This document shows, one piece after another, positions 1 to 64,000 of a stretch of DNA of 64,000 nt. Location: positions 496,001 to 560,000 of the forward strand of contig NZ_CP023860.1 in assembly GCF_003326015.1 (NCBI RefSeq), written 5' to 3'. How positions within the stretch are numbered: the stretch's first letter is position 1; every line of letters starts with the position of its first letter. Source of the DNA: Candidatus Thioglobus sp. NP1. Its GTDB lineage: Bacteria > Pseudomonadota > Gammaproteobacteria > PS1 > Pseudothioglobaceae. The translations under genes were made by a program, and so were the position numbers. The notes below the pieces were generated by a model that saw nothing but the letters and a program-made list of their open reading frames with translations, ran no database searches and was not told the DNA's origin.

Positions 1-530
1 TCTGTATTAGTTTCACCATCTACTCGAAAAACAACTGTTTTAATACTTTCTGGAAGGGGTTCCTTTGAGGTGAACCAATCTGCTGATGCCCATGAATCGA
101 CAATTTTTTTTGCATAAGGATTGTTTAATGATTTTTCAAGAATCATTTGATGCGCCTCATAGATAAGAATATTATGAGAAAGAGCATCAGATGCACTTTC
201 AGCAGTTTCATTAATATCCAGTAAGTCAATTAAAGAGGTAATACTGTAACCACCAAGCATTGTGCCTAATAAAAAGGTAGCATGCTTTTGAGAAATTGCT
301 TTGCAGATTTCGTCACCTTTTGCGATGCTAGTTAAAAATCCTGCTTTCACATATGCAGCCTCATCAACTCCAGGGGGCACTCTATGGGTTAAAAGATCTA
401 GAAAAAAATCATCATCAGAGCCAATGATTAGTTCGTCAACTACAGATTTTGTTTGTTTGGCATTTAGTGCAAGTGGCGGAAGATTTTCTTTTTTTCTTTC
501 ATCGCAATGTTTTAAGTACGCTTCTTTCAT
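1..530 (-). CDS. acnB: Aconitate hydratase B, N-terminal part (runs off left edge)
   Basis: This is the first ~176 residues of aconitase B, the TCA-cycle enzyme that isomerises citrate to isocitrate. Reading leftward from the ATG at 528-530 gives an open frame to the window edge. It contains the AcnB-specific N-terminal block LLTHRVPPGVDEAAYVKAGF, then LGTMLGGYSI and, near the edge, VFRVDGETNT, all characteristic of the HEAT-like domain that separates AcnB from AcnA. The catalytic Fe-S domains lie outside the window. It is divergent from purB with a 94-bp gap. No Shine-Dalgarno sequence is obvious. The rightward frame at 301-552 is a shadow of this gene. The family call is made from remembered AcnB sequence and is strong. 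Confidence 0.93.
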   Translation of the reverse strand, partial: MKEAYLKHCDERKKENLPPLALNAKQTKSVVDELIIGSDDDFFLDLLTHRVPPGVDEAAYVKAGFLTSIAKGDEICKAISQKHATFLLGTMLGGYSITSLIDLLDINETAESASDALSHNILIYEAHQMILEKSLNNPYAKKIVDSWASADWFTSKEPLPESIKTVVFRVDGETNT

Positions 531-612
531 AGTAATAGTGGGTATTAGGTGATTCAATAAATAGAGTATAATTTTATCCTTTTTAAGGTGATGGCTTGAA
601 TTTATTGATTGA

Positions 613-2001
<1,389 letters not shown>

Positions 2002-2045
2002 TTCCCGCCTTAATATTTAAACAATCTAAAAGGAGCAAAAAACCC

Positions 2046-2657
2046 ATGGTTAAGATAAGACTAGCCCGAGGTGGAGCCAAGAAAAACCCTTTTTATTCGA
2101 TTGTAGCAACAGACTCTAGAAAGAGAAGAGACAGTGGTTACATCGAGCGCATTGGATTCTTTAATCCAATTGCTCGCGGACAAGAGGTCAGGCTTCAACT
2201 AGAAGAAGACAGACTATCATATTGGATTTCGGAAGGTGCGCAGATTTCAGATCGTGTCAAGCAACTTGTAAAAGAGTTTAGAGATCCTTCGATTCGCGAA
2301 AAACAATTAGCCACGCATGCAGCAAAAGCTGCAGATAAAGCTAAAAAAATTGCAGCAGCTGAGAAAGCTAAAACAGAGCTAGAGGCTAAGGAAGCAGCAG
2401 ATGCTGTGGCTGAAGCTCCAGCAGCAGAAGAAGCTCCAGCAGCAGAAGAAGCTCCAGCAGCAGAAGAAGCTCCAGCAGCAGAAGAAGCTCCAGCAGCAGA
2501 AGAAGCTCCAGCAGCAGAAGAAGCTCCAGCAGCAGAAGAAGCTCCAGCAGCAGAAGAAGCTCCAGCAGCAGAAGAAGCTCCAGCAGCAGAAGAAGCTCCA
2601 GCAGCAGAAGAAGCTCCAGCTGATGAAAAGCCTGCGGAAGAGCCAGAAGCTAAATAA
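2046..2657 (+). CDS. rpsP: Ribosomal protein S16 with long Ala/Glu/Pro repeat tail
   Basis: The first ~85 residues are a normal bS16 protein of the 30S subunit ([19 protein letters not shown], then [19 protein letters not shown]), which binds 16S rRNA during assembly. Family members are usually about 80-90 residues; this one is 203. The extension is first a lysine/alanine-rich helix-like stretch (about 85-120), then eleven exact copies plus one altered copy of the hexapeptide EAPAAE (residues 123-194), and a short acidic end. The tail is strongly acidic, unusual for a ribosomal protein, and probably disordered and solvent-exposed. A good Shine-Dalgarno AAGGAG precedes the ATG. rimM follows directly, but trmD and rplS, the usual next genes, are absent. 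Confidence 0.96.
2412..2627 (+). repeat. 18-bp tandem repeat array inside rpsP (11 exact copies plus one variant)
   Basis: The 18-bp unit GAAGCTCCAGCAGCAGAA repeats without a mismatch from 2412 to 2609, followed by a diverged copy at 2610-2627 that ends GCTGATGAA. Each unit encodes EAPAAE. Perfect nucleotide identity, including third positions, points to recent expansion by replication slippage rather than long selection on the protein alone. Because the unit is a multiple of three and stop-free in other frames, it also keeps a second forward frame and one reverse frame open, which produces spurious overlapping reading frames. Confidence 0.97.
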
Positions 2658-2661
2658 TTTG

Positions 2662-3180
2662 GTGACACCAATACCTCAGTCAGATGAGAAAAAGCTATTA
2701 GTCGGTAAGATTAATGGCTTTTTTGGTATCAAGGGGTGGGTAAAAATCTTTTCTTACACTGAACCTAGAAAAAATATTCTTAGTTACGAACCATGGTACA
2801 TCATTAATAATGGTAACTATGAAATTCTTGAAATTACTGATGGTCGGGAGCAGTCAAAAACTATTGTTGCTCATATAAAGGGTATTGATAATCGAGATCT
2901 ATCCATAAACCTGATTGGGCAAGATCTTTATATTAACCAAGATCAATTACCCAAACTTGATGATGGAAAGCATTATTGGTATGAGCTTGTTGGGTTCAAG
3001 GTAATTAATCAAAATCAAACTAACCTAGGAGTTGTTGACTATCTAGTTGATACTGGGTCAAATAATGTAATAGTTACCAAAGGTGAAAAAGAGCATTGGA
3101 TTCCTTATATTGAGCCTTTTCTTCTATCTATCGATAAAGACAATAAAGAAATCTTAGTTGACTGGGATGAGGATTTTTAA
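2662..3180 (+). CDS. rimM: Ribosome maturation factor RimM
   Basis: An assembly factor for the 30S head that works with S19 and 16S rRNA. The N-terminal barrel begins LLVGKINGFFGIKGWVKIFS and the C-terminal PRC-barrel ends with a WDEDF-type tail (IEPFLLSIDKDNKEILVDWD), matching gammaproteobacterial RimM. From GTG 2662 the protein is 172 residues, close to E. coli's 182. No ATG lies at a sensible position: candidates are TTG 2659 and GTG 2662, two to five bases after the rpsP stop, or ATG 2623 inside the rpsP repeat tail. I chose GTG because it lies directly after rpsP and would be translationally coupled. The family is certain; the start is not. Confidence 0.93.
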   Translation: MTPIPQSDEKKLLVGKINGFFGIKGWVKIFSYTEPRKNILSYEPWYIINNGNYEILEITDGREQSKTIVAHIKGIDNRDLSINLIGQDLYINQDQLPKLDDGKHYWYELVGFKVINQNQTNLGVVDYLVDTGSNNVIVTKGEKEHWIPYIEPFLLSIDKDNKEILVDWDEDF

Positions 3181-3250
3181 AGTTAAATATCTTAATTATA
3201 AATCTATTTACTGCTTAAGTTATTTATAGGAAATTTAATCTAATACATAT

Positions 3251-3279
3251 ATATGACTTCCCAGGTCGTATATTATAAT
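3251..3279 (+). promoter_or_regulatory. Weak candidate promoter upstream of sulP
   Basis: A perfect TATAAT stands at 3274-3279 with ATGACT at 3253-3258, a spacer of only 15 bp. The leader to the sulP ATG would be about 72 nt and contains a small hairpin (CTTGC...GCAAG near 3290-3307). The short spacing makes this tentative. Confidence 0.25.
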
Positions 3280-3357
3280 AGTATCTTTAGCTTGCCTATA
3301 TGAGCAAGGTAGCCTTATTTTATAATTTAAGAACATCATATTTCAGAAAAATATTTC

Positions 3358-5220
3358 ATGAACTGGATAACAAAACTATTTCCATTTTTGTTATGGATTA
3401 AAGATCTAACTAATCCAAGGACTTTAAAAGCAGACCTTATAGCAGGCGTTACTGTTGCCTTTGTAATAGTTCCTCAATCGATGGCATATGCACAGTTAGC
3501 TGGATTAGGCCCTCAATATGGCCTTTACGCATCATTCTTGCCAGTATTAATGGGTGCAATAATGGGTTCTTCAAGACAGTTATCAACGGGTCCAGTGGCT
3601 GTTGTATCTTTATTAACAGCAGCTGCTCTGGGAGAAATTGTGACTGATCCAGCAAGTTATGCAGTATATGCTGCATTGCTTGCGCTTATAGTTGGAGTCT
3701 TTCAACTATCTTTGGGTATTCTCAGGCTTGGCTTTGTAATAAACTTTTTGTCACATCCAGTTGTGACTGGTTTTACTAATGCTGCTGCAATAATTATTGG
3801 AGCCTCTCAGCTCCCTAAGGTTTTTGGTATTCGAGTCATTAATAGTAATGATGCAGATTGGAGTAGTGCATGTCAGCCTCTTAATCTAATTGAAAGGATT
3901 GAAAGTTCGGTCAATCCAGCACTGCATACAATTTGTAATGCAGATCAAAGTTATCAAACTATTGCAAGATTAATAGAGTCAGCTATATTTAATACTCACA
4001 TTCCTACATTAGCTATGGCGCTATCTGGTGTTTTAGGAATTATACTTTTAAAGAAATTTTCCCCTAGAATGCCTGCGATATTAACAGTTGCAATAATTTC
4101 TACAGCAGCCTCTTTTTTAATTGATTATGAATCAATGGGTGGGGCAATTGTTAATTCAATTGAGATAGATGGCTTATTTAGTTTTAAGATTCCTAGTTTT
4201 GATTTTAATGCGATGGGTACATTATTTGTTTATGCAATAACAATATCATTGATTGGATTTATGGAGGCAATTTCTGTTGCTAAGTCAATGGCTGCAACTA
4301 CAAAGCAGCGACTAGATGTTAATCAGGAACTCATTGGACAAGGCTTATCAAATATTACCTCAAGTTTCTTTCAGGGGTATGCGGTCTCAGGTTCATTCTC
4401 TCGTTCTGCTGTAAATTTAACGGCAGGCGCAGTTACCGGTTTTGCCTCAGTTATAACAGCTGTTATTGTTGGTTTAACAATAGTTTGGCTGACACCATTG
4501 CTATACCATCTTCCACAAGCAACTTTAGCCGCTATTATTTTAATGTCAGTAGTAAATTTAATTCATTTTGGCCCACTAAGACACGCATGGAAAGTAGAAA
4601 AGCATGACGGCTGGGTTGGTCTTCTTACTTTTATAATGACACTAGTTTTTGCCCCTCACCTTGAAAATGGTATTGCCTTTGGTGTTATTATGTCACTCGG
4701 CTTATTTCTCTATAGAACTATGGAGCCAAACTTTGCAGAATTATCAGTTCAACCTGAGTCAATTATTGCCTCTAGATATACTGATGAGGATACAGAGATC
4801 AGTAATGAAGTAAAAGTAGCAAAGTATAGTGGCTCTCTTTATTTTGCAAATGCTGCTTACTTTGAAACTAAATTGCTCGAACTCATTTCAAGGAATAAGG
4901 AATTGAAATATATTGTTGTTGATGTTGCTTCTATTTTTCAGATTGATGCAAGTGGAGAACAGGTCTTGTCTAATCTTGTTGAGTCATGTGCAGATTCTGG
5001 GGTAGAAATTTTATTTGCAAGAACTGATAGACTTGAGGCAGAATTGCATCGCTCAGGCTTTAAAACTAGGTTTGGAGAAAATCGTTTTTTTGAATTGAGA
5101 GCTGATGCACTTAAGTATGTTTGGCAACAACTTGAATTAAGTAATCAAGTTCAAGAGGAAGATAATCTAGAAGAGCAAGACCAGATATTAGATATTGATG
5201 ATTCAGTATTAGAATCTTAA
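3358..5220 (+). CDS. SulP-family anion permease with STAS domain
   Basis: An inner-membrane SLC26/SulP transporter of 620 residues. The N-terminal part has the family signature (IAGVTVAFVIVPQSMAYAQL, then GLGPQYGLYASFLPVLMGA) followed by many hydrophobic segments to about residue 460. A C-terminal STAS domain spans about 480-590, with the IDASG segment at 529-533. Family members carry sulfate, bicarbonate or other anions. Substrate cannot be read from sequence; bicarbonate and sulfate are both plausible in a marine bacterium. The gene stands alone and converges on truA with a 3-bp gap. Confidence 0.92.
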   Translation: MNWITKLFPFLLWIKDLTNPRTLKADLIAGVTVAFVIVPQSMAYAQLAGLGPQYGLYASFLPVLMGAIMGSSRQLSTGPVAVVSLLTAAALGEIVTDPASYAVYAALLALIVGVFQLSLGILRLGFVINFLSHPVVTGFTNAAAIIIGASQLPKVFGIRVINSNDADWSSACQPLNLIERIESSVNPALHTICNADQSYQTIARLIESAIFNTHIPTLAMALSGVLGIILLKKFSPRMPAILTVAIISTAASFLIDYESMGGAIVNSIEIDGLFSFKIPSFDFNAMGTLFVYAITISLIGFMEAISVAKSMAATTKQRLDVNQELIGQGLSNITSSFFQGYAVSGSFSRSAVNLTAGAVTGFASVITAVIVGLTIVWLTPLLYHLPQATLAAIILMSVVNLIHFGPLRHAWKVEKHDGWVGLLTFIMTLVFAPHLENGIAFGVIMSLGLFLYRTMEPNFAELSVQPESIIASRYTDEDTEISNEVKVAKYSGSLYFANAAYFETKLLELISRNKELKYIVVDVASIFQIDASGEQVLSNLVESCADSGVEILFARTDRLEAELHRSGFKTRFGENRFFELRADALKYVWQQLELSNQVQEEDNLEEQDQILDIDDSVLES

Positions 5221-5223
5221 TTA

Positions 5224-5967
5224 TTAAAGATTCTCATAAAAAGCCTTTATAAAATATAGACCTTGAGGCTCTGCTGTTGGGCCGGCCTTTCTTCGATCTT
5301 TGCTGTCCAATACTGATAATATCCATTCAGCATCCTTCTCTCCTCTGCCTATTTTAAGGACTGTACCTACAATGTTTCGAACCATATGATGAAGAAATGC
5401 ATTAGCTTTAATTTTTAAAATTAATTCATCATTTGATTCAATAATATCAATATATTCTATGGTTTTAATAGGTGTTTTTGCCTGACATAATCTCCCTCTA
5501 AAGCATGAAAAGTCATGCTCACCAACTAAAAAACTTACTGCTTTTTTCATCTCTATAATATTTAGATTTCTTGGTTCCCATAAATAATAATTAGTTTTTA
5601 GAGATGACCTTATGGGATTATTATGTATTTTGTACTCATAAGATCTTGCATAAGCATTGAACCTTGCATGAAAATCTTCTGCGACCTCTTTTGCCCAAGT
5701 GAAATTTACATCACTTGGTAAGTTAACATTCCCACCAAATAGCCAGGCATTATTAGTTCTACTTATTTCAGTTTCAAAATGAATAACCTGCTCTATAGCA
5801 TGAACACCAGAATCTGTTCTTCCACAGCAAAAAACACGAACAGGATGGTCTGCTACTTTTGATAATGCTAATTCAACAGCACCTTGAACTGTTCTAAGGC
5901 CAGATTTTTGTATTTGCCAACCAAAAAAATCAGTTCCTAAATATTCAACACCAAGTGCAATTTTCAT
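5224..5967 (-). CDS. truA: tRNA pseudouridine(38-40) synthase
   Basis: Converts uridines 38-40 in the anticodon stem-loop to pseudouridine. The catalytic motif FCCGRTDSGVHA carries the nucleophilic aspartate at residue 52 (Asp60 in E. coli TruA). Later family blocks include the FxARFNA segment and HHMVRNIVGTVLKIGRG near residues 192-210. At 247 residues it is slightly shorter than E. coli TruA (270). The ATG at 5965-5967 begins MKIALGVEYLGT, the expected N-terminus. Confidence 0.96.
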   Translation of the reverse strand: MKIALGVEYLGTDFFGWQIQKSGLRTVQGAVELALSKVADHPVRVFCCGRTDSGVHAIEQVIHFETEISRTNNAWLFGGNVNLPSDVNFTWAKEVAEDFHARFNAYARSYEYKIHNNPIRSSLKTNYYLWEPRNLNIIEMKKAVSFLVGEHDFSCFRGRLCQAKTPIKTIEYIDIIESNDELILKIKANAFLHHMVRNIVGTVLKIGRGEKDAEWILSVLDSKDRRKAGPTAEPQGLYFIKAFYENL

Positions 5968-6064
5968 GAGCGATTATTATTTTTTGTATTGTAAAATAGA
6001 TATTAATATTTTAACAAAGTATTCTTCTTTTCAGAGAAGACTATTGACTTGGTATGTTAACCAT

Positions 6065-6427
6065 ATGAACAAAAATAATAAGCCAACTGGCATAAAAAAA
6101 CTTTGGTCAGCAACGATCTACTCTATTCAAGGTTTGAAGGCATGCTACCATTCTGAATATGCATTTCGACTTGAGGTTTGGCTTGCAATATTTCTAGTAC
6201 CTCTTGGTTATTGGCTTGGAGAGTCATCTATTGAAAGAGTTTTGCTTATTGTGCCAATCTTTTTAGTATTAATTATTGAGCTGTTAAACTCTGCAATAGA
6301 AGCTATTGTTGATCGAATTAGTCTTGATCAACATGAACTTTCTGGTTTCGCCAAAGATGTTGCATCAGCGGCAGTTTTATTGTCTTTAATTATCTTTCTA
6401 ATTACGTGGATTATTATTCTTCTTTAA
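6065..6427 (+). CDS. dgkA: Diacylglycerol kinase
   Basis: A small inner-membrane kinase of 120 residues that phosphorylates diacylglycerol to phosphatidate, recycling lipid released during envelope glycan synthesis. The catalytic region ELLNSAIEAIVDRIS is at about residues 72-86 (Glu79), followed by HELSGFAKDVASAAV. Three hydrophobic helices lie at about 38-52, 58-74 and 101-118. The frame stays open upstream to 5966, but those 33 extra residues do not match the family and would overlap truA's start. ATG 6065 gives the same length as E. coli DgkA (122). Its end overlaps birA by 22 bp. Confidence 0.95.
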   Translation: MNKNNKPTGIKKLWSATIYSIQGLKACYHSEYAFRLEVWLAIFLVPLGYWLGESSIERVLLIVPIFLVLIIELLNSAIEAIVDRISLDQHELSGFAKDVASAAVLLSLIIFLITWIIILL

Positions 6428-7161
6428 AAAAATTGCTATCTGATGATTTAGATTGTCATTTTTTTGATTCAATCGATAGTACGAATCTTTTTTTAAGTAA
6501 CAGGCCATATTCAAAAAAAACTCAGATTTGTGTTACCAGGCAACAATCAGATGGAAGAGGCCAGTATGGAAGAAAATGGGTTTCACAAAAAGATGGAAGT
6601 ATTCTTTTCTCTATTCGCCAAAATTTTATTCAAGAAGAAAACTTAAGTGGCCTCAGTTTAATCATAGGTTTAGCAATAATAAAGGTTCTGGAGAATGAAT
6701 ATTCATATCAAGGCTTTAAAATCAAATGGCCAAATGATATTTATTTTAAGGATAGTAAATTAGCTGGAATTTTATTAGAGAATCAGATTCAATCAGGTAT
6801 CCAGTCTGTAGTTATTGGAGTGGGTTTAAACTATAACCTAGGTAAAAATTTTAATTGTGATACGCCTTGGATAGACCTATCTCAAATGCAACAAAAAATA
6901 CCAGATATCCAGCAATTAATTGCAAAATTAATTAATAATATCTTGCTAAGGATTGATAACTTTAAAAATCATGGTCTGTTGGATCTTGAACTTGAATGGG
7001 ATCAATATGACATGCTTAATGGATGTAAGCTTAAAATCTCACAATCTAATGAAATTGTCGAAGGAATAGTAACTGGTATTAATGATAAAGGTGGACTAAA
7101 AGTATTAACAAAAAATGGGGTTCAAGAGCTTTATAGCTCTAAGCATATAGAATTCATTTAG
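6406..7161 (+). CDS. birA: Biotin-[acetyl-CoA-carboxylase] ligase, catalytic-only form
   Basis: Attaches biotin to the carrier subunit of acetyl-CoA carboxylase via biotinyl-AMP. The biotin-binding loop SDGRGQYGRKW is at residues 48-58 and the lysine-containing KWPNDIYF block at about 103-110. The 251-residue protein starts directly at the catalytic domain: the ~60-residue N-terminal winged helix that lets E. coli BirA repress the bio operon is missing, so this is probably an enzyme without repressor function. The start is GTG at 6406, inside the dgkA end, consistent with translational coupling. Confidence 0.94.
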   Translation: MDYYSSLKKLLSDDLDCHFFDSIDSTNLFLSNRPYSKKTQICVTRQQSDGRGQYGRKWVSQKDGSILFSIRQNFIQEENLSGLSLIIGLAIIKVLENEYSYQGFKIKWPNDIYFKDSKLAGILLENQIQSGIQSVVIGVGLNYNLGKNFNCDTPWIDLSQMQQKIPDIQQLIAKLINNILLRIDNFKNHGLLDLELEWDQYDMLNGCKLKISQSNEIVEGIVTGINDKGGLKVLTKNGVQELYSSKHIEFI

Positions 7162-7197
7162 GGTAAGATAGTTAAGCATATTAAACATTAAAATCGA

Positions 7198-7929
7198 ATG
7201 TCAGAACATATATTAGAAGTTAAAAATATTTATAAGAAATATGCAAGGCGAGTTGTAGTTAATGATGTCTCATTTTCAGTAAAAGGTGGAGAAATCGTTG
7301 GCTTATTAGGTCCAAATGGAGCGGGCAAAACAACTTGTTTTTATATTACATGTGGGCTTGTTAGGTCAAACAAGGGCGAAATCATTCTTAACCAAAAATC
7401 TATTGGTCATATGCCCATGCATAAACGTGCCAATCTAGGTCTTGGTTACCTTCCACAGGAGCCTTCAATTTTTCGAAAGTTAAGTGTTGAAGATAATATT
7501 ATGGCTGTGCTGGAAATGAATAAATCAATACCTATAAAATCCAGAAAAGAAAGATTGGAAGAGCTCTTAGCTGAATTTAAGGTTGGACATGTTCGTCATA
7601 TTCAAGGCATAACTTTATCTGGTGGAGAGAGAAGAAGGGTTGAGATAGCGAGGTCACTAGCAATGGATCCAAAGTTTATTTTATTAGATGAACCTTTTGC
7701 AGGAATTGATCCAATATCAGTTGGAGATATCCAAGAAATTATTTATCAACTCAGAGATAAAGGTATAGGTATTTTGATTACAGATCATAACTATCGAGAA
7801 ATGTTGGACACCTGTAATCATTCTTATGTCTTACATGATGGCAAGATAATTGCAGAGGGTGATAAAGACTCTATTTTGGCAAATGATCAAGTTAAAAAAG
7901 TTTACTTAGGTGAAGCGTTAGGTGGCTAA
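7198..7929 (+). CDS. lptB: LPS export ABC transporter ATPase
   Basis: The cytoplasmic ATPase that powers LptFG extraction of lipopolysaccharide from the inner membrane. Walker [10 protein letters not shown] is at residues 38-46, the signature LSGGE at about 140-144, and Walker B with [10 protein letters not shown] from 162. The sequence [24 protein letters not shown] is typical of LptB, and the 243-residue length equals the family's. It sits between birA and tsaD, not in the usual lptA-lptB-rpoN setting. The end overlaps tsaD by 8 bp. Confidence 0.95.
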
Positions 7930-8944
7930 TCCAAAGCTCATTACTTTGGGTATTGAATCTTCTTGTGATGAGACAGGAATTGGAATCTATAGTAGTGAAG
8001 AAGGGCTGATTTCTCATAAACTCTTTTCTCAAATTGAATTGCATGCAGAGTTTGGTGGAGTAGTTCCTGAGTTGGCTTCTAGAGATCATATCCAAAAAAC
8101 ACTGCCATTAATTAATGAAGCTCTTGAAGAAAGTGATGTTAACCTAGCTGACATAACGGGTATTGCCTATACAGCAGGTCCTGGTTTAGCTGGCGCACTT
8201 CTAGTTGGTGGCTCCATTGCTCAAAGTCTTGCTTGGGGGCTTAATATTCCCGCATTAGGAATTCATCATATGGAGGGACATCTTTTGGCCCCTCTTTTAG
8301 AATTAGAGAAGCCAAGCTTTCCATTTGTTGCACTGCTTGTCTCTGGAGGACATACCTTGCTTGTTGATGTAACAGCAATTGGAGAATATAAAATACTGGG
8401 TGAGTCACTTGATGATGCAGTAGGTGAGGCCTTTGATAAAACTGCAAAAATTCTTGGTTTAGGTTATCCAGGCGGCCCGGCATTAGCAAAATTAGCACAG
8501 GAGGGGGTTGAGGGAAGATTTTTATTTCCAAGACCAATGACGGATAGGCCGGGACTTGATTTTAGTTTTAGTGGCTTAAAAACGTTTGCAAGAAATACAT
8601 TTGCGAACTTTCCTGAAGAAAAAGCAAATATTGCAAAAGCCTTTGAGGTTGCAGCAACAGAAACTTTAGTAATGAAATGCAAGCGAGCTCTTGAAAAAAC
8701 TGGCTTTAAAACTTTGGTTGTTGCAGGAGGTGTTAGTGCTAATTTATCACTTAGAGATGCTTTGAATAAAATGACTAAAACAATTCATGCAGATGTTTTC
8801 TATCCTGCACAAGACTTTTGTACTGATAATGGAGCAATGATCGCATTGGCTGGTCATTATCGATTTCAGTCTGGGCAAAGAAATGATGACTATGAAATCT
8901 CAATTAAGCCCCGTTGGAGTCTAGAGGAACTCAGCTCAATATAA
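7922..8944 (+). CDS. tsaD: tRNA N6-threonylcarbamoyladenosine synthase subunit TsaD
   Basis: Transfers the threonylcarbamoyl group to A37 of ANN-decoding tRNAs, together with TsaB and TsaE. The 340-residue protein has the ASKHA-fold start [15 protein letters not shown], the metal-binding HHMEGH segment at residues 115-120 and a C-terminal [10 protein letters not shown] block. The start is GTG at 7922, overlapping the lptB end by 8 bp, so translation is probably coupled. No adjacent rpsU is present, although that pair is common in gammaproteobacteria. Confidence 0.96.
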
Positions 8945-9046
8945 TTTAAGTAAACTTTATCAATCTTGAAAGTCGACTAAATAAATCACTTAGATGCATA
9001 TAATATTAAACTTAAGCTATTAAAATTTATCTATTAAAAAAACTAA

Positions 9047-9784
9047 ATGCTAATTATTCCTGCAATTGATTTAAAAGATGGACAATGTGTTCGATTGAAG
9101 CAGGGTTTAATGGAGGATTCTACTATTTTTTCAGATGATCCTTCTGAAATGGCATCTAAATGGGTTGATAAGGGCGCAAGAAGACTTCATCTTGTTGACC
9201 TAAATGGAGCTTTTGAAGGAAAGCCAGTTAATGCTGATTGTGTCCATAGGATAACCAAAGCCTTTCCCTACTTGCCTGTTCAAATTGGCGGTGGAATTCG
9301 AGATTTAAAAACTGCAAATGCTTATATTGATGCAGGCATAAGCTATCTTATTATTGGCACTATGGCTGTTACAAATCCAAATTTTGTAGCTGATTTATGT
9401 AGAGAATTTCCTGGAAAAATAATTGTTGGACTGGATGCAAATAATGGCTTTGTTGCAACAGATGGCTGGGCAAAACAAACAGATATAAACGTTGTTGAGT
9501 TATCAAAAAAATATGAACAATATGGTGTTAGTTCAATTATTTATACTGATATTGCTAGAGACGGAATGATGCAAGGGGTAAATGTTGAGGCGACTGCAAA
9601 TCTTGCTAAAGAAACTAATATTCCTATAATAGCATCAGGCGGTATAACAAATCTTGATGATATTTCTTTACTTCTTAAGAAGACACATCATGGCATTATT
9701 GGTGCAATAACCGGTAGGGCAATTTATGAAGGTATGCTTAATTTTGAGGATGCTCAAAGGATGAGTGATATTTATGATAGTTGA
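9047..9784 (+). CDS. hisA: ProFAR isomerase (phosphoribosylformimino-AICAR-P isomerase)
   Basis: The fourth enzyme of histidine synthesis, a TIM barrel that isomerises ProFAR to PRFAR. The start [18 protein letters not shown] carries the catalytic Asp8. The phosphate-binding repeats include [11 protein letters not shown] near residues 80-90 and [12 protein letters not shown] near 193-204. The length of 245 residues is standard. The gene is detached from hisBH and hisC, which lie about 40 kb away in this window, and no hisF follows. rnfH overlaps its end. Confidence 0.97.
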
Positions 9785-10079
9785 AGTAGCCTATGCCCTG
9801 GCTGATAAGCAAAGTTTATTAACTATAGAGGTAAAAAGAGGATCTACTCTAAAAGACGCTATTGAGGCTTCAGGTATCTTAGAAAGTTTTAAGCAGATTG
9901 ATCTTACTAAAGATAGAGTAGGTATTTTTTCAAAATTTGCTTCACTTGATACTATTCTTCAAGAAAAAGATCGAGTTGAAATATATCGATCGTTAGTTGC
10001 AGATCCAAAAGAAGTTCGTAAGGAGCGTGCAGCGATGGTCAAAGCAATGCAAAGTGATAAAATTCCTAATTCAAGGTAA
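9774..10079 (+). CDS. rnfH: RnfH family ubiquitin-like protein
   Basis: A small beta-grasp protein of 101 residues in the RnfH (UPF0125) family. It shares [11 protein letters not shown] at the N-terminus, [13 protein letters not shown] in the middle and [21 protein letters not shown] at the end with E. coli RnfH. Its role is not well defined; the name comes from an association with rnf electron-transfer loci in some species. ATG 9774 overlaps hisA by 11 bp; GTG 9765 is an alternative start adding three residues. The usual partners ratA and smpB are not adjacent. Confidence 0.9.
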
Positions 10080-10111
10080 AATAGAAAACCCATAATATAA
10101 TCATTACGTAA

Positions 10112-10978
10112 ATGAGCGAAGAAAAACCTCCCAGTACAACATTTTTTAATAGACTAGCTGATAAGTTTTTTCCAAAAACTTTAAAACCTCGAGAACAATT
10201 GATGCAAGCTTTGAAACAGGCTGAGGAGAATCTTGTTATTGATCCTTACAGCAGAACTGTAATTGAAGGTGCGATGCAAGTTGAAAGCTTAAGGGTGCGA
10301 GATGTAATGGTCCCTAGGTCAAAAATGATAATGATTAATTCAGAAGCATCTACCAAAGAGTTGCTTGAGGTCATGGTTAGTTCTTATCACTCTCGATTCC
10401 CTATTCATAATATTGAGCAAGACTCTATTTTAGGTATTGTTTTGGCAAAAGATTTGTTAGCTCACTTTTCTCAAGATAATAAAGATGAATTTAACTATAA
10501 AGAATACCTCAGAGAGGCTTTTTCAGTTCCTGAAAGTAAACCTTTAGGGGTTTTGCTTAGAGAATTTCAACAAAAGAAATCACACATGGCAGTGGTCCTT
10601 GATGAATATGGTGAAATAGCTGGATTAGTTACTTTAGAGGATGTTATTGAGCAGATTGTTGGTGAGATTGAAGACGAGCATGATAAGGAAGAAGAAAATA
10701 TTATTGACTATGGCGATGGACGTTATTTACTTCAAGCGAGTACAACTTTAGTTGAATTTAATGAGTATTTTGAATCAAATATATCCAATAAAGATTATGA
10801 TACTGTTGCTGGACTGGTGATTGCTGGTTTTAGCTTCCTACCTGAGCAAATGAGTGCAATTGATCTTCATGGGTTTAACTTTAAAGTATTAAAAACTGAT
10901 ACTCGCAGACTTTATTTACTTGAAGTTAAAAGAATTAGCAAAGATATTAATAGCACCTCAGAAGGGGTAGATTCTTAA
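10112..10978 (+). CDS. corC: CorC/HlyC-family CBS-domain protein
   Basis: A cytosolic protein of 288 residues. Two CBS domains occupy about 65-190 (VRDVMVPRSKMIMI opens the first, GEIAGLVTLEDVIEQIVGEI closes the second), followed by a CorC/HlyC transporter-associated domain (DGRYLLQASTTLVEFNEYF onward). No membrane segments are present. The family is linked to Mg2+/Co2+ efflux in enterobacteria, but direct function is uncertain. A TATAAT at 10096-10101 ends 11 bases before the ATG, which would leave a leader of only a few bases. Confidence 0.92.
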   Translation: MSEEKPPSTTFFNRLADKFFPKTLKPREQLMQALKQAEENLVIDPYSRTVIEGAMQVESLRVRDVMVPRSKMIMINSEASTKELLEVMVSSYHSRFPIHNIEQDSILGIVLAKDLLAHFSQDNKDEFNYKEYLREAFSVPESKPLGVLLREFQQKKSHMAVVLDEYGEIAGLVTLEDVIEQIVGEIEDEHDKEEENIIDYGDGRYLLQASTTLVEFNEYFESNISNKDYDTVAGLVIAGFSFLPEQMSAIDLHGFNFKVLKTDTRRLYLLEVKRISKDINSTSEGVDS

Positions 10979-11022
10979 TTGTTTTATTATTTAGGCTTAA
11001 TAGATTAGTATAATCCTGCTTT

Positions 11023-12339
11023 ATGAATTCACTTGAACAAACAACCCAATTAGCTATAGAGTTACTTAAACAACAGAAGGTGACTGATTTTGAGTTTTCT
11101 CTAGGAAAAAGTTCTGGGGTATCAACGACAATCCGTTTATCAAATGTTGAAACACTTGAGTATCACCTTGATACTAGTTTTGATGTAAGCGTATATTTTG
11201 GAAAAAATAAAGGTCAGGCATCAAGTGGAGATCTAAGTAAAAAAAGTTTAAAAAATGCCATTGAATCTGCAAGTTTAATTGCTAAATACACTCAAGAAGA
11301 TCCCTTTAATGGACTAGCCCCTAAAGAAAGAATGGCATGGGATATTCCTGATCTTGACTTATATCATCCCTGGAGTCTAGATGCTAAACAAAGTATTGAG
11401 ATTGCAAAAGAGTGTGAGCAAGCTGCACTAGAGCAAAGTGAAATTGATAACTCGGATGGTGCAGAATTATCAAGTTTTGAAGGTGAGAGTATTTATTCAA
11501 ATTCAAATGGATTAGTCGCAAAATTAAAAAATAGTAGGCATTCACTCCACTGTTCTCTTATTGCCAAAAGAGATAATGAAATGCAAACAGCTTATGAATA
11601 TGGTATTGCACTAGACTCAAAAGATCTTCCAAAGCCATCTGATATCGGACTTAAAGCTGCTAAGTTTGCTAAGGATAAACTTGGATCAAGAAGCTTAAAG
11701 TCTCAAAAATGTCCAATTATTTTTACATCAAGACAGGCCTCTGGACTATTTTCACAATTACTTGGAGCACTTAGTGGCTCAAGACAATATAAAAAAACAT
11801 CCTTTCTCTTAGGCTCTTTGGAAAAAATTGTTCTACCCGAATCAATAAGTATCTTCGAAGATCCACTAAAAATAAAGACTCTTGGTGCTAGAGCATTTGA
11901 CCAAGATGGGGTTTTGAAGAACAAGCAGTACTTTGTTGAGAATGGCAGGGTTAGAAGCTATCTAATGGGTCAATATGCTGCAAATCAGCTTGGACTTGAA
12001 TCAACTGCTAATTCTGGTGGAGTAAGTAACTGCTGTATAAACTCTAATTTTGATGGTGGCATAGAAGAGCTCACTGCCAACATGAGTAGAGGTTTAATTG
12101 TAACGGATTTAATGGGACAAGGTATCAATGCAACCACTGGAGATTATTCAAGAGGCGCCAGTGGATTTTGGGTTGAAAATGGTGAAATTCAATTCCCAGT
12201 TTCTGGAATTACTATCGCTGGTAATTTAAAAGATATGTTGAAAAATGTTGCCTCTATTGGAAATGACATTGATACTAGAAGTAATATTAAAGTTGGCTCA
12301 ACACTTATTAGTGAAATGACAATCGCTGGAGAGGGCTAA
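11023..12339 (+). CDS. pmbA: PmbA/TldE-like protein of the TldD/TldE protease family
   Basis: A 438-residue member of the TldD/PmbA family, the non-metal-binding half of the TldD-TldE heterodimer that processes modified peptides such as microcin B17 and degrades CcdA. The central ATAYEYG-like region, ARAFDQDG and the C-terminal DLMGQGINATTGDYSRGASGFWVENG block are typical. No HExxxH metal motif is present, as expected for PmbA. TldD is not in the window. A TATAAT at 11009-11014 lies nine bases before the ATG. The following gene starts on the next base after the stop. Confidence 0.94.
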   Translation: MNSLEQTTQLAIELLKQQKVTDFEFSLGKSSGVSTTIRLSNVETLEYHLDTSFDVSVYFGKNKGQASSGDLSKKSLKNAIESASLIAKYTQEDPFNGLAPKERMAWDIPDLDLYHPWSLDAKQSIEIAKECEQAALEQSEIDNSDGAELSSFEGESIYSNSNGLVAKLKNSRHSLHCSLIAKRDNEMQTAYEYGIALDSKDLPKPSDIGLKAAKFAKDKLGSRSLKSQKCPIIFTSRQASGLFSQLLGALSGSRQYKKTSFLLGSLEKIVLPESISIFEDPLKIKTLGARAFDQDGVLKNKQYFVENGRVRSYLMGQYAANQLGLESTANSGGVSNCCINSNFDGGIEELTANMSRGLIVTDLMGQGINATTGDYSRGASGFWVENGEIQFPVSGITIAGNLKDMLKNVASIGNDIDTRSNIKVGSTLISEMTIAGEG

Positions 12340-13500
12340 TTGAAAGAGTTTGATGTCATCGTCATTGGCGGCGGCATGATTGGCCTAGCATGCGCTTTGG
12401 AGTTATCAAGAAAAAAAGACTACTCAATTGCAATTATTGAGCCAAATGATTGTAATCCTTTAATACAAAATTCATTCCACACTCGAGTTAGTGCTATTAC
12501 ACCATCTTCGCAAGAATACTTAAGCTCAATTAATGTTTGGGATGATATTAAAAGGAAAAAAGCCTTTGTAGCTACAAAGGTTTGGGATCAAAATTCACAT
12601 GGCCATCTTAATTTTTATGCTGAGGATGAGGGTCTTGATAGTCTTGGTTTCATTATTGAAAATGATGTAATTCAATCTGCTATATTTGAAAATATCGATC
12701 ATAATAAGATAGCAATTATTAAGCAAAAACTAGAAAAATTATCAAAAACCGACTTTGGCTATGATGTTATCCTTGATGATAAGAGAAGTTTGTCATGCAA
12801 GCTAGTTATTGGGGCAGATGGTCCCCAATCAAAGGTTAGAGACTTGGCTGCAATTAATGTCTCAAGTATTGATTACGAACAAAAAGCAATTATTGCTAAT
12901 ATCAAGAGTGAAAAATCTTTTCTTGATACGACTTGGCAGCGATTTCTATCAGATAGTATTGTTGCTATACTTCCACTTTCAGAAAATCAAGCTTCAATTG
13001 TATGGTCATGTAAAAACCATCTTGCTGATAAGTTAGAAGCATCAGAGTCCAAAGATTTCAACCAGCTATTGTCAGAAGCAGTGGAATACCAATTTGGTTG
13101 TCTTGAGTTGCAAAGTGACATAAAAATGTTCCCACTTATTGCAAGGAGTGCTCAAGAATATTCATTGCCTAATCTTGCGCTTATAGGAGATGCTGCTCAT
13201 AGCATCCATCCTCTTGCGGGTCAGGGAGCCAACTTAGGTTTCTCAGATGTTAAGGAGATTAATAATCAGCTCCTGAATGATGAGAAGCCTTTAGGTGATC
13301 ACTCTATTCTTAGGCGCTATGCAAGAGCTCGAAGACTTGATAATGAACTAATGGCTAAAACTATGACTGGGCTAGATTGGATCTATAAAGAAAACAACGA
13401 ACCTATGCGCTGGCTCAGAGGCTTTGGTATGAACCTTATCGATGAATCCTCAATATTAAAGTCATTGATTCAAAAACAAGCTCTTGGTCAATCTAAATAA
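12340..13500 (+). CDS. UbiH/UbiF/VisC-family FAD-dependent hydroxylase
   Basis: A class A flavin monooxygenase of 386 residues, likely one of the ring hydroxylases of aerobic ubiquinone synthesis. The Rossmann motif GGGMIGLACALEL is at about 10-22, the DG motif GADGPQSKVRD near 157-167 and the GD motif LIGDAAHSIHPLAGQGANLG near 282-301. Which ring position it hydroxylates (UbiH, UbiI or UbiF role) cannot be told from sequence alone. The start is TTG at 12340, directly after the pmbA stop, so the two are co-transcribed. It converges on the ygfA gene with a 4-bp gap. Confidence 0.9.
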   Translation: MKEFDVIVIGGGMIGLACALELSRKKDYSIAIIEPNDCNPLIQNSFHTRVSAITPSSQEYLSSINVWDDIKRKKAFVATKVWDQNSHGHLNFYAEDEGLDSLGFIIENDVIQSAIFENIDHNKIAIIKQKLEKLSKTDFGYDVILDDKRSLSCKLVIGADGPQSKVRDLAAINVSSIDYEQKAIIANIKSEKSFLDTTWQRFLSDSIVAILPLSENQASIVWSCKNHLADKLEASESKDFNQLLSEAVEYQFGCLELQSDIKMFPLIARSAQEYSLPNLALIGDAAHSIHPLAGQGANLGFSDVKEINNQLLNDEKPLGDHSILRRYARARRLDNELMAKTMTGLDWIYKENNEPMRWLRGFGMNLIDESSILKSLIQKQALGQSK

Positions 13501-13504
13501 TAAG

Positions 13505-14062
13505 CTAGTTTAAAAAACGAGTTGGCGTTACGATTCCATCAACTGGAACATCCCATGGCTGTGCATCTAAATACTCAACTTCTTGACAATCAAATGCAAG
13601 ACCGAAGAGTTTTGGTCCATGGTAATTCTTACTTTTCAGTTTGAAGCTTAATGTTTTATCATAGAAGCCACCACCCATTCCTAGACGGTTTTTATTTTTA
13701 TCAAACCCAACAAGTGGCATAAAGATAAGATCAATTTGTTCAGCATCCATTATGTGAGTATGCATTGGCTCGTCAATTCCAAATCTATTTTTTCTAAAAT
13801 GCTCTCCCATTTCAGCAAATTTAAGTTTTTCACCAACAAGAATTGGGAGGTAAATAAAATAGCCTCTGTCTTTTAAAAATTTAATAGTATGTTCTGTCTC
13901 AATTTCACCATCATTAGGAATAAAAATTGCAATATGTTTGACACCTTCAAAAAGCTTATTTTTTTGACATTGATGCAGGATTTTTCTACCATCTTCCTTA
14001 CGTGTTTTTTCATCAATGGATTTGCGGAGTAATCTGAGTTGTTTTCTAAGTTCTTTCATCAT
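13505..14062 (-). CDS. ygfA: 5-formyltetrahydrofolate cyclo-ligase
   Basis: An ATP-dependent enzyme that converts 5-formyl-THF to 5,10-methenyl-THF. The conserved C-terminal motif NRLGMGGGFYDKTL is at about residues 124-137 and the basic N-terminus (ELRKQLRLLRKSI) binds ATP. The length of 185 residues is standard. Directly upstream, in the same direction, is a 6S RNA gene, the ssrS-ygfA arrangement known from E. coli and other proteobacteria. Two in-frame ATGs (14062, 14059) are possible starts. Confidence 0.95.
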   Translation of the reverse strand: MMKELRKQLRLLRKSIDEKTRKEDGRKILHQCQKNKLFEGVKHIAIFIPNDGEIETEHTIKFLKDRGYFIYLPILVGEKLKFAEMGEHFRKNRFGIDEPMHTHIMDAEQIDLIFMPLVGFDKNKNRLGMGGGFYDKTLSFKLKSKNYHGPKLFGLAFDCQEVEYLDAQPWDVPVDGIVTPTRFLN

Positions 14063-14137
14063 TACTAATTCTTTGCAATATAGTAATTTTAGCAGTGCAT
14101 AAAAATTAACTTAGATTAATTTATTATTTTTAGGATG

Positions 14138-14312
14138 GGGTCCATTGTGCCGTGTTGACATGGTCCTGAACCTTTCTGGTTCAAGGCGGAAGTTCGATGT
14201 TTACCGTAGGTTTCCCACTTCAAGGCAGGCTTACACAAAAGTAACCAATCTCATCTCCTTTTTCTATACTTAATCGGCTCAGGGAAATAAATCAATCACG
14301 AACACAACAGAT
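14138..14312 (-). ncRNA. ssrS: 6S RNA
   Basis: A regulator that binds sigma70 RNA polymerase by mimicking an open promoter. Read leftward, the segment carries CCTGAGCCGAT (complement at 14273-14283) and CGCCTTGAACC followed by GGTTCA (about 14167-14193), both characteristic of gammaproteobacterial 6S RNA. The ends pair: bases at 14297-14307 (TTGTGTTCGTG on this strand) match CACGGCACAA at 14145-14154, closing the terminal stem. The length of about 175 nt fits E. coli's 183. The position just upstream of ygfA agrees. Exact ends are estimated. In the rest of the 415-bp gap (14063-14477) I see only AT-rich sequence with the marC leader. Confidence 0.88.
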
Positions 14313-14477
14313 AATTTAATTATCACATTAACTCTTATTAATTGCAATGAACTTTTATCTTTTATATAAAGAATTTGAGTTTTAATTTAATAAACTGATT
14401 CATATTTCTTACAAATTTCAAAGACATAACTCATATAAAATACAAACCTTATTTTTTTGATTAATAGGCTTTAAATA

Positions 14478-15065
14478 ATGACGCTCTTGTCAGCAATTTT
14501 TTTATTGATTATTATTATGGATCCAATTGGTAATGTTCCAGTTTTTTTAAGTATTCTTAAAAATATCCCAGTTGAAAGACGAAGAAAAATTATCATTAGA
14601 GAATTATTGATTGCATTATTCGTTTTGTTGTTTTTTCTATTTATTGGACGATTTATACTGCAATCTCTTCAAATTTCAGAATCCTCTTTAGGAATTGCAG
14701 GAGGTATTATGTTATTTCTGATTGCTATCAAAATGATTTTCCCTGGTGCAAACGCAATGACTACTCATGATGAAATGATTGAACCTCTCGTAGTGCCTTT
14801 AGCTATCCCTTTAATTGCTGGTCCTTCTGCTATTGCTGCTGTTATATTATTAATGGCTCAGGAGCCAAATATGTGGCCTGAATGGGCATTAGCAGTAGTG
14901 GTAGCATGTTTTATCTCTGGGGTAATTCTAGTTTCTGCAGAAACTTTAGCGCAAAAGCTTGGTGAACGAGCACTTCTTGCAATTGAACGATTAATGGGTA
15001 TTTTGTTAATGCTCGTATCAGTTGATTTAATACTAGATGGCATAAAACAAACATTTAATATCTAA
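14478..15065 (+). CDS. MarC/YhgN-family integral membrane protein
   Basis: A 195-residue inner-membrane protein of the MarC (UPF0056) family with six predicted hydrophobic helices. Family blocks include MDPIGNVPVFLSIL at residues 15-28 and VPLAIPLIAGPSAIAAVI near 107-124, a pseudo-repeat typical of the LysE/MarC fold. Function is unknown; early links to multiple antibiotic resistance were not upheld. It has no operon partner. Confidence 0.93.
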   Translation: MTLLSAIFLLIIIMDPIGNVPVFLSILKNIPVERRRKIIIRELLIALFVLLFFLFIGRFILQSLQISESSLGIAGGIMLFLIAIKMIFPGANAMTTHDEMIEPLVVPLAIPLIAGPSAIAAVILLMAQEPNMWPEWALAVVVACFISGVILVSAETLAQKLGERALLAIERLMGILLMLVSVDLILDGIKQTFNI

Positions 15066-15077
15066 TTTACAAATTAA

Positions 15078-15124
15078 TTTGCTATGTTTGGGTTCTTAAC
15101 TAAGATGCTCTTATTTGCTATGTT
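15078..15124 (+). repeat. 11-bp direct repeat upstream of the aspartokinase gene
   Basis: TTTGCTATGTT occurs at 15078-15088 and again at 15114-15124, start to start 36 bp apart. The second copy covers the -35 box of the predicted promoter. Such spacing (about 3.4 helical turns) may reflect paired regulator sites. Chance occurrence in AT-rich DNA is not excluded. Confidence 0.35.
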
Positions 15125-15143
15125 GTAGCCCACCAGCTATAAT
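15115..15143 (+). promoter_or_regulatory. Candidate sigma70 promoter of the aspartokinase gene
   Basis: TTGCTA (15115-15120), a 17-bp spacer and a perfect TATAAT (15138-15143) give a good sigma70 promoter. The predicted transcript starts near 15150, leaving a leader of about 18 nt before ATG 15168, or about 6 nt before the alternative TTG 15156. Confidence 0.55.
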
Positions 15144-15167
15144 TGCCTCTTTTTTTTGAAGATTGAC

Positions 15168-16292
15168 ATGGCAAAAAGTTTAGCACCTATAGTGATGAAA
15201 TTTGGTGGCACAAGTCTTAGGGACGAGATTTCTCGTTCTCATGTCTTGAGTCATATCAAACACTATGCTGATTCAGGAGAAAGAGTTGTCGTTGTTGTAT
15301 CGGCTATGGGCCGAAAGGGTGAGCCTTATGCAACAGATACTCTAGTGGCTTTGTTGAAAGATGTTGGTCATAATATAAATCCAAGAGAGCTAGATCTTGT
15401 TATGAGTGTTGGTGAAACTCTTTGTTCTGCATTTTGCGCGCATCTATTAAGTTGCAATGGAATGCCTGCAGTCTCATTTAATGGAAGGCAGTCAGGAATT
15501 TTGACAGATGACAATGCTGGAAACGCCGAAATATTAGAAGTTAATCCATCACGAATTGTAGAGTCACTTGATGCAGGAGATATTGCTGTAGTTGCAGGAT
15601 TTCAAGGCGTCAATGAAAGAGGCGATATTCGTACACTTGGAAGGGGTGGGAGTGATACCTCTGCTGTAGCATTAGCTGCTGCTTTAGGTGCTGAAAAGGT
15701 TGAAATATTCTCTGATGTCAACGGGATAGCAAATTGTGATCCTCGACAAGTAGAGTCCTCTAGTTATTTAGAATCGATAAGTGTTGATCAGATGTTAGCA
15801 ATGGCAGATGAGGGTTCAAGAGTGATCCATCCGCGGGCAATTGCAGCATCTATAAAAACAAAAACACCAATTGTTGCACGGAACACATTTAATGATTCTA
15901 AGGGCACAACAATTCATCATAATAAATCTTCAGGCAAAGAGGTTGTTGCAATTGCGCATCGTGAAAGCATGGTATTAGTAGAGTTCGCACTTGAACATAA
16001 GGCAGCAAGTCATGTTGATGGAGTTGTTAATATAGATTCAAAACGACTATTACTTAATGATGATGTTTATTTAAGTGATAAATTAGCGCAACTGGAAGAA
16101 AAATTAGGTTTTTATAAACTTAGTAGGCATTGGGCTACTATTTCAGTTGTATTCAATAATAAGGTTTCTAAAAAACCTGCAGACCTTGATTATGCTGAAC
16201 TTTTGGAATCACCTAATAATATTATTAGCTATCTTCTTAAAGAGGTAAAAGTTAGAGAAACTTTAAAATTTCTACATGGAAGATATACCTAA
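15168..16292 (+). CDS. Aspartate kinase with atypical short regulatory region
   Basis: Phosphorylates aspartate, the first step towards lysine, threonine and methionine. The kinase domain is clear: VMKFGGTSLRDE at the start, GETLCSAFCAHLL, GFQGVNERGDIRTLGRGGSDTSAVALA and the EIFSDVNGIANCDPR active-site block. After about residue 260 the sequence does not show the usual paired ACT motifs and the protein ends at 374 residues, short of the ~400 of lysine-sensitive single-chain forms. Feedback control may be reduced or different. ATG 15168 is preferred because GAAG stands six bases upstream; TTG 15156 would add four residues. asd is 35 kb away at 50644. Confidence 0.85.
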   Translation: MAKSLAPIVMKFGGTSLRDEISRSHVLSHIKHYADSGERVVVVVSAMGRKGEPYATDTLVALLKDVGHNINPRELDLVMSVGETLCSAFCAHLLSCNGMPAVSFNGRQSGILTDDNAGNAEILEVNPSRIVESLDAGDIAVVAGFQGVNERGDIRTLGRGGSDTSAVALAAALGAEKVEIFSDVNGIANCDPRQVESSSYLESISVDQMLAMADEGSRVIHPRAIAASIKTKTPIVARNTFNDSKGTTIHHNKSSGKEVVAIAHRESMVLVEFALEHKAASHVDGVVNIDSKRLLLNDDVYLSDKLAQLEEKLGFYKLSRHWATISVVFNNKVSKKPADLDYAELLESPNNIISYLLKEVKVRETLKFLHGRYT

Positions 16293-16299
16293 AAAAATC

Positions 16300-16599
16300 T
16301 TAGGGTTTGTAGCCACCATTATTAATATAACTAGTCAGTATTTCATCGGAAAATTCTGATTCTAATTCTGCCGCTTTTATTGCAACAGGTTCTTTAAGAT
16401 CGCCATCTGGTATTTCAATTAATTCATTATTCCAGTCTGTTAGATAAGCATCTGCATCAACTTCACCTGCTGCCATAGCTGCAGAATCTACTGCCTCCAT
16501 AAAGCGATTATCAAGCTGCAGTTTTTCAACTTCTCTACGGCTTTTTTTAATCATCACTTGAGTAGGGATATCACGCCATTTAATTACAGTTAACTTCAT
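16300..16599 (-). CDS. Small 'virulence factor' family protein (Virulence_fact domain)
   Basis: A 99-residue cytosolic protein beginning MKLTVIKWRDIPTQVMIKKS and including MEAVDSAAMAAGEVDADAYL. These segments match my memory of the Virulence_fact domain family, whose name is historical and does not indicate pathogenicity. Biochemical function is unknown. The family often lies beside one-carbon or methylamine genes, and here it is divergent from a dimethylglycine dehydrogenase-like gene. The start is fixed by a good Shine-Dalgarno (GGAG, seven bases before the ATG at 16599). Upstream in-frame ATGs to 16662 lack this support. Confidence 0.7.
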   Translation of the reverse strand: MKLTVIKWRDIPTQVMIKKSRREVEKLQLDNRFMEAVDSAAMAAGEVDADAYLTDWNNELIEIPDGDLKEPVAIKAAELESEFSDEILTSYINNGGYKP

Positions 16600-16669
16600 C
16601 AAATTCTCCAAAAAAAATATTAAAATATGGACTAAATTAATTTTGAGAAATTCTACCATCAAGTAATAG

Positions 16670-16698
16670 ATGAAATTGCTATAATTTGAGTATATAAT
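16670..16698 (+). promoter_or_regulatory. Candidate promoter of the methylated-amine operon
   Basis: ATGAAA (16670-16675), a 17-bp spacer and TATAAT (16693-16698) precede the operon. A second TATAAT lies at 16680-16685. The leader ends with GGGGGAG six bases before the first ATG. The -35 match is four of six. Confidence 0.4.
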
Positions 16699-16735
16699 TC
16701 GTTTTTTTCTAGTAAGACTTATCCTCGGGGGAGTA

Positions 16736-19261
16736 ATGAAAAGTAAAGCACAAGTTGTGGTTATTGGAGGTGGTGTTGTTGGTGCTGGAACACTCTATCA
16801 TTTGGCTGAAAAAGGCTGGACAGATGTGGTTCTTTTGGAGCGCAAAGATTTAACTTCTGGCTCTACATGGCATGCAGCTGGATTATTACCACTCTTTAAT
16901 ATGAGTTACTCTGTTGGTAAATTGCATCAATATTCTGTGGATTTTTATCATAAACTTCAAGAAGAAACTGGAATGAATGTTGGCTTTAGCGTGGTCTCCA
17001 ATATACGTTTAGCTAATTGCCAAGATCGAATGGATGAATATAAATATTATGCTGGAGTTGGAAGTACTGTTGGTGTAAATGTTAAATTCTTAACACCAGA
17101 GCAAATTAAAGAAATCTGGCCATTATGTAATACTGAGGGACTACTTGGAGCTATTCAACATCCTGATGATGGTTATATTCAACCAGCTGACTTAACTCAA
17201 GCACTATGCAAGGGCGCTAGAAATCGAGGTGCTGAGATATATGAAAATACAACAGTAAATGCTCTAGAGCAACAATCTGATAGCACTTGGGTTGTTAAGA
17301 CTGATAAGGGCGATATCGCATGTGAACATATCGTTTCATGTACTGGAAGCTTTGCAAGAAAGACTGGCGAAATGGTCGGTCTTGATGTACCGGTTATTCC
17401 TGTAGAGCATCAATTTCTTGTTACAGAGCCTCATCCAGATATTTTAGAAAGAAAAAAGCAAGGTCTTCCAGAAATGGCAGTATTGCGTGAATCGGATGCA
17501 GCATATTATTTGCGTGAAGAGGCAGGTGGAATGATTCTAGGTATCTATGAAAAAGGAGCACCTGCTTGTTATGTTGATGGTCCAAGCGATGATTGTAAAT
17601 ATGAACTCTTTAATGGTGAGCTTGATCGCTTAATGCCTCACATTGATGCATGTATTAATCGTGTACCTGCTTTTGGAGAAGTTGGAATTAAAGAAATTTA
17701 TAATGGTGCAATTGCTTATACCCCAGACGGAAATCCGATTGTTGGGCCAGCTCCTGGTTTGAAAAATTTTTGGTTAAATGAAGGCCATAGCTTTGGAATA
17801 ACTGCTGCAGGAGGCGCAGGTTGGCAGCTAGCTGAGTGGATTGTTGATGGTGAGCCGACAGTAGATATGATGGGTGTTGATCCCCGTCGTTTTGGACCAT
17901 ATGCTACTAGAGGGTATCTAAAAGAAAAAAATGAAGAGGCTTATGCAAATGTTTTTACAACGCATTACCCTGATGAGGAGCGAAGTGCAGCAAGACCTTT
18001 AAAGACAGCACCTTGTTATGATCGCATGAAGGCATTGGGAGCAGTTTTTGGATCAGTCTATGGGTGGGAGCGTCCTAATTGGTTTATGCCAAGTGCTGAC
18101 TATTCACTTACTGCTGAAGACTTAAATCAAGCTGATCCTGCCAAAGTTATTCTTAATAAAAATCATTCCAAAGCTTTAGATGACGGTCGTATTGTTGAAA
18201 AAAATTCTTTTCGTCGTTCAAACTATTTTGAGCATGTTGGAAATGAATGTAAGCATGTCAATGAAAAAGTTGGACTTTTAGATATGTCTGCGTTTGCAAA
18301 ATGTGTGGTTAATGGTTCTGGAGCTGAGGCATGGTTAGAATCGATATTCGCAAATAAAATGCCACAAGCTATTGGCCGCATTAGTTTAGTTCATATGCTT
18401 GCCCTAAATGGTGGAGTGCGTGCAGAATTCACCGTCTATAAAACTGGATCTCAAAGTTATTATTTAGTATCTGCTGGAGCATTTGAAACTCATGACCATG
18501 ATTATTTATTTAAGTTAGCACCAAAAGATGGAACTGTCCATGTTCAAAGAGTTACAACAAATACTGGTGTATTAGTTTTGGCGGGACCAAAATCTCGTGA
18601 TGTACTCCAAAAACTAACAGATACCAATTTATCGAATGCAAACTTTAAATGGCTTACTGGTAAGAAGATTAATGTTGGTTTTGCAAGTGCTCAAGCACTC
18701 AGAGTAAACTTTGTTGGAGAATTAGGTTGGGAGTTGCATCATCCAATTGAAATGCAGAACTATATTTTTGATGAAGTAATGAAGGCTGGAGCAGAGTTTG
18801 ATATAAAGCCTTTTGGGATTCGTGCTATGGATAGTATGCGTCTTGAAAAGTCTTACCGCCTAATTCCTAGAGAGATGTCAATTGAGTATTCGGCATATGA
18901 ATCTGGGCTTGATCGTTTTGTAAGGTTAGATAAAGAAGTTGACTTTATAGGAAAAACTGCATTAGCAAAATGGCAAGATAAAGGCGCTTCAAATGGTTTT
19001 GTAACTTTAGAGGTTCAAGGAGTTACTGATGCTGATGCAAGAGGTTCTGAGGCAATTTATAAAGATGATGAAGTTGTTGGAAGAGCAACCTCTGGTGGAT
19101 TTGGTTGGAGATGTAATAAATCACTCGCACTTGGCCTAGTTAAGCTTGAGCTTGCTACTATTGGAACAGAACTTGAAATTGAGATTCTGGGTGAAAAGCA
19201 TAAAGCGATAGTTATTGAAGAGTCTCCTTTTGATCCAGCTAATGAATGCTTGAGAGCATAA
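16736..19261 (+). CDS. Dimethylglycine/sarcosine dehydrogenase-like FAD-GcvT protein
   Basis: An 841-residue two-part enzyme. The N-terminal DAO-type FAD domain (VVVIGGGVVGAGTLYHL at 8-24) has the GSTWHAAGL motif whose histidine, residue 46, is the covalent FAD attachment site in dimethylglycine and sarcosine dehydrogenases. A middle FAO_M segment lies near 415-450 (GSVYGWERPNW). The C-terminal GcvT-like folate domain runs to the end (FVGELGWELHHP, RAMDSMRLEKSYR). The family oxidatively removes N-methyl groups and passes formaldehyde-level carbon to tetrahydrofolate. Dimethylglycine, sarcosine and related N-methyl compounds are all possible substrates. A strong Shine-Dalgarno (GGGGGAG) precedes the ATG. 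It is the first gene of a four-gene operon. Confidence 0.88.
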   Translation: MKSKAQVVVIGGGVVGAGTLYHLAEKGWTDVVLLERKDLTSGSTWHAAGLLPLFNMSYSVGKLHQYSVDFYHKLQEETGMNVGFSVVSNIRLANCQDRMDEYKYYAGVGSTVGVNVKFLTPEQIKEIWPLCNTEGLLGAIQHPDDGYIQPADLTQALCKGARNRGAEIYENTTVNALEQQSDSTWVVKTDKGDIACEHIVSCTGSFARKTGEMVGLDVPVIPVEHQFLVTEPHPDILERKKQGLPEMAVLRESDAAYYLREEAGGMILGIYEKGAPACYVDGPSDDCKYELFNGELDRLMPHIDACINRVPAFGEVGIKEIYNGAIAYTPDGNPIVGPAPGLKNFWLNEGHSFGITAAGGAGWQLAEWIVDGEPTVDMMGVDPRRFGPYATRGYLKEKNEEAYANVFTTHYPDEERSAARPLKTAPCYDRMKALGAVFGSVYGWERPNWFMPSADYSLTAEDLNQADPAKVILNKNHSKALDDGRIVEKNSFRRSNYFEHVGNECKHVNEKVGLLDMSAFAKCVVNGSGAEAWLESIFANKMPQAIGRISLVHMLALNGGVRAEFTVYKTGSQSYYLVSAGAFETHDHDYLFKLAPKDGTVHVQRVTTNTGVLVLAGPKSRDVLQKLTDTNLSNANFKWLTGKKINVGFASAQALRVNFVGELGWELHHPIEMQNYIFDEVMKAGAEFDIKPFGIRAMDSMRLEKSYRLIPREMSIEYSAYESGLDRFVRLDKEVDFIGKTALAKWQDKGASNGFVTLEVQGVTDADARGSEAIYKDDEVVGRATSGGFGWRCNKSLALGLVKLELATIGTELEIEILGEKHKAIVIEESPFDPANECLRA

Positions 19262-19282
19262 CTTTAAGAGTATTATAATTTT

Positions 19283-20461
19283 ATGTCAATAATTGAAAAA
19301 AAATCTGATTTACATAACAATATGGTCACTTGGAGACATCATCTCCATCAGCGACCTGAGCTTAGTTTTAAAGAAGAGATAACTAGTGATTATATTGCTT
19401 CAGTTTTGCAATCCCATGATATTGAAATACATCGAGGACTTGCTGTAACAGGAATTGTTGCTACTATTCATGGTAATAGAAAGGGTGGGTCGATTGGACT
19501 TCGTGCTGATATGGATGCACTTCCAATACAGGAAAAAAATAAATTTAGCCATAAGTCAATCCATGAGGGAAAGATGCATGCATGTGGTCATGATGGGCAC
19601 TCAACAATGCTTCTTGGTGCGGCAGTTTACCTCAAGGAGCACAATGATTTTGCTGGAACCGTCTATATGATCTTTCAACCTGCTGAAGAAGGTGGGGGTG
19701 GAGGGCGAGTAATGGTTGAAGAAGGAATATATGATAAGTTTCCATGTCAAGCAGTTTATGGAATGCATAATTGGCCTGGGATGGATAAGGGACAGTTTGC
19801 AGTTCATGATGCAGCTGTTATGGCTGCAAATGAAACACTTAAAATTTGTATTGTAGGTAAAGGTGGCCATGCAGCCATGCCTGAACAATGTATTGATCCT
19901 GTTGTCATTGGAGCGCAAATTATTAATGCCATTCAAAGTGTTGTCTCTAGAAACGTTGCACCACTTAATTCAGCAGTTATTAGTATAACTATGGTTGATG
20001 CTGGCTTTGTATCAAACGTCATTCCTAATGAAATGAATCTTACTGGCTCACTTAGGTATTTTTCAAAAGATGTTGGGGATGAAGTAAAAGAAAAAATAAA
20101 GAATATTGTCGAAGGTTTGAGCCAATCAATGGGGGCTTCAGCAACATTTGAGTCTATACCAAATTATCCTGCAACTATTAATACACCAAAACATGCTGAA
20201 ATCTGTGCCAAGGCTGCTGGAATGGTGGTTGGAGAAAAAAATGTTCATAGAAATGAACCACCTAGTATGGGTTCAGAAGACTTTTCATTCTTATTAAATG
20301 CATCAGAAGGAGCTTATATATGGATTGGTAATGGACTGGTTCCTGAAGATAGTCCTGCTGGAGGATGCATGTTACATAACACTCAATACGACTTTAATGA
20401 TGAAATTCTACCTTTTGGAAGTAGTTACTGGGTTCAATTGGTTCAAAATATCCTGAAATAA
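19283..20461 (+). CDS. M20D-family amidohydrolase
   Basis: A 392-residue zinc/manganese amidohydrolase of the hippurate hydrolase/N-acyl-amino-acid hydrolase type. Metal-ligand motifs are present: GKMHACGHDGHSTMLLGAA, FQPAEEGGGGG, YGMHNWPGM and the C-terminal HNTQYDF. GMG-type dimerisation residues (GKGGHAAMP) follow. Typical substrates are N-acylated or N-carbamoylated amino acids, auxin conjugates or hippurate; which applies is not decidable here. It starts 21 bp after the dehydrogenase and ends 20 bp before the aminotransferase gene. Confidence 0.87.
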   Translation: MSIIEKKSDLHNNMVTWRHHLHQRPELSFKEEITSDYIASVLQSHDIEIHRGLAVTGIVATIHGNRKGGSIGLRADMDALPIQEKNKFSHKSIHEGKMHACGHDGHSTMLLGAAVYLKEHNDFAGTVYMIFQPAEEGGGGGRVMVEEGIYDKFPCQAVYGMHNWPGMDKGQFAVHDAAVMAANETLKICIVGKGGHAAMPEQCIDPVVIGAQIINAIQSVVSRNVAPLNSAVISITMVDAGFVSNVIPNEMNLTGSLRYFSKDVGDEVKEKIKNIVEGLSQSMGASATFESIPNYPATINTPKHAEICAKAAGMVVGEKNVHRNEPPSMGSEDFSFLLNASEGAYIWIGNGLVPEDSPAGGCMLHNTQYDFNDEILPFGSSYWVQLVQNILK

Positions 20462-20481
20462 GATGGATTAGTTTTATAAAA

Positions 20482-21750
20482 ATGGCTTCAAGAAATTTCT
20501 CAAAGTTTGGTAAAAGATTTTCTAGAAAAAATGGTATTACTCAGTTAATGTCTGATCTTGGAAATGCTAAACATAGTAATAATCCAAATACCATTATGCT
20601 AGGTGGCGGTAATCCTGCAATTATTTCAGCTGCAAACGATAAATTTATTTCTGAACTTGAAAAACTCATTTCAAGCTCTAGTATTAATCAAATGATTGGC
20701 TTCTATGATGGTCCTCAAGGTAGTGAAGAGTTTATAGCTGAGCTAGTAATGATGTTTAATAATCATTATGGTTGGGGCTTAGATGAAAAAAATATTGTTA
20801 TCACCAATGGCTCTCAAAGTAGTTTTTTTAGTCTCTTCAATTTATATGGAGGAGAAATGGAGGATGGAACTCATAAAAAAATTCTATTACCGATTGTTCC
20901 AGAATACATAGGTTATGCTGATCAAGGAATTTCTGAAGAAATGTTTGTCTCAATTAAGCCTGAAATCTGTATGCTTAATGATAAGCAATTTAAATATAAA
21001 ATTGATTTTGAGGAATTGATTAATGTTATGAGTTCTGATGATATTGGTGCAATCTGCATTTCACGTCCTACTAATCCAACTGGAAATGTTATTTCAGACG
21101 ATGAGCTTAATCAATTAGATTTAATTTCAAAAGAGTATGGAGTTCCATTAATCATTGATAATGCATATGGACAACCTTTTCCAGGAGCCGTTTATACTAA
21201 AGCAACATTGAAGTGGAATACTAATATGATTTTATGTATGTCTCTTTCAAAACTTGGTCTTCCAGGCTTAAGAACTGGAATAATTATCGCTGAACACGAA
21301 ACCGTCGAGGCTCTCAGTAGAATAAGTGGAATCATGGTGCTGGCCCCAAGCAGTGTTGGGCCAAGTTTATTGACAAGAATGATAAGGGATAATGAGCTAT
21401 TGCAACTTTGTGATGACGTTATAAGGCCTTACTATAAAGAAAAAGCATTAACTGCAGTTAAGCTTTTTGAAAGTGTTTTTAAAGATGTCGATGGCTACCT
21501 TCACAAGCTTGAGGGAGCTTTTTTTATGTGGCTTTGGTTTCCAAATTTATCAATAACATCAGAACAGCTTTACAATAATCTAAAGGCTGATGATGTTTTT
21601 ATAGTTCCTGGTCAAGATTTTTTTATTGGTATTGATGATGATTGGGATCATAAGCATCAATGCATTAGAATAAACTATGCGAAAGATGAATTGGTTCTTA
21701 AAAAGGGACTTGAGGTTATTTATAATCATGTTAAATCGTCTCAAAAATAA
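20482..21750 (+). CDS. AvtA-type valine-pyruvate aminotransferase
   Basis: A PLP-dependent class I/II aminotransferase of 422 residues. It matches E. coli AvtA along its length: MLGGGNPA near the N-terminus, YDGPQGSEEF, ITNGSQSSFFSLFNLYGG, ISRPTNPTGNVISDDEL and CMSLSKLGLPGLRTGIII with the PLP-binding lysine at residue 257. AvtA exchanges amino groups between pyruvate/alanine and valine or related acids. In this operon a different amino donor is possible. The gene lies between the amidohydrolase and the dimethylarginine hydrolase with gaps of about 20 bp. Confidence 0.88.
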   Translation: MASRNFSKFGKRFSRKNGITQLMSDLGNAKHSNNPNTIMLGGGNPAIISAANDKFISELEKLISSSSINQMIGFYDGPQGSEEFIAELVMMFNNHYGWGLDEKNIVITNGSQSSFFSLFNLYGGEMEDGTHKKILLPIVPEYIGYADQGISEEMFVSIKPEICMLNDKQFKYKIDFEELINVMSSDDIGAICISRPTNPTGNVISDDELNQLDLISKEYGVPLIIDNAYGQPFPGAVYTKATLKWNTNMILCMSLSKLGLPGLRTGIIIAEHETVEALSRISGIMVLAPSSVGPSLLTRMIRDNELLQLCDDVIRPYYKEKALTAVKLFESVFKDVDGYLHKLEGAFFMWLWFPNLSITSEQLYNNLKADDVFIVPGQDFFIGIDDDWDHKHQCIRINYAKDELVLKKGLEVIYNHVKSSQK

Positions 21751-21772
21751 GGTGTGTTTATGAGAAAAATAT

Positions 21773-22537
21773 ATGTTTACTAAGGCAATAGTTAGAATTC
21801 CTGGAAAGAGTCTAATTCATGGTTTAAGTGACTCAAAGAGTCTAGGTTTACCAAACTATGATGAGGCTATCACTCAGCATAAATTATATATTGAAGCTTT
21901 GAAACTATGCGGCCTTGAAGTTACAGTGCTGGAGCCATGTGAAGAGTACCCTGATTCAACTTTTATAGAGGATGTTGCTCTTATAACTCCTCATTGTGCA
22001 ATTATTACGCGCCCAGGAGCCCCAACTAGAAGAGCTGAGATTACTAAGATAGATTCAGTTTTAAGAAATGAATTTTTAAATGTTGAAGTTATAGAGGCGC
22101 CAGGAACTATTGAGGCTGGTGATGTAATGATGGTTGGTAGTCATTTTTATATAGGACTTTCTGATAGAACAAATCGCAGTGGTGCTGAACAGACTATTGG
22201 TATTCTTAAGAAATATGGTATGACAGGATCAACAGTTACATTAAATGAGGTGCTTCATCTTAAAACAGGATTGTCTTATCTAGAAAATAATAAGTTAGTG
22301 ATTTGTGGTGAGTTTATAAATGACCCTATATTTAAAGACTATGATTTTATTGAAATACCGAAAGAAGAAAGCTATGCAGCTAATTGCATTTGGGTAAATG
22401 AAAGGGTAATTATTCCATCCGGATACCCAATATCAAATGAAAGGATTTCTGGATCAGGATTCAATGTAATAGAAGTCGATGTTTCAGAATTTAAGAAACT
22501 TGATGGTGGCTTAAGCTGTTTATCTTTAAGATACTAG
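21773..22537 (+). CDS. Dimethylarginine dimethylaminohydrolase
   Basis: Hydrolyses NG-methylated arginine to citrulline and a methylamine. The 254-residue length is the same as Pseudomonas aeruginosa DDAH, and the sequence is very close along its whole length (IITRPGAPTRRAE, EAPGTIEAGDVMMVG, YAANCIWVNERVI, DGGLSCLSLRY). The catalytic triad aligns by position: Glu114, His162 and the nucleophile Cys249. It is last in the operon. Arginine or agmatine deiminase is less likely because the DDAH-specific LHLKTGLSYLE block is intact. Confidence 0.93.
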   Translation: MFTKAIVRIPGKSLIHGLSDSKSLGLPNYDEAITQHKLYIEALKLCGLEVTVLEPCEEYPDSTFIEDVALITPHCAIITRPGAPTRRAEITKIDSVLRNEFLNVEVIEAPGTIEAGDVMMVGSHFYIGLSDRTNRSGAEQTIGILKKYGMTGSTVTLNEVLHLKTGLSYLENNKLVICGEFINDPIFKDYDFIEIPKEESYAANCIWVNERVIIPSGYPISNERISGSGFNVIEVDVSEFKKLDGGLSCLSLRY

Positions 22538-22591
22538 TAAATTTCGCAAAAATATATAATGTAATTACAATGTATTTACATAGTTCCTAAT

Positions 22592-22942
22592 TTAATCAAA
22601 TATTTCTTTAATTTCATCAAATGTTGCAGTTATAGCATACACATTGGAATAACCCATTTTTATAAGCGTTAATGCTGCAAGCGAGGCACGACCTCCACCA
22701 CCACAGTGAGTTAAGATCAAAATATCTGAATTAGGACATTGTTTGGAAATTTTCATCTCTAATAGGCCCCTAGAAATATTTATTGAATCATTTAGACTAG
22801 ATTCCTCATAATTTTTCACTTCTCGAACATCGATAATTACAGAATTTTCAGAACCATCATAAAGAAGCTTTGCAGCGTTAGCATCAACACAATTTATTTC
22901 CAATTGAGCAGTTGCTATAAGTTCACCAGCAGTTTTAATCAT
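22592..22942 (-). CDS. Rhodanese-domain protein
   Basis: A single-domain rhodanese of 116 residues, probably a sulfur-carrying or sulfurtransferase protein in the cytosol. The loop HCGGGGRASLAA carries the persulfide-forming Cys80 and Arg85 of the CxxxxR motif. The IIDVREVKNYEESSL segment is the usual CH2A region. Donor and acceptor are unknown. It lies 24 bp after purH in the same direction and converges with the DDAH gene. A family relation to phage-shock PspE is possible, but no signal peptide is present. Confidence 0.88.
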   Translation of the reverse strand: MIKTAGELIATAQLEINCVDANAAKLLYDGSENSVIIDVREVKNYEESSLNDSINISRGLLEMKISKQCPNSDILILTHCGGGGRASLAALTLIKMGYSNVYAITATFDEIKEIFD

Positions 22943-22966
22943 CAGTAACTCCTTTGATATAAAAAA

Positions 22967-24508
22967 TTAGTGTTTAAAGTGACGAATTCCAGTAAAAATC
23001 ATTGAAATTCCATGTTCATTGGCTGCTGCAATAACTTCATCGTCACGCATTGAGCCTCCAGGATGAATAATAGACGAAATACCAGCTTTAGCAGCAGCAT
23101 CAATACCATCACGGAAAGGAAAGAAAGCATCAGATGCCATAACAGAACCTTCAACCTCAAGGTTTTCATCAGCCGCTTTAATACCAGCTATCTTAGCAGA
23201 ATAAATGCGGGACATCTGACCTGCACCAATGCCAATTGTCATTTGGTTTTTGACATAGACAATAGCATTAGATTTAACTGATTTAGCAACCTTCCAAGCA
23301 AATATCAAATCATTCATCTCTGAGTCACTTGGTTTAATTGTAGTTACACACTTTAAATTATCAACATTAATTAGTTCTATATCATTATCTTGGACAAGAA
23401 GCCCTCCAGATAATTTCTTAAAATCAAAAGTAGTTTTTGGTCTACCTAATTCGCCACACTCAAGAACTCGAATATTTTCTTTTTTAGCTAAGATTTTGAG
23501 AGTAGCAATATTAATTTTTGGGGCAATAATCACTTCTACAAATTGTTGATTAATAATAACTTCAGCTGTCACTTTATCAAGTTCTCGATTGAACGCGATG
23601 ATACCTCCAAAGGCTGATGTTGGATCAGTCTGATAAGCACTTTGATAGGCACTAAGAATATCCTTTCTAGAAGCAACACCACAAGGATTGGCATGCTTAA
23701 TAATTACACAACTAGGTTCATCAAAATCACATACGCATTGTAAAGCTGCATCAGCATCTGCAAGATTGTTATAAGAAAGAGGCTTACCTTGAATTTGTTT
23801 ACTGTTAGCAATAGATACTTCTTCAAGATTACTATCTGTATAAAAAGCAGCCCTTTGATGAGGGTTTTCCCCATAACGCAGAGCTTGTGATTTTTTAAAC
23901 TGAAAATTTAAAGTATTAGAAAAACCATCTTCTTCTTCACCTAAGTAGTTGGCAATTGCTCCATCATACTGGGCAGTATGCTCAAAGGTTTTTAAAGCTA
24001 ATTTTTTTCTAGTCTTTAAAGAAGTGTTTCCAGAAGCGTTTAATTCATTTAGAACTAATTGAAAGTCTGAGCTATCGACAATAACAGTTACTGAATTATG
24101 ATTTTTAGCACTTGATCGTAGCATCGCAGGGCCTCCAATATCAATATTTTCTATTGCATCTTCAAAGTTACATTCAGGTCTAGAAACGGTATCTTGGAAT
24201 GGGTATAAATTAACTACAACAAGGTCAATTGGTTTGATGTCATTCTCGATCATGACCCCCTCATCAACCCCCCTTCTAGCCAGGATTCCACCATGTATTA
24301 GTGGATTAAGAGTCTTAACTCGTCCTGCCATTATTTCAGGGAAACCTGTAAAGTCAGATACCTCTATAACTGGAATACCCTGTTCTTTAAGATGTTTTGC
24401 AGTACCACCAGTGGAAAGAAGTTCAATATTTAGAGATACAAGGCTTTGAGCAAATTGAGTAATTCCAGTTTTATCAGAAACACTAATTAATGCTCGTTTT
24501 ATAGACAT
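22967..24508 (-). CDS. purH: Bifunctional AICAR transformylase/IMP cyclohydrolase
   Basis: Catalyses the last two steps of IMP synthesis. The N-terminal IMP cyclohydrolase domain begins [19 protein letters not shown] and contains [15 protein letters not shown]. The C-terminal transformylase domain contains [13 protein letters not shown]-type and [13 protein letters not shown] motifs and the end [13 protein letters not shown]. The length of 513 residues is standard. It follows fis in the dusB-fis-purH order known from pseudomonads and relatives; purD, often next, is replaced by a rhodanese gene. Confidence 0.96.
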
Positions 24509-24556
24509 TCAATAAGGGCGAAGAAATTGGATTTATAAGCTATTTATTATAAACCC

Positions 24557-24787
24557 TTATAAGTTATAAAGACCCACCTTTTTCTTTAAGGTTGCCCGAT
24601 TAATACCAAGAATCCTTGCGGCTTCACTATGATTTTGATTGACTTTATCTAGGACGAATTTAATAGTAGCAGATTCAGCTTGCTGCTTTACCATCTTAAA
24701 TACTCCGTTTGAAGACTCACCATTTAAATCTGAGAAATACTTCTCAAGATTTTCATTAATGCAATCCTGTAAACCCCTTTCTTTCAT
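24557..24787 (-). CDS. fis: Fis-family nucleoid DNA-binding protein
   Basis: A 76-residue Fis protein, shorter than E. coli's 98. The C-terminal helix-turn-helix NHSEAARILGINRATLKKKVGLY (about 52-74) is the recognition region shared with NtrC-type regulators. The N-terminal beta-hairpin arm that activates DNA inversion in E. coli appears absent or short. Its ATG overlaps the dusB stop by 4 bp, the conserved dusB-fis arrangement. Fis bends DNA and activates rRNA promoters in enterobacteria. Confidence 0.92.
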   Translation of the reverse strand: MKERGLQDCINENLEKYFSDLNGESSNGVFKMVKQQAESATIKFVLDKVNQNHSEAARILGINRATLKKKVGLYNL

Positions 24788-25752
24788 ATTGAATACAAAA
24801 AATCATGAAATTTCAAATATTGTTCAGAGTGATCAGACACTCTATTTATTTTTGGCCAGAAGGCTGAGCCTTTTTCTTGGTCAAGGTGCATAGAATACCA
24901 AAAAATATGCTTTCTGGATAGCTGAGTTCCCATTTTATGACCATAAAAATCATGAATTTGTAAAATGTGCTTTAATATTAAGGGAATCTTTTTATCTATA
25001 GATGGTGCTTCTGATATTTGACCCGTTTTCAAATAATCATTAACTTGTCCAACAAGCCATGGGTTTCCTTGGGTTGCTCGACCTAACATAACAGCATCTG
25101 CACCAGTGAAGTCTAAAACTTCTTTAGCTTTCTCTGCTGAAGTTATATCACCATTGGCAACTACGGGTATTGAAACAAGGCCGACAATTTTTTTTACAGT
25201 ATCATATTCAGCATCACCATTATATTTTTGTGATCTGGTTCTACCATGAATTGCAAGCATTTTAATTCCATGATCTTCAGCTATTTTTGCGATAGTAGGA
25301 GCATTTTTATTTTCTTCATTCCAGCCTGTTCGCATCTTTAGGGTTACAGGAATATCAACTGCATTTACTACAGCCTTAATAATATCTTCAACTAGTTTTT
25401 CATTTTGCATTAATGCAGAGCCAGCAGCTTTATTACATACTTTTTTTGCAGGACATCCCATATTAATATCTATTATATCTGCTCCAAAATCGAGAGCTTG
25501 TATGGCAGACTCAGCAAGCTCATCTGCTTCTGAGCCAGCAATTTGAATACTAATTGGTGATTGTTCAGAAGAAAAGTCTAAACGATGTTTTGATTTATTT
25601 GTATTAAGAAGATGTTTCTTCATGACCACCATTTCAGAAGTAGTAAGGGCAGCACCTTGCTCTTTACATATAATTCTAAAAGGTTTGTCACTAGTTCCAG
25701 CCATTGGGGCTAGAAATACTTTAGAAGGGAGAGTGTATGACCCAATATTCAT
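24784..25752 (-). CDS. dusB: tRNA dihydrouridine synthase B
   Basis: An FMN enzyme that reduces a tRNA D-loop uridine. FLAPMAGTSDKPFR opens the TIM barrel. The catalytic cysteine lies in MGCPAKKVCNKAAGSALM, and the flavin/tRNA blocks IHGRTRSQKYNG and VVANGDITSAEKA follow. The length of 322 residues matches DusB, and the overlap with fis supports the B subtype. The def gene lies 5 bp upstream, so this is one leftward operon. Confidence 0.95.
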   Translation of the reverse strand: MNIGSYTLPSKVFLAPMAGTSDKPFRIICKEQGAALTTSEMVVMKKHLLNTNKSKHRLDFSSEQSPISIQIAGSEADELAESAIQALDFGADIIDINMGCPAKKVCNKAAGSALMQNEKLVEDIIKAVVNAVDIPVTLKMRTGWNEENKNAPTIAKIAEDHGIKMLAIHGRTRSQKYNGDAEYDTVKKIVGLVSIPVVANGDITSAEKAKEVLDFTGADAVMLGRATQGNPWLVGQVNDYLKTGQISEAPSIDKKIPLILKHILQIHDFYGHKMGTQLSRKHIFWYSMHLDQEKGSAFWPKINRVSDHSEQYLKFHDFLYSI

Positions 25753-25757
25753 CTGAT

Positions 25758-26255
25758 TTAAAGCTTCTGTGATTGTTTTTCAGCTTTCTTTTTTAGGCGC
25801 TTCTGTTTAAGTTTGGATAAATGATCAACAAATAAGATGCCCATTAAATGGTCCATCTCATGTTGAATACAAACTGCTAACATTTCATTAGCTTCTATCT
25901 CAAACGAAACTCCTTTTTCATTAAGAGCACGCACTTTAATCTCATTAGCTCTTTTAACATTTTCATAATAATTTGGTACTGAAAGACAACCCTCTTCATA
26001 TTCAATTTCACCACTCTTCTCGATAATTTCAGGGTTAATTAGACACAGAGGTTGATCACAATCATCTGAAACATCAATAACAATAATGCGTTGATGAAAG
26101 TTTACTTGGGTTGCAGCAAGACCAATACCAGGAGCTGCATACATCGTTTCAAACATATCTTTTACTAGCTGTTTTATATCCCCATTAACAGCTTCAACTT
26201 CTTTTGCAACAGTCCTTAACTTTTTATTAGGGTATTTTAAAATATCTAAAATCAT
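25758..26255 (-). CDS. def: Peptide deformylase
   Basis: Removes the formyl group from nascent N-terminal methionine. The three family motifs are present in order: GIGLAATQ (about 45-52), EGCLSVP (about 89-95) and QHEMDHLMG (about 130-138), with the metal ligands Cys and two His. The length of 165 residues is standard. Its start overlaps the nadB stop by 4 bp. The usual partner fmt is not adjacent. Confidence 0.97.
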
Positions 26256-27811
26256 GAGTTAATAATAACAGTGTTATAAATTTTATCGTCCTTGTCAGGG
26301 TAATCCTGATTAAAGTGTAAACCTCTACTTTCCTTTCTAGAAAGAGCAGATTCTACAATAATTTTAGATGTTTGGACTAAGTTTCTTAATTCAATCATGT
26401 CATCTGTTACAGTATAAAGACGGTAATACTCATCCACTTCTTTGTTAATTTGCTCAATTCTAAAATAAGCTGATTTCAGACGGCTATCACTTCTAACTAT
26501 GCCTACAAAGTTCCACATAATGCGCCTTATTTCTTGCCACAAATGAGTAATAACTACTTTCTCTTTAGAAGGCTCCACCCTGGAGGAGTCCCAATCATCA
26601 ACTTTTTGATAGGACCTATTTAAGAGGTTCTCGTTAATATGTTTCGCACACGATTGTGCAAAAACAATACACTCAAGTAATGAATTACTTGCCATTCTAT
26701 TTGCCCCATGAACCCCAGTATGAGCTACTTCCCCAACTGCGTATAAATTATTGATATTGGATTGAGCATCGATATCTGTATTTATTCCCCCACACGTATA
26801 ATGAGCAGCTGGAACAACTGGAATAGCTTTATTACAGATATCTATACCCAATTCTTTACAGCGATTTGTGATTGTAGGAAAGCGATCTGAGATCCATTTA
26901 GAATCTTTGAATGAAATATCAAGATAGACACAATCATATCCATGAATTTTCATTTCATTATCTATTGCTCTAGCAACAATATCTCTTGGAGCAAGCTCAA
27001 GTCGTTCATCATAGTTATGCATAAATTCCTCACCATTTGGCAGAGTAAGTTTTGCACCCTCACCCCTAAGAGTTTCAGATATCAAGAATGACTTCGCATT
27101 AGGGTGGAAAAGACAAGTTGGATGAAATTGAGTAAACTCCATATTTGTTATTTCACAGCCAGCCCGATATGCCATTGCAATTCCATCTCCAGTTGATGTG
27201 TCTGGATTAGAGGTATAAAGATACGACTTTGACGCACCACCAGTTGCTATGATTGTATTATGAGAAATAAATGGAATTACTTTTTTTGTTTTCTTATGAA
27301 AAACATACGCACCATTACATTTGCTATTACTAATAAGAAGATCAACAGCTAAATGTTGATCAAAAATTGTAATATTTTTCTTGTTTTTAGCTGTAGCAAA
27401 AAGATTAATTTGAATTGATTGACCAGTCTTGTCTGAAACATGTGCTACTCTCTTGGAGCTATGACCACCCTCAGTAGTCAGATCATAATTACTTCCTTTA
27501 TGAGAAAACTCTACACCTATTTTTTCAAGCTCTATGATTGCTGATGGCGCTTGTTCAACCATAAACCTTATACTGTCCTTATTACCTAGATTAAATCCTG
27601 TATTTAGTGTATCGGAGATATGTGAATTAAAATTATCCTCAGGATCCAATACTGCAGATATTCCACCTTGCGCATAGAATGATGAGCCTTCTAATATTTC
27701 ATCCTTAGAGATCACTGCAACTGATAGAGAATCTGAAAGCTGAATTGCACTCATTAAACCAGCACTTCCAGAACCAATAATAAGAACATCAAACTGGTAT
27801 TTATTCATCAT
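26252..27811 (-). CDS. nadB: L-aspartate oxidase
   Basis: An FAD enzyme that converts aspartate to iminoaspartate for NAD synthesis. The FAD motif [15 protein letters not shown] opens the protein, and [19 protein letters not shown] and [17 protein letters not shown] are conserved flavoprotein-succinate-dehydrogenase family blocks; the [12 protein letters not shown] segment separates NadB from SdhA. The length of 519 residues is close to E. coli's 540. Two ATGs (27811, 27808) are possible starts. nadA and nadC are not adjacent. Confidence 0.95.
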
Positions 27812-27866
27812 AATTAAGTGTCACAAAAAGTTACATAAAGAAAGATTATTACTATTATTTTTTGTA

Positions 27867-27962
27867 TATAATTTCACGCAAGTTAAAACCTACTATATTT
27901 AACTTATTTCTCCTTTAAATAGTAGACTAACCCCACACTCTTATTCGAGGTGGGGTTTTTTA
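27867..27962 (+). ncRNA. Candidate small RNA with anti-Shine-Dalgarno loop
   Basis: Between two leftward genes lies a complete rightward transcription unit. A perfect TATAAT at 27867-27872 predicts a start near 27879, though no good -35 box is visible. A hairpin pairs CTACTAT (27890-27896) with ATAGTAG (27919-27925), exposing a pyrimidine loop with TTTCTCCTTT (27907-27916), complementary to AAAGGAG-type Shine-Dalgarno sequences. A strong terminator follows. The RNA would be about 85 nt with no reading frame. No known family is recognised. The alternative is an orphan terminator left by gene loss. Confidence 0.4.
27929..27962 (+). terminator. Rho-independent terminator, rightward
   Basis: AACCCCAC pairs with GTGGGGTT, extended by CTC/GAG after a one-base bulge, with a loop of TTATTC, then a run of six T on the + strand (27956-27961). 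The T-run is only on the + strand, yet no rightward protein gene precedes it. The leftward RND gene's stop codon overlaps the T-run. Confidence 0.85.
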
Positions 27963-30248
27963 TTTTATAAGCTTTATATTATTCATCTTTGGCTTGAAAA
28001 TAATTAATAATTTAGGGAGTAATGTTAAGTTCACTAATACTGCACTAAGCATAGCAACAGTCATAAAGATTCCAAAATAGATACTTGGTATAAAGCTTGA
28101 TAGTATTAAAACTAAAAATCCTATAGCAACTGTTATTGCTGTATAAAAAATTGCAAGGCCAATGGAGGCATGAGCTCGATACATTGACATAAGATAGTCA
28201 TCATCCTTAGTTAATTCGTCTTGAAATCGATTAATGTAGTGAATAGCATTATCAATTCCAATTCCAATTGCAATTGCTGCAATAGTAATTGTCATAATAT
28301 CAAGAGGTATTTTGAATAAGCCCATAATTCCCAAAATTATAAGTGATGGAATAGTATTTGATAAAACGGCTATAAGAGCTATTGAAGCCGATTTAAAAAT
28401 TAACATAAACATGATGAAAATAATAACAAAGACACTAGCAATTGTTTTAATTTGGGAATTGAATAGACTCTGAAGAAGGTTGTTATATAGGGAAAATGAT
28501 CCTGTAAAGCGAAAACTCTCTGGACTAAAGTTGAATTCTTCAACTAACTTTTTATTGATGGTATTAATTAATTTATTTCTATCTAATCCATCGGTTGTTT
28601 CTTTGACGCGCGCAACAAAACGTATTTGGTCAGTTTCATCGGATATGTGTGGAACAAGAACTTGAGATTTTGCAAATTCTGGCATATTATTTTTACCTAA
28701 GACAAGTAAAAAGCCATTTGGTGCTTTACCTTCATTAGAAGTTTTGAGAACCTGCATAAATGTATCAATTGATAAAACTTTTCCTAAGCTATCGAGGCTA
28801 TTCAAATATTTATGAACTTCATGAAACTCTTCCCTTAAGCCCTCATCTGCCCAGTATGCGTTAGCAACATTATCAAAAACAATATCTAGGGGGACAGTTC
28901 CACCTAGCTCTTCATCAATTAGCTTGAGTCCTTGATGAATTTCTGTAGATTTTTTAAAATAATTTATAAAGCTATTCTCAACGGAAAGTTTACTGATTCC
29001 AAAAACAGAAATGCAGATAATTATTACTAGAGAGATTAGTATGCTTTTTCCAAATTTATCAGTTATAAATGCAAGATTTTGAACACCTAAGATGTGATCA
29101 TTATGATTTATAATTTTTGGTTTGGGTAATATTGCCATCATAACTGCAAAAAGCATAAAAGATAAAATAAGAGCAATTGATATACCGATACTCATCATTA
29201 AACCAAAGTCAATTACTGGCTGAACATTGCTAAAAGTTAGTGAAATAAAAGCAGCAATTGTAGTTATTGTTGTAAAGGTGCATGGTTTAATCATTTGTTC
29301 TAGGGTTTCCCTAGTAAGGTCATTGGTTTTTTTATCTGGATTATTTTTAGATAATTCTCTAAAGCGAACTACTAAATGAATTGTGACTGAAAGAGTCATT
29401 ACAAGAAGCAGTGAAAAAAAGTTAGCAGAAATAACTGTAACCTTCCAACCAATAGCGCTAATTAATCCAGTCATGAATAAAGCCCCAGTAACACTAATCA
29501 TAATTGGTAATAAAACCCAACGAATTTTTCGGAAAATTAATGTAAGTATCATTGACATTGCTAAAACAACAGCAAGACTAAATATTACTAAATCACTTTT
29601 AATATATGAAATAGCATCATTTCTTATCATGGGAATTCCACCTAAGAAAAGCGTAGCATCATTACGATATTCATCCATTGTCGAGCGAATATCAAAAATC
29701 ATTTTTTTTAATATTTCATCATCAATTATTACCGTTGGGTCATTAGCACTCAGTGGAATCAATAAAGCAGTTGTTTTTAGATCCTTACTAATTAAGTTGC
29801 TTGCGTATAAAGGACTAGTTTTAAACTCATTCTCAATATAATCTAAATCAGCCTTACCATTATCTATTGTGTATACATCACTTGCCAACTCAATTAGAGA
29901 AAGAGGTGGTGATTGAAATAAAGATACATCAAGTAAAGAAATTACAGAGTCTACTCCATTAATTTCAAGCAGCTTATCTCTAAAAGATCTCAAGTTAATG
30001 AGTTGCTCTGGCTCAATTAAGCTATTCTCAGAAGTATAGCTAATTAAGAGTGATTCATCAGAGCCAAATGTTTTCTGTGTATCTAAATAGAGTTCCAGAT
30101 TATTATCTCCATCCAATGACAAGGACTCAGATGAAGCATCAAGAGAAAAGTTCTGTATCTGGAGTAGTGATGAACCTATAACTAATATTAAAAAAGACAA
30201 AGACCATATTGGTCTCTTAATTAATAGGTTTATAAGTTGAGAAAACAT
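27960..30248 (-). CDS. RND/MMPL-family exporter-like membrane protein
   Basis: An inner-membrane protein of 762 residues with the two-fold RND architecture: a first membrane helix at about 13-30, a large periplasmic loop, a block of helices near 225-390 with a GLMMSIGISIALILSF region, a second periplasmic loop and a second block from about 600 to 755 (AIGIGIDNAIHYINRFQDEL). It belongs to the predicted exporters of the RND superfamily (MMPL type, single-subunit), not to the AcrB drug pumps, which are about 1,000 residues. Lipid or hopanoid cargo is known for relatives; substrate here is unknown. It lies 15 bp downstream of the pcm-like gene. Confidence 0.85.
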   Translation of the reverse strand: MFSQLINLLIKRPIWSLSFLILVIGSSLLQIQNFSLDASSESLSLDGDNNLELYLDTQKTFGSDESLLISYTSENSLIEPEQLINLRSFRDKLLEINGVDSVISLLDVSLFQSPPLSLIELASDVYTIDNGKADLDYIENEFKTSPLYASNLISKDLKTTALLIPLSANDPTVIIDDEILKKMIFDIRSTMDEYRNDATLFLGGIPMIRNDAISYIKSDLVIFSLAVVLAMSMILTLIFRKIRWVLLPIMISVTGALFMTGLISAIGWKVTVISANFFSLLLVMTLSVTIHLVVRFRELSKNNPDKKTNDLTRETLEQMIKPCTFTTITTIAAFISLTFSNVQPVIDFGLMMSIGISIALILSFMLFAVMMAILPKPKIINHNDHILGVQNLAFITDKFGKSILISLVIIICISVFGISKLSVENSFINYFKKSTEIHQGLKLIDEELGGTVPLDIVFDNVANAYWADEGLREEFHEVHKYLNSLDSLGKVLSIDTFMQVLKTSNEGKAPNGFLLVLGKNNMPEFAKSQVLVPHISDETDQIRFVARVKETTDGLDRNKLINTINKKLVEEFNFSPESFRFTGSFSLYNNLLQSLFNSQIKTIASVFVIIFIMFMLIFKSASIALIAVLSNTIPSLIILGIMGLFKIPLDIMTITIAAIAIGIGIDNAIHYINRFQDELTKDDDYLMSMYRAHASIGLAIFYTAITVAIGFLVLILSSFIPSIYFGIFMTVAMLSAVLVNLTLLPKLLIIFKPKMNNIKLIK

Positions 30249-30263
30249 ATTTATTATGGCAAC

Positions 30264-30917
30264 TTAAAAAGTAAATTCTGGAAGAGGCTCTGAGCCATTC
30301 ATTAAATCAATATAAGTCTCAAAAAGAGATTTAGATTTCCATTTATCTCCATCTATCCTCTCAACAAGGGTAGCGTGCATTTGATTTTTTGAGCCAACTA
30401 CAATAAATAATTTCCCACTTATCTTTAGAGCTCTTTTTAAGTCCTCACTTATAACAGGAAGAGAACAGCCAACTACTATAGTATCAAACTTCTCGTTACC
30501 AAGGTTTAAGTTAAGTGCATCCTCATTAACAAGTTCAACATTACTTATATTGAGCACATCAATTTTTTCTTTTGCTGCATCAATTAGCTCTTTATGAATT
30601 TCAATACTTTTAACTGACTTAGCAAGTGATGCAAGAACAGCTGTAAAGTAACCACTTCCAGTCCCAATCTCTAAAACATCTTCATGTCCTTTTAGATCAA
30701 GTGAGTCTAAAATTCTTCCCTCAATTTTTGGTGAAAGCATTTTTTCAGAATTAGTAAGTGGTATTTCCATGTCAGCAAAAACCAAGTTTTGATATTCTTC
30801 AGGAACAAAGTTTTCGCGAGGGATATCAATGAGCGCTTGATTTGCACGAATATTAAGACCACCCCAAGGCCTTATTTGCTGTTCAATTACATTTTTTCTT
30901 GCCTGCTTAATATCCAT
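30264..30917 (-). CDS. Protein-L-isoaspartate O-methyltransferase-like protein
   Basis: An SAM-dependent methyltransferase of 217 residues in the PCMT family. The SAM-binding motif VLEIGTGSGYFTAVLASL is near residues 80-97, preceded by the family's FVPEEYQNLVFADMEIPL segment. PCMT repairs isoaspartyl residues in aged proteins. The N-terminus DIKQARKNVIEQQIRPWG matches the proteobacterial 'Pcm-like' branch that often lies beside tolC or pyruvate dehydrogenase genes and may have another substrate. It lies 6 bp after lpdA. Confidence 0.85.
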   Translation of the reverse strand: MDIKQARKNVIEQQIRPWGGLNIRANQALIDIPRENFVPEEYQNLVFADMEIPLTNSEKMLSPKIEGRILDSLDLKGHEDVLEIGTGSGYFTAVLASLAKSVKSIEIHKELIDAAKEKIDVLNISNVELVNEDALNLNLGNEKFDTIVVGCSLPVISEDLKRALKISGKLFIVVGSKNQMHATLVERIDGDKWKSKSLFETYIDLMNGSEPLPEFTF

Positions 30918-30923
30918 AATTTC

Positions 30924-32330
30924 CTATTTCTTTTTTCTTGGTGGCATTAAATCAGTAATAGTTCCTTCTGCCATTTCAGCTGCAAATGCCGTTGTTTCTG
31001 ATAGGGTGGGGTGAGCATGAATTGTTAAGGCAATATCACTCATATCGCAGCCCATTTCAATGGCTAAGCTTGCTTCGGATATTAGGTCACCAGCATTCTT
31101 ACCACAAATACCCATTCCAAGAATCTTACCCGAATCTGTATCAAATAATCCTTTTGAAACACCCTCACTTCGACCAATACTTAAGCTTCTTCCAGATGCC
31201 GCCCAAGGAAAAACTCCTTTTGTAAATTTAATACCACTTTCTATTAATTCCTTTTCAGTTTTTCCAGTCCATGCGACTTCAGGATCAGTATATGCAACTG
31301 ATGGAATTGTGAGAGCATCAAATCCAGATTTTTCACCACTGATTACCTCTGCAGCTACTTTACCTTCATGAGTTGCCTTATGTGCAAGCATTGGTTGACC
31401 GACAATATCCCCAATTGCAAATATATTATCAACATTAGTTTGCATTTGAGTATTTGTTGAAATAAATCCACTTTTATTTACTTCAACACCTGCTTTATCT
31501 GCATCAATATCATGGCCATTTGGTGAACGACCGACAGCAACTAAAACTTTGTCAAAGGTATCAGTTGAGGGCGAGTCTTTACCTTCAAAATCTACTTTAA
31601 TTCCTTTTTTTAATGCAGACATTTTTGTAACTTTAGTATTCAGGAATATGTTCGCATATTGTTTCTTTACTTTTTTAAATAGAGGCATAACAATATCTTT
31701 ATCCGCTTGAGGAATAATTTGTGCCCCAAGTTCAACCATCGTTATTTCACTTCCAAGCGCATCATAAATAGTTGCCATTTCAAGGCCAATAATACCACCA
31801 CCAACAACTAGCAATCTTTTGGGAATTTCATCCAATAAAAGGGCATCAGTAGAGTCCATTACTCGACTATCATCAAATGGGAACATTGGGAGTTTTGTTA
31901 CTTTAGAGCCAGCAGCAATAATACAGTTTTCAAATTCAATTACTTCATCACTACCTTCAAGAGCAGCTTGATTCTTCGAAAGGAATTTTGCATAACCCTT
32001 AATTACTTGAACTTTTCTTGCCTTAGCAAGAGCTTGAATTCCACCAGTAAGTTTATTAACTATGCCTTCTTTATTTTTTCTTACAGCAAGAATGTCAATT
32101 TTTGGGCTTGAAAAATTTATACCAAGTTCACCTGCATGTTTGGCTTCGTTAATTACCTCAGCAGTATGAAGGAGTGATTTTGAAGGAATACAACCTACAT
32201 TTAAACAAACCCCACCCAGCGAATCATGAGTCTCAACTAAGGTAACTTCTTTACCAAGATCTGCAGCACGAAACGCAGCTGTATAACCACCAGGACCTGA
32301 ACCAATTACTAGTAGCTGAGTTTTAATCAT
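30924..32330 (-). CDS. lpdA: Dihydrolipoamide dehydrogenase
   Basis: The E3 subunit of 2-oxoacid dehydrogenase complexes, reoxidising lipoyl groups with NAD+. The redox disulfide is Cys42/Cys47 in GGVCLNVGCIPSK. The NAD-binding GGGIIGLEMATIY and FAD-binding FAIGDIVGQPMLAHKA blocks follow, and the C-terminal HAHPTLSE (from 438) carries the catalytic His-Glu pair. The length of 468 residues is standard. Its ATG overlaps the E2 stop by 4 bp. Confidence 0.97.
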   Translation of the reverse strand: MIKTQLLVIGSGPGGYTAAFRAADLGKEVTLVETHDSLGGVCLNVGCIPSKSLLHTAEVINEAKHAGELGINFSSPKIDILAVRKNKEGIVNKLTGGIQALAKARKVQVIKGYAKFLSKNQAALEGSDEVIEFENCIIAAGSKVTKLPMFPFDDSRVMDSTDALLLDEIPKRLLVVGGGIIGLEMATIYDALGSEITMVELGAQIIPQADKDIVMPLFKKVKKQYANIFLNTKVTKMSALKKGIKVDFEGKDSPSTDTFDKVLVAVGRSPNGHDIDADKAGVEVNKSGFISTNTQMQTNVDNIFAIGDIVGQPMLAHKATHEGKVAAEVISGEKSGFDALTIPSVAYTDPEVAWTGKTEKELIESGIKFTKGVFPWAASGRSLSIGRSEGVSKGLFDTDSGKILGMGICGKNAGDLISEASLAIEMGCDMSDIALTIHAHPTLSETTAFAAEMAEGTITDLMPPRKKK

Positions 32331-33565
32331 AACAACATCTCCATAATATTTTTTAATACATGATTTAGCTCAGCCATAAATCTTGCTCCTTCTGCTCCAT
32401 CAATAACTCTATGATCATATGAAAGTGCTAAGGGCAGAGTTGGAGTAGGTATAAAAGACTCACCATTCCAAACTGGCTTCATTTGAGTTCTGGATACTCC
32501 TAAGATTGCTACTTCAGGCGAATTAATTATAGGTGTAAATTGGGTTCCACCTATTCCCCCTAAACTTGAAATTGTAAAGCCTGCACCCTTCATCTCATTA
32601 GCTTCTAAATTACCTTCCCTAGCTTTTGAGGAAATTATAGAGAGTTCATCAGAAAGCTCTATTAAGGATTTTTTACCAACATCTCGAATAACTGGAACAA
32701 CTAGGCCATTTGGAGTATCTACTGCGATACCTATACTAAAGAATTTTTTTAAAATTAAATTTTCGTTATTTTCATCAAGTGAGGCATTAAAATTCGGATG
32801 ACGCTTTAAAACTTGAGTTATAGCTTTCATAATGAAAACTAATGGACTTAATTTGATACCCCTTTCTTTTTGATGCTTACGAAAACGTTCCATTTGTTCA
32901 ACATTAACTTCATCAAATTGAGTCACATGAGGTATAGAGTTCCATGATTTAATCAGGTGTTTTCCTGATTTCTTTTTGATTCTTGATAGTGGTAATATTT
33001 CAGTTTCATCACTACTTCCATTAGTAACAATATCTTTAACATAAGACTTTAAATCTTCTTCAAGAATCCTGCCTTTTTGACCAGTACCATTAACTTTTAA
33101 AAGACTTACACCAAGCTCTCTAGCTAATTTTCTTATAGATGGAGATGCATGTGATTTAGAATCTGTATTTAAAGAAAACTCTTCTTTAGGTTCATTACTT
33201 TCTGGGATTTCTTTATCAATTTTTACATCAGTAGAGGGAATATCTTCAAGGGCTTCTGTATGGACTTTATCCTCTTCTACTATTTTGCTTGTAGCCTCTT
33301 TTTTTGCTTCATCATTGTCTTCTGATTCACTTTCTAAAGTAAGAATAAGTTCACCCTGGGCAATCTTATCATCAACTTTAACAGCAATACTAACTACCCT
33401 TCCTGAAAAAGGTGCTGGAATTTCCATTGTAGCTTTATCAGTTTCAAGTGTAATGATGCTATCATTTTCATTAATATTATCTCCAACCTTTACCAGTACC
33501 TCGATAATATCAACAGAGTCAAAATCACCTATATCTGGTAACTCAACATTTTTTTTAGTAGGCAT
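32327..33565 (-). CDS. aceF: Pyruvate dehydrogenase E2 (dihydrolipoyl acetyltransferase)
   Basis: The core subunit of the pyruvate dehydrogenase complex. A single lipoyl domain has the modified Lys44 in ETDKATMEIP (E. coli has three such domains). A charged linker leads to the E1/E3-binding domain (SPSIRKLARELGVSL, about 140-175). The catalytic domain ends with SYDHRVIDG (His385, Asp389). Catalytic-domain segments such as SSLGGIGGTQFTPIIN resemble AceF more than SucB. The E1 gene aceE, normally upstream, is not here: a divergent ABC transporter gene lies 150 bp away. Confidence 0.93.
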   Translation of the reverse strand: MPTKKNVELPDIGDFDSVDIIEVLVKVGDNINENDSIITLETDKATMEIPAPFSGRVVSIAVKVDDKIAQGELILTLESESEDNDEAKKEATSKIVEEDKVHTEALEDIPSTDVKIDKEIPESNEPKEEFSLNTDSKSHASPSIRKLARELGVSLLKVNGTGQKGRILEEDLKSYVKDIVTNGSSDETEILPLSRIKKKSGKHLIKSWNSIPHVTQFDEVNVEQMERFRKHQKERGIKLSPLVFIMKAITQVLKRHPNFNASLDENNENLILKKFFSIGIAVDTPNGLVVPVIRDVGKKSLIELSDELSIISSKAREGNLEANEMKGAGFTISSLGGIGGTQFTPIINSPEVAILGVSRTQMKPVWNGESFIPTPTLPLALSYDHRVIDGAEGARFMAELNHVLKNIMEMLL

Positions 33566-33717
33566 ATAGATTATTAATTAAGCATAATACTTGAAGAACG
33601 TAATTATCCCAAAAATCGCTTGATAAAGGCGATAAATGTTAAAATTATTTTGTAAAGTAAAACTTGAAATTATTTATATAATATCTCTTATTTTCTAAAC
33701 TCATTATTAAAAAAAAT

Positions 33718-34626
33718 ATGCCATTAGCTCTTTCTACAAAAAATTTAGCTAAGACTTATTCAAATAAACTTGAAGCTCTTAAAGGGGTAAGTATGAGCGT
33801 AGAGGAGGGAGATTTTTTTGCTCTTTTGGGATCAAATGGTGCAGGGAAGACTACAGCAATAGGAATTATAGCTGGACTATTAAAAGCTTCTTCTGGTGAG
33901 GTTAAAATTAATGGATTAGAACAAAAAGCTAATGCAAATGAAGTTAAAAAGATGATAGGCTTAATGCCTCAAGAATTTAACTTTAATCCTCACGAGCCAA
34001 TTATTGAAATTTTAATGAACCAAGCGGGTTATTTTGGTATTCCTAGATCTGAAGCAAAAATTCAAGCTGAGATTTTATTAAAAAAAATGGAATTATGGGA
34101 TAGGTGCTTCGATGTAGCTCAATCACTATCTGGCGGAATGAAAAGACGTCTTATGCTTGCTCGAGCGCTGATACATAAGCCTAGAATTTTGATTTTAGAC
34201 GAACCTACTGCTGGTGTTGATGTTGAAATTCGTCAATCAATGTGGCGTTATTTAACGCAGCTTAATAATGAAGGAATGACTATTATATTAACAACTCACT
34301 ATTTAGAGGAAGCTGAGGCTTTATGCCGTAATATAGCGATTTTGAATGATGGAGTTCTAGTTGAGCAGTCTAATATGAAGAAGCTTCTACTAAGGGCAAA
34401 ACGTCAAGTTTTAATTATTGATACTGAAGAAGTTCTTCCAACTAAAATTTTTATAGAGAATTGTGATTGTGAAATAATAGATGAAAATACATTACAAGTT
34501 TCTCAGGGAGAATCAACCACAATATCAGATGTAATTTCTAGTTTATCTTTGCAAAACATTAATGTTGCTCACTTGCGCAGCTCACAAAACCGCTTAGAAG
34601 CATTATTTATTTCACTTACTAGCTAG
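33718..34626 (+). CDS. ABC-2 type transporter ATPase (YadG-like)
   Basis: A 302-residue ATPase. Walker A GSNGAGKTT is at 38-46, the signature LSGGMKRRL from 137 and Walker B LILDEPTAGVD at about 158-168. The C-terminal ~80 residues form the extension common in YadG/DrrA-type exporters. It pairs with the permease that starts 8 bp later. Substrate is unknown. A TATAAT at 33677-33682 is a possible -10 box without a clear -35 box. Confidence 0.9.
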   Translation: MPLALSTKNLAKTYSNKLEALKGVSMSVEEGDFFALLGSNGAGKTTAIGIIAGLLKASSGEVKINGLEQKANANEVKKMIGLMPQEFNFNPHEPIIEILMNQAGYFGIPRSEAKIQAEILLKKMELWDRCFDVAQSLSGGMKRRLMLARALIHKPRILILDEPTAGVDVEIRQSMWRYLTQLNNEGMTIILTTHYLEEAEALCRNIAILNDGVLVEQSNMKKLLLRAKRQVLIIDTEEVLPTKIFIENCDCEIIDENTLQVSQGESTTISDVISSLSLQNINVAHLRSSQNRLEALFISLTS

Positions 34627-34634
34627 AGATTATC

Positions 34635-35396
34635 ATGTGGATCGCTTATAAAACAATTGTTACAAAAGAGATACTAAGGTTTGCTAGAATTTGGGTTCAA
34701 ACAATAGTTCCTCCAGTCATTACTACTTCACTTTATTTACTAATATTTGGAGGTTTAATGGGTGGTAGGATTGGTCAAATGCAGGGTGTAGAATATCTTG
34801 ACTTCATAGTTCCTGGAATAATTCTTATGACTGTAATTATGCAATCTTATGCCAATACAGTTTCATCATTCTTTATGACCAAGTATAACAATAGTTTTGA
34901 AGAGTTATTAGTTTCAACAACCCCTAATTGGGTAATACTAATGGGATTTGTTAGTGGTGGTGTTGCGCGAGGTTTTTGTGTTGGAATAGCTGTTACTTTG
35001 ACTATTTCTTTTTTTGTAGAATTACAATTATTTAATTTTTTTGTAATTGCAGCTACATTCCTTGTTACATCAATAATGTTTTCATTAGCAGGATTCATTA
35101 ATGCTGTTTTTGCAAAAACGTTTGATGATATTTCAATTGTTCCTAATTTTGTATTACTTCCTCTAACTTATCTAGGTGGGATGTTTTATAGTATTGATAT
35201 ATTGCCTAGTTTTTGGAGAGGTATATCTTCTTTCAATCCAATTTATTACTTGATGGACTCATTTAGATTAGGTTTTTTAGGTATTGGTTCTGTTGAACTT
35301 TGGAAGGCTTTTTTGATACCTATAGTAATGATTGTGATCTTAGCTTTATTGGCTAATAATCTATTAAAAAAAGGTGTCAGTATAAAGACAGAGTAA
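34635..35396 (+). CDS. ABC-2 type transporter permease (YadH-like)
   Basis: A six-helix inner-membrane permease of 253 residues. Family blocks include FARIWVQTIVPPVITTSLYLLIFG near the N-terminus (split across helix 1) and LPLTYLGGMFYSIDILPSFWRGIS near 175-200, typical of YadH/DrrB permeases. It forms a half-size exporter dimer with the preceding ATPase. A weak hairpin (CCCTA 35405-35409 with TAGGG 35425-35429, then TTTCTT) may end the transcript. Confidence 0.9.
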   Translation: MWIAYKTIVTKEILRFARIWVQTIVPPVITTSLYLLIFGGLMGGRIGQMQGVEYLDFIVPGIILMTVIMQSYANTVSSFFMTKYNNSFEELLVSTTPNWVILMGFVSGGVARGFCVGIAVTLTISFFVELQLFNFFVIAATFLVTSIMFSLAGFINAVFAKTFDDISIVPNFVLLPLTYLGGMFYSIDILPSFWRGISSFNPIYYLMDSFRLGFLGIGSVELWKAFLIPIVMIVILALLANNLLKKGVSIKTE

Positions 35397-35460
35397 AATA
35401 GTACCCCTACAGATACTACTCCAATAGGGTTTCTTCAAAAGTGTATAATAAGTGTGTAAT

Positions 35461-35494
35461 AGAATCCTTTGTTTAACCTCTCAAATATCAAACG
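35461..35494 (+). repeat. 34-bp repeat, copy 1 (upstream of palindromic promoter 1)
   Basis: This segment (AGAATCCTTTGTTTAACCTC onward to CAAACG) recurs at 36902-36935 with 31 of 34 identical bases. A looser version lies at about 38585-38615. Copy 1 and the loose copy sit just upstream of the shared promoter motif, suggesting a regulator-binding or ancestral promoter-region segment. Confidence 0.6.
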
Positions 35495-35498
35495 AAGT

Positions 35499-35527
35499 TT
35501 AGACTTTAGTTCAAGTTGAGATAAAAT
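35499..35527 (+). promoter_or_regulatory. Palindrome-containing promoter 1 (metallopeptidase gene)
   Basis: TTAGAC (35499-35504), exactly 17 bp and TAAAAT (35522-35527). An imperfect inverted repeat TTAGACT-TT-AGTTCAA is centred over the -35 box and upstream spacer, a typical operator position. The -10 box ends seven bases before the ATG at 35534, so the predicted transcript starts on the start codon (leaderless). The same geometry is seen at 41247. Confidence 0.6.
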
Positions 35528-35533
35528 CCTAGT

Positions 35534-36277
35534 ATGAAGAAACTACTCCTACTTATAGCATTATCTTTTATCTCAACTCAGAGTTTTTGTAAAGAACCTC
35601 CATTTTGGGGAACAATATTTATTGATCCTAATATTGTTACTGCTGAAGACCCCTCTACTTTTAAAAATATCTCATACAAAGGACAAAGTCCAAGACAAAT
35701 GTATGACAGGAGAAGTTCTTGGGTTAACTTGCAGGCTTTTTTATTTGAAGCTAAATTTGAAGATGGAAGTATTATTGAGATGCAAGTAAATCCAGAATTT
35801 AAAGATAAGTCAATGGCAGAGGTTGAGGCTAAAAAGTATGCCTTCTTAATTGGACAACTTCCAGCAGTTCTTAGAAAAGATATACAAACTTCATGGATTC
35901 ACAAAGGAGTAAACCCTTTTGGAGGAGGTAATAACAACATATTAATCCATACAGGGCAAACAAAAGAATATGAAGAAAATGGTATTTTAGAAGAAACTCT
36001 CATTCATGAAGCCTCGCATACCTCTCTTGATTCATATCATGCTAAAAATTATGCTTGGCAAGAAGCACAACGCAAAGATAATCATTTTATTTCTGGTTAT
36101 GCAGAAGAAAATCCAATGAGAGAGGATATTGCTGAAAGTTTTCTAACTTACATAGCGGTTAATCATAGAAGTGATAGAATCTCTCCCAAACTTAAGTCAA
36201 CAATTCTAAAAACCATTCCAAATAGGATTAAGTATTTTGACAATCAGAACTTCGACTTATCTATATACTCAAAATAG
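35534..36277 (+). CDS. Secreted HExxH metallopeptidase-like protein
   Basis: A 247-residue exported protein. A signal peptide (MKKLLLLIALSFISTQSFC) is followed by a mature part with the zinc motif LIHEASHTSLD (His158, Glu159, His162) and a downstream EDIAESF segment whose glutamate may be the third ligand. This arrangement resembles gluzincin peptidases. No close family is recognised. No Shine-Dalgarno precedes the ATG; the promoter geometry suggests a leaderless mRNA. The CIA30 gene follows 36 bp later and is probably co-transcribed. Confidence 0.72.
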   Translation: MKKLLLLIALSFISTQSFCKEPPFWGTIFIDPNIVTAEDPSTFKNISYKGQSPRQMYDRRSSWVNLQAFLFEAKFEDGSIIEMQVNPEFKDKSMAEVEAKKYAFLIGQLPAVLRKDIQTSWIHKGVNPFGGGNNNILIHTGQTKEYEENGILEETLIHEASHTSLDSYHAKNYAWQEAQRKDNHFISGYAEENPMREDIAESFLTYIAVNHRSDRISPKLKSTILKTIPNRIKYFDNQNFDLSIYSK

Positions 36278-36313
36278 ATATCCCCCTTTAACTTCTGGTT
36301 TAATAAAGTTTAT

Positions 36314-36901
36314 ATGTTTAAAAATTCGTTAAAAATTTCAAAAATAAGTTATTTTTTATCCTTAATAGTTATGATTACTATTAACTCAAAAGCGATTGCT
36401 GTTGAAGACCTTTCATTTCCATTTAATGCTAATAGTGGAAAGTACTGGCAATACATTAGTGATCAAGTGATGGGAGGTGTTTCTGATGGTGAAGTTACTC
36501 TTGAGCAAGATGGAGAAATGTATTATGCAAGACTTACAGGTAATGTAAGTACAAGGAATTATGGTGGTGTTATTCAGTTACGCACAGGAATTTCATTTGT
36601 AAATTCTGAAAAAAATGGCAAAAATCTTCAGGGTGTTCGTCTTAACGTAAGAGGCAATGGTGAAACTTATGATATCCATATAATAACTAATGATATGGCT
36701 TATTATGGAGACTTTTATTATGCAACCTTCCAAGCTGACTCTGAGTGGAAAATGATTGACTTGCCTTTTAATACATTCGAACGTAAGCGTTACAATACTT
36801 CAAAGTTAGATGCTAAAAATATAAGAAGCTTTGCTATTGCAGCTTATGGCCGTGATTTCAAATCTGATGTTTCCGTCTCAATAATAGAGTTTTACTATTA
36901 G
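36314..36901 (+). CDS. CIA30-family protein
   Basis: A 195-residue protein with a hydrophobic N-terminal segment (about 10-27) that is probably a signal peptide or anchor. The mature part matches the CIA30 (complex I intermediate-associated protein 30) beta-sandwich: QYISDQVMGGVSDGEV near the N-terminus, and FYYATFQADSEWKMIDLPF near the middle. Bacterial members have no proven role and are not clearly linked to complex I. It lies in a probable operon with the metallopeptidase and converges on the GMC gene. A copy of the 34-bp repeat starts at its stop codon. Confidence 0.8.
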   Translation: MFKNSLKISKISYFLSLIVMITINSKAIAVEDLSFPFNANSGKYWQYISDQVMGGVSDGEVTLEQDGEMYYARLTGNVSTRNYGGVIQLRTGISFVNSEKNGKNLQGVRLNVRGNGETYDIHIITNDMAYYGDFYYATFQADSEWKMIDLPFNTFERKRYNTSKLDAKNIRSFAIAAYGRDFKSDVSVSIIEFYY

Positions 36902-36935
36902 AGAATCTTTTGTTTAACTTCTCAAACATCAAACG
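36902..36935 (+). repeat. 34-bp repeat, copy 2 (between CIA30 and GMC genes)
   Basis: 31 of 34 bases match copy 1 at 35461-35494. This copy lies at the 3' junction of two convergent genes, overlaps the last codons of the GMC oxidoreductase gene, and lacks the downstream promoter boxes. It may be a remnant of a former promoter region. Confidence 0.6.
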
Positions 36936-38553
36936 CAAAAGTTGCCTTTATAGGACTTAATTGTTCCTTTCCTAAAATCATATCTGCTGCACGAGCAGCT
37001 ATCATTTGAGTTGGAGCATTTAAATTTCCTGAAATTATTTGCGGCATAACAGAGGCATCGACAACGCGAAGATTTTTGATTCCATGTACCTTCATTTGGT
37101 CATCAACAACTGCCATTTCACCACCCCCCATAGCACAAGTACAGCTGGGGTGATAGTCTGTCTCCGCGGCATCTCTTATAAACTGCTCAATGTCAGCCTC
37201 AGATTGTACTTGAGGACCTGGTATTAACTCGACCCCCCTAAATTCATCAAATGCAGGCTGTGAAATGAGTTCACGCGCTTTTTTAAATCCATTCACCATA
37301 TCAGCTAAATCTTCTGAGTCTTGGAAGTAATTAAATGCCATTAATGGTTTTTCAAGTGGATTTGCAGATTTTAGAGTTACTTGCCCCCTACTGCGAGGTC
37401 GCAGATGATCTACATGAATTGAAAAAGCTTGTAGTAAGGATATTTTGTCGTCATTATATTCAAGTCCTACTGGACCAAAGTGATACTGAATGTCAGGGTA
37501 TGCTATATTTGGACTGCTTTTTATCAGTCCACCCGCTTCCCAAATATTTGAAGTTGCGATTCCCTTTCTAGTAAAGACCCACCTTATACCGGTTGCTAAT
37601 TTTCGATGAGGTTGATTAACTTTATGTATTGGAAAACTTTTTTTGCACGCGTATTGTAATATGACGCACGAATGGTCTTGAAGGTTTTGACCAACTCCAG
37701 GAAGATCGGCATGAATTTCTATGCCATGCTTTTGCAGGTGCTTTGATGGGCCGACACCAGAAAGCATCAGTAAATGTGGCGAGTTTATTGCCCCACCCGA
37801 TAGTATTACTTCTTTATTAGCTTTTACTGAATGAAGCTTACCCTTATGCTTAAAGGAAACTCCATTTACTGAATTACCAGTAATATTTATTTTCATGACC
37901 TGTGCTTTTGTGAGGAGCGTTATATTTCCTCGGGCAAGGGCTGGCCTTAGATATGCTCCAGCAGCGCTGCATCGACGCCCATGTTTTCGTGTTGCATCTA
38001 GCCTTGCTATACCTTCAGGATTAAAACCATTAAGATCTTCAGAATAACCCTGTCCAGATTGGCGTCCCGCTTCTTCAAGTGCATCAAACAAAGGATTATC
38101 AAATGAACCTTTTGTGACGCCAAGATTGCCACTACCGCCTCGCCACTGATCTTCACCACGATCTGAATTCTCACCTTCTTTAAAATAAGGTAAGCATTGA
38201 TCATAAGACCATTCCTTTAATCCACATTCAGTTTGCCAGCGATCATAATCTAATGGATGGCCTCTCATATAAACCATTGAGTTAATAGACGAAGAGCCTC
38301 CAACAACTTTACCTCGAGGCATTGGAACATTTCTATCAAAAAGCTCTGGTTCATTCTCGGTTGAATAATTCCAGTTAATCTTTGGGTTTCGGTAAGCTTT
38401 ATAAACACCAGCAGGTATATGGATCATCAAATTGTAATCCATTGGACCCGCCTCTAAAACTAAGATCTTATGTTTCTTACCTTCGCCAAGTTTATTTGCA
38501 AGTACACATCCAGCTGAGCCGGCGCCAACTATTACATAATCATAATTTTCCAT
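36922..38553 (-). CDS. GMC-family oxidoreductase (choline dehydrogenase-like)
   Basis: An FAD-dependent alcohol/choline dehydrogenase of 543 residues. The FAD motif DYVIVGAGSAGCVLANKL opens the protein. GMC signature 1 (MPRGKVVGGSSSINSMVYMRG) and signature 2 (GGAINSPHLLMLSGVGP) follow. The C-terminal active-site region has YHPSCTCAMGGGEM with the catalytic histidine. The family oxidises choline, long-chain alcohols or polyethylene glycol. BetA is the best-known relative, but no betaine aldehyde dehydrogenase is adjacent. ATG 38553 is preferred over TTG 38562. Confidence 0.88.
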   Translation of the reverse strand: MENYDYVIVGAGSAGCVLANKLGEGKKHKILVLEAGPMDYNLMIHIPAGVYKAYRNPKINWNYSTENEPELFDRNVPMPRGKVVGGSSSINSMVYMRGHPLDYDRWQTECGLKEWSYDQCLPYFKEGENSDRGEDQWRGGSGNLGVTKGSFDNPLFDALEEAGRQSGQGYSEDLNGFNPEGIARLDATRKHGRRCSAAGAYLRPALARGNITLLTKAQVMKINITGNSVNGVSFKHKGKLHSVKANKEVILSGGAINSPHLLMLSGVGPSKHLQKHGIEIHADLPGVGQNLQDHSCVILQYACKKSFPIHKVNQPHRKLATGIRWVFTRKGIATSNIWEAGGLIKSSPNIAYPDIQYHFGPVGLEYNDDKISLLQAFSIHVDHLRPRSRGQVTLKSANPLEKPLMAFNYFQDSEDLADMVNGFKKARELISQPAFDEFRGVELIPGPQVQSEADIEQFIRDAAETDYHPSCTCAMGGGEMAVVDDQMKVHGIKNLRVVDASVMPQIISGNLNAPTQMIAARAADMILGKEQLSPIKATFAFDV

Positions 38554-38619
38554 AAAACTCAACGCTTAAAACACTTAAACAATAGTTTAAATTAACTCTC
38601 CCAAGCATATCAAAGGAAT

Positions 38620-38648
38620 TTGGACTTTAGTTCAAGTTGATATTTAAT
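38620..38648 (+). promoter_or_regulatory. Palindrome-containing promoter 2
   Basis: TTGGAC (38620-38625), exactly 17 bp and TTTAAT (38643-38648), with the inverted repeat TTGGACT-TT-AGTTCAA over the -35 box. The 23 bases from GGACTT to TTGA match promoter 1 almost exactly. It lies in the 262-bp gap upstream of the divergent GMC gene, so an operator here could serve both directions. Unlike the other two, it is followed by a 25-nt leader with AGGAGG. Confidence 0.55.
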
Positions 38649-38679
38649 CATATTAAAGTATAAAAATTAGGAGGAAATT

Positions 38680-38748
38680 GTGAATGCATTCATCGTATCA
38701 ACTTTTGATGGAACAACTGAAGATTATATGAAAAGTTTAATTGTGTAG
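38680..38748 (+). CDS. Possible 22-residue peptide or gene remnant
   Basis: A GTG at 38680 opens a 22-residue frame (NAFIVSTFDGTTEDYMKSLI) ending at TAG 38746-38748. It is preceded by AGGAGG (38669-38674), the strongest Shine-Dalgarno in this region, and by promoter 2. It may be a real small peptide, a leader peptide for the operon starting at 38816, or the truncated start of a lost gene. No family is recognised. Confidence 0.3.
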   Translation: MNAFIVSTFDGTTEDYMKSLIV

Positions 38749-38815
38749 ATTAAGTCTATTCTCTAGAAAAAATGAATTAGTGATAAAATCACTCTTTTTC
38801 ATGTCATAGTTATAG

Positions 38816-39046
38816 ATGAGATTTGCTAAATACGAACAACAGTTAAAGTGGTTTGCTCTATTCCTGGGAATCCTAAGTACAATTGCTATTATTAATGACT
38901 TGTATCCTTATACAATGTTTATTGGGCTTCCTTTTTGCTTAATCTGGGTTTATTGTGCTTGGCTCCATACTGAGAAACAATTAAAATGGATTAATATAAT
39001 CTTTACTGGGTTATATACATATGGAATAGTGAATTACTATATTTAA
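38816..39046 (+). CDS. Small three-helix membrane protein, unknown
   Basis: A 76-residue hydrophobic protein with three predicted membrane segments (about 11-29, 32-51 and 58-75). No domain is recognised. It ends two bases before the DUF2237 gene, so it is probably the first gene of an operon running to 41126. It is downstream of promoter 2. Short length lowers certainty, but composition and context support coding. Confidence 0.6.
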   Translation: MRFAKYEQQLKWFALFLGILSTIAIINDLYPYTMFIGLPFCLIWVYCAWLHTEKQLKWINIIFTGLYTYGIVNYYI

Positions 39047-39048
39047 TA

Positions 39049-39417
39049 ATGGACGAGTCATTTAACGTATTTGGTGAAAAATTAGAAGTTTGTGGTATGG
39101 ACCCAGTAACTGGATTCTATCGTGATGGTGTGTGTAATACCTGTAAAGATGACTTTGGTTCTCATACAGTCTGTATTGAAACTTCACAGGAATTTTTAGA
39201 CTACACAAAATCACAAGGAAATGATTTATCTACTCCTATGCCTGCTTATGGATTTGAAGGACTAGAGCCAGGTGATAATTGGTGTGTATGTACTGGACGT
39301 TGGTTAGAAGCAGAGAAGAGGGGTATGGCACCTAGACTAAATTTACAAAGTACGCATATAAGAGCATTGGAAATAATTCCAATGGAGCTCCTTATAAAAT
39401 ATGCAGTAGATGAGTAA
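39049..39417 (+). CDS. DUF2237 family protein
   Basis: A 122-residue cytosolic protein of the DUF2237 family, unknown function. The family's features are visible: FGEKLEVCGMDPVTGFYRDG at the start, the cysteine pair in GVCNTCKDDFGSHTVC, and PGDNWCVCTGRWLEA followed by APRLNLQSTH. The conserved cysteines suggest metal or redox chemistry, which is unproven. It is between a small membrane protein (2-bp gap) and a CPXCG protein (9-bp gap). Confidence 0.85.
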   Translation: MDESFNVFGEKLEVCGMDPVTGFYRDGVCNTCKDDFGSHTVCIETSQEFLDYTKSQGNDLSTPMPAYGFEGLEPGDNWCVCTGRWLEAEKRGMAPRLNLQSTHIRALEIIPMELLIKYAVDE

Positions 39418-39426
39418 ATATAAAAA

Positions 39427-39618
39427 ATGACAAATAAAGAGATCACCTGCTTCTTTTGCTTTGAACAATTTGAAGTTTCATTAGAAATAGGTTCATCGTT
39501 TATTGGAAATGATATTGAGATTTATGACTGCGAGATATGTTGCAACCCAAATAAACTTGAGTATGAAGTTTATGATGGCGAAATAATCATAAATAATGTT
39601 GGTGATGGAAATGAGTGA
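39427..39618 (+). CDS. CPXCG-motif cysteine-rich protein
   Basis: A 63-residue protein with two cysteine pairs, CFFC near residue 8 and DCEICCNP near 38-45, as in the CPXCG family, where the first pair is usually CPYC. The pattern suggests a zinc ribbon. The first motif is altered (Pro to Phe) but both cysteines remain. It overlaps the Rieske oxygenase gene by a few bases, which implies translational coupling. Function is unknown. Confidence 0.78.
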   Translation: MTNKEITCFFCFEQFEVSLEIGSSFIGNDIEIYDCEICCNPNKLEYEVYDGEIIINNVGDGNE

Positions 39619-40750
39619 AATAGAGCAAAAATTTGAAGAGCATCTAAAGCTATGTCAGTTACCTCCTCTTCAAAGACGAAGCCTGCCTTTTGAATGCTAT
39701 TGGAGAGAATCAATTTTGATTCAAGAGCAAAAGCATATTTTTTCTAACCAGTGGCTTGGCTTAGGAAGGGCTGATAGATTGGAAAATCATGGTGAATATG
39801 AAGCCTTTGAGCTTTGTGGTAAAGCCTTAGTTTTAATGCGTGACCAAGATAAAGTATTGAGATTATTTGCTAACACTTGTCGCCATAGGGGCGCAAAACT
39901 TTTGGAGAGTACTGGTCAGTGTCAAGCTATCAGTTGTCCTTTTCACGGCTGGACATACTCACTTGATGGCAATTTAATAAATGCTAAAACAATGTCAGAA
40001 AATCCTAATTTTGACTTTCTGGATCATTCCCTAATTGAATATGAATTGAAAGATGTTCAGGGTTTCCTTTTTGCTTTTCTGGGAGATCAGCCAACAGATT
40101 TAGATACTCAACTTGGTGATTTCTCTGAATTACATCAGCCTTGGTCTTTAGATGAATTAATTACTACCAGGCGCGCAGTCTTTGAGGTGCAGTGTAATTG
40201 GAAAGCTTTTTTAGATGTTTTTAATGAATACTATCATTTGAACAATGTTCATCCAACCAGTATTGATAACCTTTACAACATTCCGGAAGAAGCGGATAAA
40301 ACAACAGGGGATTATGCTAGTCAGTTTGGTTTAACCACTGGTACAGGAGCATTACTAGAATCACATCAATCTAATGCATTGCCAAAAATGGAAAATTTAG
40401 ACTCACCTTGGAATCTTGGTGCTCGCTATACTTGGGTTTTTCCAAATATGACTTTTGCAGCAAGTCAAGAAGCAATTTGGGTTTACGAAGCAACCCCAAT
40501 TTCTTCAGGAAGATGCATGGTTAGACAAAGTATTTGTTTTCCAAAAACAACAACAGAACTCCCTAATTTTAAAGAAAAATCTCTAGTCTATTATCAGCGA
40601 CTTGATGATGCCCTAGATGAAGATATTGCTGCACTAGAAAATCAGCAAAAGGGCCTTAATAAATCGCCTTCTATTCAGGGGCAATTCTCTACATTAATGG
40701 AAGCAAATGTTGCAAATTTTGCTCAATGGTATGCGAATAAATTAATATGA
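39611..40750 (+). CDS. Rieske non-heme iron oxygenase, alpha subunit type
   Basis: A 379-residue ring-hydroxylating/N-demethylating oxygenase. The Rieske [2Fe-2S] ligands are Cys90/His92 (FANTCRHRGAK) and Cys109/His112 (SCPFHGWTYSLDG). The mononuclear iron site has EYYHLNNVH with His209 and His214. The family includes aromatic dioxygenases and the quaternary-amine oxygenases (carnitine, choline and glycine-betaine monooxygenases). The single-subunit context without a beta subunit favours the latter, but this is inference. No reductase gene is adjacent. Starts at 39596 or 39605 are alternatives. Confidence 0.88.
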   Translation: MSEIEQKFEEHLKLCQLPPLQRRSLPFECYWRESILIQEQKHIFSNQWLGLGRADRLENHGEYEAFELCGKALVLMRDQDKVLRLFANTCRHRGAKLLESTGQCQAISCPFHGWTYSLDGNLINAKTMSENPNFDFLDHSLIEYELKDVQGFLFAFLGDQPTDLDTQLGDFSELHQPWSLDELITTRRAVFEVQCNWKAFLDVFNEYYHLNNVHPTSIDNLYNIPEEADKTTGDYASQFGLTTGTGALLESHQSNALPKMENLDSPWNLGARYTWVFPNMTFAASQEAIWVYEATPISSGRCMVRQSICFPKTTTELPNFKEKSLVYYQRLDDALDEDIAALENQQKGLNKSPSIQGQFSTLMEANVANFAQWYANKLI

Positions 40751-40908
40751 AAAAACCACTTAAAATTATTGGCCTATTAATCTTAGCCTGGGGTTTAGTC
40801 GAAGGAGCTTTATTCTTTTATAATTTTAAATACATTAAATGTACAGCAGGAATTGAAAACCAACAATTAGTCGCTGAAAAATGCTCTTATTTAAATAAAC
40901 TAAAATGA
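40747..40908 (+). CDS. 53-residue membrane-anchored protein, unknown
   Basis: A short frame of 53 residues (MKKPLKIIGLLILAWGLVEG... ending LNKLK). One hydrophobic N-terminal helix (about 6-27) is followed by a small domain with two cysteines (KCTAG and EKCSY). It overlaps the Rieske gene's stop by 4 bp (ATGA) and the next gene by 4 bp (ATGA), a strong sign of translational coupling. Absent from standard length cut-offs. Function unknown; it could be an accessory subunit. Confidence 0.6.
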   Translation: MKKPLKIIGLLILAWGLVEGALFFYNFKYIKCTAGIENQQLVAEKCSYLNKLK

Positions 40909-41126
40909 TAGACTTTCTAATTCCTACCCCTCTAATTATAGGGCTTCTATTAGTCCCTTTCTGTGGGTTATTCTTAATAAAGCGAACGACATATAGAAAA
41001 ACAGGTATCGCCCTAATAGTTGTCTCTTTAGGCTTTGTATTGTTTGCTTTTATAGGGTTTCTTCTTTCCTGGTTAACAGTTTCAATATTAGATGCTCACC
41101 CAGATGGAGAGGCATTAAAATCCTGA
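40905..41126 (+). CDS. 73-residue two-helix membrane protein, unknown
   Basis: A hydrophobic 73-residue protein with membrane segments at about 8-25 and 35-62 and a short basic loop between them (KRTTYRKTG). It overlaps the preceding small gene by 4 bp and is the last gene of the 38816-41126 run. No family is recognised. Confidence 0.6.
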   Translation: MIDFLIPTPLIIGLLLVPFCGLFLIKRTTYRKTGIALIVVSLGFVLFAFIGFLLSWLTVSILDAHPDGEALKS

Positions 41127-41246
41127 TTAAGGCCAATTATACTTATGAAAAAACTATTCTTAATTTTGAAAAAATTCATTGACAATATTAAAAGTACATT
41201 TAAATCTTATGAAAGATAAAATTTTTTTTGCAAGCAATAATCGAAA

Positions 41247-41275
41247 TTGGACTCTAGTCCAAATTAATATAAAAT
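41247..41275 (+). promoter_or_regulatory. Palindrome-containing promoter 3 (lipocalin gene)
   Basis: TTGGAC (41247-41252), exactly 17 bp and TAAAAT (41270-41275). The palindrome TTGGACT-CT-AGTCCAA (41247-41262) is perfect here. The -10 box ends seven bases before ATG 41282, so the predicted transcript is leaderless, the same geometry as promoter 1. No Shine-Dalgarno is present. This is the clearest of the three copies. Confidence 0.65.
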
Positions 41276-41281
41276 AATATT

Positions 41282-41821
41282 ATGAAAAAACTTCTCCTAG
41301 CTGTATTTATTTCACTCGGTTTAATTGGGTGTGCTAGTAACCTAATTTTAAACGACAACAAGCCAAAATCCATGCCAGTAGTTGACTATGTCGATCTTGA
41401 TCGGTTCATGGGCGATTGGTATGTAATTGCAACTATTCCGACGTTTCTTGAAAGGGATGCATTTAATCCCATTGAAACTTATCAGCTGAGTAGTGATGGA
41501 ACTATTGCAACGACCTTCACTTTTAATAAAGGTAGTTTGAACGGTCCAACTAAGATATACCGTCCTCGTGGATTTATTAAAGATAAGCGCACTAATGCGA
41601 TTTGGGATATGCAGTTTGTCTGGCCAATAAAGGCGGATTACAGAATTGTATATTTAGATGACGATTACCAACAAACTATAATTGGGCGAAATAGTCGAGA
41701 TTTTGTATGGGTTATGGCACGAACTCCAAGGATTTCTGAACAAGATTATTTAAATTTAGTAACCATGGTAGGCGCTCTTGGATATAACCTAAATGATCTA
41801 CAAAAAGCAACTCATGAATGA
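41282..41821 (+). CDS. blc: Lipocalin lipoprotein (Blc-like)
   Basis: An outer-membrane lipocalin of 179 residues. The signal peptide ends at a lipobox LIGC with Cys17 as lipidation site. The lipocalin motif GDWY and the family end motif VMARTP are present. Blc-type proteins bind fatty acids or lysophospholipids and are induced in stationary phase or envelope stress. It stands alone behind palindromic promoter 3, whose geometry suggests leaderless translation. Confidence 0.9.
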   Translation: MKKLLLAVFISLGLIGCASNLILNDNKPKSMPVVDYVDLDRFMGDWYVIATIPTFLERDAFNPIETYQLSSDGTIATTFTFNKGSLNGPTKIYRPRGFIKDKRTNAIWDMQFVWPIKADYRIVYLDDDYQQTIIGRNSRDFVWVMARTPRISEQDYLNLVTMVGALGYNLNDLQKATHE

Positions 41822-41859
41822 GTTTTTAAACAGATATCATAATTAACAAGGTTGAAATT

Positions 41860-42156
41860 CTAGTAAGAATATTCTACCTTTATTTCTGAATTTACTTTAA
41901 TAACTAATGATGGATCAGGTGAAGCAAAAGTAGTTCCATGTTTACTAACATTAGATTTTGAAGGGGGAAGAACTGAAACTTCTATGCCACCTGAACACAA
42001 GATCTTTCTTTTATCTACCTCATTCAGAATATATTTAGGAATTGAAGTTGATTGCATCCACCCACAAAGATCATTATTAGACCAATCATCAAGATAGCTG
42101 GCATGAGAGGTACTTAGCAAGCTGGAAATAAATAATGTTGAAATAAGTTTTTTCAT
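41860..42156 (-). CDS. Small secreted protein, unknown
   Basis: A 98-residue protein with a signal peptide (MKKLISTLFISSLLSTSHA). The mature part has two cysteines in a WSNNDLCGWM...KRKILCSGG arrangement that may form a disulfide. This tryptophan/cysteine pattern looks like a small domain, but I do not recognise a named family. It lies 57 bp downstream of another small secreted-protein gene in the same direction, with a strong hairpin between them. Confidence 0.65.
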   Translation of the reverse strand: MKKLISTLFISSLLSTSHASYLDDWSNNDLCGWMQSTSIPKYILNEVDKRKILCSGGIEVSVLPPSKSNVSKHGTTFASPDPSLVIKVNSEIKVEYSY

Positions 42157-42169
42157 AAAAACTTTGAGT

Positions 42170-42196
42170 AATGTGCCTTATTGATTAAGGCACATT
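42170..42196 (-). terminator. Strong intergenic hairpin, terminator-like without an adjacent U-run
   Basis: AATGTGCCTTA (42170-42180) and TAAGGCACATT (42186-42196) form an 11-bp perfect stem with a 5-base loop. On the minus strand it follows the 81-residue protein gene; a T-run appears only nine bases later. It could terminate the upstream gene, act as a processing or stability stem, or be a regulator site. Confidence 0.45.
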
Positions 42197-42213
42197 TAAA
42201 GAGAATTTATAAT

Positions 42214-42459
42214 TTATACATCTAGCAATCTTAGAGCACCATTAAGTAGCTCTTCAGACATACCATGATCGCCCGAACTATGCGCTGCCATACCTTGTTC
42301 GTGAAGCATCAAAGCAATACTAATTAATGTTGCATGTTTTGTCTGATCTAACGTTGCAATTTTATCTTCAACTTGTGATGTAAGCATTGGACATGCTCCG
42401 GCAAAAGCCATAGAAGGTAACATTAAAATTATAAATGTAAAAGATAGTAATTTTTTCAT
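42214..42459 (-). CDS. Small secreted protein, unknown
   Basis: An 81-residue protein with a signal peptide (MKKLLSFTFIILMLPSMAFA). The ~60-residue mature part is mostly helical by composition and contains one cysteine and several His and Met residues (GACPML, HEQGMAAHSSGDHGM), which may hint at metal contact. No family is recognised. Confidence 0.6.
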   Translation of the reverse strand: MKKLLSFTFIILMLPSMAFAGACPMLTSQVEDKIATLDQTKHATLISIALMLHEQGMAAHSSGDHGMSEELLNGALRLLDV

Positions 42460-42573
42460 GACATTCCTGTTTATTATTAAAAGGAACGCCAGTTTACAAC
42501 GAAATTTATTTCAATTATTGCAATTGGGTAGTGCACTTTTTGTTACATTATGAGATAAGGACTTCTAACTCAA

Positions 42574-43632
42574 CTATAAACTCTCTTTTTCAAGAATTGA
42601 AATAGCCTGACTAATCAAAACATTTTCATCTTTATAAGGTTTTGCATCGTCTATTTCGTAATACTTATCTCTAGCAAATTTGTTATAGGTTTCTTTGAGT
42701 TTGCCTATGCCTTTATAGTTAATGTACTTTTGAATGCTAGCAAATGGTTTTTTAACATTAACAAGTTTTCTTTTTTCGAGTTCTAGTGCAAGATAATGCA
42801 GCGAGAAGTATGAATATTCATCGAGTAGCTCCCATAATGATTCAAAACTCCCGCGAATATATCCTACTCTTACTAATTCACTATGAAGTCTAAGGGCAAA
42901 TTCTTCTCCATAGGGGCTATCATTTAAATCTCGATCATTAATTTCAAGTTTTATTAAGTAGCCATTTTTATAAGCCCAATCACGCAGTTTTCTTGAGATG
43001 TAAAAGCCACTTGGACAGGTTAGAAGGTAGTTCTCTTGTAGTAATTTAAATTCCGAAGTCTGAGTAAGACTCCATTCCATATGCCCATGATTATTCTTTG
43101 GGTTATATAAGCCTGAATTGATAACTAACTCTAAGCCTTTGCAATCTTGATAATAAATATCATCAATTTCAAATAGCCTTTCATCAAGTTTAAAGTCTTC
43201 GAATCCTTCATTTCCAATACAAGAGGGGCTTAATCCAAGAATAACAAAGAGTGCTTCCTCAAGTTTTAATTTAGGTTTTTGTAATCTAGTCAGAGCAAAT
43301 CTTTCTCTTTCTAACTTTCCTATTCTATGGGTCCATAGTTGATGGTAGTCATTCCATTGCTTCCAAATTGCTAAGTAAGCCTGATCAAGATCATAAGATG
43401 CCCAATCATCTTTATTAATTACACATCTGTAAGCTTCCTTTTCAACCCAGCCTTTATTGACGTATATTTCTATCCAGTTTTGATAAGAAAGATTATCATC
43501 TTTAATTTCACCAAAGGCTCTGCTATCTAATTTATCCTTCCAATAATTAAGTTGTGACTGAACTGTCTTAAGCTCTTCTCTTAAAAAGTCTATGGTCTTG
43601 GAAGTAATAACTGCAGATGTATCGAATATCAT
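42574..43632 (-). CDS. Hypothetical protein, 352 residues
   Basis: A cytosolic protein rich in Trp, Tyr and charged residues with no signal peptide or membrane segment. The first ~60 residues look like a coiled coil (TIDFLREELKTVQSQLNYWK). A middle segment LKLEEALFVILGLSPSC resembles short 'LGLSP' motifs seen in phage and plasmid regulator proteins, but no domain can be assigned. It stands alone between convergent or divergent small genes. It could be a recently acquired gene. Confidence 0.6.
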   Translation of the reverse strand: MIFDTSAVITSKTIDFLREELKTVQSQLNYWKDKLDSRAFGEIKDDNLSYQNWIEIYVNKGWVEKEAYRCVINKDDWASYDLDQAYLAIWKQWNDYHQLWTHRIGKLERERFALTRLQKPKLKLEEALFVILGLSPSCIGNEGFEDFKLDERLFEIDDIYYQDCKGLELVINSGLYNPKNNHGHMEWSLTQTSEFKLLQENYLLTCPSGFYISRKLRDWAYKNGYLIKLEINDRDLNDSPYGEEFALRLHSELVRVGYIRGSFESLWELLDEYSYFSLHYLALELEKRKLVNVKKPFASIQKYINYKGIGKLKETYNKFARDKYYEIDDAKPYKDENVLISQAISILEKESL

Positions 43633-43776
43633 TTCATTTCTCTAATTTTTTTGATATTATTAAACAAAGTCAATTATAGTTAAAAATAAATCACCTTGAT
43701 ACATCAAACTAAATTTCGACTTTTAAAACTTTCTAATTAACTTATAATTTACGAGATTTTTAATGACAAAATAATT

Positions 43777-43986
43777 ATGAGTGGCCAAAGAAGATTTCTA
43801 AAAGTATGGGCAAGAACGGTAGGGATGCCAATTGGTCTTAATGATGAGGACAAGCCAGAGTTCCTTCCTATAGCCCAGACAGATGTAAAAAAAGCTTTAG
43901 TTTTCAGAACATTCTGGATCTTATTACATGTAGTAACATGCTTACTTATTATTGCGGGTAATGGCAGAGTATTGGGTTGGTGGTAG
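43777..43986 (+). CDS. 69-residue single-helix membrane protein, unknown
   Basis: A small protein with a basic N-terminus (MSGQRRFLKVWARTVG) and one membrane segment at about 43-62, ending in GRVLGWW. No family is recognised. A TATAAT at 43743-43748 is a possible -10 box. The codon pattern looks genuine, but the short length leaves doubt. Confidence 0.5.
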   Translation: MSGQRRFLKVWARTVGMPIGLNDEDKPEFLPIAQTDVKKALVFRTFWILLHVVTCLLIIAGNGRVLGWW

Positions 43987-44064
43987 ATATTATGAAGAAA
44001 TATATTAATATATTTGACACAACTATTTGTCATCGTAATGATGCTTTCCTTTAAGTCTCATTAA

Positions 44065-44463
44065 ATGAAAGACGGAGAGCATGAAGCGAGATTATTTAAT
44101 GATATGAAGCATATCGTTACATATAAAGATGGCAAGAAGAACGGTAAAGAGACTTATTGGTACCCTTTAGGCCAGAAAGCATCAGAATGTTTTTATGTTG
44201 ATGATAAACTCGAGGGAGAATTAACAGCCTGGACTGAATTTGGCCAGGTGATTCAAGTTGACTCATACAAAAATGATTTACTTCATGGCAAGTGTTCAGT
44301 TTGGAATGAAAAAGGGCATCTTGAATCAGAAATGATGATGAAAGAGGGAAGGCCTTTTGGTAAGTATACTTTTTATGAAGATGGGGTTAAAGTAAAAGAG
44401 GGTGTTGCTGAATATCCTAAGAATGATTCACCATATAACTTTGATGGTGAAACAGTTAATTAA
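44065..44463 (+). CDS. MORN-variant repeat protein
   Basis: A 132-residue protein of short beta-hairpin repeats (KDGKKNGKETYWYPLGQ, then DDKLEGELTAWTEFGQ, then NDLLHGKCSVWNEKG, then KEGRPFGKYTFYEDG). This is the MORN_2 pattern found in the YwqK family of antitoxin-like proteins. Partner and function are unknown; no toxin-like gene is adjacent. No signal peptide. Confidence 0.7.
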   Translation: MKDGEHEARLFNDMKHIVTYKDGKKNGKETYWYPLGQKASECFYVDDKLEGELTAWTEFGQVIQVDSYKNDLLHGKCSVWNEKGHLESEMMMKEGRPFGKYTFYEDGVKVKEGVAEYPKNDSPYNFDGETVN

Positions 44464-44481
44464 GTTTTTAGTTTAATAGGT

Positions 44482-44820
44482 TTAATCATCCAGAAGAAAA
44501 GTTGGCATCTTGTAATACATATCAAGTAGATCTCCATCTAATGAATTTTGAGGTTTTAAGCAAACAGTTTGAAAAACAGTGGAGTAATTCGCAGATGCTG
44601 TTGAATAAAACATTGCTTTTTCTTCATTTTCTTTTTTCCATTGTTCGTCTGCAAGATAAATAAAAGTTCCAATAGAATCATAAATTTTTTGACACGTTTC
44701 TGTTGAGTAATTTCCAGTTTCTCTTGTCCTATCACCATCTATAATAGCCATTTTATTAATTTCATCAGCCGATATTGAAAAAGAAATTAGTAACAGTGTT
44801 GTAAGGAAAATATTTCTCAT
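44482..44820 (-). CDS. Small exported protein, unknown
   Basis: A 112-residue protein with a signal peptide (MRNIFLTTLLLISFSISA) and a mature part with two cysteines (TETCQKIYD and QTVCLKP) likely joined in the periplasm. No family is recognised. It lies 23 bp downstream of plsY in the same direction and may share its transcript. Confidence 0.6.
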   Translation of the reverse strand: MRNIFLTTLLLISFSISADEINKMAIIDGDRTRETGNYSTETCQKIYDSIGTFIYLADEQWKKENEEKAMFYSTASANYSTVFQTVCLKPQNSLDGDLLDMYYKMPTFLLDD

Positions 44821-44843
44821 AAATAAAATTATATTATAAAATT

Positions 44844-45428
44844 TTAAAACTTAATAACCTCTTCTTCACCATTCATTATTCTTTTTATGTTTGCTCGATG
44901 TGTGAAATATATAAATAGATTAATTAGAAAAATGATTAGCGTTGCCTGAAGATTATGACTAGTTATAATAAAATAAAAATAAATTGGCGATAGTAGTGTT
45001 GCAGTTAGGGCTGCAATAGATGAAACTTTTATAACCTTTGCTACGATGAGCCAAATAATTGAAAAAGTCAACCCTACAAAAAAATTCAAACCAATTAATC
45101 CTCCAAGATAGGTTGCAACTCCCTTACCCCCCTTAAAATTATAATAAATTGGAAATACATGACCTAGAAAAGAACAAAGAAGAATGACAGTCAGTTCAAT
45201 TAGAGAAAACTCTAAATAATGCCCTATTACTACTGGCATAGCTCCTTTTAAGCCATCGAATAAAAGAACAAAGGCAGCTAATTTTCTACCACCAATTCGA
45301 AGTACATTTGTTGCACCTGGGTTTTTAGAGCCTTCTGTTCTTGGGTCTGGGAGACTAAAAATTTTACAAATAATAATGGCACTTGAAATTGAGCCAACTA
45401 AATAACTTGCTATTAAAAAATAAAACAA
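44844..45428 (-). CDS. plsY: Acyl-phosphate:glycerol-3-phosphate acyltransferase
   Basis: An inner-membrane enzyme of 194 residues that acylates glycerol-3-phosphate, the first step of phospholipid synthesis. GSISSAIIICKIFSLPDPR, the GSKNPGATNVLRIGG motif and FPIYYNFKGGKGVATYLGG are the three conserved family blocks. Five or six membrane helices are visible. It is divergent from folB with a 131-bp gap. Confidence 0.95.
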   Translation of the reverse strand: MFYFLIASYLVGSISSAIIICKIFSLPDPRTEGSKNPGATNVLRIGGRKLAAFVLLFDGLKGAMPVVIGHYLEFSLIELTVILLCSFLGHVFPIYYNFKGGKGVATYLGGLIGLNFFVGLTFSIIWLIVAKVIKVSSIAALTATLLSPIYFYFIITSHNLQATLIIFLINLFIYFTHRANIKRIMNGEEEVIKF

Positions 45429-45559
45429 AAACTACTCCTTATTTAATTTGCCATATTGTTTTATGACTAATAAACAAATTATATCAATGAAAACAATTTT
45501 TTGTAGTGTTCGAACAATTCTCAAAGGTATCATAATACTTTTTTTTAAATAAATTAATT

Positions 45560-45913
45560 ATGGATATTGTTTTTGTTGAGGGCCTCAAGATAGATACTGT
45601 TATTGGAATCTATGATTGGGAGAGAAAGATACGCCAAGATATTATTTTAGATATTGAGATGTCATCTGACATTGCTGCAGCTGCTAAAACTGATCATATC
45701 GATCAGGCACTTAACTACAAAGATGTTTGTAAGCGTGTTGCAAGTTTTGTAAGAGAGTCTAAATTTGAACTTGTTGAGACTTTAGCAGAAGAAATTTGTC
45801 AAATTATTCTTAATGAATTTGATATTAGTTGGGTGAAACTAAAGCTTAATAAAGGTGAAGCAATTACAGGTGCAACAGGGGTGGGTGTTATTATTGAAAG
45901 AACTAATCAATAA
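45560..45913 (+). CDS. folB: Dihydroneopterin aldolase
   Basis: Converts dihydroneopterin to hydroxymethyl-dihydropterin for folate synthesis. The 117-residue protein begins DIVFVEGLKIDTVIGIYDWE, with the conserved glutamate-rich segment LVETLAEEICQIIL near 72-85 and a C-terminal lysine in KLKLNKGEAITGA. Its stop shares one base with the folK start, so the next folate step is translationally coupled. Confidence 0.95.
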   Translation: MDIVFVEGLKIDTVIGIYDWERKIRQDIILDIEMSSDIAAAAKTDHIDQALNYKDVCKRVASFVRESKFELVETLAEEICQIILNEFDISWVKLKLNKGEAITGATGVGVIIERTNQ

Positions 45914-46407
45914 TGAATTTGCTTCATCTTAATATTGGTTCAAATCAAGATAGACGTAAAAATATTCGTCTAGCTATTGATAGTCTTAACTCAAATTTTT
46001 CAAATATTACTTTATCCTCTTTATATGAAAGTCCATCAGAGGGTTTTGCAGGAAGTAACTTTTATAATTTAGGTGTTAATGTTGAGTCAGACCATAATAT
46101 TAATAATGTAGTAGAAATTTTGCGAAAAATAGAAAACACTCTAGGAAGAGATCGATCTATGCCAAAATTTTCTTCAAGAATTATTGATCTCGATCTTGTT
46201 TTATATAATGATGTAATTGATGAGATATTAAATGTCCCTCGAAAAGATATATTAAAGTACGCTTTTGTGATGGCTCCTCTTGCAGAATTAAATCCTCAGG
46301 ATAGTCATCCTCAATTAGGTGTTTCATATTCTAAGCTTTGGTCAGAATTCCAATCAACTAAGGATTTTGACTTAAATCAGTATAATATCAACAAACTTTT
46401 TGATTAA
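45913..46407 (+). CDS. folK: Hydroxymethyl-dihydropterin pyrophosphokinase
   Basis: Uses ATP to activate hydroxymethyl-dihydropterin. The family signature RDRSMPKFSSRIIDLDLVLYN is near residues 77-97, containing the two magnesium-binding aspartates. The N-terminal LNIGSNQDRRKN pterin/ATP block is present. The 164-residue length is standard. It begins one base into the folB stop codon and is followed directly by dsbA. Confidence 0.95.
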   Translation: MNLLHLNIGSNQDRRKNIRLAIDSLNSNFSNITLSSLYESPSEGFAGSNFYNLGVNVESDHNINNVVEILRKIENTLGRDRSMPKFSSRIIDLDLVLYNDVIDEILNVPRKDILKYAFVMAPLAELNPQDSHPQLGVSYSKLWSEFQSTKDFDLNQYNINKLFD

Positions 46408-47046
46408 ATGACTTCTAACATGAAAAAAATAACCGCGCTATCGTCTCTAATTATTCTCTCAGCTTTTGTATTTTTTACTAACACTACCCAAGCTGAATTT
46501 GTTGCTGGTAAAAATTATACTGTTATAGATAAGCCTGTGGAAACTTCAACTGGAGCGAAGGTCGAAGTCAGGGAGCTCTTTTGGTATTTCTGTCCACATT
46601 GTTTTTCTGTTCATCCTCTTCTAGATAATTGGTTGCAAACGATGGATCCTTCTGCGCAGTTAGTACTTCAACCCGCTGTCTTTCCAGGATGGGAGTATGG
46701 CGCAAGTTTTTATTATGTTCTTGAGGAGTTAGGTGAGGTTAATCGTCTACATGGTCCTCTATTTGATGCAATCCATGTTCAAAAACTAAATTTCAAAACC
46801 CAACAAGATTTTGTTACTTGGCTTACTTTAAATGGCATTGATGAGGGAAGGGCAAATAAGGTCTATGAATCTTTTGCAGTTAAAGTTGCTGTTAATAAAG
46901 CAAAAGCTAATACTTATAAATATCGTATTACTGGAGTTCCAGCTTTCATAGTGAATGGAAAATATATAGTCAATGCTACTTCAGCTGGCAGTGAAGAAAA
47001 GATCTTTGAAGTATTGGATTATCTAATTCAAAAAGAATCTCAATAA
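46408..47046 (+). CDS. dsbA: Thiol:disulfide interchange protein DsbA
   Basis: A periplasmic oxidase that forms disulfides in exported proteins. A signal peptide (about 1-29) precedes a thioredoxin fold with the active site FCPHC (Cys62, Cys65) and the cis-proline segment TGVPAF. The 212-residue length is standard. ATG 46420 is an alternative start (MKKITAL), more typical for a signal peptide. It lies directly after folK; two small exported cysteine-containing proteins at 41860 and 44482 are possible clients. Confidence 0.94.
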   Translation: MTSNMKKITALSSLIILSAFVFFTNTTQAEFVAGKNYTVIDKPVETSTGAKVEVRELFWYFCPHCFSVHPLLDNWLQTMDPSAQLVLQPAVFPGWEYGASFYYVLEELGEVNRLHGPLFDAIHVQKLNFKTQQDFVTWLTLNGIDEGRANKVYESFAVKVAVNKAKANTYKYRITGVPAFIVNGKYIVNATSAGSEEKIFEVLDYLIQKESQ

Positions 47047-47048
47047 TA

Positions 47049-47828
47049 GTGGAAAGGCTCTCAGCCGATACTGTTTTACTATTTTCAGGATTAGATCCAA
47101 GTGGTGCAGCAGGAATTGCTGCTGATATTGAAACAATTAATCAGTTTGGTGTTACATCACTTCCTATAATTACAACACTAACTGCTCAAAATACTCAAAA
47201 AGTTTTATCTCTTGAGCCAACAAATAATCTTTTTTTAAATGATCAATTTCGATTAATCGATGATGATATTTACTTTAAAACAGTAAAAATTGGTCTTTTA
47301 GGATCTTTATCTCAAATTGAAACAATATCAAGGTTACTTAGTACTAGGAAAGATTTTGTCATTATTCTTGATCCTATTATCATGTCCTCTTCAAATAATG
47401 AGCTAAGTTCTAATGATATGATTGACATGATGAAAAAAGCACTGATACCTCTTTGTACTTTAATAACTCCAAACTTAGAGGAGTTAAAGCTTCTTGCACC
47501 TGGTCTAGATGAAAAATTAGCTGTAAAAAGTTTAAATTGCCCCTGGACTCTCATAACTACTTCTGATAGCTCTGAAATTGAAATTGAACATCGTTTATAT
47601 CATTATTCTGACCTTATCAGAAAATTCTCATACAAAAAACTTCCTGGGAAGTACCATGGTTCGGGTTGCACCTTATCTAGTGCAATAAGCGCTTTAATGG
47701 CAAGTGGTGTAGAAGTTGAGGAAGCATCTAGAAGAGGGCTTGATTACACATATCAAACTCTATTAAATGCAAAAAAGCTTGGTAAAATGCAATATCATCC
47801 AAACCGAACCTATCCAAAACAATTATGA
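47049..47828 (+). CDS. thiD: Hydroxymethylpyrimidine/phosphomethylpyrimidine kinase
   Basis: Phosphorylates HMP and HMP-P for thiamine synthesis. The ribokinase-fold start SGLDPSGAAGIAADIETI is near residues 14-31, and the anion-hole GSGCTLSSAISALMASG segment is near 202-218. The 259-residue length fits. The start is GTG at 47049, two bases after the dsbA stop. Its end overlaps hisC by 4 bp. Confidence 0.92.
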   Translation: MERLSADTVLLFSGLDPSGAAGIAADIETINQFGVTSLPIITTLTAQNTQKVLSLEPTNNLFLNDQFRLIDDDIYFKTVKIGLLGSLSQIETISRLLSTRKDFVIILDPIIMSSSNNELSSNDMIDMMKKALIPLCTLITPNLEELKLLAPGLDEKLAVKSLNCPWTLITTSDSSEIEIEHRLYHYSDLIRKFSYKKLPGKYHGSGCTLSSAISALMASGVEVEEASRRGLDYTYQTLLNAKKLGKMQYHPNRTYPKQL

Positions 47829-48892
47829 CGTTTATTGAGCAATGGCTAAGAACTGATATTAGAGATATCAAAGCTTACAATGTGCCTTCTTCAAAAAATA
47901 TGCTCAAGTTGGATGCAATGGAAAGCCCATTTGGAATTCCTGAGAATCTCCAACCAGATTTTTTAGACTGTCTGAAAAGAGCCCAAGTGAATCGTTATCC
48001 TGATGCCAATGCTGAAGAACTAAATACCACTATTAGAAGTCTAATGGATATTCCAAATGACTTAGGAGTTTTGCTCGGTAATGGGTCTGATGAACTAATT
48101 CAACTTCTAGCTATGGCATGTAATAGCGGCGATCTAATAATGAGCTTTGAGCCAAGTTTTGTGATGTATGAAATGATTTCGAAGTTTACTCATCTTAACT
48201 ATGAAGGAATAAGTCTTAATGAAAATTTTGAAATTGATTTAGATATAACAGTTAAGTCCATTACAAGTAAAAAGCCAAAGTTGATTTTTATTGCTTATCC
48301 TAATAATCCAACTGGAAATTCATTTGACAATGAAGTCATTAAAGAAATTATTAAGTCCACTGATGCTTTAGTTGTCTTAGATGAAGCTTATTACGCCTAT
48401 TCTGAAAAAAGCTTTATAGATGAGATTTCTAATTTTCCAAATCTAATAGTACTCCGCACTATTTCAAAAATAGGATTTGCAGGTCTTAGACTGGGGATAT
48501 TAGTTGGAAGTCAGGGCACCATAGAGCAATTAAATAAATTACGGTTACCATACAATATAAATATTCTGACTCAAGCTAGTGCAAATTTTTTGCTTAAAGA
48601 AAAGAAGAATATTCATAATAATGCTAAAACAATTATTGATGAGAGAGGGCGAGTTTTTAAAGAACTTTCACTAATTTCACAACTTACTGTCTTTCCATCT
48701 CAGGCTAACTTCATTTTAGTAAAAGCTGACAATATAAATTCTTTAAATGAATTTTTAAAATCTCATGGAATTCTAGTTAAATCCTTTAAAGATGGATCAA
48801 AACTTAAAAACTTTCTTAGAATAACTATTAGTAAATTACAGGAAAATAATACTTTTCTTAATTGTATTAAGGATTACTATGGCAAATCTTGA
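47825..48892 (+). CDS. hisC: Histidinol-phosphate aminotransferase
   Basis: A PLP enzyme that transaminates imidazole acetol phosphate in histidine synthesis. LDAMESPFG and the PYNPTG-type AYPNNPTGNSF block are present. VLDEAYYAYS and RTISKIGFAGLRLG contain the PLP-binding lysine at residue 215. The 355-residue length is standard. It overlaps thiD by 4 bp and the NIF3 gene by 14 bp. It is not next to hisBH. Confidence 0.94.
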   Translation: MTFIEQWLRTDIRDIKAYNVPSSKNMLKLDAMESPFGIPENLQPDFLDCLKRAQVNRYPDANAEELNTTIRSLMDIPNDLGVLLGNGSDELIQLLAMACNSGDLIMSFEPSFVMYEMISKFTHLNYEGISLNENFEIDLDITVKSITSKKPKLIFIAYPNNPTGNSFDNEVIKEIIKSTDALVVLDEAYYAYSEKSFIDEISNFPNLIVLRTISKIGFAGLRLGILVGSQGTIEQLNKLRLPYNINILTQASANFLLKEKKNIHNNAKTIIDERGRVFKELSLISQLTVFPSQANFILVKADNINSLNEFLKSHGILVKSFKDGSKLKNFLRITISKLQENNTFLNCIKDYYGKS

Positions 48893-49619
48893 AGAACTAA
48901 AAAATTATTGTGATAACTACCTCAATGTTAACAAATTTAAGGATTATTGTCCAAATGGTTTACAAGTTGAAGGATCTTCTAAAGTTAATAAAATTGTAAG
49001 TGGCGTAAGTGCAAATTTAGAACTTATTGAGCAAGCAATCGAGGAAAAAGCAGATGCTATTTTTGTTCATCATGGAATCTTTTGGGATAATGAATCGAAA
49101 ACAATAACTGGAGCAAAGCGTAACAAAGTTGCTTTACTTCTCAATCATAATATTAGTCTTTTTGGGTTTCACTTACCCTTAGATGATCATCCTGAGGTTG
49201 GAAATAATATTGAACTTGGAAGACGTTTAGGTATTAAAAATATGACACCAGTTGATGATAGTTTGTTGTGGCAAGGTGAATTAAAAACTAATATAAGCGA
49301 TTTTTTAAAACTCATTGAAGATAAGTTGAATAGGGCTCCACAAATATATGGAGCTAAAAATCAAGAGATTAGTAAAATTGCATGGTGTACAGGAGGTGCC
49401 CAAGGCTTCATTGATGACGCTATTAAACTAAATGTTGATTTGTATTTAAGTGGTGAGGTTTCTGAAAAGACACCAGCAGCTGCAAAAGAAAGCAATATTA
49501 ATTATATTGCAGCAGGACACCATGCAACAGAGAGGTATGGAATTCAAGCCTTGTGCAGTCATCTTTGTTCCAAATTTAAATTGCAACATAAGTATATTGA
49601 GGTAGATAATTCTGTCTAA
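48879..49619 (+). CDS. NIF3/YbgI-like dinuclear metal-centre protein
   Basis: A 246-residue member of the NIF3 family (annotated GTP cyclohydrolase 1 type 2). Metal-ligand motifs are visible: the IFVHHGIFWD block near residues 62-71, a conserved DHPEVGNN and the C-terminal AAGHHATERYGIQAL. E. coli YbgI has 247 residues. Cellular role is unresolved. Its ATG lies inside the hisC end. Confidence 0.9.
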   Translation: MANLEELKNYCDNYLNVNKFKDYCPNGLQVEGSSKVNKIVSGVSANLELIEQAIEEKADAIFVHHGIFWDNESKTITGAKRNKVALLLNHNISLFGFHLPLDDHPEVGNNIELGRRLGIKNMTPVDDSLLWQGELKTNISDFLKLIEDKLNRAPQIYGAKNQEISKIAWCTGGAQGFIDDAIKLNVDLYLSGEVSEKTPAAAKESNINYIAAGHHATERYGIQALCSHLCSKFKLQHKYIEVDNSV

Positions 49620-49642
49620 TTTTTTAATTATTTGGTAGTAAT

Positions 49643-50548
49643 ATGGAGCGCATAAAATTATCAAATACAATTCATTTAAGTAGAATCATTTATGGAATGT
49701 GGCGCTTAGTTAATGATCAAGATATTTCTAAGAAACATGTCAGTAAGAAAGTTAATCTCTGCCTAGATCAGGGAATTACAACCTTTGATCAAGCTGCAGT
49801 ATATGGTCTATATTCAGCTGAGTCATTATTTGGAGAGGTTTTGAAATCTACTCCATCATTAAGACATAAAATTGAAATAATCTCTAAATGTGGGATAGTT
49901 AACCCCTCTAATAGGTATTCAAATGCGAGAGTAAGTTATTATGATACTTCTAAAGAGCATATTTTTAGTTCAGTTGATGCTTCATTAAGTAATATGGGTA
50001 CGGACTATTTAGACTTACTTTTAATTCATCGACAAGATCCTTATATGGATCATTTTGAAACTGGAAGAGCTCTTGATGAACTTGTTTCATTAGGAAAAGT
50101 AAAACAAGTTGGTGTTTCAAATTTTAAACCATGGGATTTTTCTTTATTGCAGTCAAACATGAAGAGTAAATTAGTCACTAATCAAATTGAAATGTCTCTA
50201 GCAGCAACTGGCGCATTTACTAATGGTGATTTAGCTTTTCATCAAGAACAAAATACTTCAATAATGGCTTGGTCACCATTAGGTGGAGGATCTATAATTA
50301 AGCATCAAGGTCCACTTGGAAGGGCTTTAGACAAAATAGCGCATAGCCAAAATGTTGATAGAGCGGCAGTCGCAGTTGCCTGGATATTGTCTCATCCTGC
50401 TAAAATTCTGCCAATCGTAGGTACAAATAATTTGAATAGAATAGCTATGATATCTGATGCTATAAAGGTAAATATGGATCGTCAATCTTGGTTTGAACTT
50501 TATACTACATCATTTAATACTGATGAAGAATCATGGCGACTTCCATAA
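49643..50548 (+). CDS. Aldo/keto reductase (YdhF-like)
   Basis: A cytosolic NADPH-dependent oxidoreductase of 301 residues. The AKR catalytic Asp and Tyr are in TFDQAAVYG (normally FDxADxYG; here Ala replaces the second Asp side-chain position), and IEIISKCGI supplies the catalytic lysine. GVSNFKPWDFSLL and a C-terminal PIVGTNN block follow. Substrate is unknown. The start lies 23 bp after the NIF3 gene. Confidence 0.86.
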   Translation: MERIKLSNTIHLSRIIYGMWRLVNDQDISKKHVSKKVNLCLDQGITTFDQAAVYGLYSAESLFGEVLKSTPSLRHKIEIISKCGIVNPSNRYSNARVSYYDTSKEHIFSSVDASLSNMGTDYLDLLLIHRQDPYMDHFETGRALDELVSLGKVKQVGVSNFKPWDFSLLQSNMKSKLVTNQIEMSLAATGAFTNGDLAFHQEQNTSIMAWSPLGGGSIIKHQGPLGRALDKIAHSQNVDRAAVAVAWILSHPAKILPIVGTNNLNRIAMISDAIKVNMDRQSWFELYTTSFNTDEESWRLP

Positions 50549-50643
50549 TTTGTTTAAAATTAATATTTGAGGCAATTGAGTATATTTATGAATATTGTCT
50601 CTAGACCTTCGTATAATTTACACTTTTTTAGTAATTCTGAATT

Positions 50644-51669
50644 ATGAGTAAAAAATATAACGTTGCCATTATTGGTGCTACAGGAGCTGTTGGTGAAACT
50701 TTGATTTCTATATTGGATCAAAGGAATTTTCCTATAGATAATTTATACCCTTTAGCTTCTAAACGTTCAGCAGGTTCGAAGGTTTCTTGTTTAGGAAAGT
50801 CTTGGACAGTTGAAGAGCTAGATACTTTTGATTTTTCCAAGGTCCATATTGGATTATTTTCTGCAGGTGGTGATATATCAAAAAAATATGCCCCTATTGC
50901 TGCTGAACATGGTTGTATTGTGATTGATAATACATCTCACTTCAGGAGAGATGAAGACATCCCTTTGGTTGTTCCCGAGGTAAATTCACATGCTATAGCT
51001 AACTATACTAATAGGAATATAATTGCAAATCCAAATTGTTCAACTATTCAAATGTTAGTTGCTCTTAAGCCTATTTATGATGCAGTAGGAATTTCAAGAA
51101 TTAATGTTGCAACCTACCAAGCTGTTTCTGGAAGTGGTAAAGAAGCTATTACGGAACTTACTAATCAAACTGCTAACTTATTAAATGGTAAGGATGTTGA
51201 GGTAGAGGTTTATACAAAACAGATTGCTTTTAATGCCATACCACATATTGATTCATTCCAAGAGAATGGATATACAAGAGAGGAAATGAAAATGGTTTGG
51301 GAGACCCAGAAGATATTTGAGGATGAGAATCTCTTGGTTAATCCTACAGCTGTTAGGATTCCTGTTGTATATGGCCACTCAGAGGCTGTTCATATAGAAA
51401 CTAAGGAGAAAATTTCTGCAAATGATGCTCGTCATCTTCTTGAAAAAGCTGAAGGTGTTATAGTTATGGATGAAAGAAGTGATGGAGGTTATGCAACCCC
51501 TTTTTCAGAGGCCACTAACAATGATGCTACATATGTCAGTCGAATAAGAGAAGATATTAGTCACGATAAAGGATTAAATTTATGGGTAGTGTCTGATAAT
51601 ATTCGAAAAGGAGCTGCTCTTAATACCATTCAAATAGCTGAAATTCTCATCAGAGACTATATTGCTTAA
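50644..51669 (+). CDS. asd: Aspartate-semialdehyde dehydrogenase
   Basis: Reduces aspartyl phosphate to the semialdehyde feeding lysine, threonine and methionine. The NADP-binding IIGATGAVGETLISIL block opens the protein. The catalytic cysteine is Cys132 in ANPNCSTIQM and the substrate-binding RIPVVYGHSEAVHIET segment is near 240-255. The 341-residue length is the short ASADH form. TATAAT at 50612-50617 is a possible -10 box. The aspartokinase gene is about 35 kb away. Confidence 0.95.
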   Translation: MSKKYNVAIIGATGAVGETLISILDQRNFPIDNLYPLASKRSAGSKVSCLGKSWTVEELDTFDFSKVHIGLFSAGGDISKKYAPIAAEHGCIVIDNTSHFRRDEDIPLVVPEVNSHAIANYTNRNIIANPNCSTIQMLVALKPIYDAVGISRINVATYQAVSGSGKEAITELTNQTANLLNGKDVEVEVYTKQIAFNAIPHIDSFQENGYTREEMKMVWETQKIFEDENLLVNPTAVRIPVVYGHSEAVHIETKEKISANDARHLLEKAEGVIVMDERSDGGYATPFSEATNNDATYVSRIREDISHDKGLNLWVVSDNIRKGAALNTIQIAEILIRDYIA

Positions 51670-51683
51670 GATAAAATCAACTT

Positions 51684-52265
51684 ATGATAAATAAACAGCG
51701 CAAAACAAATGAAACTGATATTTCAGTCAGCCTAGAGTTATATGGGACCGGTAAAGCTGATATTCAGACAGGGGTCCCCTTTTTAGATCATATGCTAGAC
51801 CAAATTGCTCGTCATGGATTAATGGACCTTTCTATTAAGTGTGATGGTGATACAGAAATCGATGATCACCATACTGTTGAAGATATAGGTATTACAATCG
51901 GACAAGCATTTTTTGAAGCTGTTGGTGATAAAAAAGGCTTAACAAGATATGGGCATGCATATGTCCCTTTGGATGAGGCTTTATCAAGAGTAGTTGTGGA
52001 TTTATCAGGGCGACCTGGACTTGACTTAGGGGTAAAGTTTACAAGAGACCGTGTTGGAACATTTGATGTGGATCTTATTAGAGAATTTTTTCAGGGTTTT
52101 GTAAATCATGCGCTAGTGACCCTGCATATTGATAATATGAAAGGTGTTAATTCTCATCACCAAGCAGAAACAGTATTTAAGGCTTTTGGTAGAGCACTAA
52201 GAATGGCTGTTACTCCAGATGAAAGGCAAGTTAATGTAATTCCTTCAACTAAGGGTTCACTCTAG
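51684..52265 (+). CDS. hisB: Imidazoleglycerol-phosphate dehydratase
   Basis: Catalyses the sixth step of histidine synthesis. The 193-residue protein is the single-function form; the N-terminal histidinol phosphatase of E. coli HisB is absent. The metal-binding blocks [11 protein letters not shown] and [18 protein letters not shown] are present. It follows asd by 14 bp and precedes hisH by 19 bp. Confidence 0.96.
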
Positions 52266-52284
52266 AGAGGGAAGGGTAGACAAC

Positions 52285-52899
52285 ATGCAAACAATTGCAA
52301 TTGTTGATTATGGGATGGGAAATGTCCGATCAGTTCAGAAAGCCTTAGAGTATGTAGCTCCTAATCAGCATTGCATTCTTACAAATAATCCGCAAATAAT
52401 AAGAGATTCAGATCGTGTCGTGTTTCCTGGTCAGGGTGCTATGGGAGCTTGTATGAGTGCCCTTCAATCAAATACATTAATTGAAGAAATTAAGTTTTCA
52501 GCAAATTCAAAACCATTCTTAGGAATATGTTTAGGATTACAGCTACTGTTTGATTATAGTGAAGAAAACAATGGCACAAATGGGCTATCAATAGTTCCAG
52601 GAAAGGTACTTAAATTTCAAAATAGTGATCTTAAAATACCACATATGGGATGGAATAGAGTTAATCAAGTATTAAATCACCCACTTTGGCACAAAATTGA
52701 GAATAATAGCCGATTCTATAGTGTTCATAGCTATTACGTAGATGAAGAAGATTCAAATTGTGTTGTGGGAACTAGTGAGTATGACCAAACTTTTACGTCT
52801 GCGATTGCATTTGATAAGCTATTTGCAGTTCAGTTTCATCCAGAAAAATCACAAAGTGATGGCTTACAATTACTCAGAAACTTTACCACCTGGAACTAA
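52285..52899 (+). CDS. hisH: Imidazole glycerol phosphate synthase, glutaminase subunit
   Basis: Supplies ammonia from glutamine to HisF. Triad: Cys82 in LGICLGLQLL, and His/Glu in QFHPEKSQSDG near residue 187. The 204-residue length is standard. In most gammaproteobacteria hisA-hisF-hisI follow; here a convergent DUF1841 gene lies 11 bp beyond, and hisF is absent from the window. Confidence 0.96.
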   Translation: MQTIAIVDYGMGNVRSVQKALEYVAPNQHCILTNNPQIIRDSDRVVFPGQGAMGACMSALQSNTLIEEIKFSANSKPFLGICLGLQLLFDYSEENNGTNGLSIVPGKVLKFQNSDLKIPHMGWNRVNQVLNHPLWHKIENNSRFYSVHSYYVDEEDSNCVVGTSEYDQTFTSAIAFDKLFAVQFHPEKSQSDGLQLLRNFTTWN

Positions 52900-52910
52900 A
52901 ACTCAAATAT

Positions 52911-53327
52911 TCAATGTAATAGGTTATTTAAACTGAGTATATATTTCTCATGGTCAAGTTCAGTATTATTTCTTTGAGAGGCGAAAATCATCTCAGCAAT
53001 GCACTCCATCATTAGGTGCTCAACTTCATGCGGGTCATTATATTTTTTGAGTAACTTTTCATATATTGAACTAATTTCTTGTGGCTGATTGATTGACAAT
53101 TGATCTTTCAAGGCAAGATGAAGATTAATATGAAGAAAAGGATTTATTTCTCCCTGTTCTGGAAAGTAATCTGAAGAGATATTTTTAATAATCTTGTGAT
53201 ATTCTGGATGAGATTCAATTATTAAGGCTAATTGAGTTTCTAATGGCTCTAGATGTTCTTTATTAAGATGCTTTTGCCAGGCGCTTGCTAAAAATTCTCT
53301 TTGTTTCTTTCTATCTTGAGAATACAC
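52911..53327 (-). CDS. DUF1841 family protein
   Basis: A 138-residue cytosolic protein of a family found mainly in beta/gammaproteobacteria, unknown function. Family blocks are SQDRKKQREFLASAWQKH at the start, EPLETQLALIIESHPEYH and the INPFLHINLHLALKDQL segment. The start is GTG at 53327. The nth gene lies 17 bp upstream in the same direction, a common pairing for this family. Confidence 0.88.
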   Translation of the reverse strand: MYSQDRKKQREFLASAWQKHLNKEHLEPLETQLALIIESHPEYHKIIKNISSDYFPEQGEINPFLHINLHLALKDQLSINQPQEISSIYEKLLKKYNDPHEVEHLMMECIAEMIFASQRNNTELDHEKYILSLNNLLH

Positions 53328-53344
53328 CGCTAATATTCATTTAA

Positions 53345-53977
53345 TTATATATTCTTTTCTTCGTATTCACAGAGATCAAGAAGTCTGCAGTCTGGACAAT
53401 GGGGTGACCTAGCTTTACAAACATACCTTCCATGCAGAATCATGAGATGATGAGCAGGGACTTTAAATTCATCTGGTATAAACTTAATTAATTTCTTTTC
53501 AACTTCAAGTACTGTTTTTCCAGAAGCAATAGCAGTTCTATTAGCTACTCTATAGATATGAGTATCTACTGCAATAGTTGGTTGACCAAAAGCCGTATTT
53601 AGAACTACATTAGCTGTTTTACGCCCAACGCCTGGAAGTGCTTCTAATTCTTTTCTTGTTTCAGGAACTTTTGAGCTATATTTATCAATTAATATACGGC
53701 ATGTTTGAATAATATGCTTTGCCTTTGAATTAAATAATCCAATAGATTTAATAGTATTACGAAGTTTATCTTCTCCTAACTCATAGATAGATTCAGGAGT
53801 ATTTGCAAGAGGAAAAAGGATACTAGTTACTTGATTTACACTTTTATCTGTAGCCTGTGCTGATAGCGTTACAGCAACTAACAACTCAAAAGAAGTTGAA
53901 TAGTTAAGTTCAGTAGTTGGGTTTGGTATTTGCTTAAGCAATCTTCCAAACATTTCACTTCGAGTTTCGGCGTTCAT
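53345..53977 (-). CDS. nth: Endonuclease III
   Basis: A DNA glycosylase/AP lyase that removes oxidised pyrimidines. The helix-hairpin-helix LPGVGRKTANVVL contains the catalytic lysine, followed by the aspartate in VDTHIYRVANR. The C-terminal [4Fe-4S] cluster ligands are CKARSPHCPDCRLLDLC. The 210-residue length is standard (E. coli 211). Confidence 0.97.
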   Translation of the reverse strand: MNAETRSEMFGRLLKQIPNPTTELNYSTSFELLVAVTLSAQATDKSVNQVTSILFPLANTPESIYELGEDKLRNTIKSIGLFNSKAKHIIQTCRILIDKYSSKVPETRKELEALPGVGRKTANVVLNTAFGQPTIAVDTHIYRVANRTAIASGKTVLEVEKKLIKFIPDEFKVPAHHLMILHGRYVCKARSPHCPDCRLLDLCEYEEKNI

Positions 53978-54056
53978 TTAAACCTTATTTGATCAAACTA
54001 TGGCCAAATATTATACTTTAATTATGATTATTTATCAATACTAAGGCTTTTAACTC

Positions 54057-55484
54057 TTAGAGAAAAGTATGGGCATATGCCTCAAGTTCATTCCAAAGAT
54101 TACTTTTCTCAGGAGATTTTAATTTTAAGTTAGATAAACTTTTTTCAAAGCTTTCTAATGAAAGAAATCCATTTGCACCACTTTGCACTCGTGATTGGAC
54201 TATTTCAAACCATTCTTCTTGCTCTGATTCAGTAAGTAACTCTGGATAATTCCTTGCCTTAAAATTTAAATATAATTTTAATAGCTTCCTATCTTCAAAA
54301 GTTGGATTGAAATCTCTAATTTCCTCAATTGAAAGGTTTTGAATTTCAGTGCATACTGCCCTATCTTTGTTACTTATGAATCCATCATAAAGAGATTGAT
54401 CAATATCTTGACTTGGCTTTCGATCTGTATTTTTTTTGTATATTAATTGAACTTTTTCTTCAATTTGCTTTTGATTATTTTGAATAAATCTCAAATTACT
54501 CATGCACTTATCAATATTTAGTTTTAATTTTTCAATTAATGCAGGCGAAAGCTTGAAACTATCATGGTTTGGACTGCATACGAACATTGGGCTTTTATTA
54601 AAAACTAATTCACTAAGCTCTAATTTATCAACTCCCTTTGGTAGGTCAATTTTTTTAGAAAAAACAAGTGTTTTTAATTCATCAACTTCCAATTCTAATA
54701 ATAGTTCAGGATCTTGATTAAGATTAAAAACGATTGCACGATCTGCATAGTCAGGATGATAGCTGATTGCTGTAACCATTTTTGTGAATGCACATTTATA
54801 GCCAAAAGATGATGAAGTTAAAAGCATAGGATGAAGAAGACGAGCCTGCTTACTAACTTCTTTTTTTTCATTTAGACTTAGTGCATAATTATAAAACTTT
54901 GGCTGTGTTGTTTTAATAATCTTAGCTATACCTATAGTTGCCCTTACATCAGCCATTGCATCATGTGCATTCGCATGCTCTATATTATTAGCAGGAGCAA
55001 GGTGATCAAGCCTAAAAATAGGCCTATTTTTTTCATTTATAAACCAATTTAGGCTATTCTCTTCCTTGTGAGCATAGCAAAATCTAGCTACATTGAGGAT
55101 ATCCCATCTGGTATTTCCATTTTGCCAGTGCCACGCATATGGATCTAGAAAATTTCTAAATAGGGTGTGACGAGTGTATTCATCATCGAAAGCAATAGAA
55201 TTGTAACCAACAATGCAGGTATCAGGCGTTGTAAACTCTTTATTTATTTTTTTAATAAACTCATGCTCTATGAAGCCTTTTTTTTCACATAATTGAGGAG
55301 TTATACCAGTTACCGCGCAAGCCTCAGGAGCTGGTAATGAGTCATGTGTTGGTTTGCAATAAAACATATGCTCTTCGAGAATATTAAGATTCTCATCAGT
55401 TCTAATGCCTGCAAATTGAGCAATTCTTTGAACTTTTGGAGAAAGTCCAAAAGTTTCATAGTCATACCAGTAGAATGTTTTCAT
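54057..55484 (-). CDS. sbcB: Exodeoxyribonuclease I
   Basis: A 3'-5' single-strand DNA exonuclease active in recombination and mismatch repair. The DnaQ-type exonuclease site begins YDYETFGLSPKVQRIAQFAG, with further motifs VGYNSIAFDDEYTRHTLFRN and NAHDAMADVRATIGIA (the third acidic motif). The SH3-like and C-terminal helical domains follow. At 475 residues it matches E. coli (475). Monocistronic in appearance. Confidence 0.95.
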   Translation of the reverse strand: MKTFYWYDYETFGLSPKVQRIAQFAGIRTDENLNILEEHMFYCKPTHDSLPAPEACAVTGITPQLCEKKGFIEHEFIKKINKEFTTPDTCIVGYNSIAFDDEYTRHTLFRNFLDPYAWHWQNGNTRWDILNVARFCYAHKEENSLNWFINEKNRPIFRLDHLAPANNIEHANAHDAMADVRATIGIAKIIKTTQPKFYNYALSLNEKKEVSKQARLLHPMLLTSSSFGYKCAFTKMVTAISYHPDYADRAIVFNLNQDPELLLELEVDELKTLVFSKKIDLPKGVDKLELSELVFNKSPMFVCSPNHDSFKLSPALIEKLKLNIDKCMSNLRFIQNNQKQIEEKVQLIYKKNTDRKPSQDIDQSLYDGFISNKDRAVCTEIQNLSIEEIRDFNPTFEDRKLLKLYLNFKARNYPELLTESEQEEWFEIVQSRVQSGANGFLSLESFEKSLSNLKLKSPEKSNLWNELEAYAHTFL

Positions 55485-55680
55485 AAACTCTCATATTTTT
55501 AAACATTATATATGGTTAAAAACTTTTATATAAATTTGAATCTAATTCTAACTTCTGACTGTTAAAAATTAGACGTACAGAGATACTTATGACTTACCAA
55601 AAATAAGAAATTTAAAATATAAAAAACTGATTTTTTCTAGATTTTAGAAACCTAAAAAACAGTTTAATAAGTTGCTTTAA

Positions 55681-55707
55681 TTTAAAAACCCAGCGCTGAG
55701 GCTGGGT
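55681..55707 (-). terminator. Rho-independent terminator of the cold-shock gene
   Basis: On the minus strand ACCCAGC pairs with GCTGGGT around a 6-base loop, followed by a T-run (complement of the A-run at 55684-55688). It lies 22 bp beyond the cold-shock protein stop. The 244-bp gap from here to sbcB (55485-55728) is otherwise AT-rich, with a second weaker inverted repeat (AAACTG...CAGTTT, about 55626-55667). Confidence 0.85.
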
Positions 55708-55728
55708 CTTAATAAAATAATTCTAAAA

Positions 55729-55935
55729 CTATTTTGGAACTACGTTAGCCGCTTGCGGGCCTTTAGCACCATCTTCAAGTTCGAATTCTACTTCTTGACC
55801 TTCTTCTAATGATTTGTAACCATCACCTTGAATAGCTCTGAAGTGAACAAAAACATCATCTCCACTTTCTTGTTCAATAAAACCAAAACCTTTTTTTGCG
55901 TCAAACCATTTGACGCGTCCTGTTGTTGTCGACAT
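55729..55935 (-). CDS. Cold-shock domain protein
   Basis: A 68-residue CspA-family RNA chaperone that melts mRNA secondary structure. The OB-fold has RNP1 KGFGFI and RNP2 VFVHF motifs and the opening [11 protein letters not shown]. The ATG at 55935 is set by AGGAG eight bases upstream; the nine upstream codons in the same frame are not conserved. The leader from about 56060 is long (more than 100 nt), as in temperature-sensing csp mRNAs. Member identity (CspA, CspD or CspE) is undecided. Confidence 0.95.
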
Positions 55936-56116
55936 GCAGTCTCCTAAAAAAAAATAAAACATGGAAAAGATGCAACTAACCTAAATTACTGTGAAACCGT
56001 CCTACTATGAAGCAACAACACAACAACAAATCAGCTGAATTTTAACCAGCAAGCCAATTTTAACCTAAATATATAAGAAAGTAGGTTTATTTAAGGATTA
56101 CTCTTATTGAGTAAAC

Positions 56117-57895
56117 TTATCTTTTAGGCCTGCTTTTTGAAAACTTCCTATCTTTATTTCTGCGAGGCTTACCAGTCCTTTTTCTTTTGGATGGTTCCCT
56201 TTTAAAATGACTTGTTCTCTCTCTATGTGAGGTTGAGTTATTTTTTTCAGTCAACTCTTCAATGTTGAGTTTTTTATCAAAGACTCTAGTATTTTTTAGT
56301 ATTTGAAGAGTTTCTTTTGGCATTTCATCAGGTAAATCTACAGTTGTAAAGTCTTCATAAATTTGTATTGCACCTATAAAAGCACTACTTATTTCAGCTT
56401 CATTAGCTATTGCACCTAATACATTTCCTGGTTTGATATTATCTTTATGACCAACAGCAATCCTATAACGACGCATTTGAATTGATGGGTTATCTTTTAA
56501 GGGGTCTGCGTTTATGGAAACTGATAATTTACTTTTATTACCTTTATCAAGTGAAGCTTGATTTATTTCTTTTTCGTTTAGCAACAATGGTTCAGTTCCT
56601 TGAGCCATCAGAGCTAATGCTGATGCTATTTTAAAAGCATCTATCTCATGCTCTTTTTGGTAAGTAAGAATTAATTCTTCAAAGATAGCAAGTTCTTGGT
56701 TATTTAGAGTGTCTGTTATTCTGTTTTTAAAGTTAACAACCCTTTGCTCATTAATAATTTTCGCTGAAGGAAGTTGCATAGGATCAATTGGTTGACGAGT
56801 AATTCTTTCAATTGTCTTAAGCATTCTTCTTTCACGAGGCGCAACAAAGAGTATAGCTTTACCTTCTCTGCCAGCTCTTCCAGTTCTTCCAATGCGATGA
56901 ACATAAGATTCAGGATCTTGTGGTATGTCATAATTTACAACATGTGATATTCGTTCAACATCTAGTCCTCTTGCTGCAACATCTGTTGCAATAAGGATAT
57001 CAATTTTTCCATTTTTAAGTTGCTGAATAATTCGTTCTCTTTGCCTTTGAGCAATATCACCATTAATGGCTTCAGCAGTGAAGCCTCGCGCTGATAATTT
57101 TTCTGCAAGATCTGCAGTGGCAGTTTTAGTTCTGACAAATATAAGTAAGGCATCAAATTCTTCAACCTCCAAAATTCGAGTAAGGGCGTCTAATTTATTT
57201 ACACCACTTACAAGCCAGTATCTTTGGCTAATAGTTTGCGCTGTTGCAGTTTTTGTCTTAACTTTAACTATCTTAGGAGTATTTAAAAATTTTTCTGCAA
57301 CCCTTCTAATTACATCTGGCATTGTTGCAGAAAAAAGAGCAATTTGACGCTCGTTTGGCAGTTTTTCCATTACCCATTTGACATCATCAATAAATCCCAT
57401 CCTCAACATTTCATCAGCCTCATCAAGTACGAGTGCTTTTAGTGAGTTAAGCTTAAGTGTGCCTCTTTTTAAATGATCCATCACTCGACCAGGTGTACCT
57501 ACAACTGCATGAACGCCCCTTTTAAGGGGTCTTAATTGAATATCATAAGATTGTCCACCATATATAGGCAAAACATGAAAGCCTTTGAGATGTCTGGCAT
57601 AGGTTTGAATGGCCTCAGAAACTTGAATCGCAAGTTCCCTAGTTGGTGCTAAAACTAAAAGTTGGACTTGATTATTACTTATATCAATTCTGTCAATCAA
57701 TGGAAGAGCAAAAGCTGCAGTTTTACCAGTTCCTGTTTGCGCTTGACCAATTACATCATGGCCATTCAGTAAGTGAGGAATGCACTGTTCTTGAATTGCA
57801 GAAGGGGATTCATAGCCAACCTCATCGAGTACCTTTAGCAATTCTTTAGAAAGGCCAAAACTATTAAAATTTGCGCTTAATTCCTTTTCGGACAT
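56117..57895 (-). CDS. deaD: DEAD-box RNA helicase DeaD/CsdA
   Basis: A ribosome-assembly and mRNA-decay helicase. Walker A AQTGTGKTA is at 52-60, then VLDEADEML, SAT (LFSATMPD), and the helicase C-domain VHRIGRTGRAGREG block. A DbpA-type RNA-binding domain (YRIAVGHKDNIKPGNVLGAI) near 460-530 and a basic Lys/Arg-rich tail (GKPRRNKDRK) complete the DeaD layout. At 592 residues it is close to E. coli DeaD (629). It is next to the cold-shock gene in the same direction, a fitting cold-adaptation pair. Confidence 0.94.
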   Translation of the reverse strand: MSEKELSANFNSFGLSKELLKVLDEVGYESPSAIQEQCIPHLLNGHDVIGQAQTGTGKTAAFALPLIDRIDISNNQVQLLVLAPTRELAIQVSEAIQTYARHLKGFHVLPIYGGQSYDIQLRPLKRGVHAVVGTPGRVMDHLKRGTLKLNSLKALVLDEADEMLRMGFIDDVKWVMEKLPNERQIALFSATMPDVIRRVAEKFLNTPKIVKVKTKTATAQTISQRYWLVSGVNKLDALTRILEVEEFDALLIFVRTKTATADLAEKLSARGFTAEAINGDIAQRQRERIIQQLKNGKIDILIATDVAARGLDVERISHVVNYDIPQDPESYVHRIGRTGRAGREGKAILFVAPRERRMLKTIERITRQPIDPMQLPSAKIINEQRVVNFKNRITDTLNNQELAIFEELILTYQKEHEIDAFKIASALALMAQGTEPLLLNEKEINQASLDKGNKSKLSVSINADPLKDNPSIQMRRYRIAVGHKDNIKPGNVLGAIANEAEISSAFIGAIQIYEDFTTVDLPDEMPKETLQILKNTRVFDKKLNIEELTEKNNSTSHRERTSHFKREPSKRKRTGKPRRNKDRKFSKSRPKR

Positions 57896-57992
57896 TTTGA
57901 TGGGAGGAGTAAAAAAGGTGGCTATTATACCTTCATTTGACTTTCAACAGACAGATGACCGCATAAGTCCTAATCAAATCCATGCCTATAAA

Positions 57993-58544
57993 TTAACCTC
58001 GCCACTTTATTGAGCAGCCCATTGAAGGTATCTGCTCTTTGGGCCCTTTTCCAGTATCTGCAACATTCAGCATTGCCTCAAAAAGATCTCGCCTTGCATC
58101 TGATACAGGCTCAATTCTGGATTCATCTAATCGACCTCGGTATTGAAGTTTAAGATCTTTATTGTAGCCAAAAAAATCAGGAGTACATACTGCCCCATAG
58201 GCTTTTGCAATATCCTGAGTCTGATCTATAAGATATGGGAATGGAAAATTAAGTTTAGAAGATATTTTTTTCATATTTTCAAATGAATCTTCTTTATATG
58301 TATCAGCATCATTAGACATAATTGCAACACTATTGACGCCTATTGGAATAAGGTTTTTGGTGTCACGGATTATTCTATGAATAATGGAATTAACATATGG
58401 ACAATGATTACAAATAAACATTATGAGCAAACCATTTGAGCCTTTTAAATTTTCAAGATCGTAATAATTACCATCTACTCCTTTTAAATTGAATGCAATT
58501 GCAGGCAAATTAAAATCACACACAGGGCTTTCAGTTTTGACCAT
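57993..58544 (-). CDS. Thioredoxin-family redoxin (AhpC/TSA type)
   Basis: A 183-residue thioredoxin-fold protein. The redox segment FICNHCPYVNS has a CxxC motif (Cys-Asn-His-Cys) near residues 48-51, typical of the proteobacterial 'thioredoxin family protein' with an added C-terminal CTPDFFGYN block. It is probably a cytosolic peroxiredoxin-like reductase; substrate is unknown. The ATG at 58544 has GGAG six bases upstream; TTG 58556 and ATG 58550 are less likely. It lies 27 bp downstream of tatD. Confidence 0.85.
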   Translation of the reverse strand: MVKTESPVCDFNLPAIAFNLKGVDGNYYDLENLKGSNGLLIMFICNHCPYVNSIIHRIIRDTKNLIPIGVNSVAIMSNDADTYKEDSFENMKKISSKLNFPFPYLIDQTQDIAKAYGAVCTPDFFGYNKDLKLQYRGRLDESRIEPVSDARRDLFEAMLNVADTGKGPKEQIPSMGCSIKWRG

Positions 58545-58571
58545 TTTCATCTCCAAACATATAGAACTTCA

Positions 58572-59267
58572 TTAGCTTATATTAAAAATATTGAAAGTAT
58601 TCTGATCACATTGGTCAATTACTTGATCCACGGAAAGTTTTTTTATTCTTGCAATTCTCTCTGCTACTTGAATTAATTCATCAGTATTTTTTCGATCATC
58701 AGTCTCAATAACTATAGATTCTATTGGTAAAAATTTAACAATATCATGAAGCTTGTAGGCATGAGGATTGGTCAATGTAGATCCAAAACCAAAAGAAAAG
58801 TTTATTTTAAGTAAATTCTCAGCTTGCTGGAGGCTTCCAGAGAATGCATGAATGACTCCACGAGATTTTGAATAGGATTTAAGTAAATCAGTAACATCAT
58901 CAGTAGCATTAACAGAGTGAATGATTAATGGAAGATCAAAACGAGTTGCTAAGGCAACTTGTTCATCAAAAAAAAATCGTTGGGTATTTTGATCTTTAAC
59001 TTTAGTGTAATCAAGACCACATTCACCAACTGCAATTGGCTTTTCTTCCTCAATTTTAACCTCAAGATCATATAAATCTATCATCTGATGATTTTCTACA
59101 AACCAAGGATGTATCCCAAGTGCAAAATGATTATTTTTGCCATTTTGACATGAAGTTATAACTGCATCCCAGTTATCTTTTCCAGTTGAGGGAATAATTA
59201 CCCCAGTTGTTGAGCTTGAGAGTGAATTGACATTGTCAAAATCTAAATGAATTTGAGAGTTAAGCAT
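58572..59267 (-). CDS. TatD-family metal-dependent deoxyribonuclease
   Basis: An amidohydrolase-fold nuclease of 231 residues. The family blocks VGECGLDYTKVKDQNTQRFFF, IIHSVNA and the C-terminal ETDDRKN (usually ETDxP) are present. The N-terminal metal pair (usually HxHLD) is reduced to a degenerate IHLDFDNVNS, which may weaken metal binding. The length is shorter than typical TatD (about 255). It could be a YcfH/YjjV-like paralogue. Confidence 0.82.
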   Translation of the reverse strand: MLNSQIHLDFDNVNSLSSSTTGVIIPSTGKDNWDAVITSCQNGKNNHFALGIHPWFVENHQMIDLYDLEVKIEEEKPIAVGECGLDYTKVKDQNTQRFFFDEQVALATRFDLPLIIHSVNATDDVTDLLKSYSKSRGVIHAFSGSLQQAENLLKINFSFGFGSTLTNPHAYKLHDIVKFLPIESIVIETDDRKNTDELIQVAERIARIKKLSVDQVIDQCDQNTFNIFNIS

Positions 59268-59320
59268 TACTTCCTTTGTTATCTAATGGATAATATAATA
59301 TTAATTTTTACTAAGAGTAA

Positions 59321-60916
59321 ATGCAATTGCTTTCTAAGGAAATATCGCAAGTTAATCTAATATTGTTTGTTACAGGTTTTTTAACAATAACAGGCAATTT
59401 TACATTTTTTGAAAAAACAATTCTGGTTTATCCAATATCTGAAAATTTATTTTTTTTATTTTCTTTATTTTTCTTTTTATTTAATTTTTTAGCAGTATTG
59501 CTATTACTTATTAGCTTTAGATGGACTATAAAGCCAATTTTAATTTTTCTATTGTTAGTTTCAGCAAGTGTTAGTTTCAGCATCAATAATTATGGAATTG
59601 TTTTTGATCAGAATATGATTACAAATACTTTTGAGTCAGATTTAAATGAGCTCCAAGATTTAGTAAGTACTAAACTAATCATCTACCTTTTTATATTTGG
59701 TTTTTTACCGTCAATTTTTGTATGGAAAGTTAAACTTAAAAAGATTTCTTTTAAATCGCAACTCTGGAATAGAGTGAGGGCATTATTAATTTTAACTATT
59801 GTTTTTATAATTGTTGTTTTAACGTTTTCAAAACATTACTCATCTTTTGCAAGAGAGAATCGCGATTTAAGGCTCTATATTACGCCAACCTATTCACTTT
59901 ACTCTTCAATAAAATTTATTAATTCTAAAATTGAGACTTCCACAGAACCTTTTCAGGAAATTGGCCTTGATGCAAAAATTAATAAGAAATCTGACAAAAG
60001 ACGCTTAGTAATTTTTGTAATTGGTGAAACTGCAAGGCGTGATCATATGTCTATCAATGGCTATGAACTGAAAACAAACCCTTACTTAGAAAAAGAAAAA
60101 ATTATTTCATTTACTAATATGACTTCATGTGGAACAGATACAGCATGGTCTGTACCTTGCATGTTTTCCTTACTTGATAGAAGCAACTATTCACACAAAA
60201 AAGGAAAAAACATGAGTAATGTGCTCGATTTAATTTCCCATGCAGGAGCAAATGTTATTTGGCTAGAAAATAACTCGAGTTCAAAAAGTGTTGCAGATCG
60301 AATAATCTTCAAAGATTACCGGACATCAAAGTTAAATCCTAAATGTAATCCTGAATGCAGAGACGAAGGTATGTTGATAAATTTGCAAGATTATATTGAT
60401 GAACAAAATAAAAAAGATACCTTAATAGTGTTGCATGCAATGGGTAGTCATGGCCCAGCATATTACAAGAGATACCCAGAAGAATTTGAAGTTTTTAAGC
60501 CCGTTTGTAAAACCAATCAACTAAATGAATGTACTAATAAGGAAATTAATAATGCTTATGACAATACTATTCTTTATACAGATTATTTTCTCTCAAAAGT
60601 TATTGAACTTCTTAAAAGAAATTCAAAAGAATCAGATACTGCAATGTATTACGTCAGTGACCACGGAGAGTCATTGGGTGAAGGCGGTCTTTACTTGCAT
60701 GGTATGCCATACTTTATGGCTCCTGATGAGCAGATTGAGGTTCCTGCTTTTATGTGGTTTGATGATTCATTTTCCAGTCTTTTAGATATTGAATTTATTA
60801 GGAAAAATGCAGCTCTTCCTCACTCTCATGATAACTTGTTCCATACTTTATTAGGTTTAATGGATGTTGAAACTGAGCTTTATCAAAAAGACATGGACTT
60901 AACTTTAAAATATTAA
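59321..60916 (+). CDS. Phosphoethanolamine transferase (EptA-like sulfatase-fold)
   Basis: A 531-residue inner-membrane enzyme that transfers phosphoethanolamine to lipid A or another glycan. Five membrane helices span about 12-170. The periplasmic alkaline-phosphatase/sulfatase domain begins VIGETARRDHMSINGYELKTN. The nucleophile is Thr272 in SCGTDTAWSVPCMFS, and metal ligands lie in YVSDHGESLGEGGLYLHG. Cysteines in the domain suggest disulfides (compare dsbA here). Which acceptor it uses is unknown. It is divergent from tatD. Confidence 0.9.
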   Translation: MQLLSKEISQVNLILFVTGFLTITGNFTFFEKTILVYPISENLFFLFSLFFFLFNFLAVLLLLISFRWTIKPILIFLLLVSASVSFSINNYGIVFDQNMITNTFESDLNELQDLVSTKLIIYLFIFGFLPSIFVWKVKLKKISFKSQLWNRVRALLILTIVFIIVVLTFSKHYSSFARENRDLRLYITPTYSLYSSIKFINSKIETSTEPFQEIGLDAKINKKSDKRRLVIFVIGETARRDHMSINGYELKTNPYLEKEKIISFTNMTSCGTDTAWSVPCMFSLLDRSNYSHKKGKNMSNVLDLISHAGANVIWLENNSSSKSVADRIIFKDYRTSKLNPKCNPECRDEGMLINLQDYIDEQNKKDTLIVLHAMGSHGPAYYKRYPEEFEVFKPVCKTNQLNECTNKEINNAYDNTILYTDYFLSKVIELLKRNSKESDTAMYYVSDHGESLGEGGLYLHGMPYFMAPDEQIEVPAFMWFDDSFSSLLDIEFIRKNAALPHSHDNLFHTLLGLMDVETELYQKDMDLTLKY

Positions 60917-60970
60917 TGAATTTATCCATTATTTACTATTCAATAGATTGAGCATTTGCCTATTGAAAAC

Positions 60971-60999
60971 TTACACCATCAATCAAAAGTGATTATAAT
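60971..60999 (+). promoter_or_regulatory. Candidate sigma70 promoter of rplM-rpsI
   Basis: TTACAC (60971-60976), 17 bp and a perfect TATAAT (60994-60999). Predicted start near 61007, leaving about 30 nt to the rplM ATG at 61037. Confidence 0.5.
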
Positions 61000-61036
61000 A
61001 GTCCGATTATTCTGAAGTGACATAGAGAAAAGAGTT

Positions 61037-61465
61037 ATGAAAACATTTAGTGCGAAAGCTCACGAAGTTAAAAGAGATTGGTTTATAGTCGATGCGGACG
61101 GTAAGACTCTTGGTCGTCTTGCAACTGAAGTTGCATCTCGACTTCGTGGAAAGCATAAGCCAGAATTCACTCCACATGTTGATACTGGTGACTATATTGT
61201 TATTGTAAATGCAGCAAAAGTTGCTGTAACAGGTAATAAATACAATGACAAAATGTACCACCATCATACTGGCTATGTAGGAAATTTAAAATCAGTACCT
61301 TTTAAAGATTTAATTTCTAAGAAGCCTGAAGAGGTTATTCAAAAAGCAGTTAAAGGAATGTTGCCAAAGGGCCCTCTAGGTCGAGAAATGGCAAGAAAAA
61401 TGAAAGTTTTTGCAGGCAGTGAGCATTCTCATGCAGCGCAACAACCACAAGTATTAGATATTTAA
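61037..61465 (+). CDS. rplM: Ribosomal protein L13
   Basis: A 142-residue 50S protein needed early in assembly. The whole-length pattern matches E. coli L13: [40 protein letters not shown], and the [20 protein letters not shown] block. It precedes rpsI by 10 bp, the standard operon. Confidence 0.98.
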
Positions 61466-61475
61466 GGCATATTTT

Positions 61476-61871
61476 ATGGCAGATAAAGAAGTTTATTACG
61501 CAACAGGAAGAAGAAAGACATCTGTAGCTCGAGTTTATATGACGAAGGGTAAGGGAGTATTTACAGTTAATAAAAAGCCAATGGCTGAGTATTTTGGAAG
61601 AGAAACATCTTCTATGATTATTAACCAACCTCTAGATGTTATTGATATGCATAGTAAGTTTGATTTTAATATTATGGTTAAAGGCGGTGGTGATACTGGA
61701 CAAGCTGGTGCAATAAGATTAGGTGTTACCCGTGCTTTAATGGCTTACGATGAGTCAACTCGCTCTGATCTGCGCAGTGCAGGCCTTGTAACTCGTGATG
61801 CTCGAGTTGTAGAACGTAAAAAAGTTGGAAGAAAAAAGGCAAGAAAGAGCGAGCAATATTCAAAGCGTTAA
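61476..61871 (+). CDS. rpsI: Ribosomal protein S9
   Basis: A 131-residue 30S protein whose C-terminal tail reaches the tRNA anticodon in the P site. [15 protein letters not shown] opens the protein, [20 protein letters not shown] is conserved, and the tail ends KSEQYSKR with the terminal Lys-Arg that contacts tRNA. A terminator follows at 61898. Confidence 0.98.
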
Positions 61872-61897
61872 GAACGTACGCAATTTTTTTCCAAAAA

Positions 61898-61921
61898 AAC
61901 CTGCATTTTGCGGGTTTTTTT
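61898..61921 (+). terminator. Rho-independent terminator after rplM-rpsI
   Basis: AACCTGCA pairs with TGCGGGTT (one G-U pair) around a TTT loop, followed by a T-run to 61921. It lies 26 bp beyond the rpsI stop. Confidence 0.88.
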
Positions 61922-61939
61922 ATTTATATAGTATTATTT

Positions 61940-62668
61940 TTAGTTAAGAATATCGAATCTTTCAAGTTGGTTAAATTGAATAAGTGATTTAATTGAATCA
62001 ATATATTCATTACCAGGGTTTGCGTAATTACCTAATCCTTCTGCCAATAAAATTCCTGAAAGAGGTTTCAAATCATCCCTCTGATTCTTTCTTATTAAGC
62101 GAAGTTCTTCATAAGCATAGCTTCTATTAATATTAAGAACGTAATAATCAATGCAATCTTCCAGAGATATAAAGCTAGCTACTTCATGATTAGCATTTTC
62201 ATCTCTATTTTTAGGAATAACTCCACAACCCTCTGAGAAGCACCAAATACCAAAGTAATTATTAAAATTTTCAGCAAATCTTGATCTACCCCAATTTGAT
62301 TCATTTGCTGCTTGAGCAAGAATTAGGGAGGGAGGTAGGATATCAATAACCATCAGTAAGTCCTCTTTTGAGGCTGGACTATCAACACGATATCTTAATG
62401 CTAATTTGTTGAGCTCAATTGTGCTAAGTTTATTATTTAATATTGATTCTCTTAACTCAATAATTTCAGCATTTTTTTGAAGAATTTTTGGAAGTAGGTA
62501 ATTGAAGAAAACTTCTTTTCTGACAACTGTATTTTCTATTGACTTAAAGCTAGGTTTGAAAGAAGATAATGAAGCAGAAGAGACAAGAGTACTTACAGAA
62601 AATAAAGTGACTAAAATGCAAAGGCTTTTTAGGGCTTTTTTGATATTTCTATATTTATTGACCATCAA
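61940..62668 (-). CDS. Bax-like N-acetylglucosaminidase-domain protein
   Basis: A 242-residue exported protein. A signal peptide (about 1-34; start at 62668 or 62665) leads to a glucosaminidase domain with ILAQAANESNWGRSRFAENF, whose Glu is the catalytic acid, then NNYFGIWCF and an EDCIDYYVLNINRS helix. This is the Bax/FlgJ-type peptidoglycan hydrolase fold. Likely cell-wall remodelling in the periplasm. It stands alone and converges with rpsI. Confidence 0.85.
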   Translation of the reverse strand: MMVNKYRNIKKALKSLCILVTLFSVSTLVSSASLSSFKPSFKSIENTVVRKEVFFNYLLPKILQKNAEIIELRESILNNKLSTIELNKLALRYRVDSPASKEDLLMVIDILPPSLILAQAANESNWGRSRFAENFNNYFGIWCFSEGCGVIPKNRDENANHEVASFISLEDCIDYYVLNINRSYAYEELRLIRKNQRDDLKPLSGILLAEGLGNYANPGNEYIDSIKSLIQFNQLERFDILN

Positions 62669-62768
62669 ATAATCAATTTATCTATTGAAATTAGATATCA
62701 TTATCCAGTAAAAAAAATGTTTTTATCTATTTTTTTTAAATAAAAAAATTACCATCTTGATTAGCCCT

Positions 62769-64000
62769 TTAGTGATTAAATTGGAGTTCACAAAGTTGTT
62801 TATATAGTTCAGAGCTATCTAATAAGCCTTTGTGATCTCCCTGTGCAATTAATTTTCCTTGATCGATAAGCAAGATGCGGTCTGCATGCATAATAGTAGC
62901 TAATCTATGAGCTATAATCAATGTAGTTCTACCCTGCATTAAGTCCTTTAAAGCAGCCTGAACTTTTTGTTCACTACTTGCATCAAGAGCGCTAGTGGCC
63001 TCATCTAATAATAGTATAGACGGATCTTTGAGCATTGCTCTTGCAATGGCAATACGTTGACGCTGGCCTCCAGATAAGCGAACACCTTGCTCCCCTAAAT
63101 AACTTTTAAAACCATCAGGAAGTTGGTCTATAAATTCTATTGCATATGCCTTAGTTGCAGCGTTATTAATTTCATTTTCTGTTGCCAAAGGCTTGCCATA
63201 TCCAATATTGTGAGTGACGTCAGCAGAAAATAATGTTGGTTGTTGTGGAACATGTCCAATACTGGATCGAAGTTCATTTGGATCAAGATCAACTATGTTA
63301 ATATCATCTATCTTAATGCTGCCATTGGTAGGGTCATAAAACCTTTGAAACAATTCAAATATAGTCGTCTTTCCTGCTCCTGAAAGACCAACAATAGCAA
63401 CTGTTTCACCAGCATTAATATCAAAACTGATATCTTCTATGGCATATTGTTCAACCCTTGAGGGATAACTAAAACTAACGTTCTGAAAACTTAAAGATAA
63501 AGGCCCTTTACTTAATTTTTTTGGATTAGCTGGAGCAATGATTTGAGATTCTTCTGTAAGTAACTCTAATAGTCGTTCTGTTGCTCCAGCAGCTCTTTGA
63601 AGTTGTCCATATATCTCTGAGATGACAGCGACTGATCTAGCAACCATGATTGCATAAAAAACAAAAGCAGCTAACTCACCTGCTGTTATGATTCCAGATG
63701 TTACATCCCTACCACCAGTCCATATCATTGCACCAAGACCAGTAAAAACAAGAATCATTGCTGCTGCAATTAAAAGTGAGCTTTGCATGATGCGTTGTTT
63801 TGCTGCACTAAAGGCTTTTTCTACTTCGATACTAAATGCTTTTGATTCTTCTGGCTCGCGAGTAAAACTTTGAACTACTTTAATGTTTTGAACTATTTCA
63901 CCAGCATACGTACCAATATCGGCAACTCTATCTTGGCTTTGCCTTGAAAGAGAGCGTAAACGTCGTCCATAAATTATCATTGGAAGAAGAATTATAGGAA
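62769..64000 (-). CDS. ABC transporter permease/ATPase (MsbA-like), runs off right edge
   Basis: The C-terminal ~410 residues of an ABC half-transporter with fused membrane and ATPase domains. The frame stays open to the window edge; an internal ATG at 63980 is not the true start, because upstream codons (PIILLP before M) continue the family's membrane helix. Blocks: GEIVQNIKVVQSFTREPEE, Walker A GLSGAGKTT, signature LSGGQRQRIAIARAML and Walker B ILLLDEATSALD. The sequence resembles MsbA-related exporters of lipids or multidrug type. Substrate is unknown. Confidence 0.92.
   Translation of the reverse strand, partial: PIILLPMIIYGRRLRSLSRQSQDRVADIGTYAGEIVQNIKVVQSFTREPEESKAFSIEVEKAFSAAKQRIMQSSLLIAAAMILVFTGLGAMIWTGGRDVTSGIITAGELAAFVFYAIMVARSVAVISEIYGQLQRAAGATERLLELLTEESQIIAPANPKKLSKGPLSLSFQNVSFSYPSRVEQYAIEDISFDINAGETVAIVGLSGAGKTTIFELFQRFYDPTNGSIKIDDINIVDLDPNELRSSIGHVPQQPTLFSADVTHNIGYGKPLATENEINNAATKAYAIEFIDQLPDGFKSYLGEQGVRLSGGQRQRIAIARAMLKDPSILLLDEATSALDASSEQKVQAALKDLMQGRTTLIIAHRLATIMHADRILLIDQGKLIAQGDHKGLLDSSELYKQLCELQFNH

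Follow-up and report, generated by a model that had tools for sequence, protein, structure and literature searches.

Positions 27878-27962 on the plus strand of the window (the whole 64,000-nucleotide stretch of Candidatus Thioglobus sp. NP1 DNA analyzed here) probably encode an independently transcribed, trans-acting regulatory small RNA (sRNA), which would function free of Hfq and ProQ and repress mainly the mRNAs of solute-binding proteins. The gene and its anti-Shine-Dalgarno (anti-SD) segment are well supported by sequence comparison, whereas its expression, its folding into a pseudoknot and its repression of a particular set of genes are inferred. The locus is organized into the following elements.

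26252-27811, minus strand: nadB (L-aspartate oxidase), the left neighbor, reading away from the sRNA; open reading frame with Pfam FAD_binding_2 and Succ_DH_flav_C domains
27867-27872, plus strand: -10 element TATAAT, read directly from the sequence and conserved among homologs
27878-27962, plus strand: predicted sRNA gene of about 85 nt, delimited by a conservation island, promoter and terminator
27880-27887, plus strand: 5′ arm of stem S1, AAGUUAAA, pairing with 27898-27905
27890-27896, plus strand: 5′ arm of stem S2, CUACUAU, within the S1 loop and complementary to 27919-27925
27898-27905, plus strand: 3′ arm of S1, UUUAACUU, forming an 8-bp stem with the 5′ arm
27907-27916, plus strand: anti-SD segment UUUCUCCUUU, exposed and unpaired in most folds; it forms loop L3 in the pseudoknot model
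27919-27925, plus strand: 3′ arm of S2, AUAGUAG, with TAGTAG invariant in the genus
27929-27961, plus strand: intrinsic terminator AACCCCAC...GTGGGGTT with T6, in which seven pairs have changed on both sides
27960-30248, minus strand: MMPL/RND-type exporter gene; open reading frame with a Pfam MMPL domain

Both flanking genes point leftward, nadB starting from 27811 and the exporter gene ending in a stop codon (27960-27962) that abuts the sRNA terminator. As the initial annotation had stated, the rightward TATAAT is present, and a strong terminator lies downstream, with a GC-rich stem at 27929-27957 and a T-run at 27956-27961; the U-run follows the stem on the plus strand only, the reverse strand being without one. 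Its statement that no rightward protein gene lies behind this terminator also holds, and no rightward open reading frame accounting for it was found in the transcript region. A small protein encoded by the sRNA was considered and rejected, as the transcript contains neither ATG nor TTG and its sole GTG is inside the terminator. Across the homolog alignment the -10 element reads TATAAT or TATAAC, and the distant homologs L051-L053 have TGTTATAAT at this position. The -35 region is poor, and a simple promoter scan returned no site employing the TATAAT at 27867-27872. The predicted 5′ end of the sRNA was placed from the -10 element and the onset of conservation. The fold is stronger than that of dinucleotide shuffles (z -4.57, with 1 of 200 as good), most of the excess being due to the terminator. 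Between nadB and the sRNA promoter, at about 27822-27838 of the window, there is also a palindrome-like TGTnAC-AAAAA-GTnACA. The main clade retains it in varying form, L017-L020 do not, and it may be where a regulator of nadB or of the sRNA binds.

Congeners carry the segment at 81-95% identity in a DNA search. A covariance model was built from these matches and then used to search the family genomes, a check that had been proposed together with the candidate. It finds the sRNA in 20 of the 29 genomes of the genus (E ≤ 2.5e-15); beyond the genus, two more genera of the family have much-diverged homologs (E 5e-8, 5e-7 and 1e-5). Lack of a transcript together with a lack of loop conservation in relatives had been named as grounds for discarding the candidate; the anti-SD segment is retained, with slight changes, in all 23 homologs. 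Compared with 19 congeners, 27880-27961 is conserved at an identity of 0.925 and the -10 region at 0.91. The corresponding value is 0.62 for both the left spacer and the 5′ end of nadB, and 0.72 for the 3′ end of the MMPL gene. This conservation island has the borders of the predicted transcript, and because it stands out so sharply from its flanks, it settles that the elements did not originate by chance.

The carriers are of the SUP05/PS1 type, for example Ca. Pseudothioglobus aerophilus and Ca. Thioglobus perditus, and the location beside the MMPL gene, in the MMPL-nadB gap, is constant across three genera. A scan of 84,980 species genomes with the core pattern returned 16 family members and two Bacteroidetes matches, the latter most likely due to chance. 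No further match was found in 369 genomes of the class, and no homolog in viral contigs. The sRNA is single copy in the whole genome; the sole other match (E 0.145), considered as a second copy, proved to be an unrelated terminator at L061. An Rfam search with the sRNA gave nothing at gathering score and sub-threshold matches only, so that by this measure it is a previously uncatalogued gene that matches no Rfam family. Elsewhere in the window, 6S RNA lies at 14135-14316 on the minus strand (95.8 bits against RF00013). The leader of the cspA cold-shock thermoregulator (RF01766) is matched at 55682-55984, also on the minus strand, scoring 96.5 bits where the cut-off is 78, here in a marine gammaproteobacterium.

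Several congeners and most other genera lack the sRNA, which is therefore not essential to the family. In G015:C9 (L093) it is cleanly missing from the syntenic junction, between two TTTTAT repeats. In G008, G022 and G028 (L094, L092 and L095, respectively) it is absent, def directly follows the MMPL gene, and nadB is not adjacent. The clean loss in G015 would fit a locus consisting only of a terminator plus a cryptic promoter whose RNA lacks regulatory function. This explanation is very improbable, as conservation covers the entire transcript including its loops, beyond what a promoter and a terminator would need, and no rightward gene requires a terminator here.

The structure appears to be more elaborate than the hairpin exposing an anti-SD loop that was originally described. 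The sequence claimed for that loop, TTTCTCCTTT, is indeed present at 27907-27916, and so is the CUACUAU/AUAGUAG stem; the overlapping S1 stem was missed, however, leaving the single-hairpin picture incomplete. Over the 21 distinct sequences compared, the model helices are paired in 97.9% of cells. Nine of 25 pairs have changed on both sides, compared with 2.4 in shuffles and 1-2 in slid controls; seven of the nine belong to the terminator and two to S1. In S1, 97% of cells are paired, and an A-U to G-C change is seen in L019. S2 is paired in 98% of cells and nearly invariant, with no pair changed on both sides, so that covariation speaks neither for nor against this stem. Shuffling one sequence yields a loop-tail complement of this length in 88 of 20000 cases, and the most divergent homolog (L053, of the g32 genus) keeps only part of the complement, which weakens S2. 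When only nested folds are considered, the minimum-energy structure is the S1 hairpin in some homologs and the S2 hairpin in others, with energies between about -4 and -7 kcal/mol. A nested-only model that chooses one hairpin was rejected, the two being close energetic rivals across homologs, and alternation between them is thus a possible behavior of the RNA. The 5′ part of the sRNA therefore fits either an H-type pseudoknot, whose first loop would be short and whose long loop would be the anti-SD segment, or two alternative hairpins. In both cases the structure probably differs from a single hairpin.

The anti-SD segment itself varies within narrow limits. UCUC is invariant in all homologs, some of which have UCUCC, others UCUCUCC or UCUCCUCC. 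A weak UCU/AGA stem touches part of the segment in some homologs, and the CUCC core is largely unpaired in every structural version. A predicted transcription unit of its own and a conserved, unpaired segment complementary to the Shine-Dalgarno sequence would together place this RNA in the anti-SD class.

The same conservation bears on a cis-acting alternative, in which a single leftward operon comprises MMPL and nadB, and the RNA, read rightward, pairs perfectly with the spacer between them, uncoupling the two genes through RNase III cleavage or transcriptional interference. The sRNA is always within the MMPL-nadB gap, and in the other sampled genera where the two genes are adjacent, the gap spans a few tens of bases, is operon-like and holds no such gene. 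However, perfect pairing requires no conserved sequence, yet the sRNA is more conserved than both of its coding flanks and displays compensatory changes along with an invariant anti-SD core. The start site of nadB is, moreover, a poor target for L3 (-3.4 kcal/mol). The cis-antisense explanation is unlikely, and both it and a functionless RNA are disfavored because structure and anti-SD segment are deeply conserved.

Action in trans on other mRNAs is the preferred reading, and a mechanism can be proposed. The 5′ part would fold so as to leave UUUCUCCUUU single-stranded, either as the H-type pseudoknot of S1 and S2 or as two exchanging hairpins, while the terminator would close the 3′ end. The exposed segment would then pair with mRNAs bearing a strong AAAGGAGAAA(UAA) ribosome-binding site. 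This pairing is predicted to block ribosome entry and repress translation at AAAGGAGA-type sites. The main predicted targets are periplasmic solute-binding proteins of ABC and TRAP transporters for organic nutrients (glycine-betaine, polyamine, amino acid, NMT1 and Bmp types), and some genes of one-carbon and nitrogen metabolism may be added to them.

These targets emerged from a reading of the whole genome, in which the exposed segment was matched to 1675 start regions and each was given a score. A simple script called the start codons; it misplaced a few (that of nadB, for example), which adds noise with no obvious class bias. Pairing with ribosome-binding sites had been anticipated, with rpsP as an example. 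Solute-binding protein genes rank best, whereas rpsP is a weak candidate: its site AAAAGGAGCAAA reaches -10.5 kcal/mol and rank 262 of 1675, which is unremarkable. The longest uninterrupted complements of L3 at start sites (16, 14 and 14 nt) all precede solute-binding proteins (Pfam OpuAC, NMT1 and SBP_bac_8), and many more follow. Of 1672 genes, the top 30 include eight to nine of the 25 organic solute-binding protein genes (P 3e-9 and 9e-11). GGAG occurs at 24 of these 25 genes and at 302 of 1647 others (18%). Complementarity extends beyond GGAG, with 7.5 of 13 positions in solute-binding protein genes versus 5.1 in other GGAG genes (P 8e-8). The real order of the sRNA flanks beats 1998 of 2000 shuffled flanks, and two of 2000 do as well. 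In a second genome, of which 760 kb were compared, most target orthologs also rank high; the zinc-type binding protein does not.

An important caveat comes from relatives that lack the sRNA, which amount to a natural experiment. The strong GGAGA-type ribosome-binding site is common to 24 of the 25 organic-nutrient binding proteins independently of whether the sRNA is present, and the site AAAGGAGAAAUA-AUG precedes the same binding-protein genes in sRNA-less congeners, including G015 and G022, where the absence was seen directly at the locus. The density of solute-binding-protein ribosome-binding sites is about 1.45/Mb in congeners without the sRNA versus 1.06/Mb in those with it. Co-evolution of target sites with the sRNA is not supported, as such sites are no less numerous in congeners that lack it. 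It thus seems that these strong ribosome-binding sites already existed as a class which the sRNA matches and did not visibly shape. Since these congeners keep the sites, the complementarity may only reflect that highly expressed genes have strong ribosome-binding sites.

Of the 83 family genomes, 82 have no member of the Hfq family, whereas the positive control finds Hfq in E. coli; the single match (G081, L150) may be contamination. ProQ was not found in this genome. The sRNA must therefore act without either protein. The lack of these two also weighs against the idea that the RNA, instead of pairing with mRNAs, acts through the ribosome or a protein, either imitating the 3′ end of 16S rRNA or serving as decoy or sponge of an RNA-binding protein. 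Such a role would suit the compact conserved structure and the terminator loop UCUUAUUCGA, which is invariant in the genus. It would also suit the CUCCUCCUUUA carried by homologs of the g5 genus, which is very close to the 16S rRNA 3′ end. With no candidate protein at hand and anti-SD variation that preserves complementarity to GGAG sites, a decoy is quite unlikely.

Repression by mRNA pairing, the favored reading, would carry weight beyond this locus. Free-living bacteria of the SUP05/PS1 clade are abundant in the ocean, and the family appears to have lost Hfq; a self-structured, conserved anti-SD sRNA would offer a concrete, testable case of RNA regulation in streamlined cells. If true, it would tie post-transcriptional control directly to how these cells take up polyamines, osmolytes and organic nitrogen, and provide an example of an sRNA functioning without a chaperone. 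A bolder version, which we regard as doubtful, holds that the long loop of the pseudoknot presents the anti-SD segment, dispenses with a chaperone and globally tunes the synthesis of nutrient-binding proteins in these Hfq-less streamlined ocean bacteria.

Several known sRNAs share parts of this design. The NmsRa/NmsRb pair of Neisseria (RcoF2/RcoF1, NgncR_162/163; RF02877) has the same order of parts: a 5′ stem-loop, a single-stranded anti-SD UUUCUCCU, a 3′ strand containing UAGACU and a terminator. Its anti-SD segments repress TCA-cycle mRNAs (PMC5362039). The RF02877 model aligns with the sRNA from end to end at 19.8 bits (E 0.46), versus a gathering score of 52, and it was not found in the six loci carrying other, divergent homologs. 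NmsR RNAs are tandem siblings between dsbB and lrp with two UC-rich anti-SD segments, whereas the sRNA here is a single gene between MMPL and nadB with one UCUCC, in a host that differs in having neither Hfq nor ProQ.

Burkholderia double-hairpin RNAs, or Betaproteobacteria toxic small RNAs (RF02278; ncS27 and others), carry a CU-rich segment complementary to ribosome-binding sites (PMC5688073), placed directly before the terminator as it is here. RF02278 scores 21-24 bits with the sRNA, below its cut-off of 50. That family has a two-hairpin layout and three to five dispersed copies; it is without an upstream S1 stem, in contrast to the single-copy sRNA with its extra conserved S1.

In alphaproteobacteria, the UCCUCCC anti-SD loop of AbcR1/AbcR2 represses mRNAs of ABC-transporter periplasmic-binding proteins (PMC3712013), the very class of targets predicted here. 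The AbcR RNAs are Hfq-dependent, tandem and built of three hairpins, whereas the present genome has no Hfq gene and the segment has another sequence, UUUCUCCUUU; AbcR was not among the matches of the Rfam search with the sRNA. The Xanthomonas sX13 RNA is Hfq-independent and acts through C-rich unpaired motifs on G-rich sites near translation starts (PMC3771888). It resembles the sRNA in its chaperone independence and differs in having three stable stems with CCCC loops, a location near polA and a different sequence. By analogy, the sRNA would work like NmsR, AbcR and sX13; homology with them is not claimed. Functionally it belongs to the known class of anti-SD sRNAs, in which it constitutes a new family; should presentation of the anti-SD segment by a pseudoknot be confirmed, it would count as a distinct variant of that class.

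Follow-up and report, generated by a model that had tools for sequence, protein, structure and literature searches.

A dispersed intergenic repeat of the Pseudothioglobus/SUP05 genus as a probable joint for gene modules, with a predicted, mostly leaderless promoter

Why does nearly the same promoter-like sequence stand three times within a few kilobases, ahead of different genes? We analyzed a window of 64,000 nucleotides (G000:C1:496001-560000 of a 1.69-Mb chromosome, Thioglobaceae), in which a preliminary description had reported three -35/-10 pairs with a 17-bp spacer and had read them as a possible small regulon, under a repressor acting on the -35 box. All three sites are present on the forward strand: TTAGAC at 35499, N17, and TAAAAT at 35522-35527, ahead of an ATG at 35534; TTGGAC at 38620, N17, and TTTAAT at 38643-38648; and TTGGAC at 41247, N17, and TAAAAT at 41270-41275, ahead of an ATG at 41282. 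They exceeded chance: where 2.1 matches to TTGGACTNTAGTCCAA with at most three mismatches were expected, the window has nine, a number that none of 100 shuffles attained. In two of the sites the -10 box had been described as ending seven bases before the ATG, and we indeed found six bases between hexamer and ATG at 35534 and 41282. The site at 38620 is not leaderless: it is followed by AGGAGG (38669-38674) and by a GTG start codon (38680). Only at 41247 is the inverted repeat perfect (TTGGACTCTAGTCCAA), as had been claimed for that copy, and the other two sites present one and two mismatches against its pattern.

At the locus level, each site lies within a longer repeat copy on the forward strand. 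Copy 1 (35476..35547; model match of 70.6 bits, E 3.4e-20) joins the boundary box CCTCTCAAATATCAAACGAAGTTTAGACTT to a predicted leaderless promoter, and a 247-aa protein of unknown family begins at its ATG (MKKLLLLIALSF...; 35534..36277, +). It is followed by a CIA30-domain protein (PF08547; 36314..36901, +) and a GMC oxidoreductase assigned by Pfam (36922..38562, -). Copy 2 (38592..38665; 53.5 bits) contains the boundary box and the TTGGAC-N17-TTTAAT promoter. Directly behind it, with a good Shine-Dalgarno motif (the AGGAGG mentioned above), lies the 22-codon ORF MNAFIVSTFDGTTEDYMKSLIV, read from the sequence (38680..38748, +), followed by a 76-aa protein (38816..39046, +), a DUF2237 protein (PF09996; 39049..39417, +), and a Rieske/ring-hydroxylating oxygenase (39596..40750, +). 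Copy 3 (41223..41295; 43.7 bits) has a decayed left box and an intact core, and the lipocalin behind it (41282..41821, +) has a predicted leaderless start. A weak box-like remnant at 43691..43716 (+; six mismatches in 26) is tentative. Pfam agreed with the CIA30, DUF2237, Rieske, and lipocalin genes that had been named downstream, but gave no match for the supposed metallopeptidase at 35534.

Judged by their matches in other genomes, all three sites belong to one family of dispersed intergenic repeats, specific to the Pseudothioglobus/SUP05 genus of abundant marine sulfur bacteria. A 30-bp pattern searched in 77 relatives gave about 70 occurrences, nearly all inside the genus, with none for the reversed-pattern control and none in 28 other families. 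The sequence model matched in 28 of the 29 genomes of the genus, with 1 to 37 matches per genome and 14 in the genome of the window, so that the further copies and the conservation in relatives looked for in the preliminary description are both there. Elsewhere in the family the model matched sporadically, in a few genomes of four other (sister) genera. The relatives with the repeat include the SUP05 cluster, Ca. Thioglobus, and Ca. Pseudothioglobus (among them PS1, genome G006), plus otherwise-named contigs that are maybe mis-binned. A viral origin was rejected, with no exact match to the repeat in viral contigs. A described structured RNA was also rejected, since an Rfam search at the gathering threshold matched tRNA alone, in four loci. 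In the open-access papers searched we found no earlier description of the repeat, though one may exist elsewhere.

The conserved unit has sharp edges and measures about 75 bp, while long copies reach about 150 bp. Relative to TTGGAC, the aligned copies are conserved between positions -26 and about +48, through the ATG and into AAAAAACTACT. The left part is the boundary box ACCTCCCTCACACATCAAACGAAATTTGGACTT, with the core TTTGGACTT; some copies extend it upstream (CGCATATATATTCAGACTTTGAAGG...GATATATACAC), to about 105 bp. The right part is a predicted promoter, TTCAAGTTGATATACAATCCTAGT-ATG, where conservation reaches the first codons. The two parts are separable: 72 of 150 boxes had no promoter part within 55 bp, and the 78 boxes with one kept the arm spacing seen in the window in 61 cases and were wider in 17, by 4-24 bp or more and mostly by about 5, 11, or 22 bases. 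Moreover, the right arm is usually TTGAACT, which is not the mirror of TTGGACT. Because the box may stand alone and the arm spacing varies, the apparent palindrome is, on these alignments, the seam between a box module and a promoter module. Many copies run into short decayed frames (MKKLLLFL-stop and similar) that look like decayed signal-peptide starts, which fits a copied promoter and start better than it fits the convergent evolution of an operator. In some copies the 30-bp core alone is kept between unrelated flanks. This core is nearly invariant, and orthologous methyltransferase genes in L055 and L115 retain it upstream despite their diverged flanks.

Some further regularities were observed around the copies. 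The extra spacings near 5, 11, and 22 bases in the 150-box set approximate half, one, and two turns of DNA. A multicopy secreted protein family (MKKLLLLLILSFFSAQSFAGSCPDGSEPVKS...) often lies right behind the repeat (L060, L061, L069, L073, L110, and L163:5990-9787), and a recurrent C-terminus, ...FEAELAAELGQ, precedes several boxes.

For the promoter part, we examined 188 genes of the window's own genome and PS1, a set biased towards island loci. In 17 of them a -10-like hexamer was separated from the ATG by six bases, vs. roughly 1-7 genes at other gaps, and 16 of these 17 lacked a Shine-Dalgarno-like motif. The hallmarks of a leaderless sigma-70 promoter are a -10 box some 6-7 bases ahead of the start codon and the lack of a Shine-Dalgarno motif, and this arrangement is what the sequence displays. 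We infer that the repeat carries a mostly leaderless sigma-70 promoter, which would be active and start transcription at the A of the ATG. The six-base excess was seen genus-wide (for example, at 41282 of the window, L024:13718, and L154:6635), also at repeat-free genes. This suggests that leaderless transcripts are common in this gammaproteobacterial genus, and the repeat suggests the same for the starts of its flexible genes.

Copies of the repeat gather in arrays. The genome of the window has eight boxes between successive genes at 339-346 kb, one of them between two convergent genes, and in other genomes as many as 12 boxes fall within 20 kb. In the variable arrays a box stands at nearly every gene boundary, convergent pairs included. 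The boxes of all 93 adjacent pairs share the same orientation, with genes on both strands. Replication may or may not direct this orientation, since the PS1 array at 1085-1088 kb contradicts a simple replication-direction rule (origin placed by dnaA). The eight-box array lies directly behind a tRNA-Met gene, and the same position is occupied by arrays in G004, G006, and G019, with different contents.

When we compared the window locus with PS1 and G016, the flanking genes were common and the genes between the repeats differed. The gene order in PS1 is CIA30, repeat, and 76-aa gene, and in the genome of the window CIA30, GMC oxidoreductase, repeat, small peptide, and 76-aa gene. The 76-aa protein is 100% identical in PS1, likewise behind a repeat copy. 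The GMC oxidoreductase is 94-96% identical in L117 and L160, where the identity stops at the repeat and different genes lie beyond. A relative of the Rieske protein starts directly at the repeat ATG in G004, G006, and G010, within other arrays. Two further pairs of loci display the joint from both sides: L157 and L167 are about 97% identical as far as TTTGGAC(T/A)TTAG and unrelated beyond, and for L149 and L166 the identity lies downstream of the joint and the difference upstream. These alignments show that close relatives, as far as compared, change gene content exactly at the box.

Counts of block ends point the same way. Among shared blocks of at least 90% identity, 20 of 60 ends fell within 20 bp of a box, vs. 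a mean of 8.5 and a maximum of 15 for random intergenic positions in 500 trials; these counts are not independent, since both partners are counted and the loci were chosen for having repeats. A laxer block set gave a weak excess (27 of 107 ends in boxes vs. 18.3 for random intergenic positions, maximum 33).

The explanation that we consider likely is that the repeat is a joint for the exchange of gene modules, furnished with a mostly leaderless sigma-70 promoter. The boundary box would mark the joint between exchangeable modules in variable arrays, and the right part would supply a sigma-70 promoter ready for use, with six bases between its -10 box and the ATG, so that a module joined there could be transcribed from its start codon without a leader. 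New modules probably enter by recombination between repeats, and such recombination would keep all repeats in the same orientation. Recombination is the presumed cause of the module switches, and candidate enzymes for the exchange are RecA or some site-specific recombinase. Against this reading, the cores with unrelated flanks look more like selection on the promoter than like a joint.

The same nearly invariant core, together with the equal arm spacing of most promoter-bearing boxes, speaks for the original proposal of one regulon, with a dimeric repressor binding the palindrome over the -35 box. We nevertheless regard that proposal as unlikely. A unit of about 75 bp is much longer than an operator, and its conservation includes a copied start codon and decayed signal-peptide starts; the right arm is usually an imperfect mirror of the left, and the arms move apart in the 17 wider boxes. 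Promoterless boxes occur between convergent genes, and the target genes have no common pathway. We noticed no regulator gene adjoining the annotated repeat copies. A light or photoprotection regulon (LitR/CarH or ECF) was dropped when the repeat was seen to extend to unrelated genes. Given the length of the unit, the promoterless boxes, the variable arm spacing, the single orientation, and the gene switches at the box, an operator-defined regulon is unsupported. The recurrent near-identical promoters of the preliminary description, its leaderless starts (on sequence only), the further copies, and the conservation in relatives hold; the repressor regulon as stated lacks support. A shared regulator may still control the core promoter, because this core persists ahead of orthologues despite the divergence of their flanks.

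Two kinds of known mobile element could also produce repeats at gene boundaries. Self-insertion there by a non-autonomous transposable repeat (MITE, REP/RAYT, or Correia-like mobile promoter) would explain why near-identical copies are numerous, dispersed, sharp-ended, and sometimes truncated, and promoters within mobile repeats are known. It would not account for the shared orientation of all adjacent pairs or for the neighbor gene changing along with the box in the compared pairs, and inspection of copies revealed no terminal inverted repeats or target duplications, so we find self-insertion quite improbable. Its RAYT-driven form was rejected, since the Y1 transposase (PF01797) occurs in just one of 29 genomes. 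Integron cassette arrays without an integrase (CALIN), in which the box would be attC, match the orientation-locked boundary boxes, the module exchange at the box, and the several arrays per genome, but the diagnostic features did not appear. Inspection of the consensus (30 long and 71 short copies) revealed no RYYYAAC/GTTRRRY pair; the folding of 25 long copies did not surpass that of shuffles (mean z -0.1 to -0.6), and hardly any consensus structure emerged, the consensus folding energy being near zero; and the nearest tyrosine recombinase scored 60 bits against the TIGR02249 cut-off of 265 (two representatives tested). The modules also have their own promoter, with genes on both strands. 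This leaves the CALIN explanation very remote, and by the tests made the repeat, although it resembles a cassette joint, falls outside the integron family.

No dedicated recombinase for the repeat was found in the genomes examined, a further point against the joint reading. Some genomes carry an extra (third) tyrosine recombinase of about 340 aa beside tRNA genes, but others with many repeat copies lack it. It is conceivable, though doubtful, that we are dealing with a gene-cassette system not described before, in which genes with their own leaderless promoters are inserted at orientation-locked TTTGGACTT joints and exchanged between them by a non-integron site-specific recombinase.

The tRNA-linked islands with the ~340-aa tyrosine recombinase (L198:9421-10446 and 14424-14557; L199:5329-5526; L200; L202-L207) have an organization of their own. 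The stop codon of the island integrase is usually followed by TTTCAGAATAAACTACAAT, with an ATG about seven bases on, and the integrase 3' end with the TTTCAGAATAAACTACAAT promoter recurs farther along, ahead of other island genes. The 3' end of the integrase itself may contain the attachment site. At L201:9280-9400 (G015), a long joint repeat directly follows the integrase stop codon, replacing the usual TTTCAGAATAAACTACAAT promoter, an arrangement that links the integrase islands with the joint repeat.

It is a standing question how SUP05 and other streamlined, abundant bacteria of the ocean go on gaining and swapping genes. If the joint reading is true, the answer would be concrete and testable: a repeat that marks the joints and provides newcomers with a working promoter and a start codon. 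The repeat would also be a sequence tag for spotting flexible genes in metagenomes.

Finally, the repeat can be set beside known systems. Known leaderless sigma-70 promoters likewise have a -10 box about six bases from the ATG and no Shine-Dalgarno motif, but here, unlike those, the promoter is copied with the start codon across unrelated genes. Correia repeats, promoter-bearing MITEs, and 'putative mobile promoters' are likewise dispersed, short, and intergenic, with a promoter for the adjoining gene, whereas in our repeat no terminal inverted repeats were seen, the start codon belongs to the unit, the orientation is locked, and half of the boxes are promoterless. With integrons and CALIN it has in common orientation-locked boundary repeats, exchangeable modules, and arrays at several loci; the attC motifs, hairpin, and integron integrase were not found here, and the modules have their own promoters with genes on both strands. 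Tycheposons and other tRNA-linked flexible islands of marine bacteria likewise place variable genes beside tRNA in streamlined marine genomes. Here, in contrast, no recombinase lies beside the array of the window's own genome, and the repeat stands at nearly every internal gene boundary.
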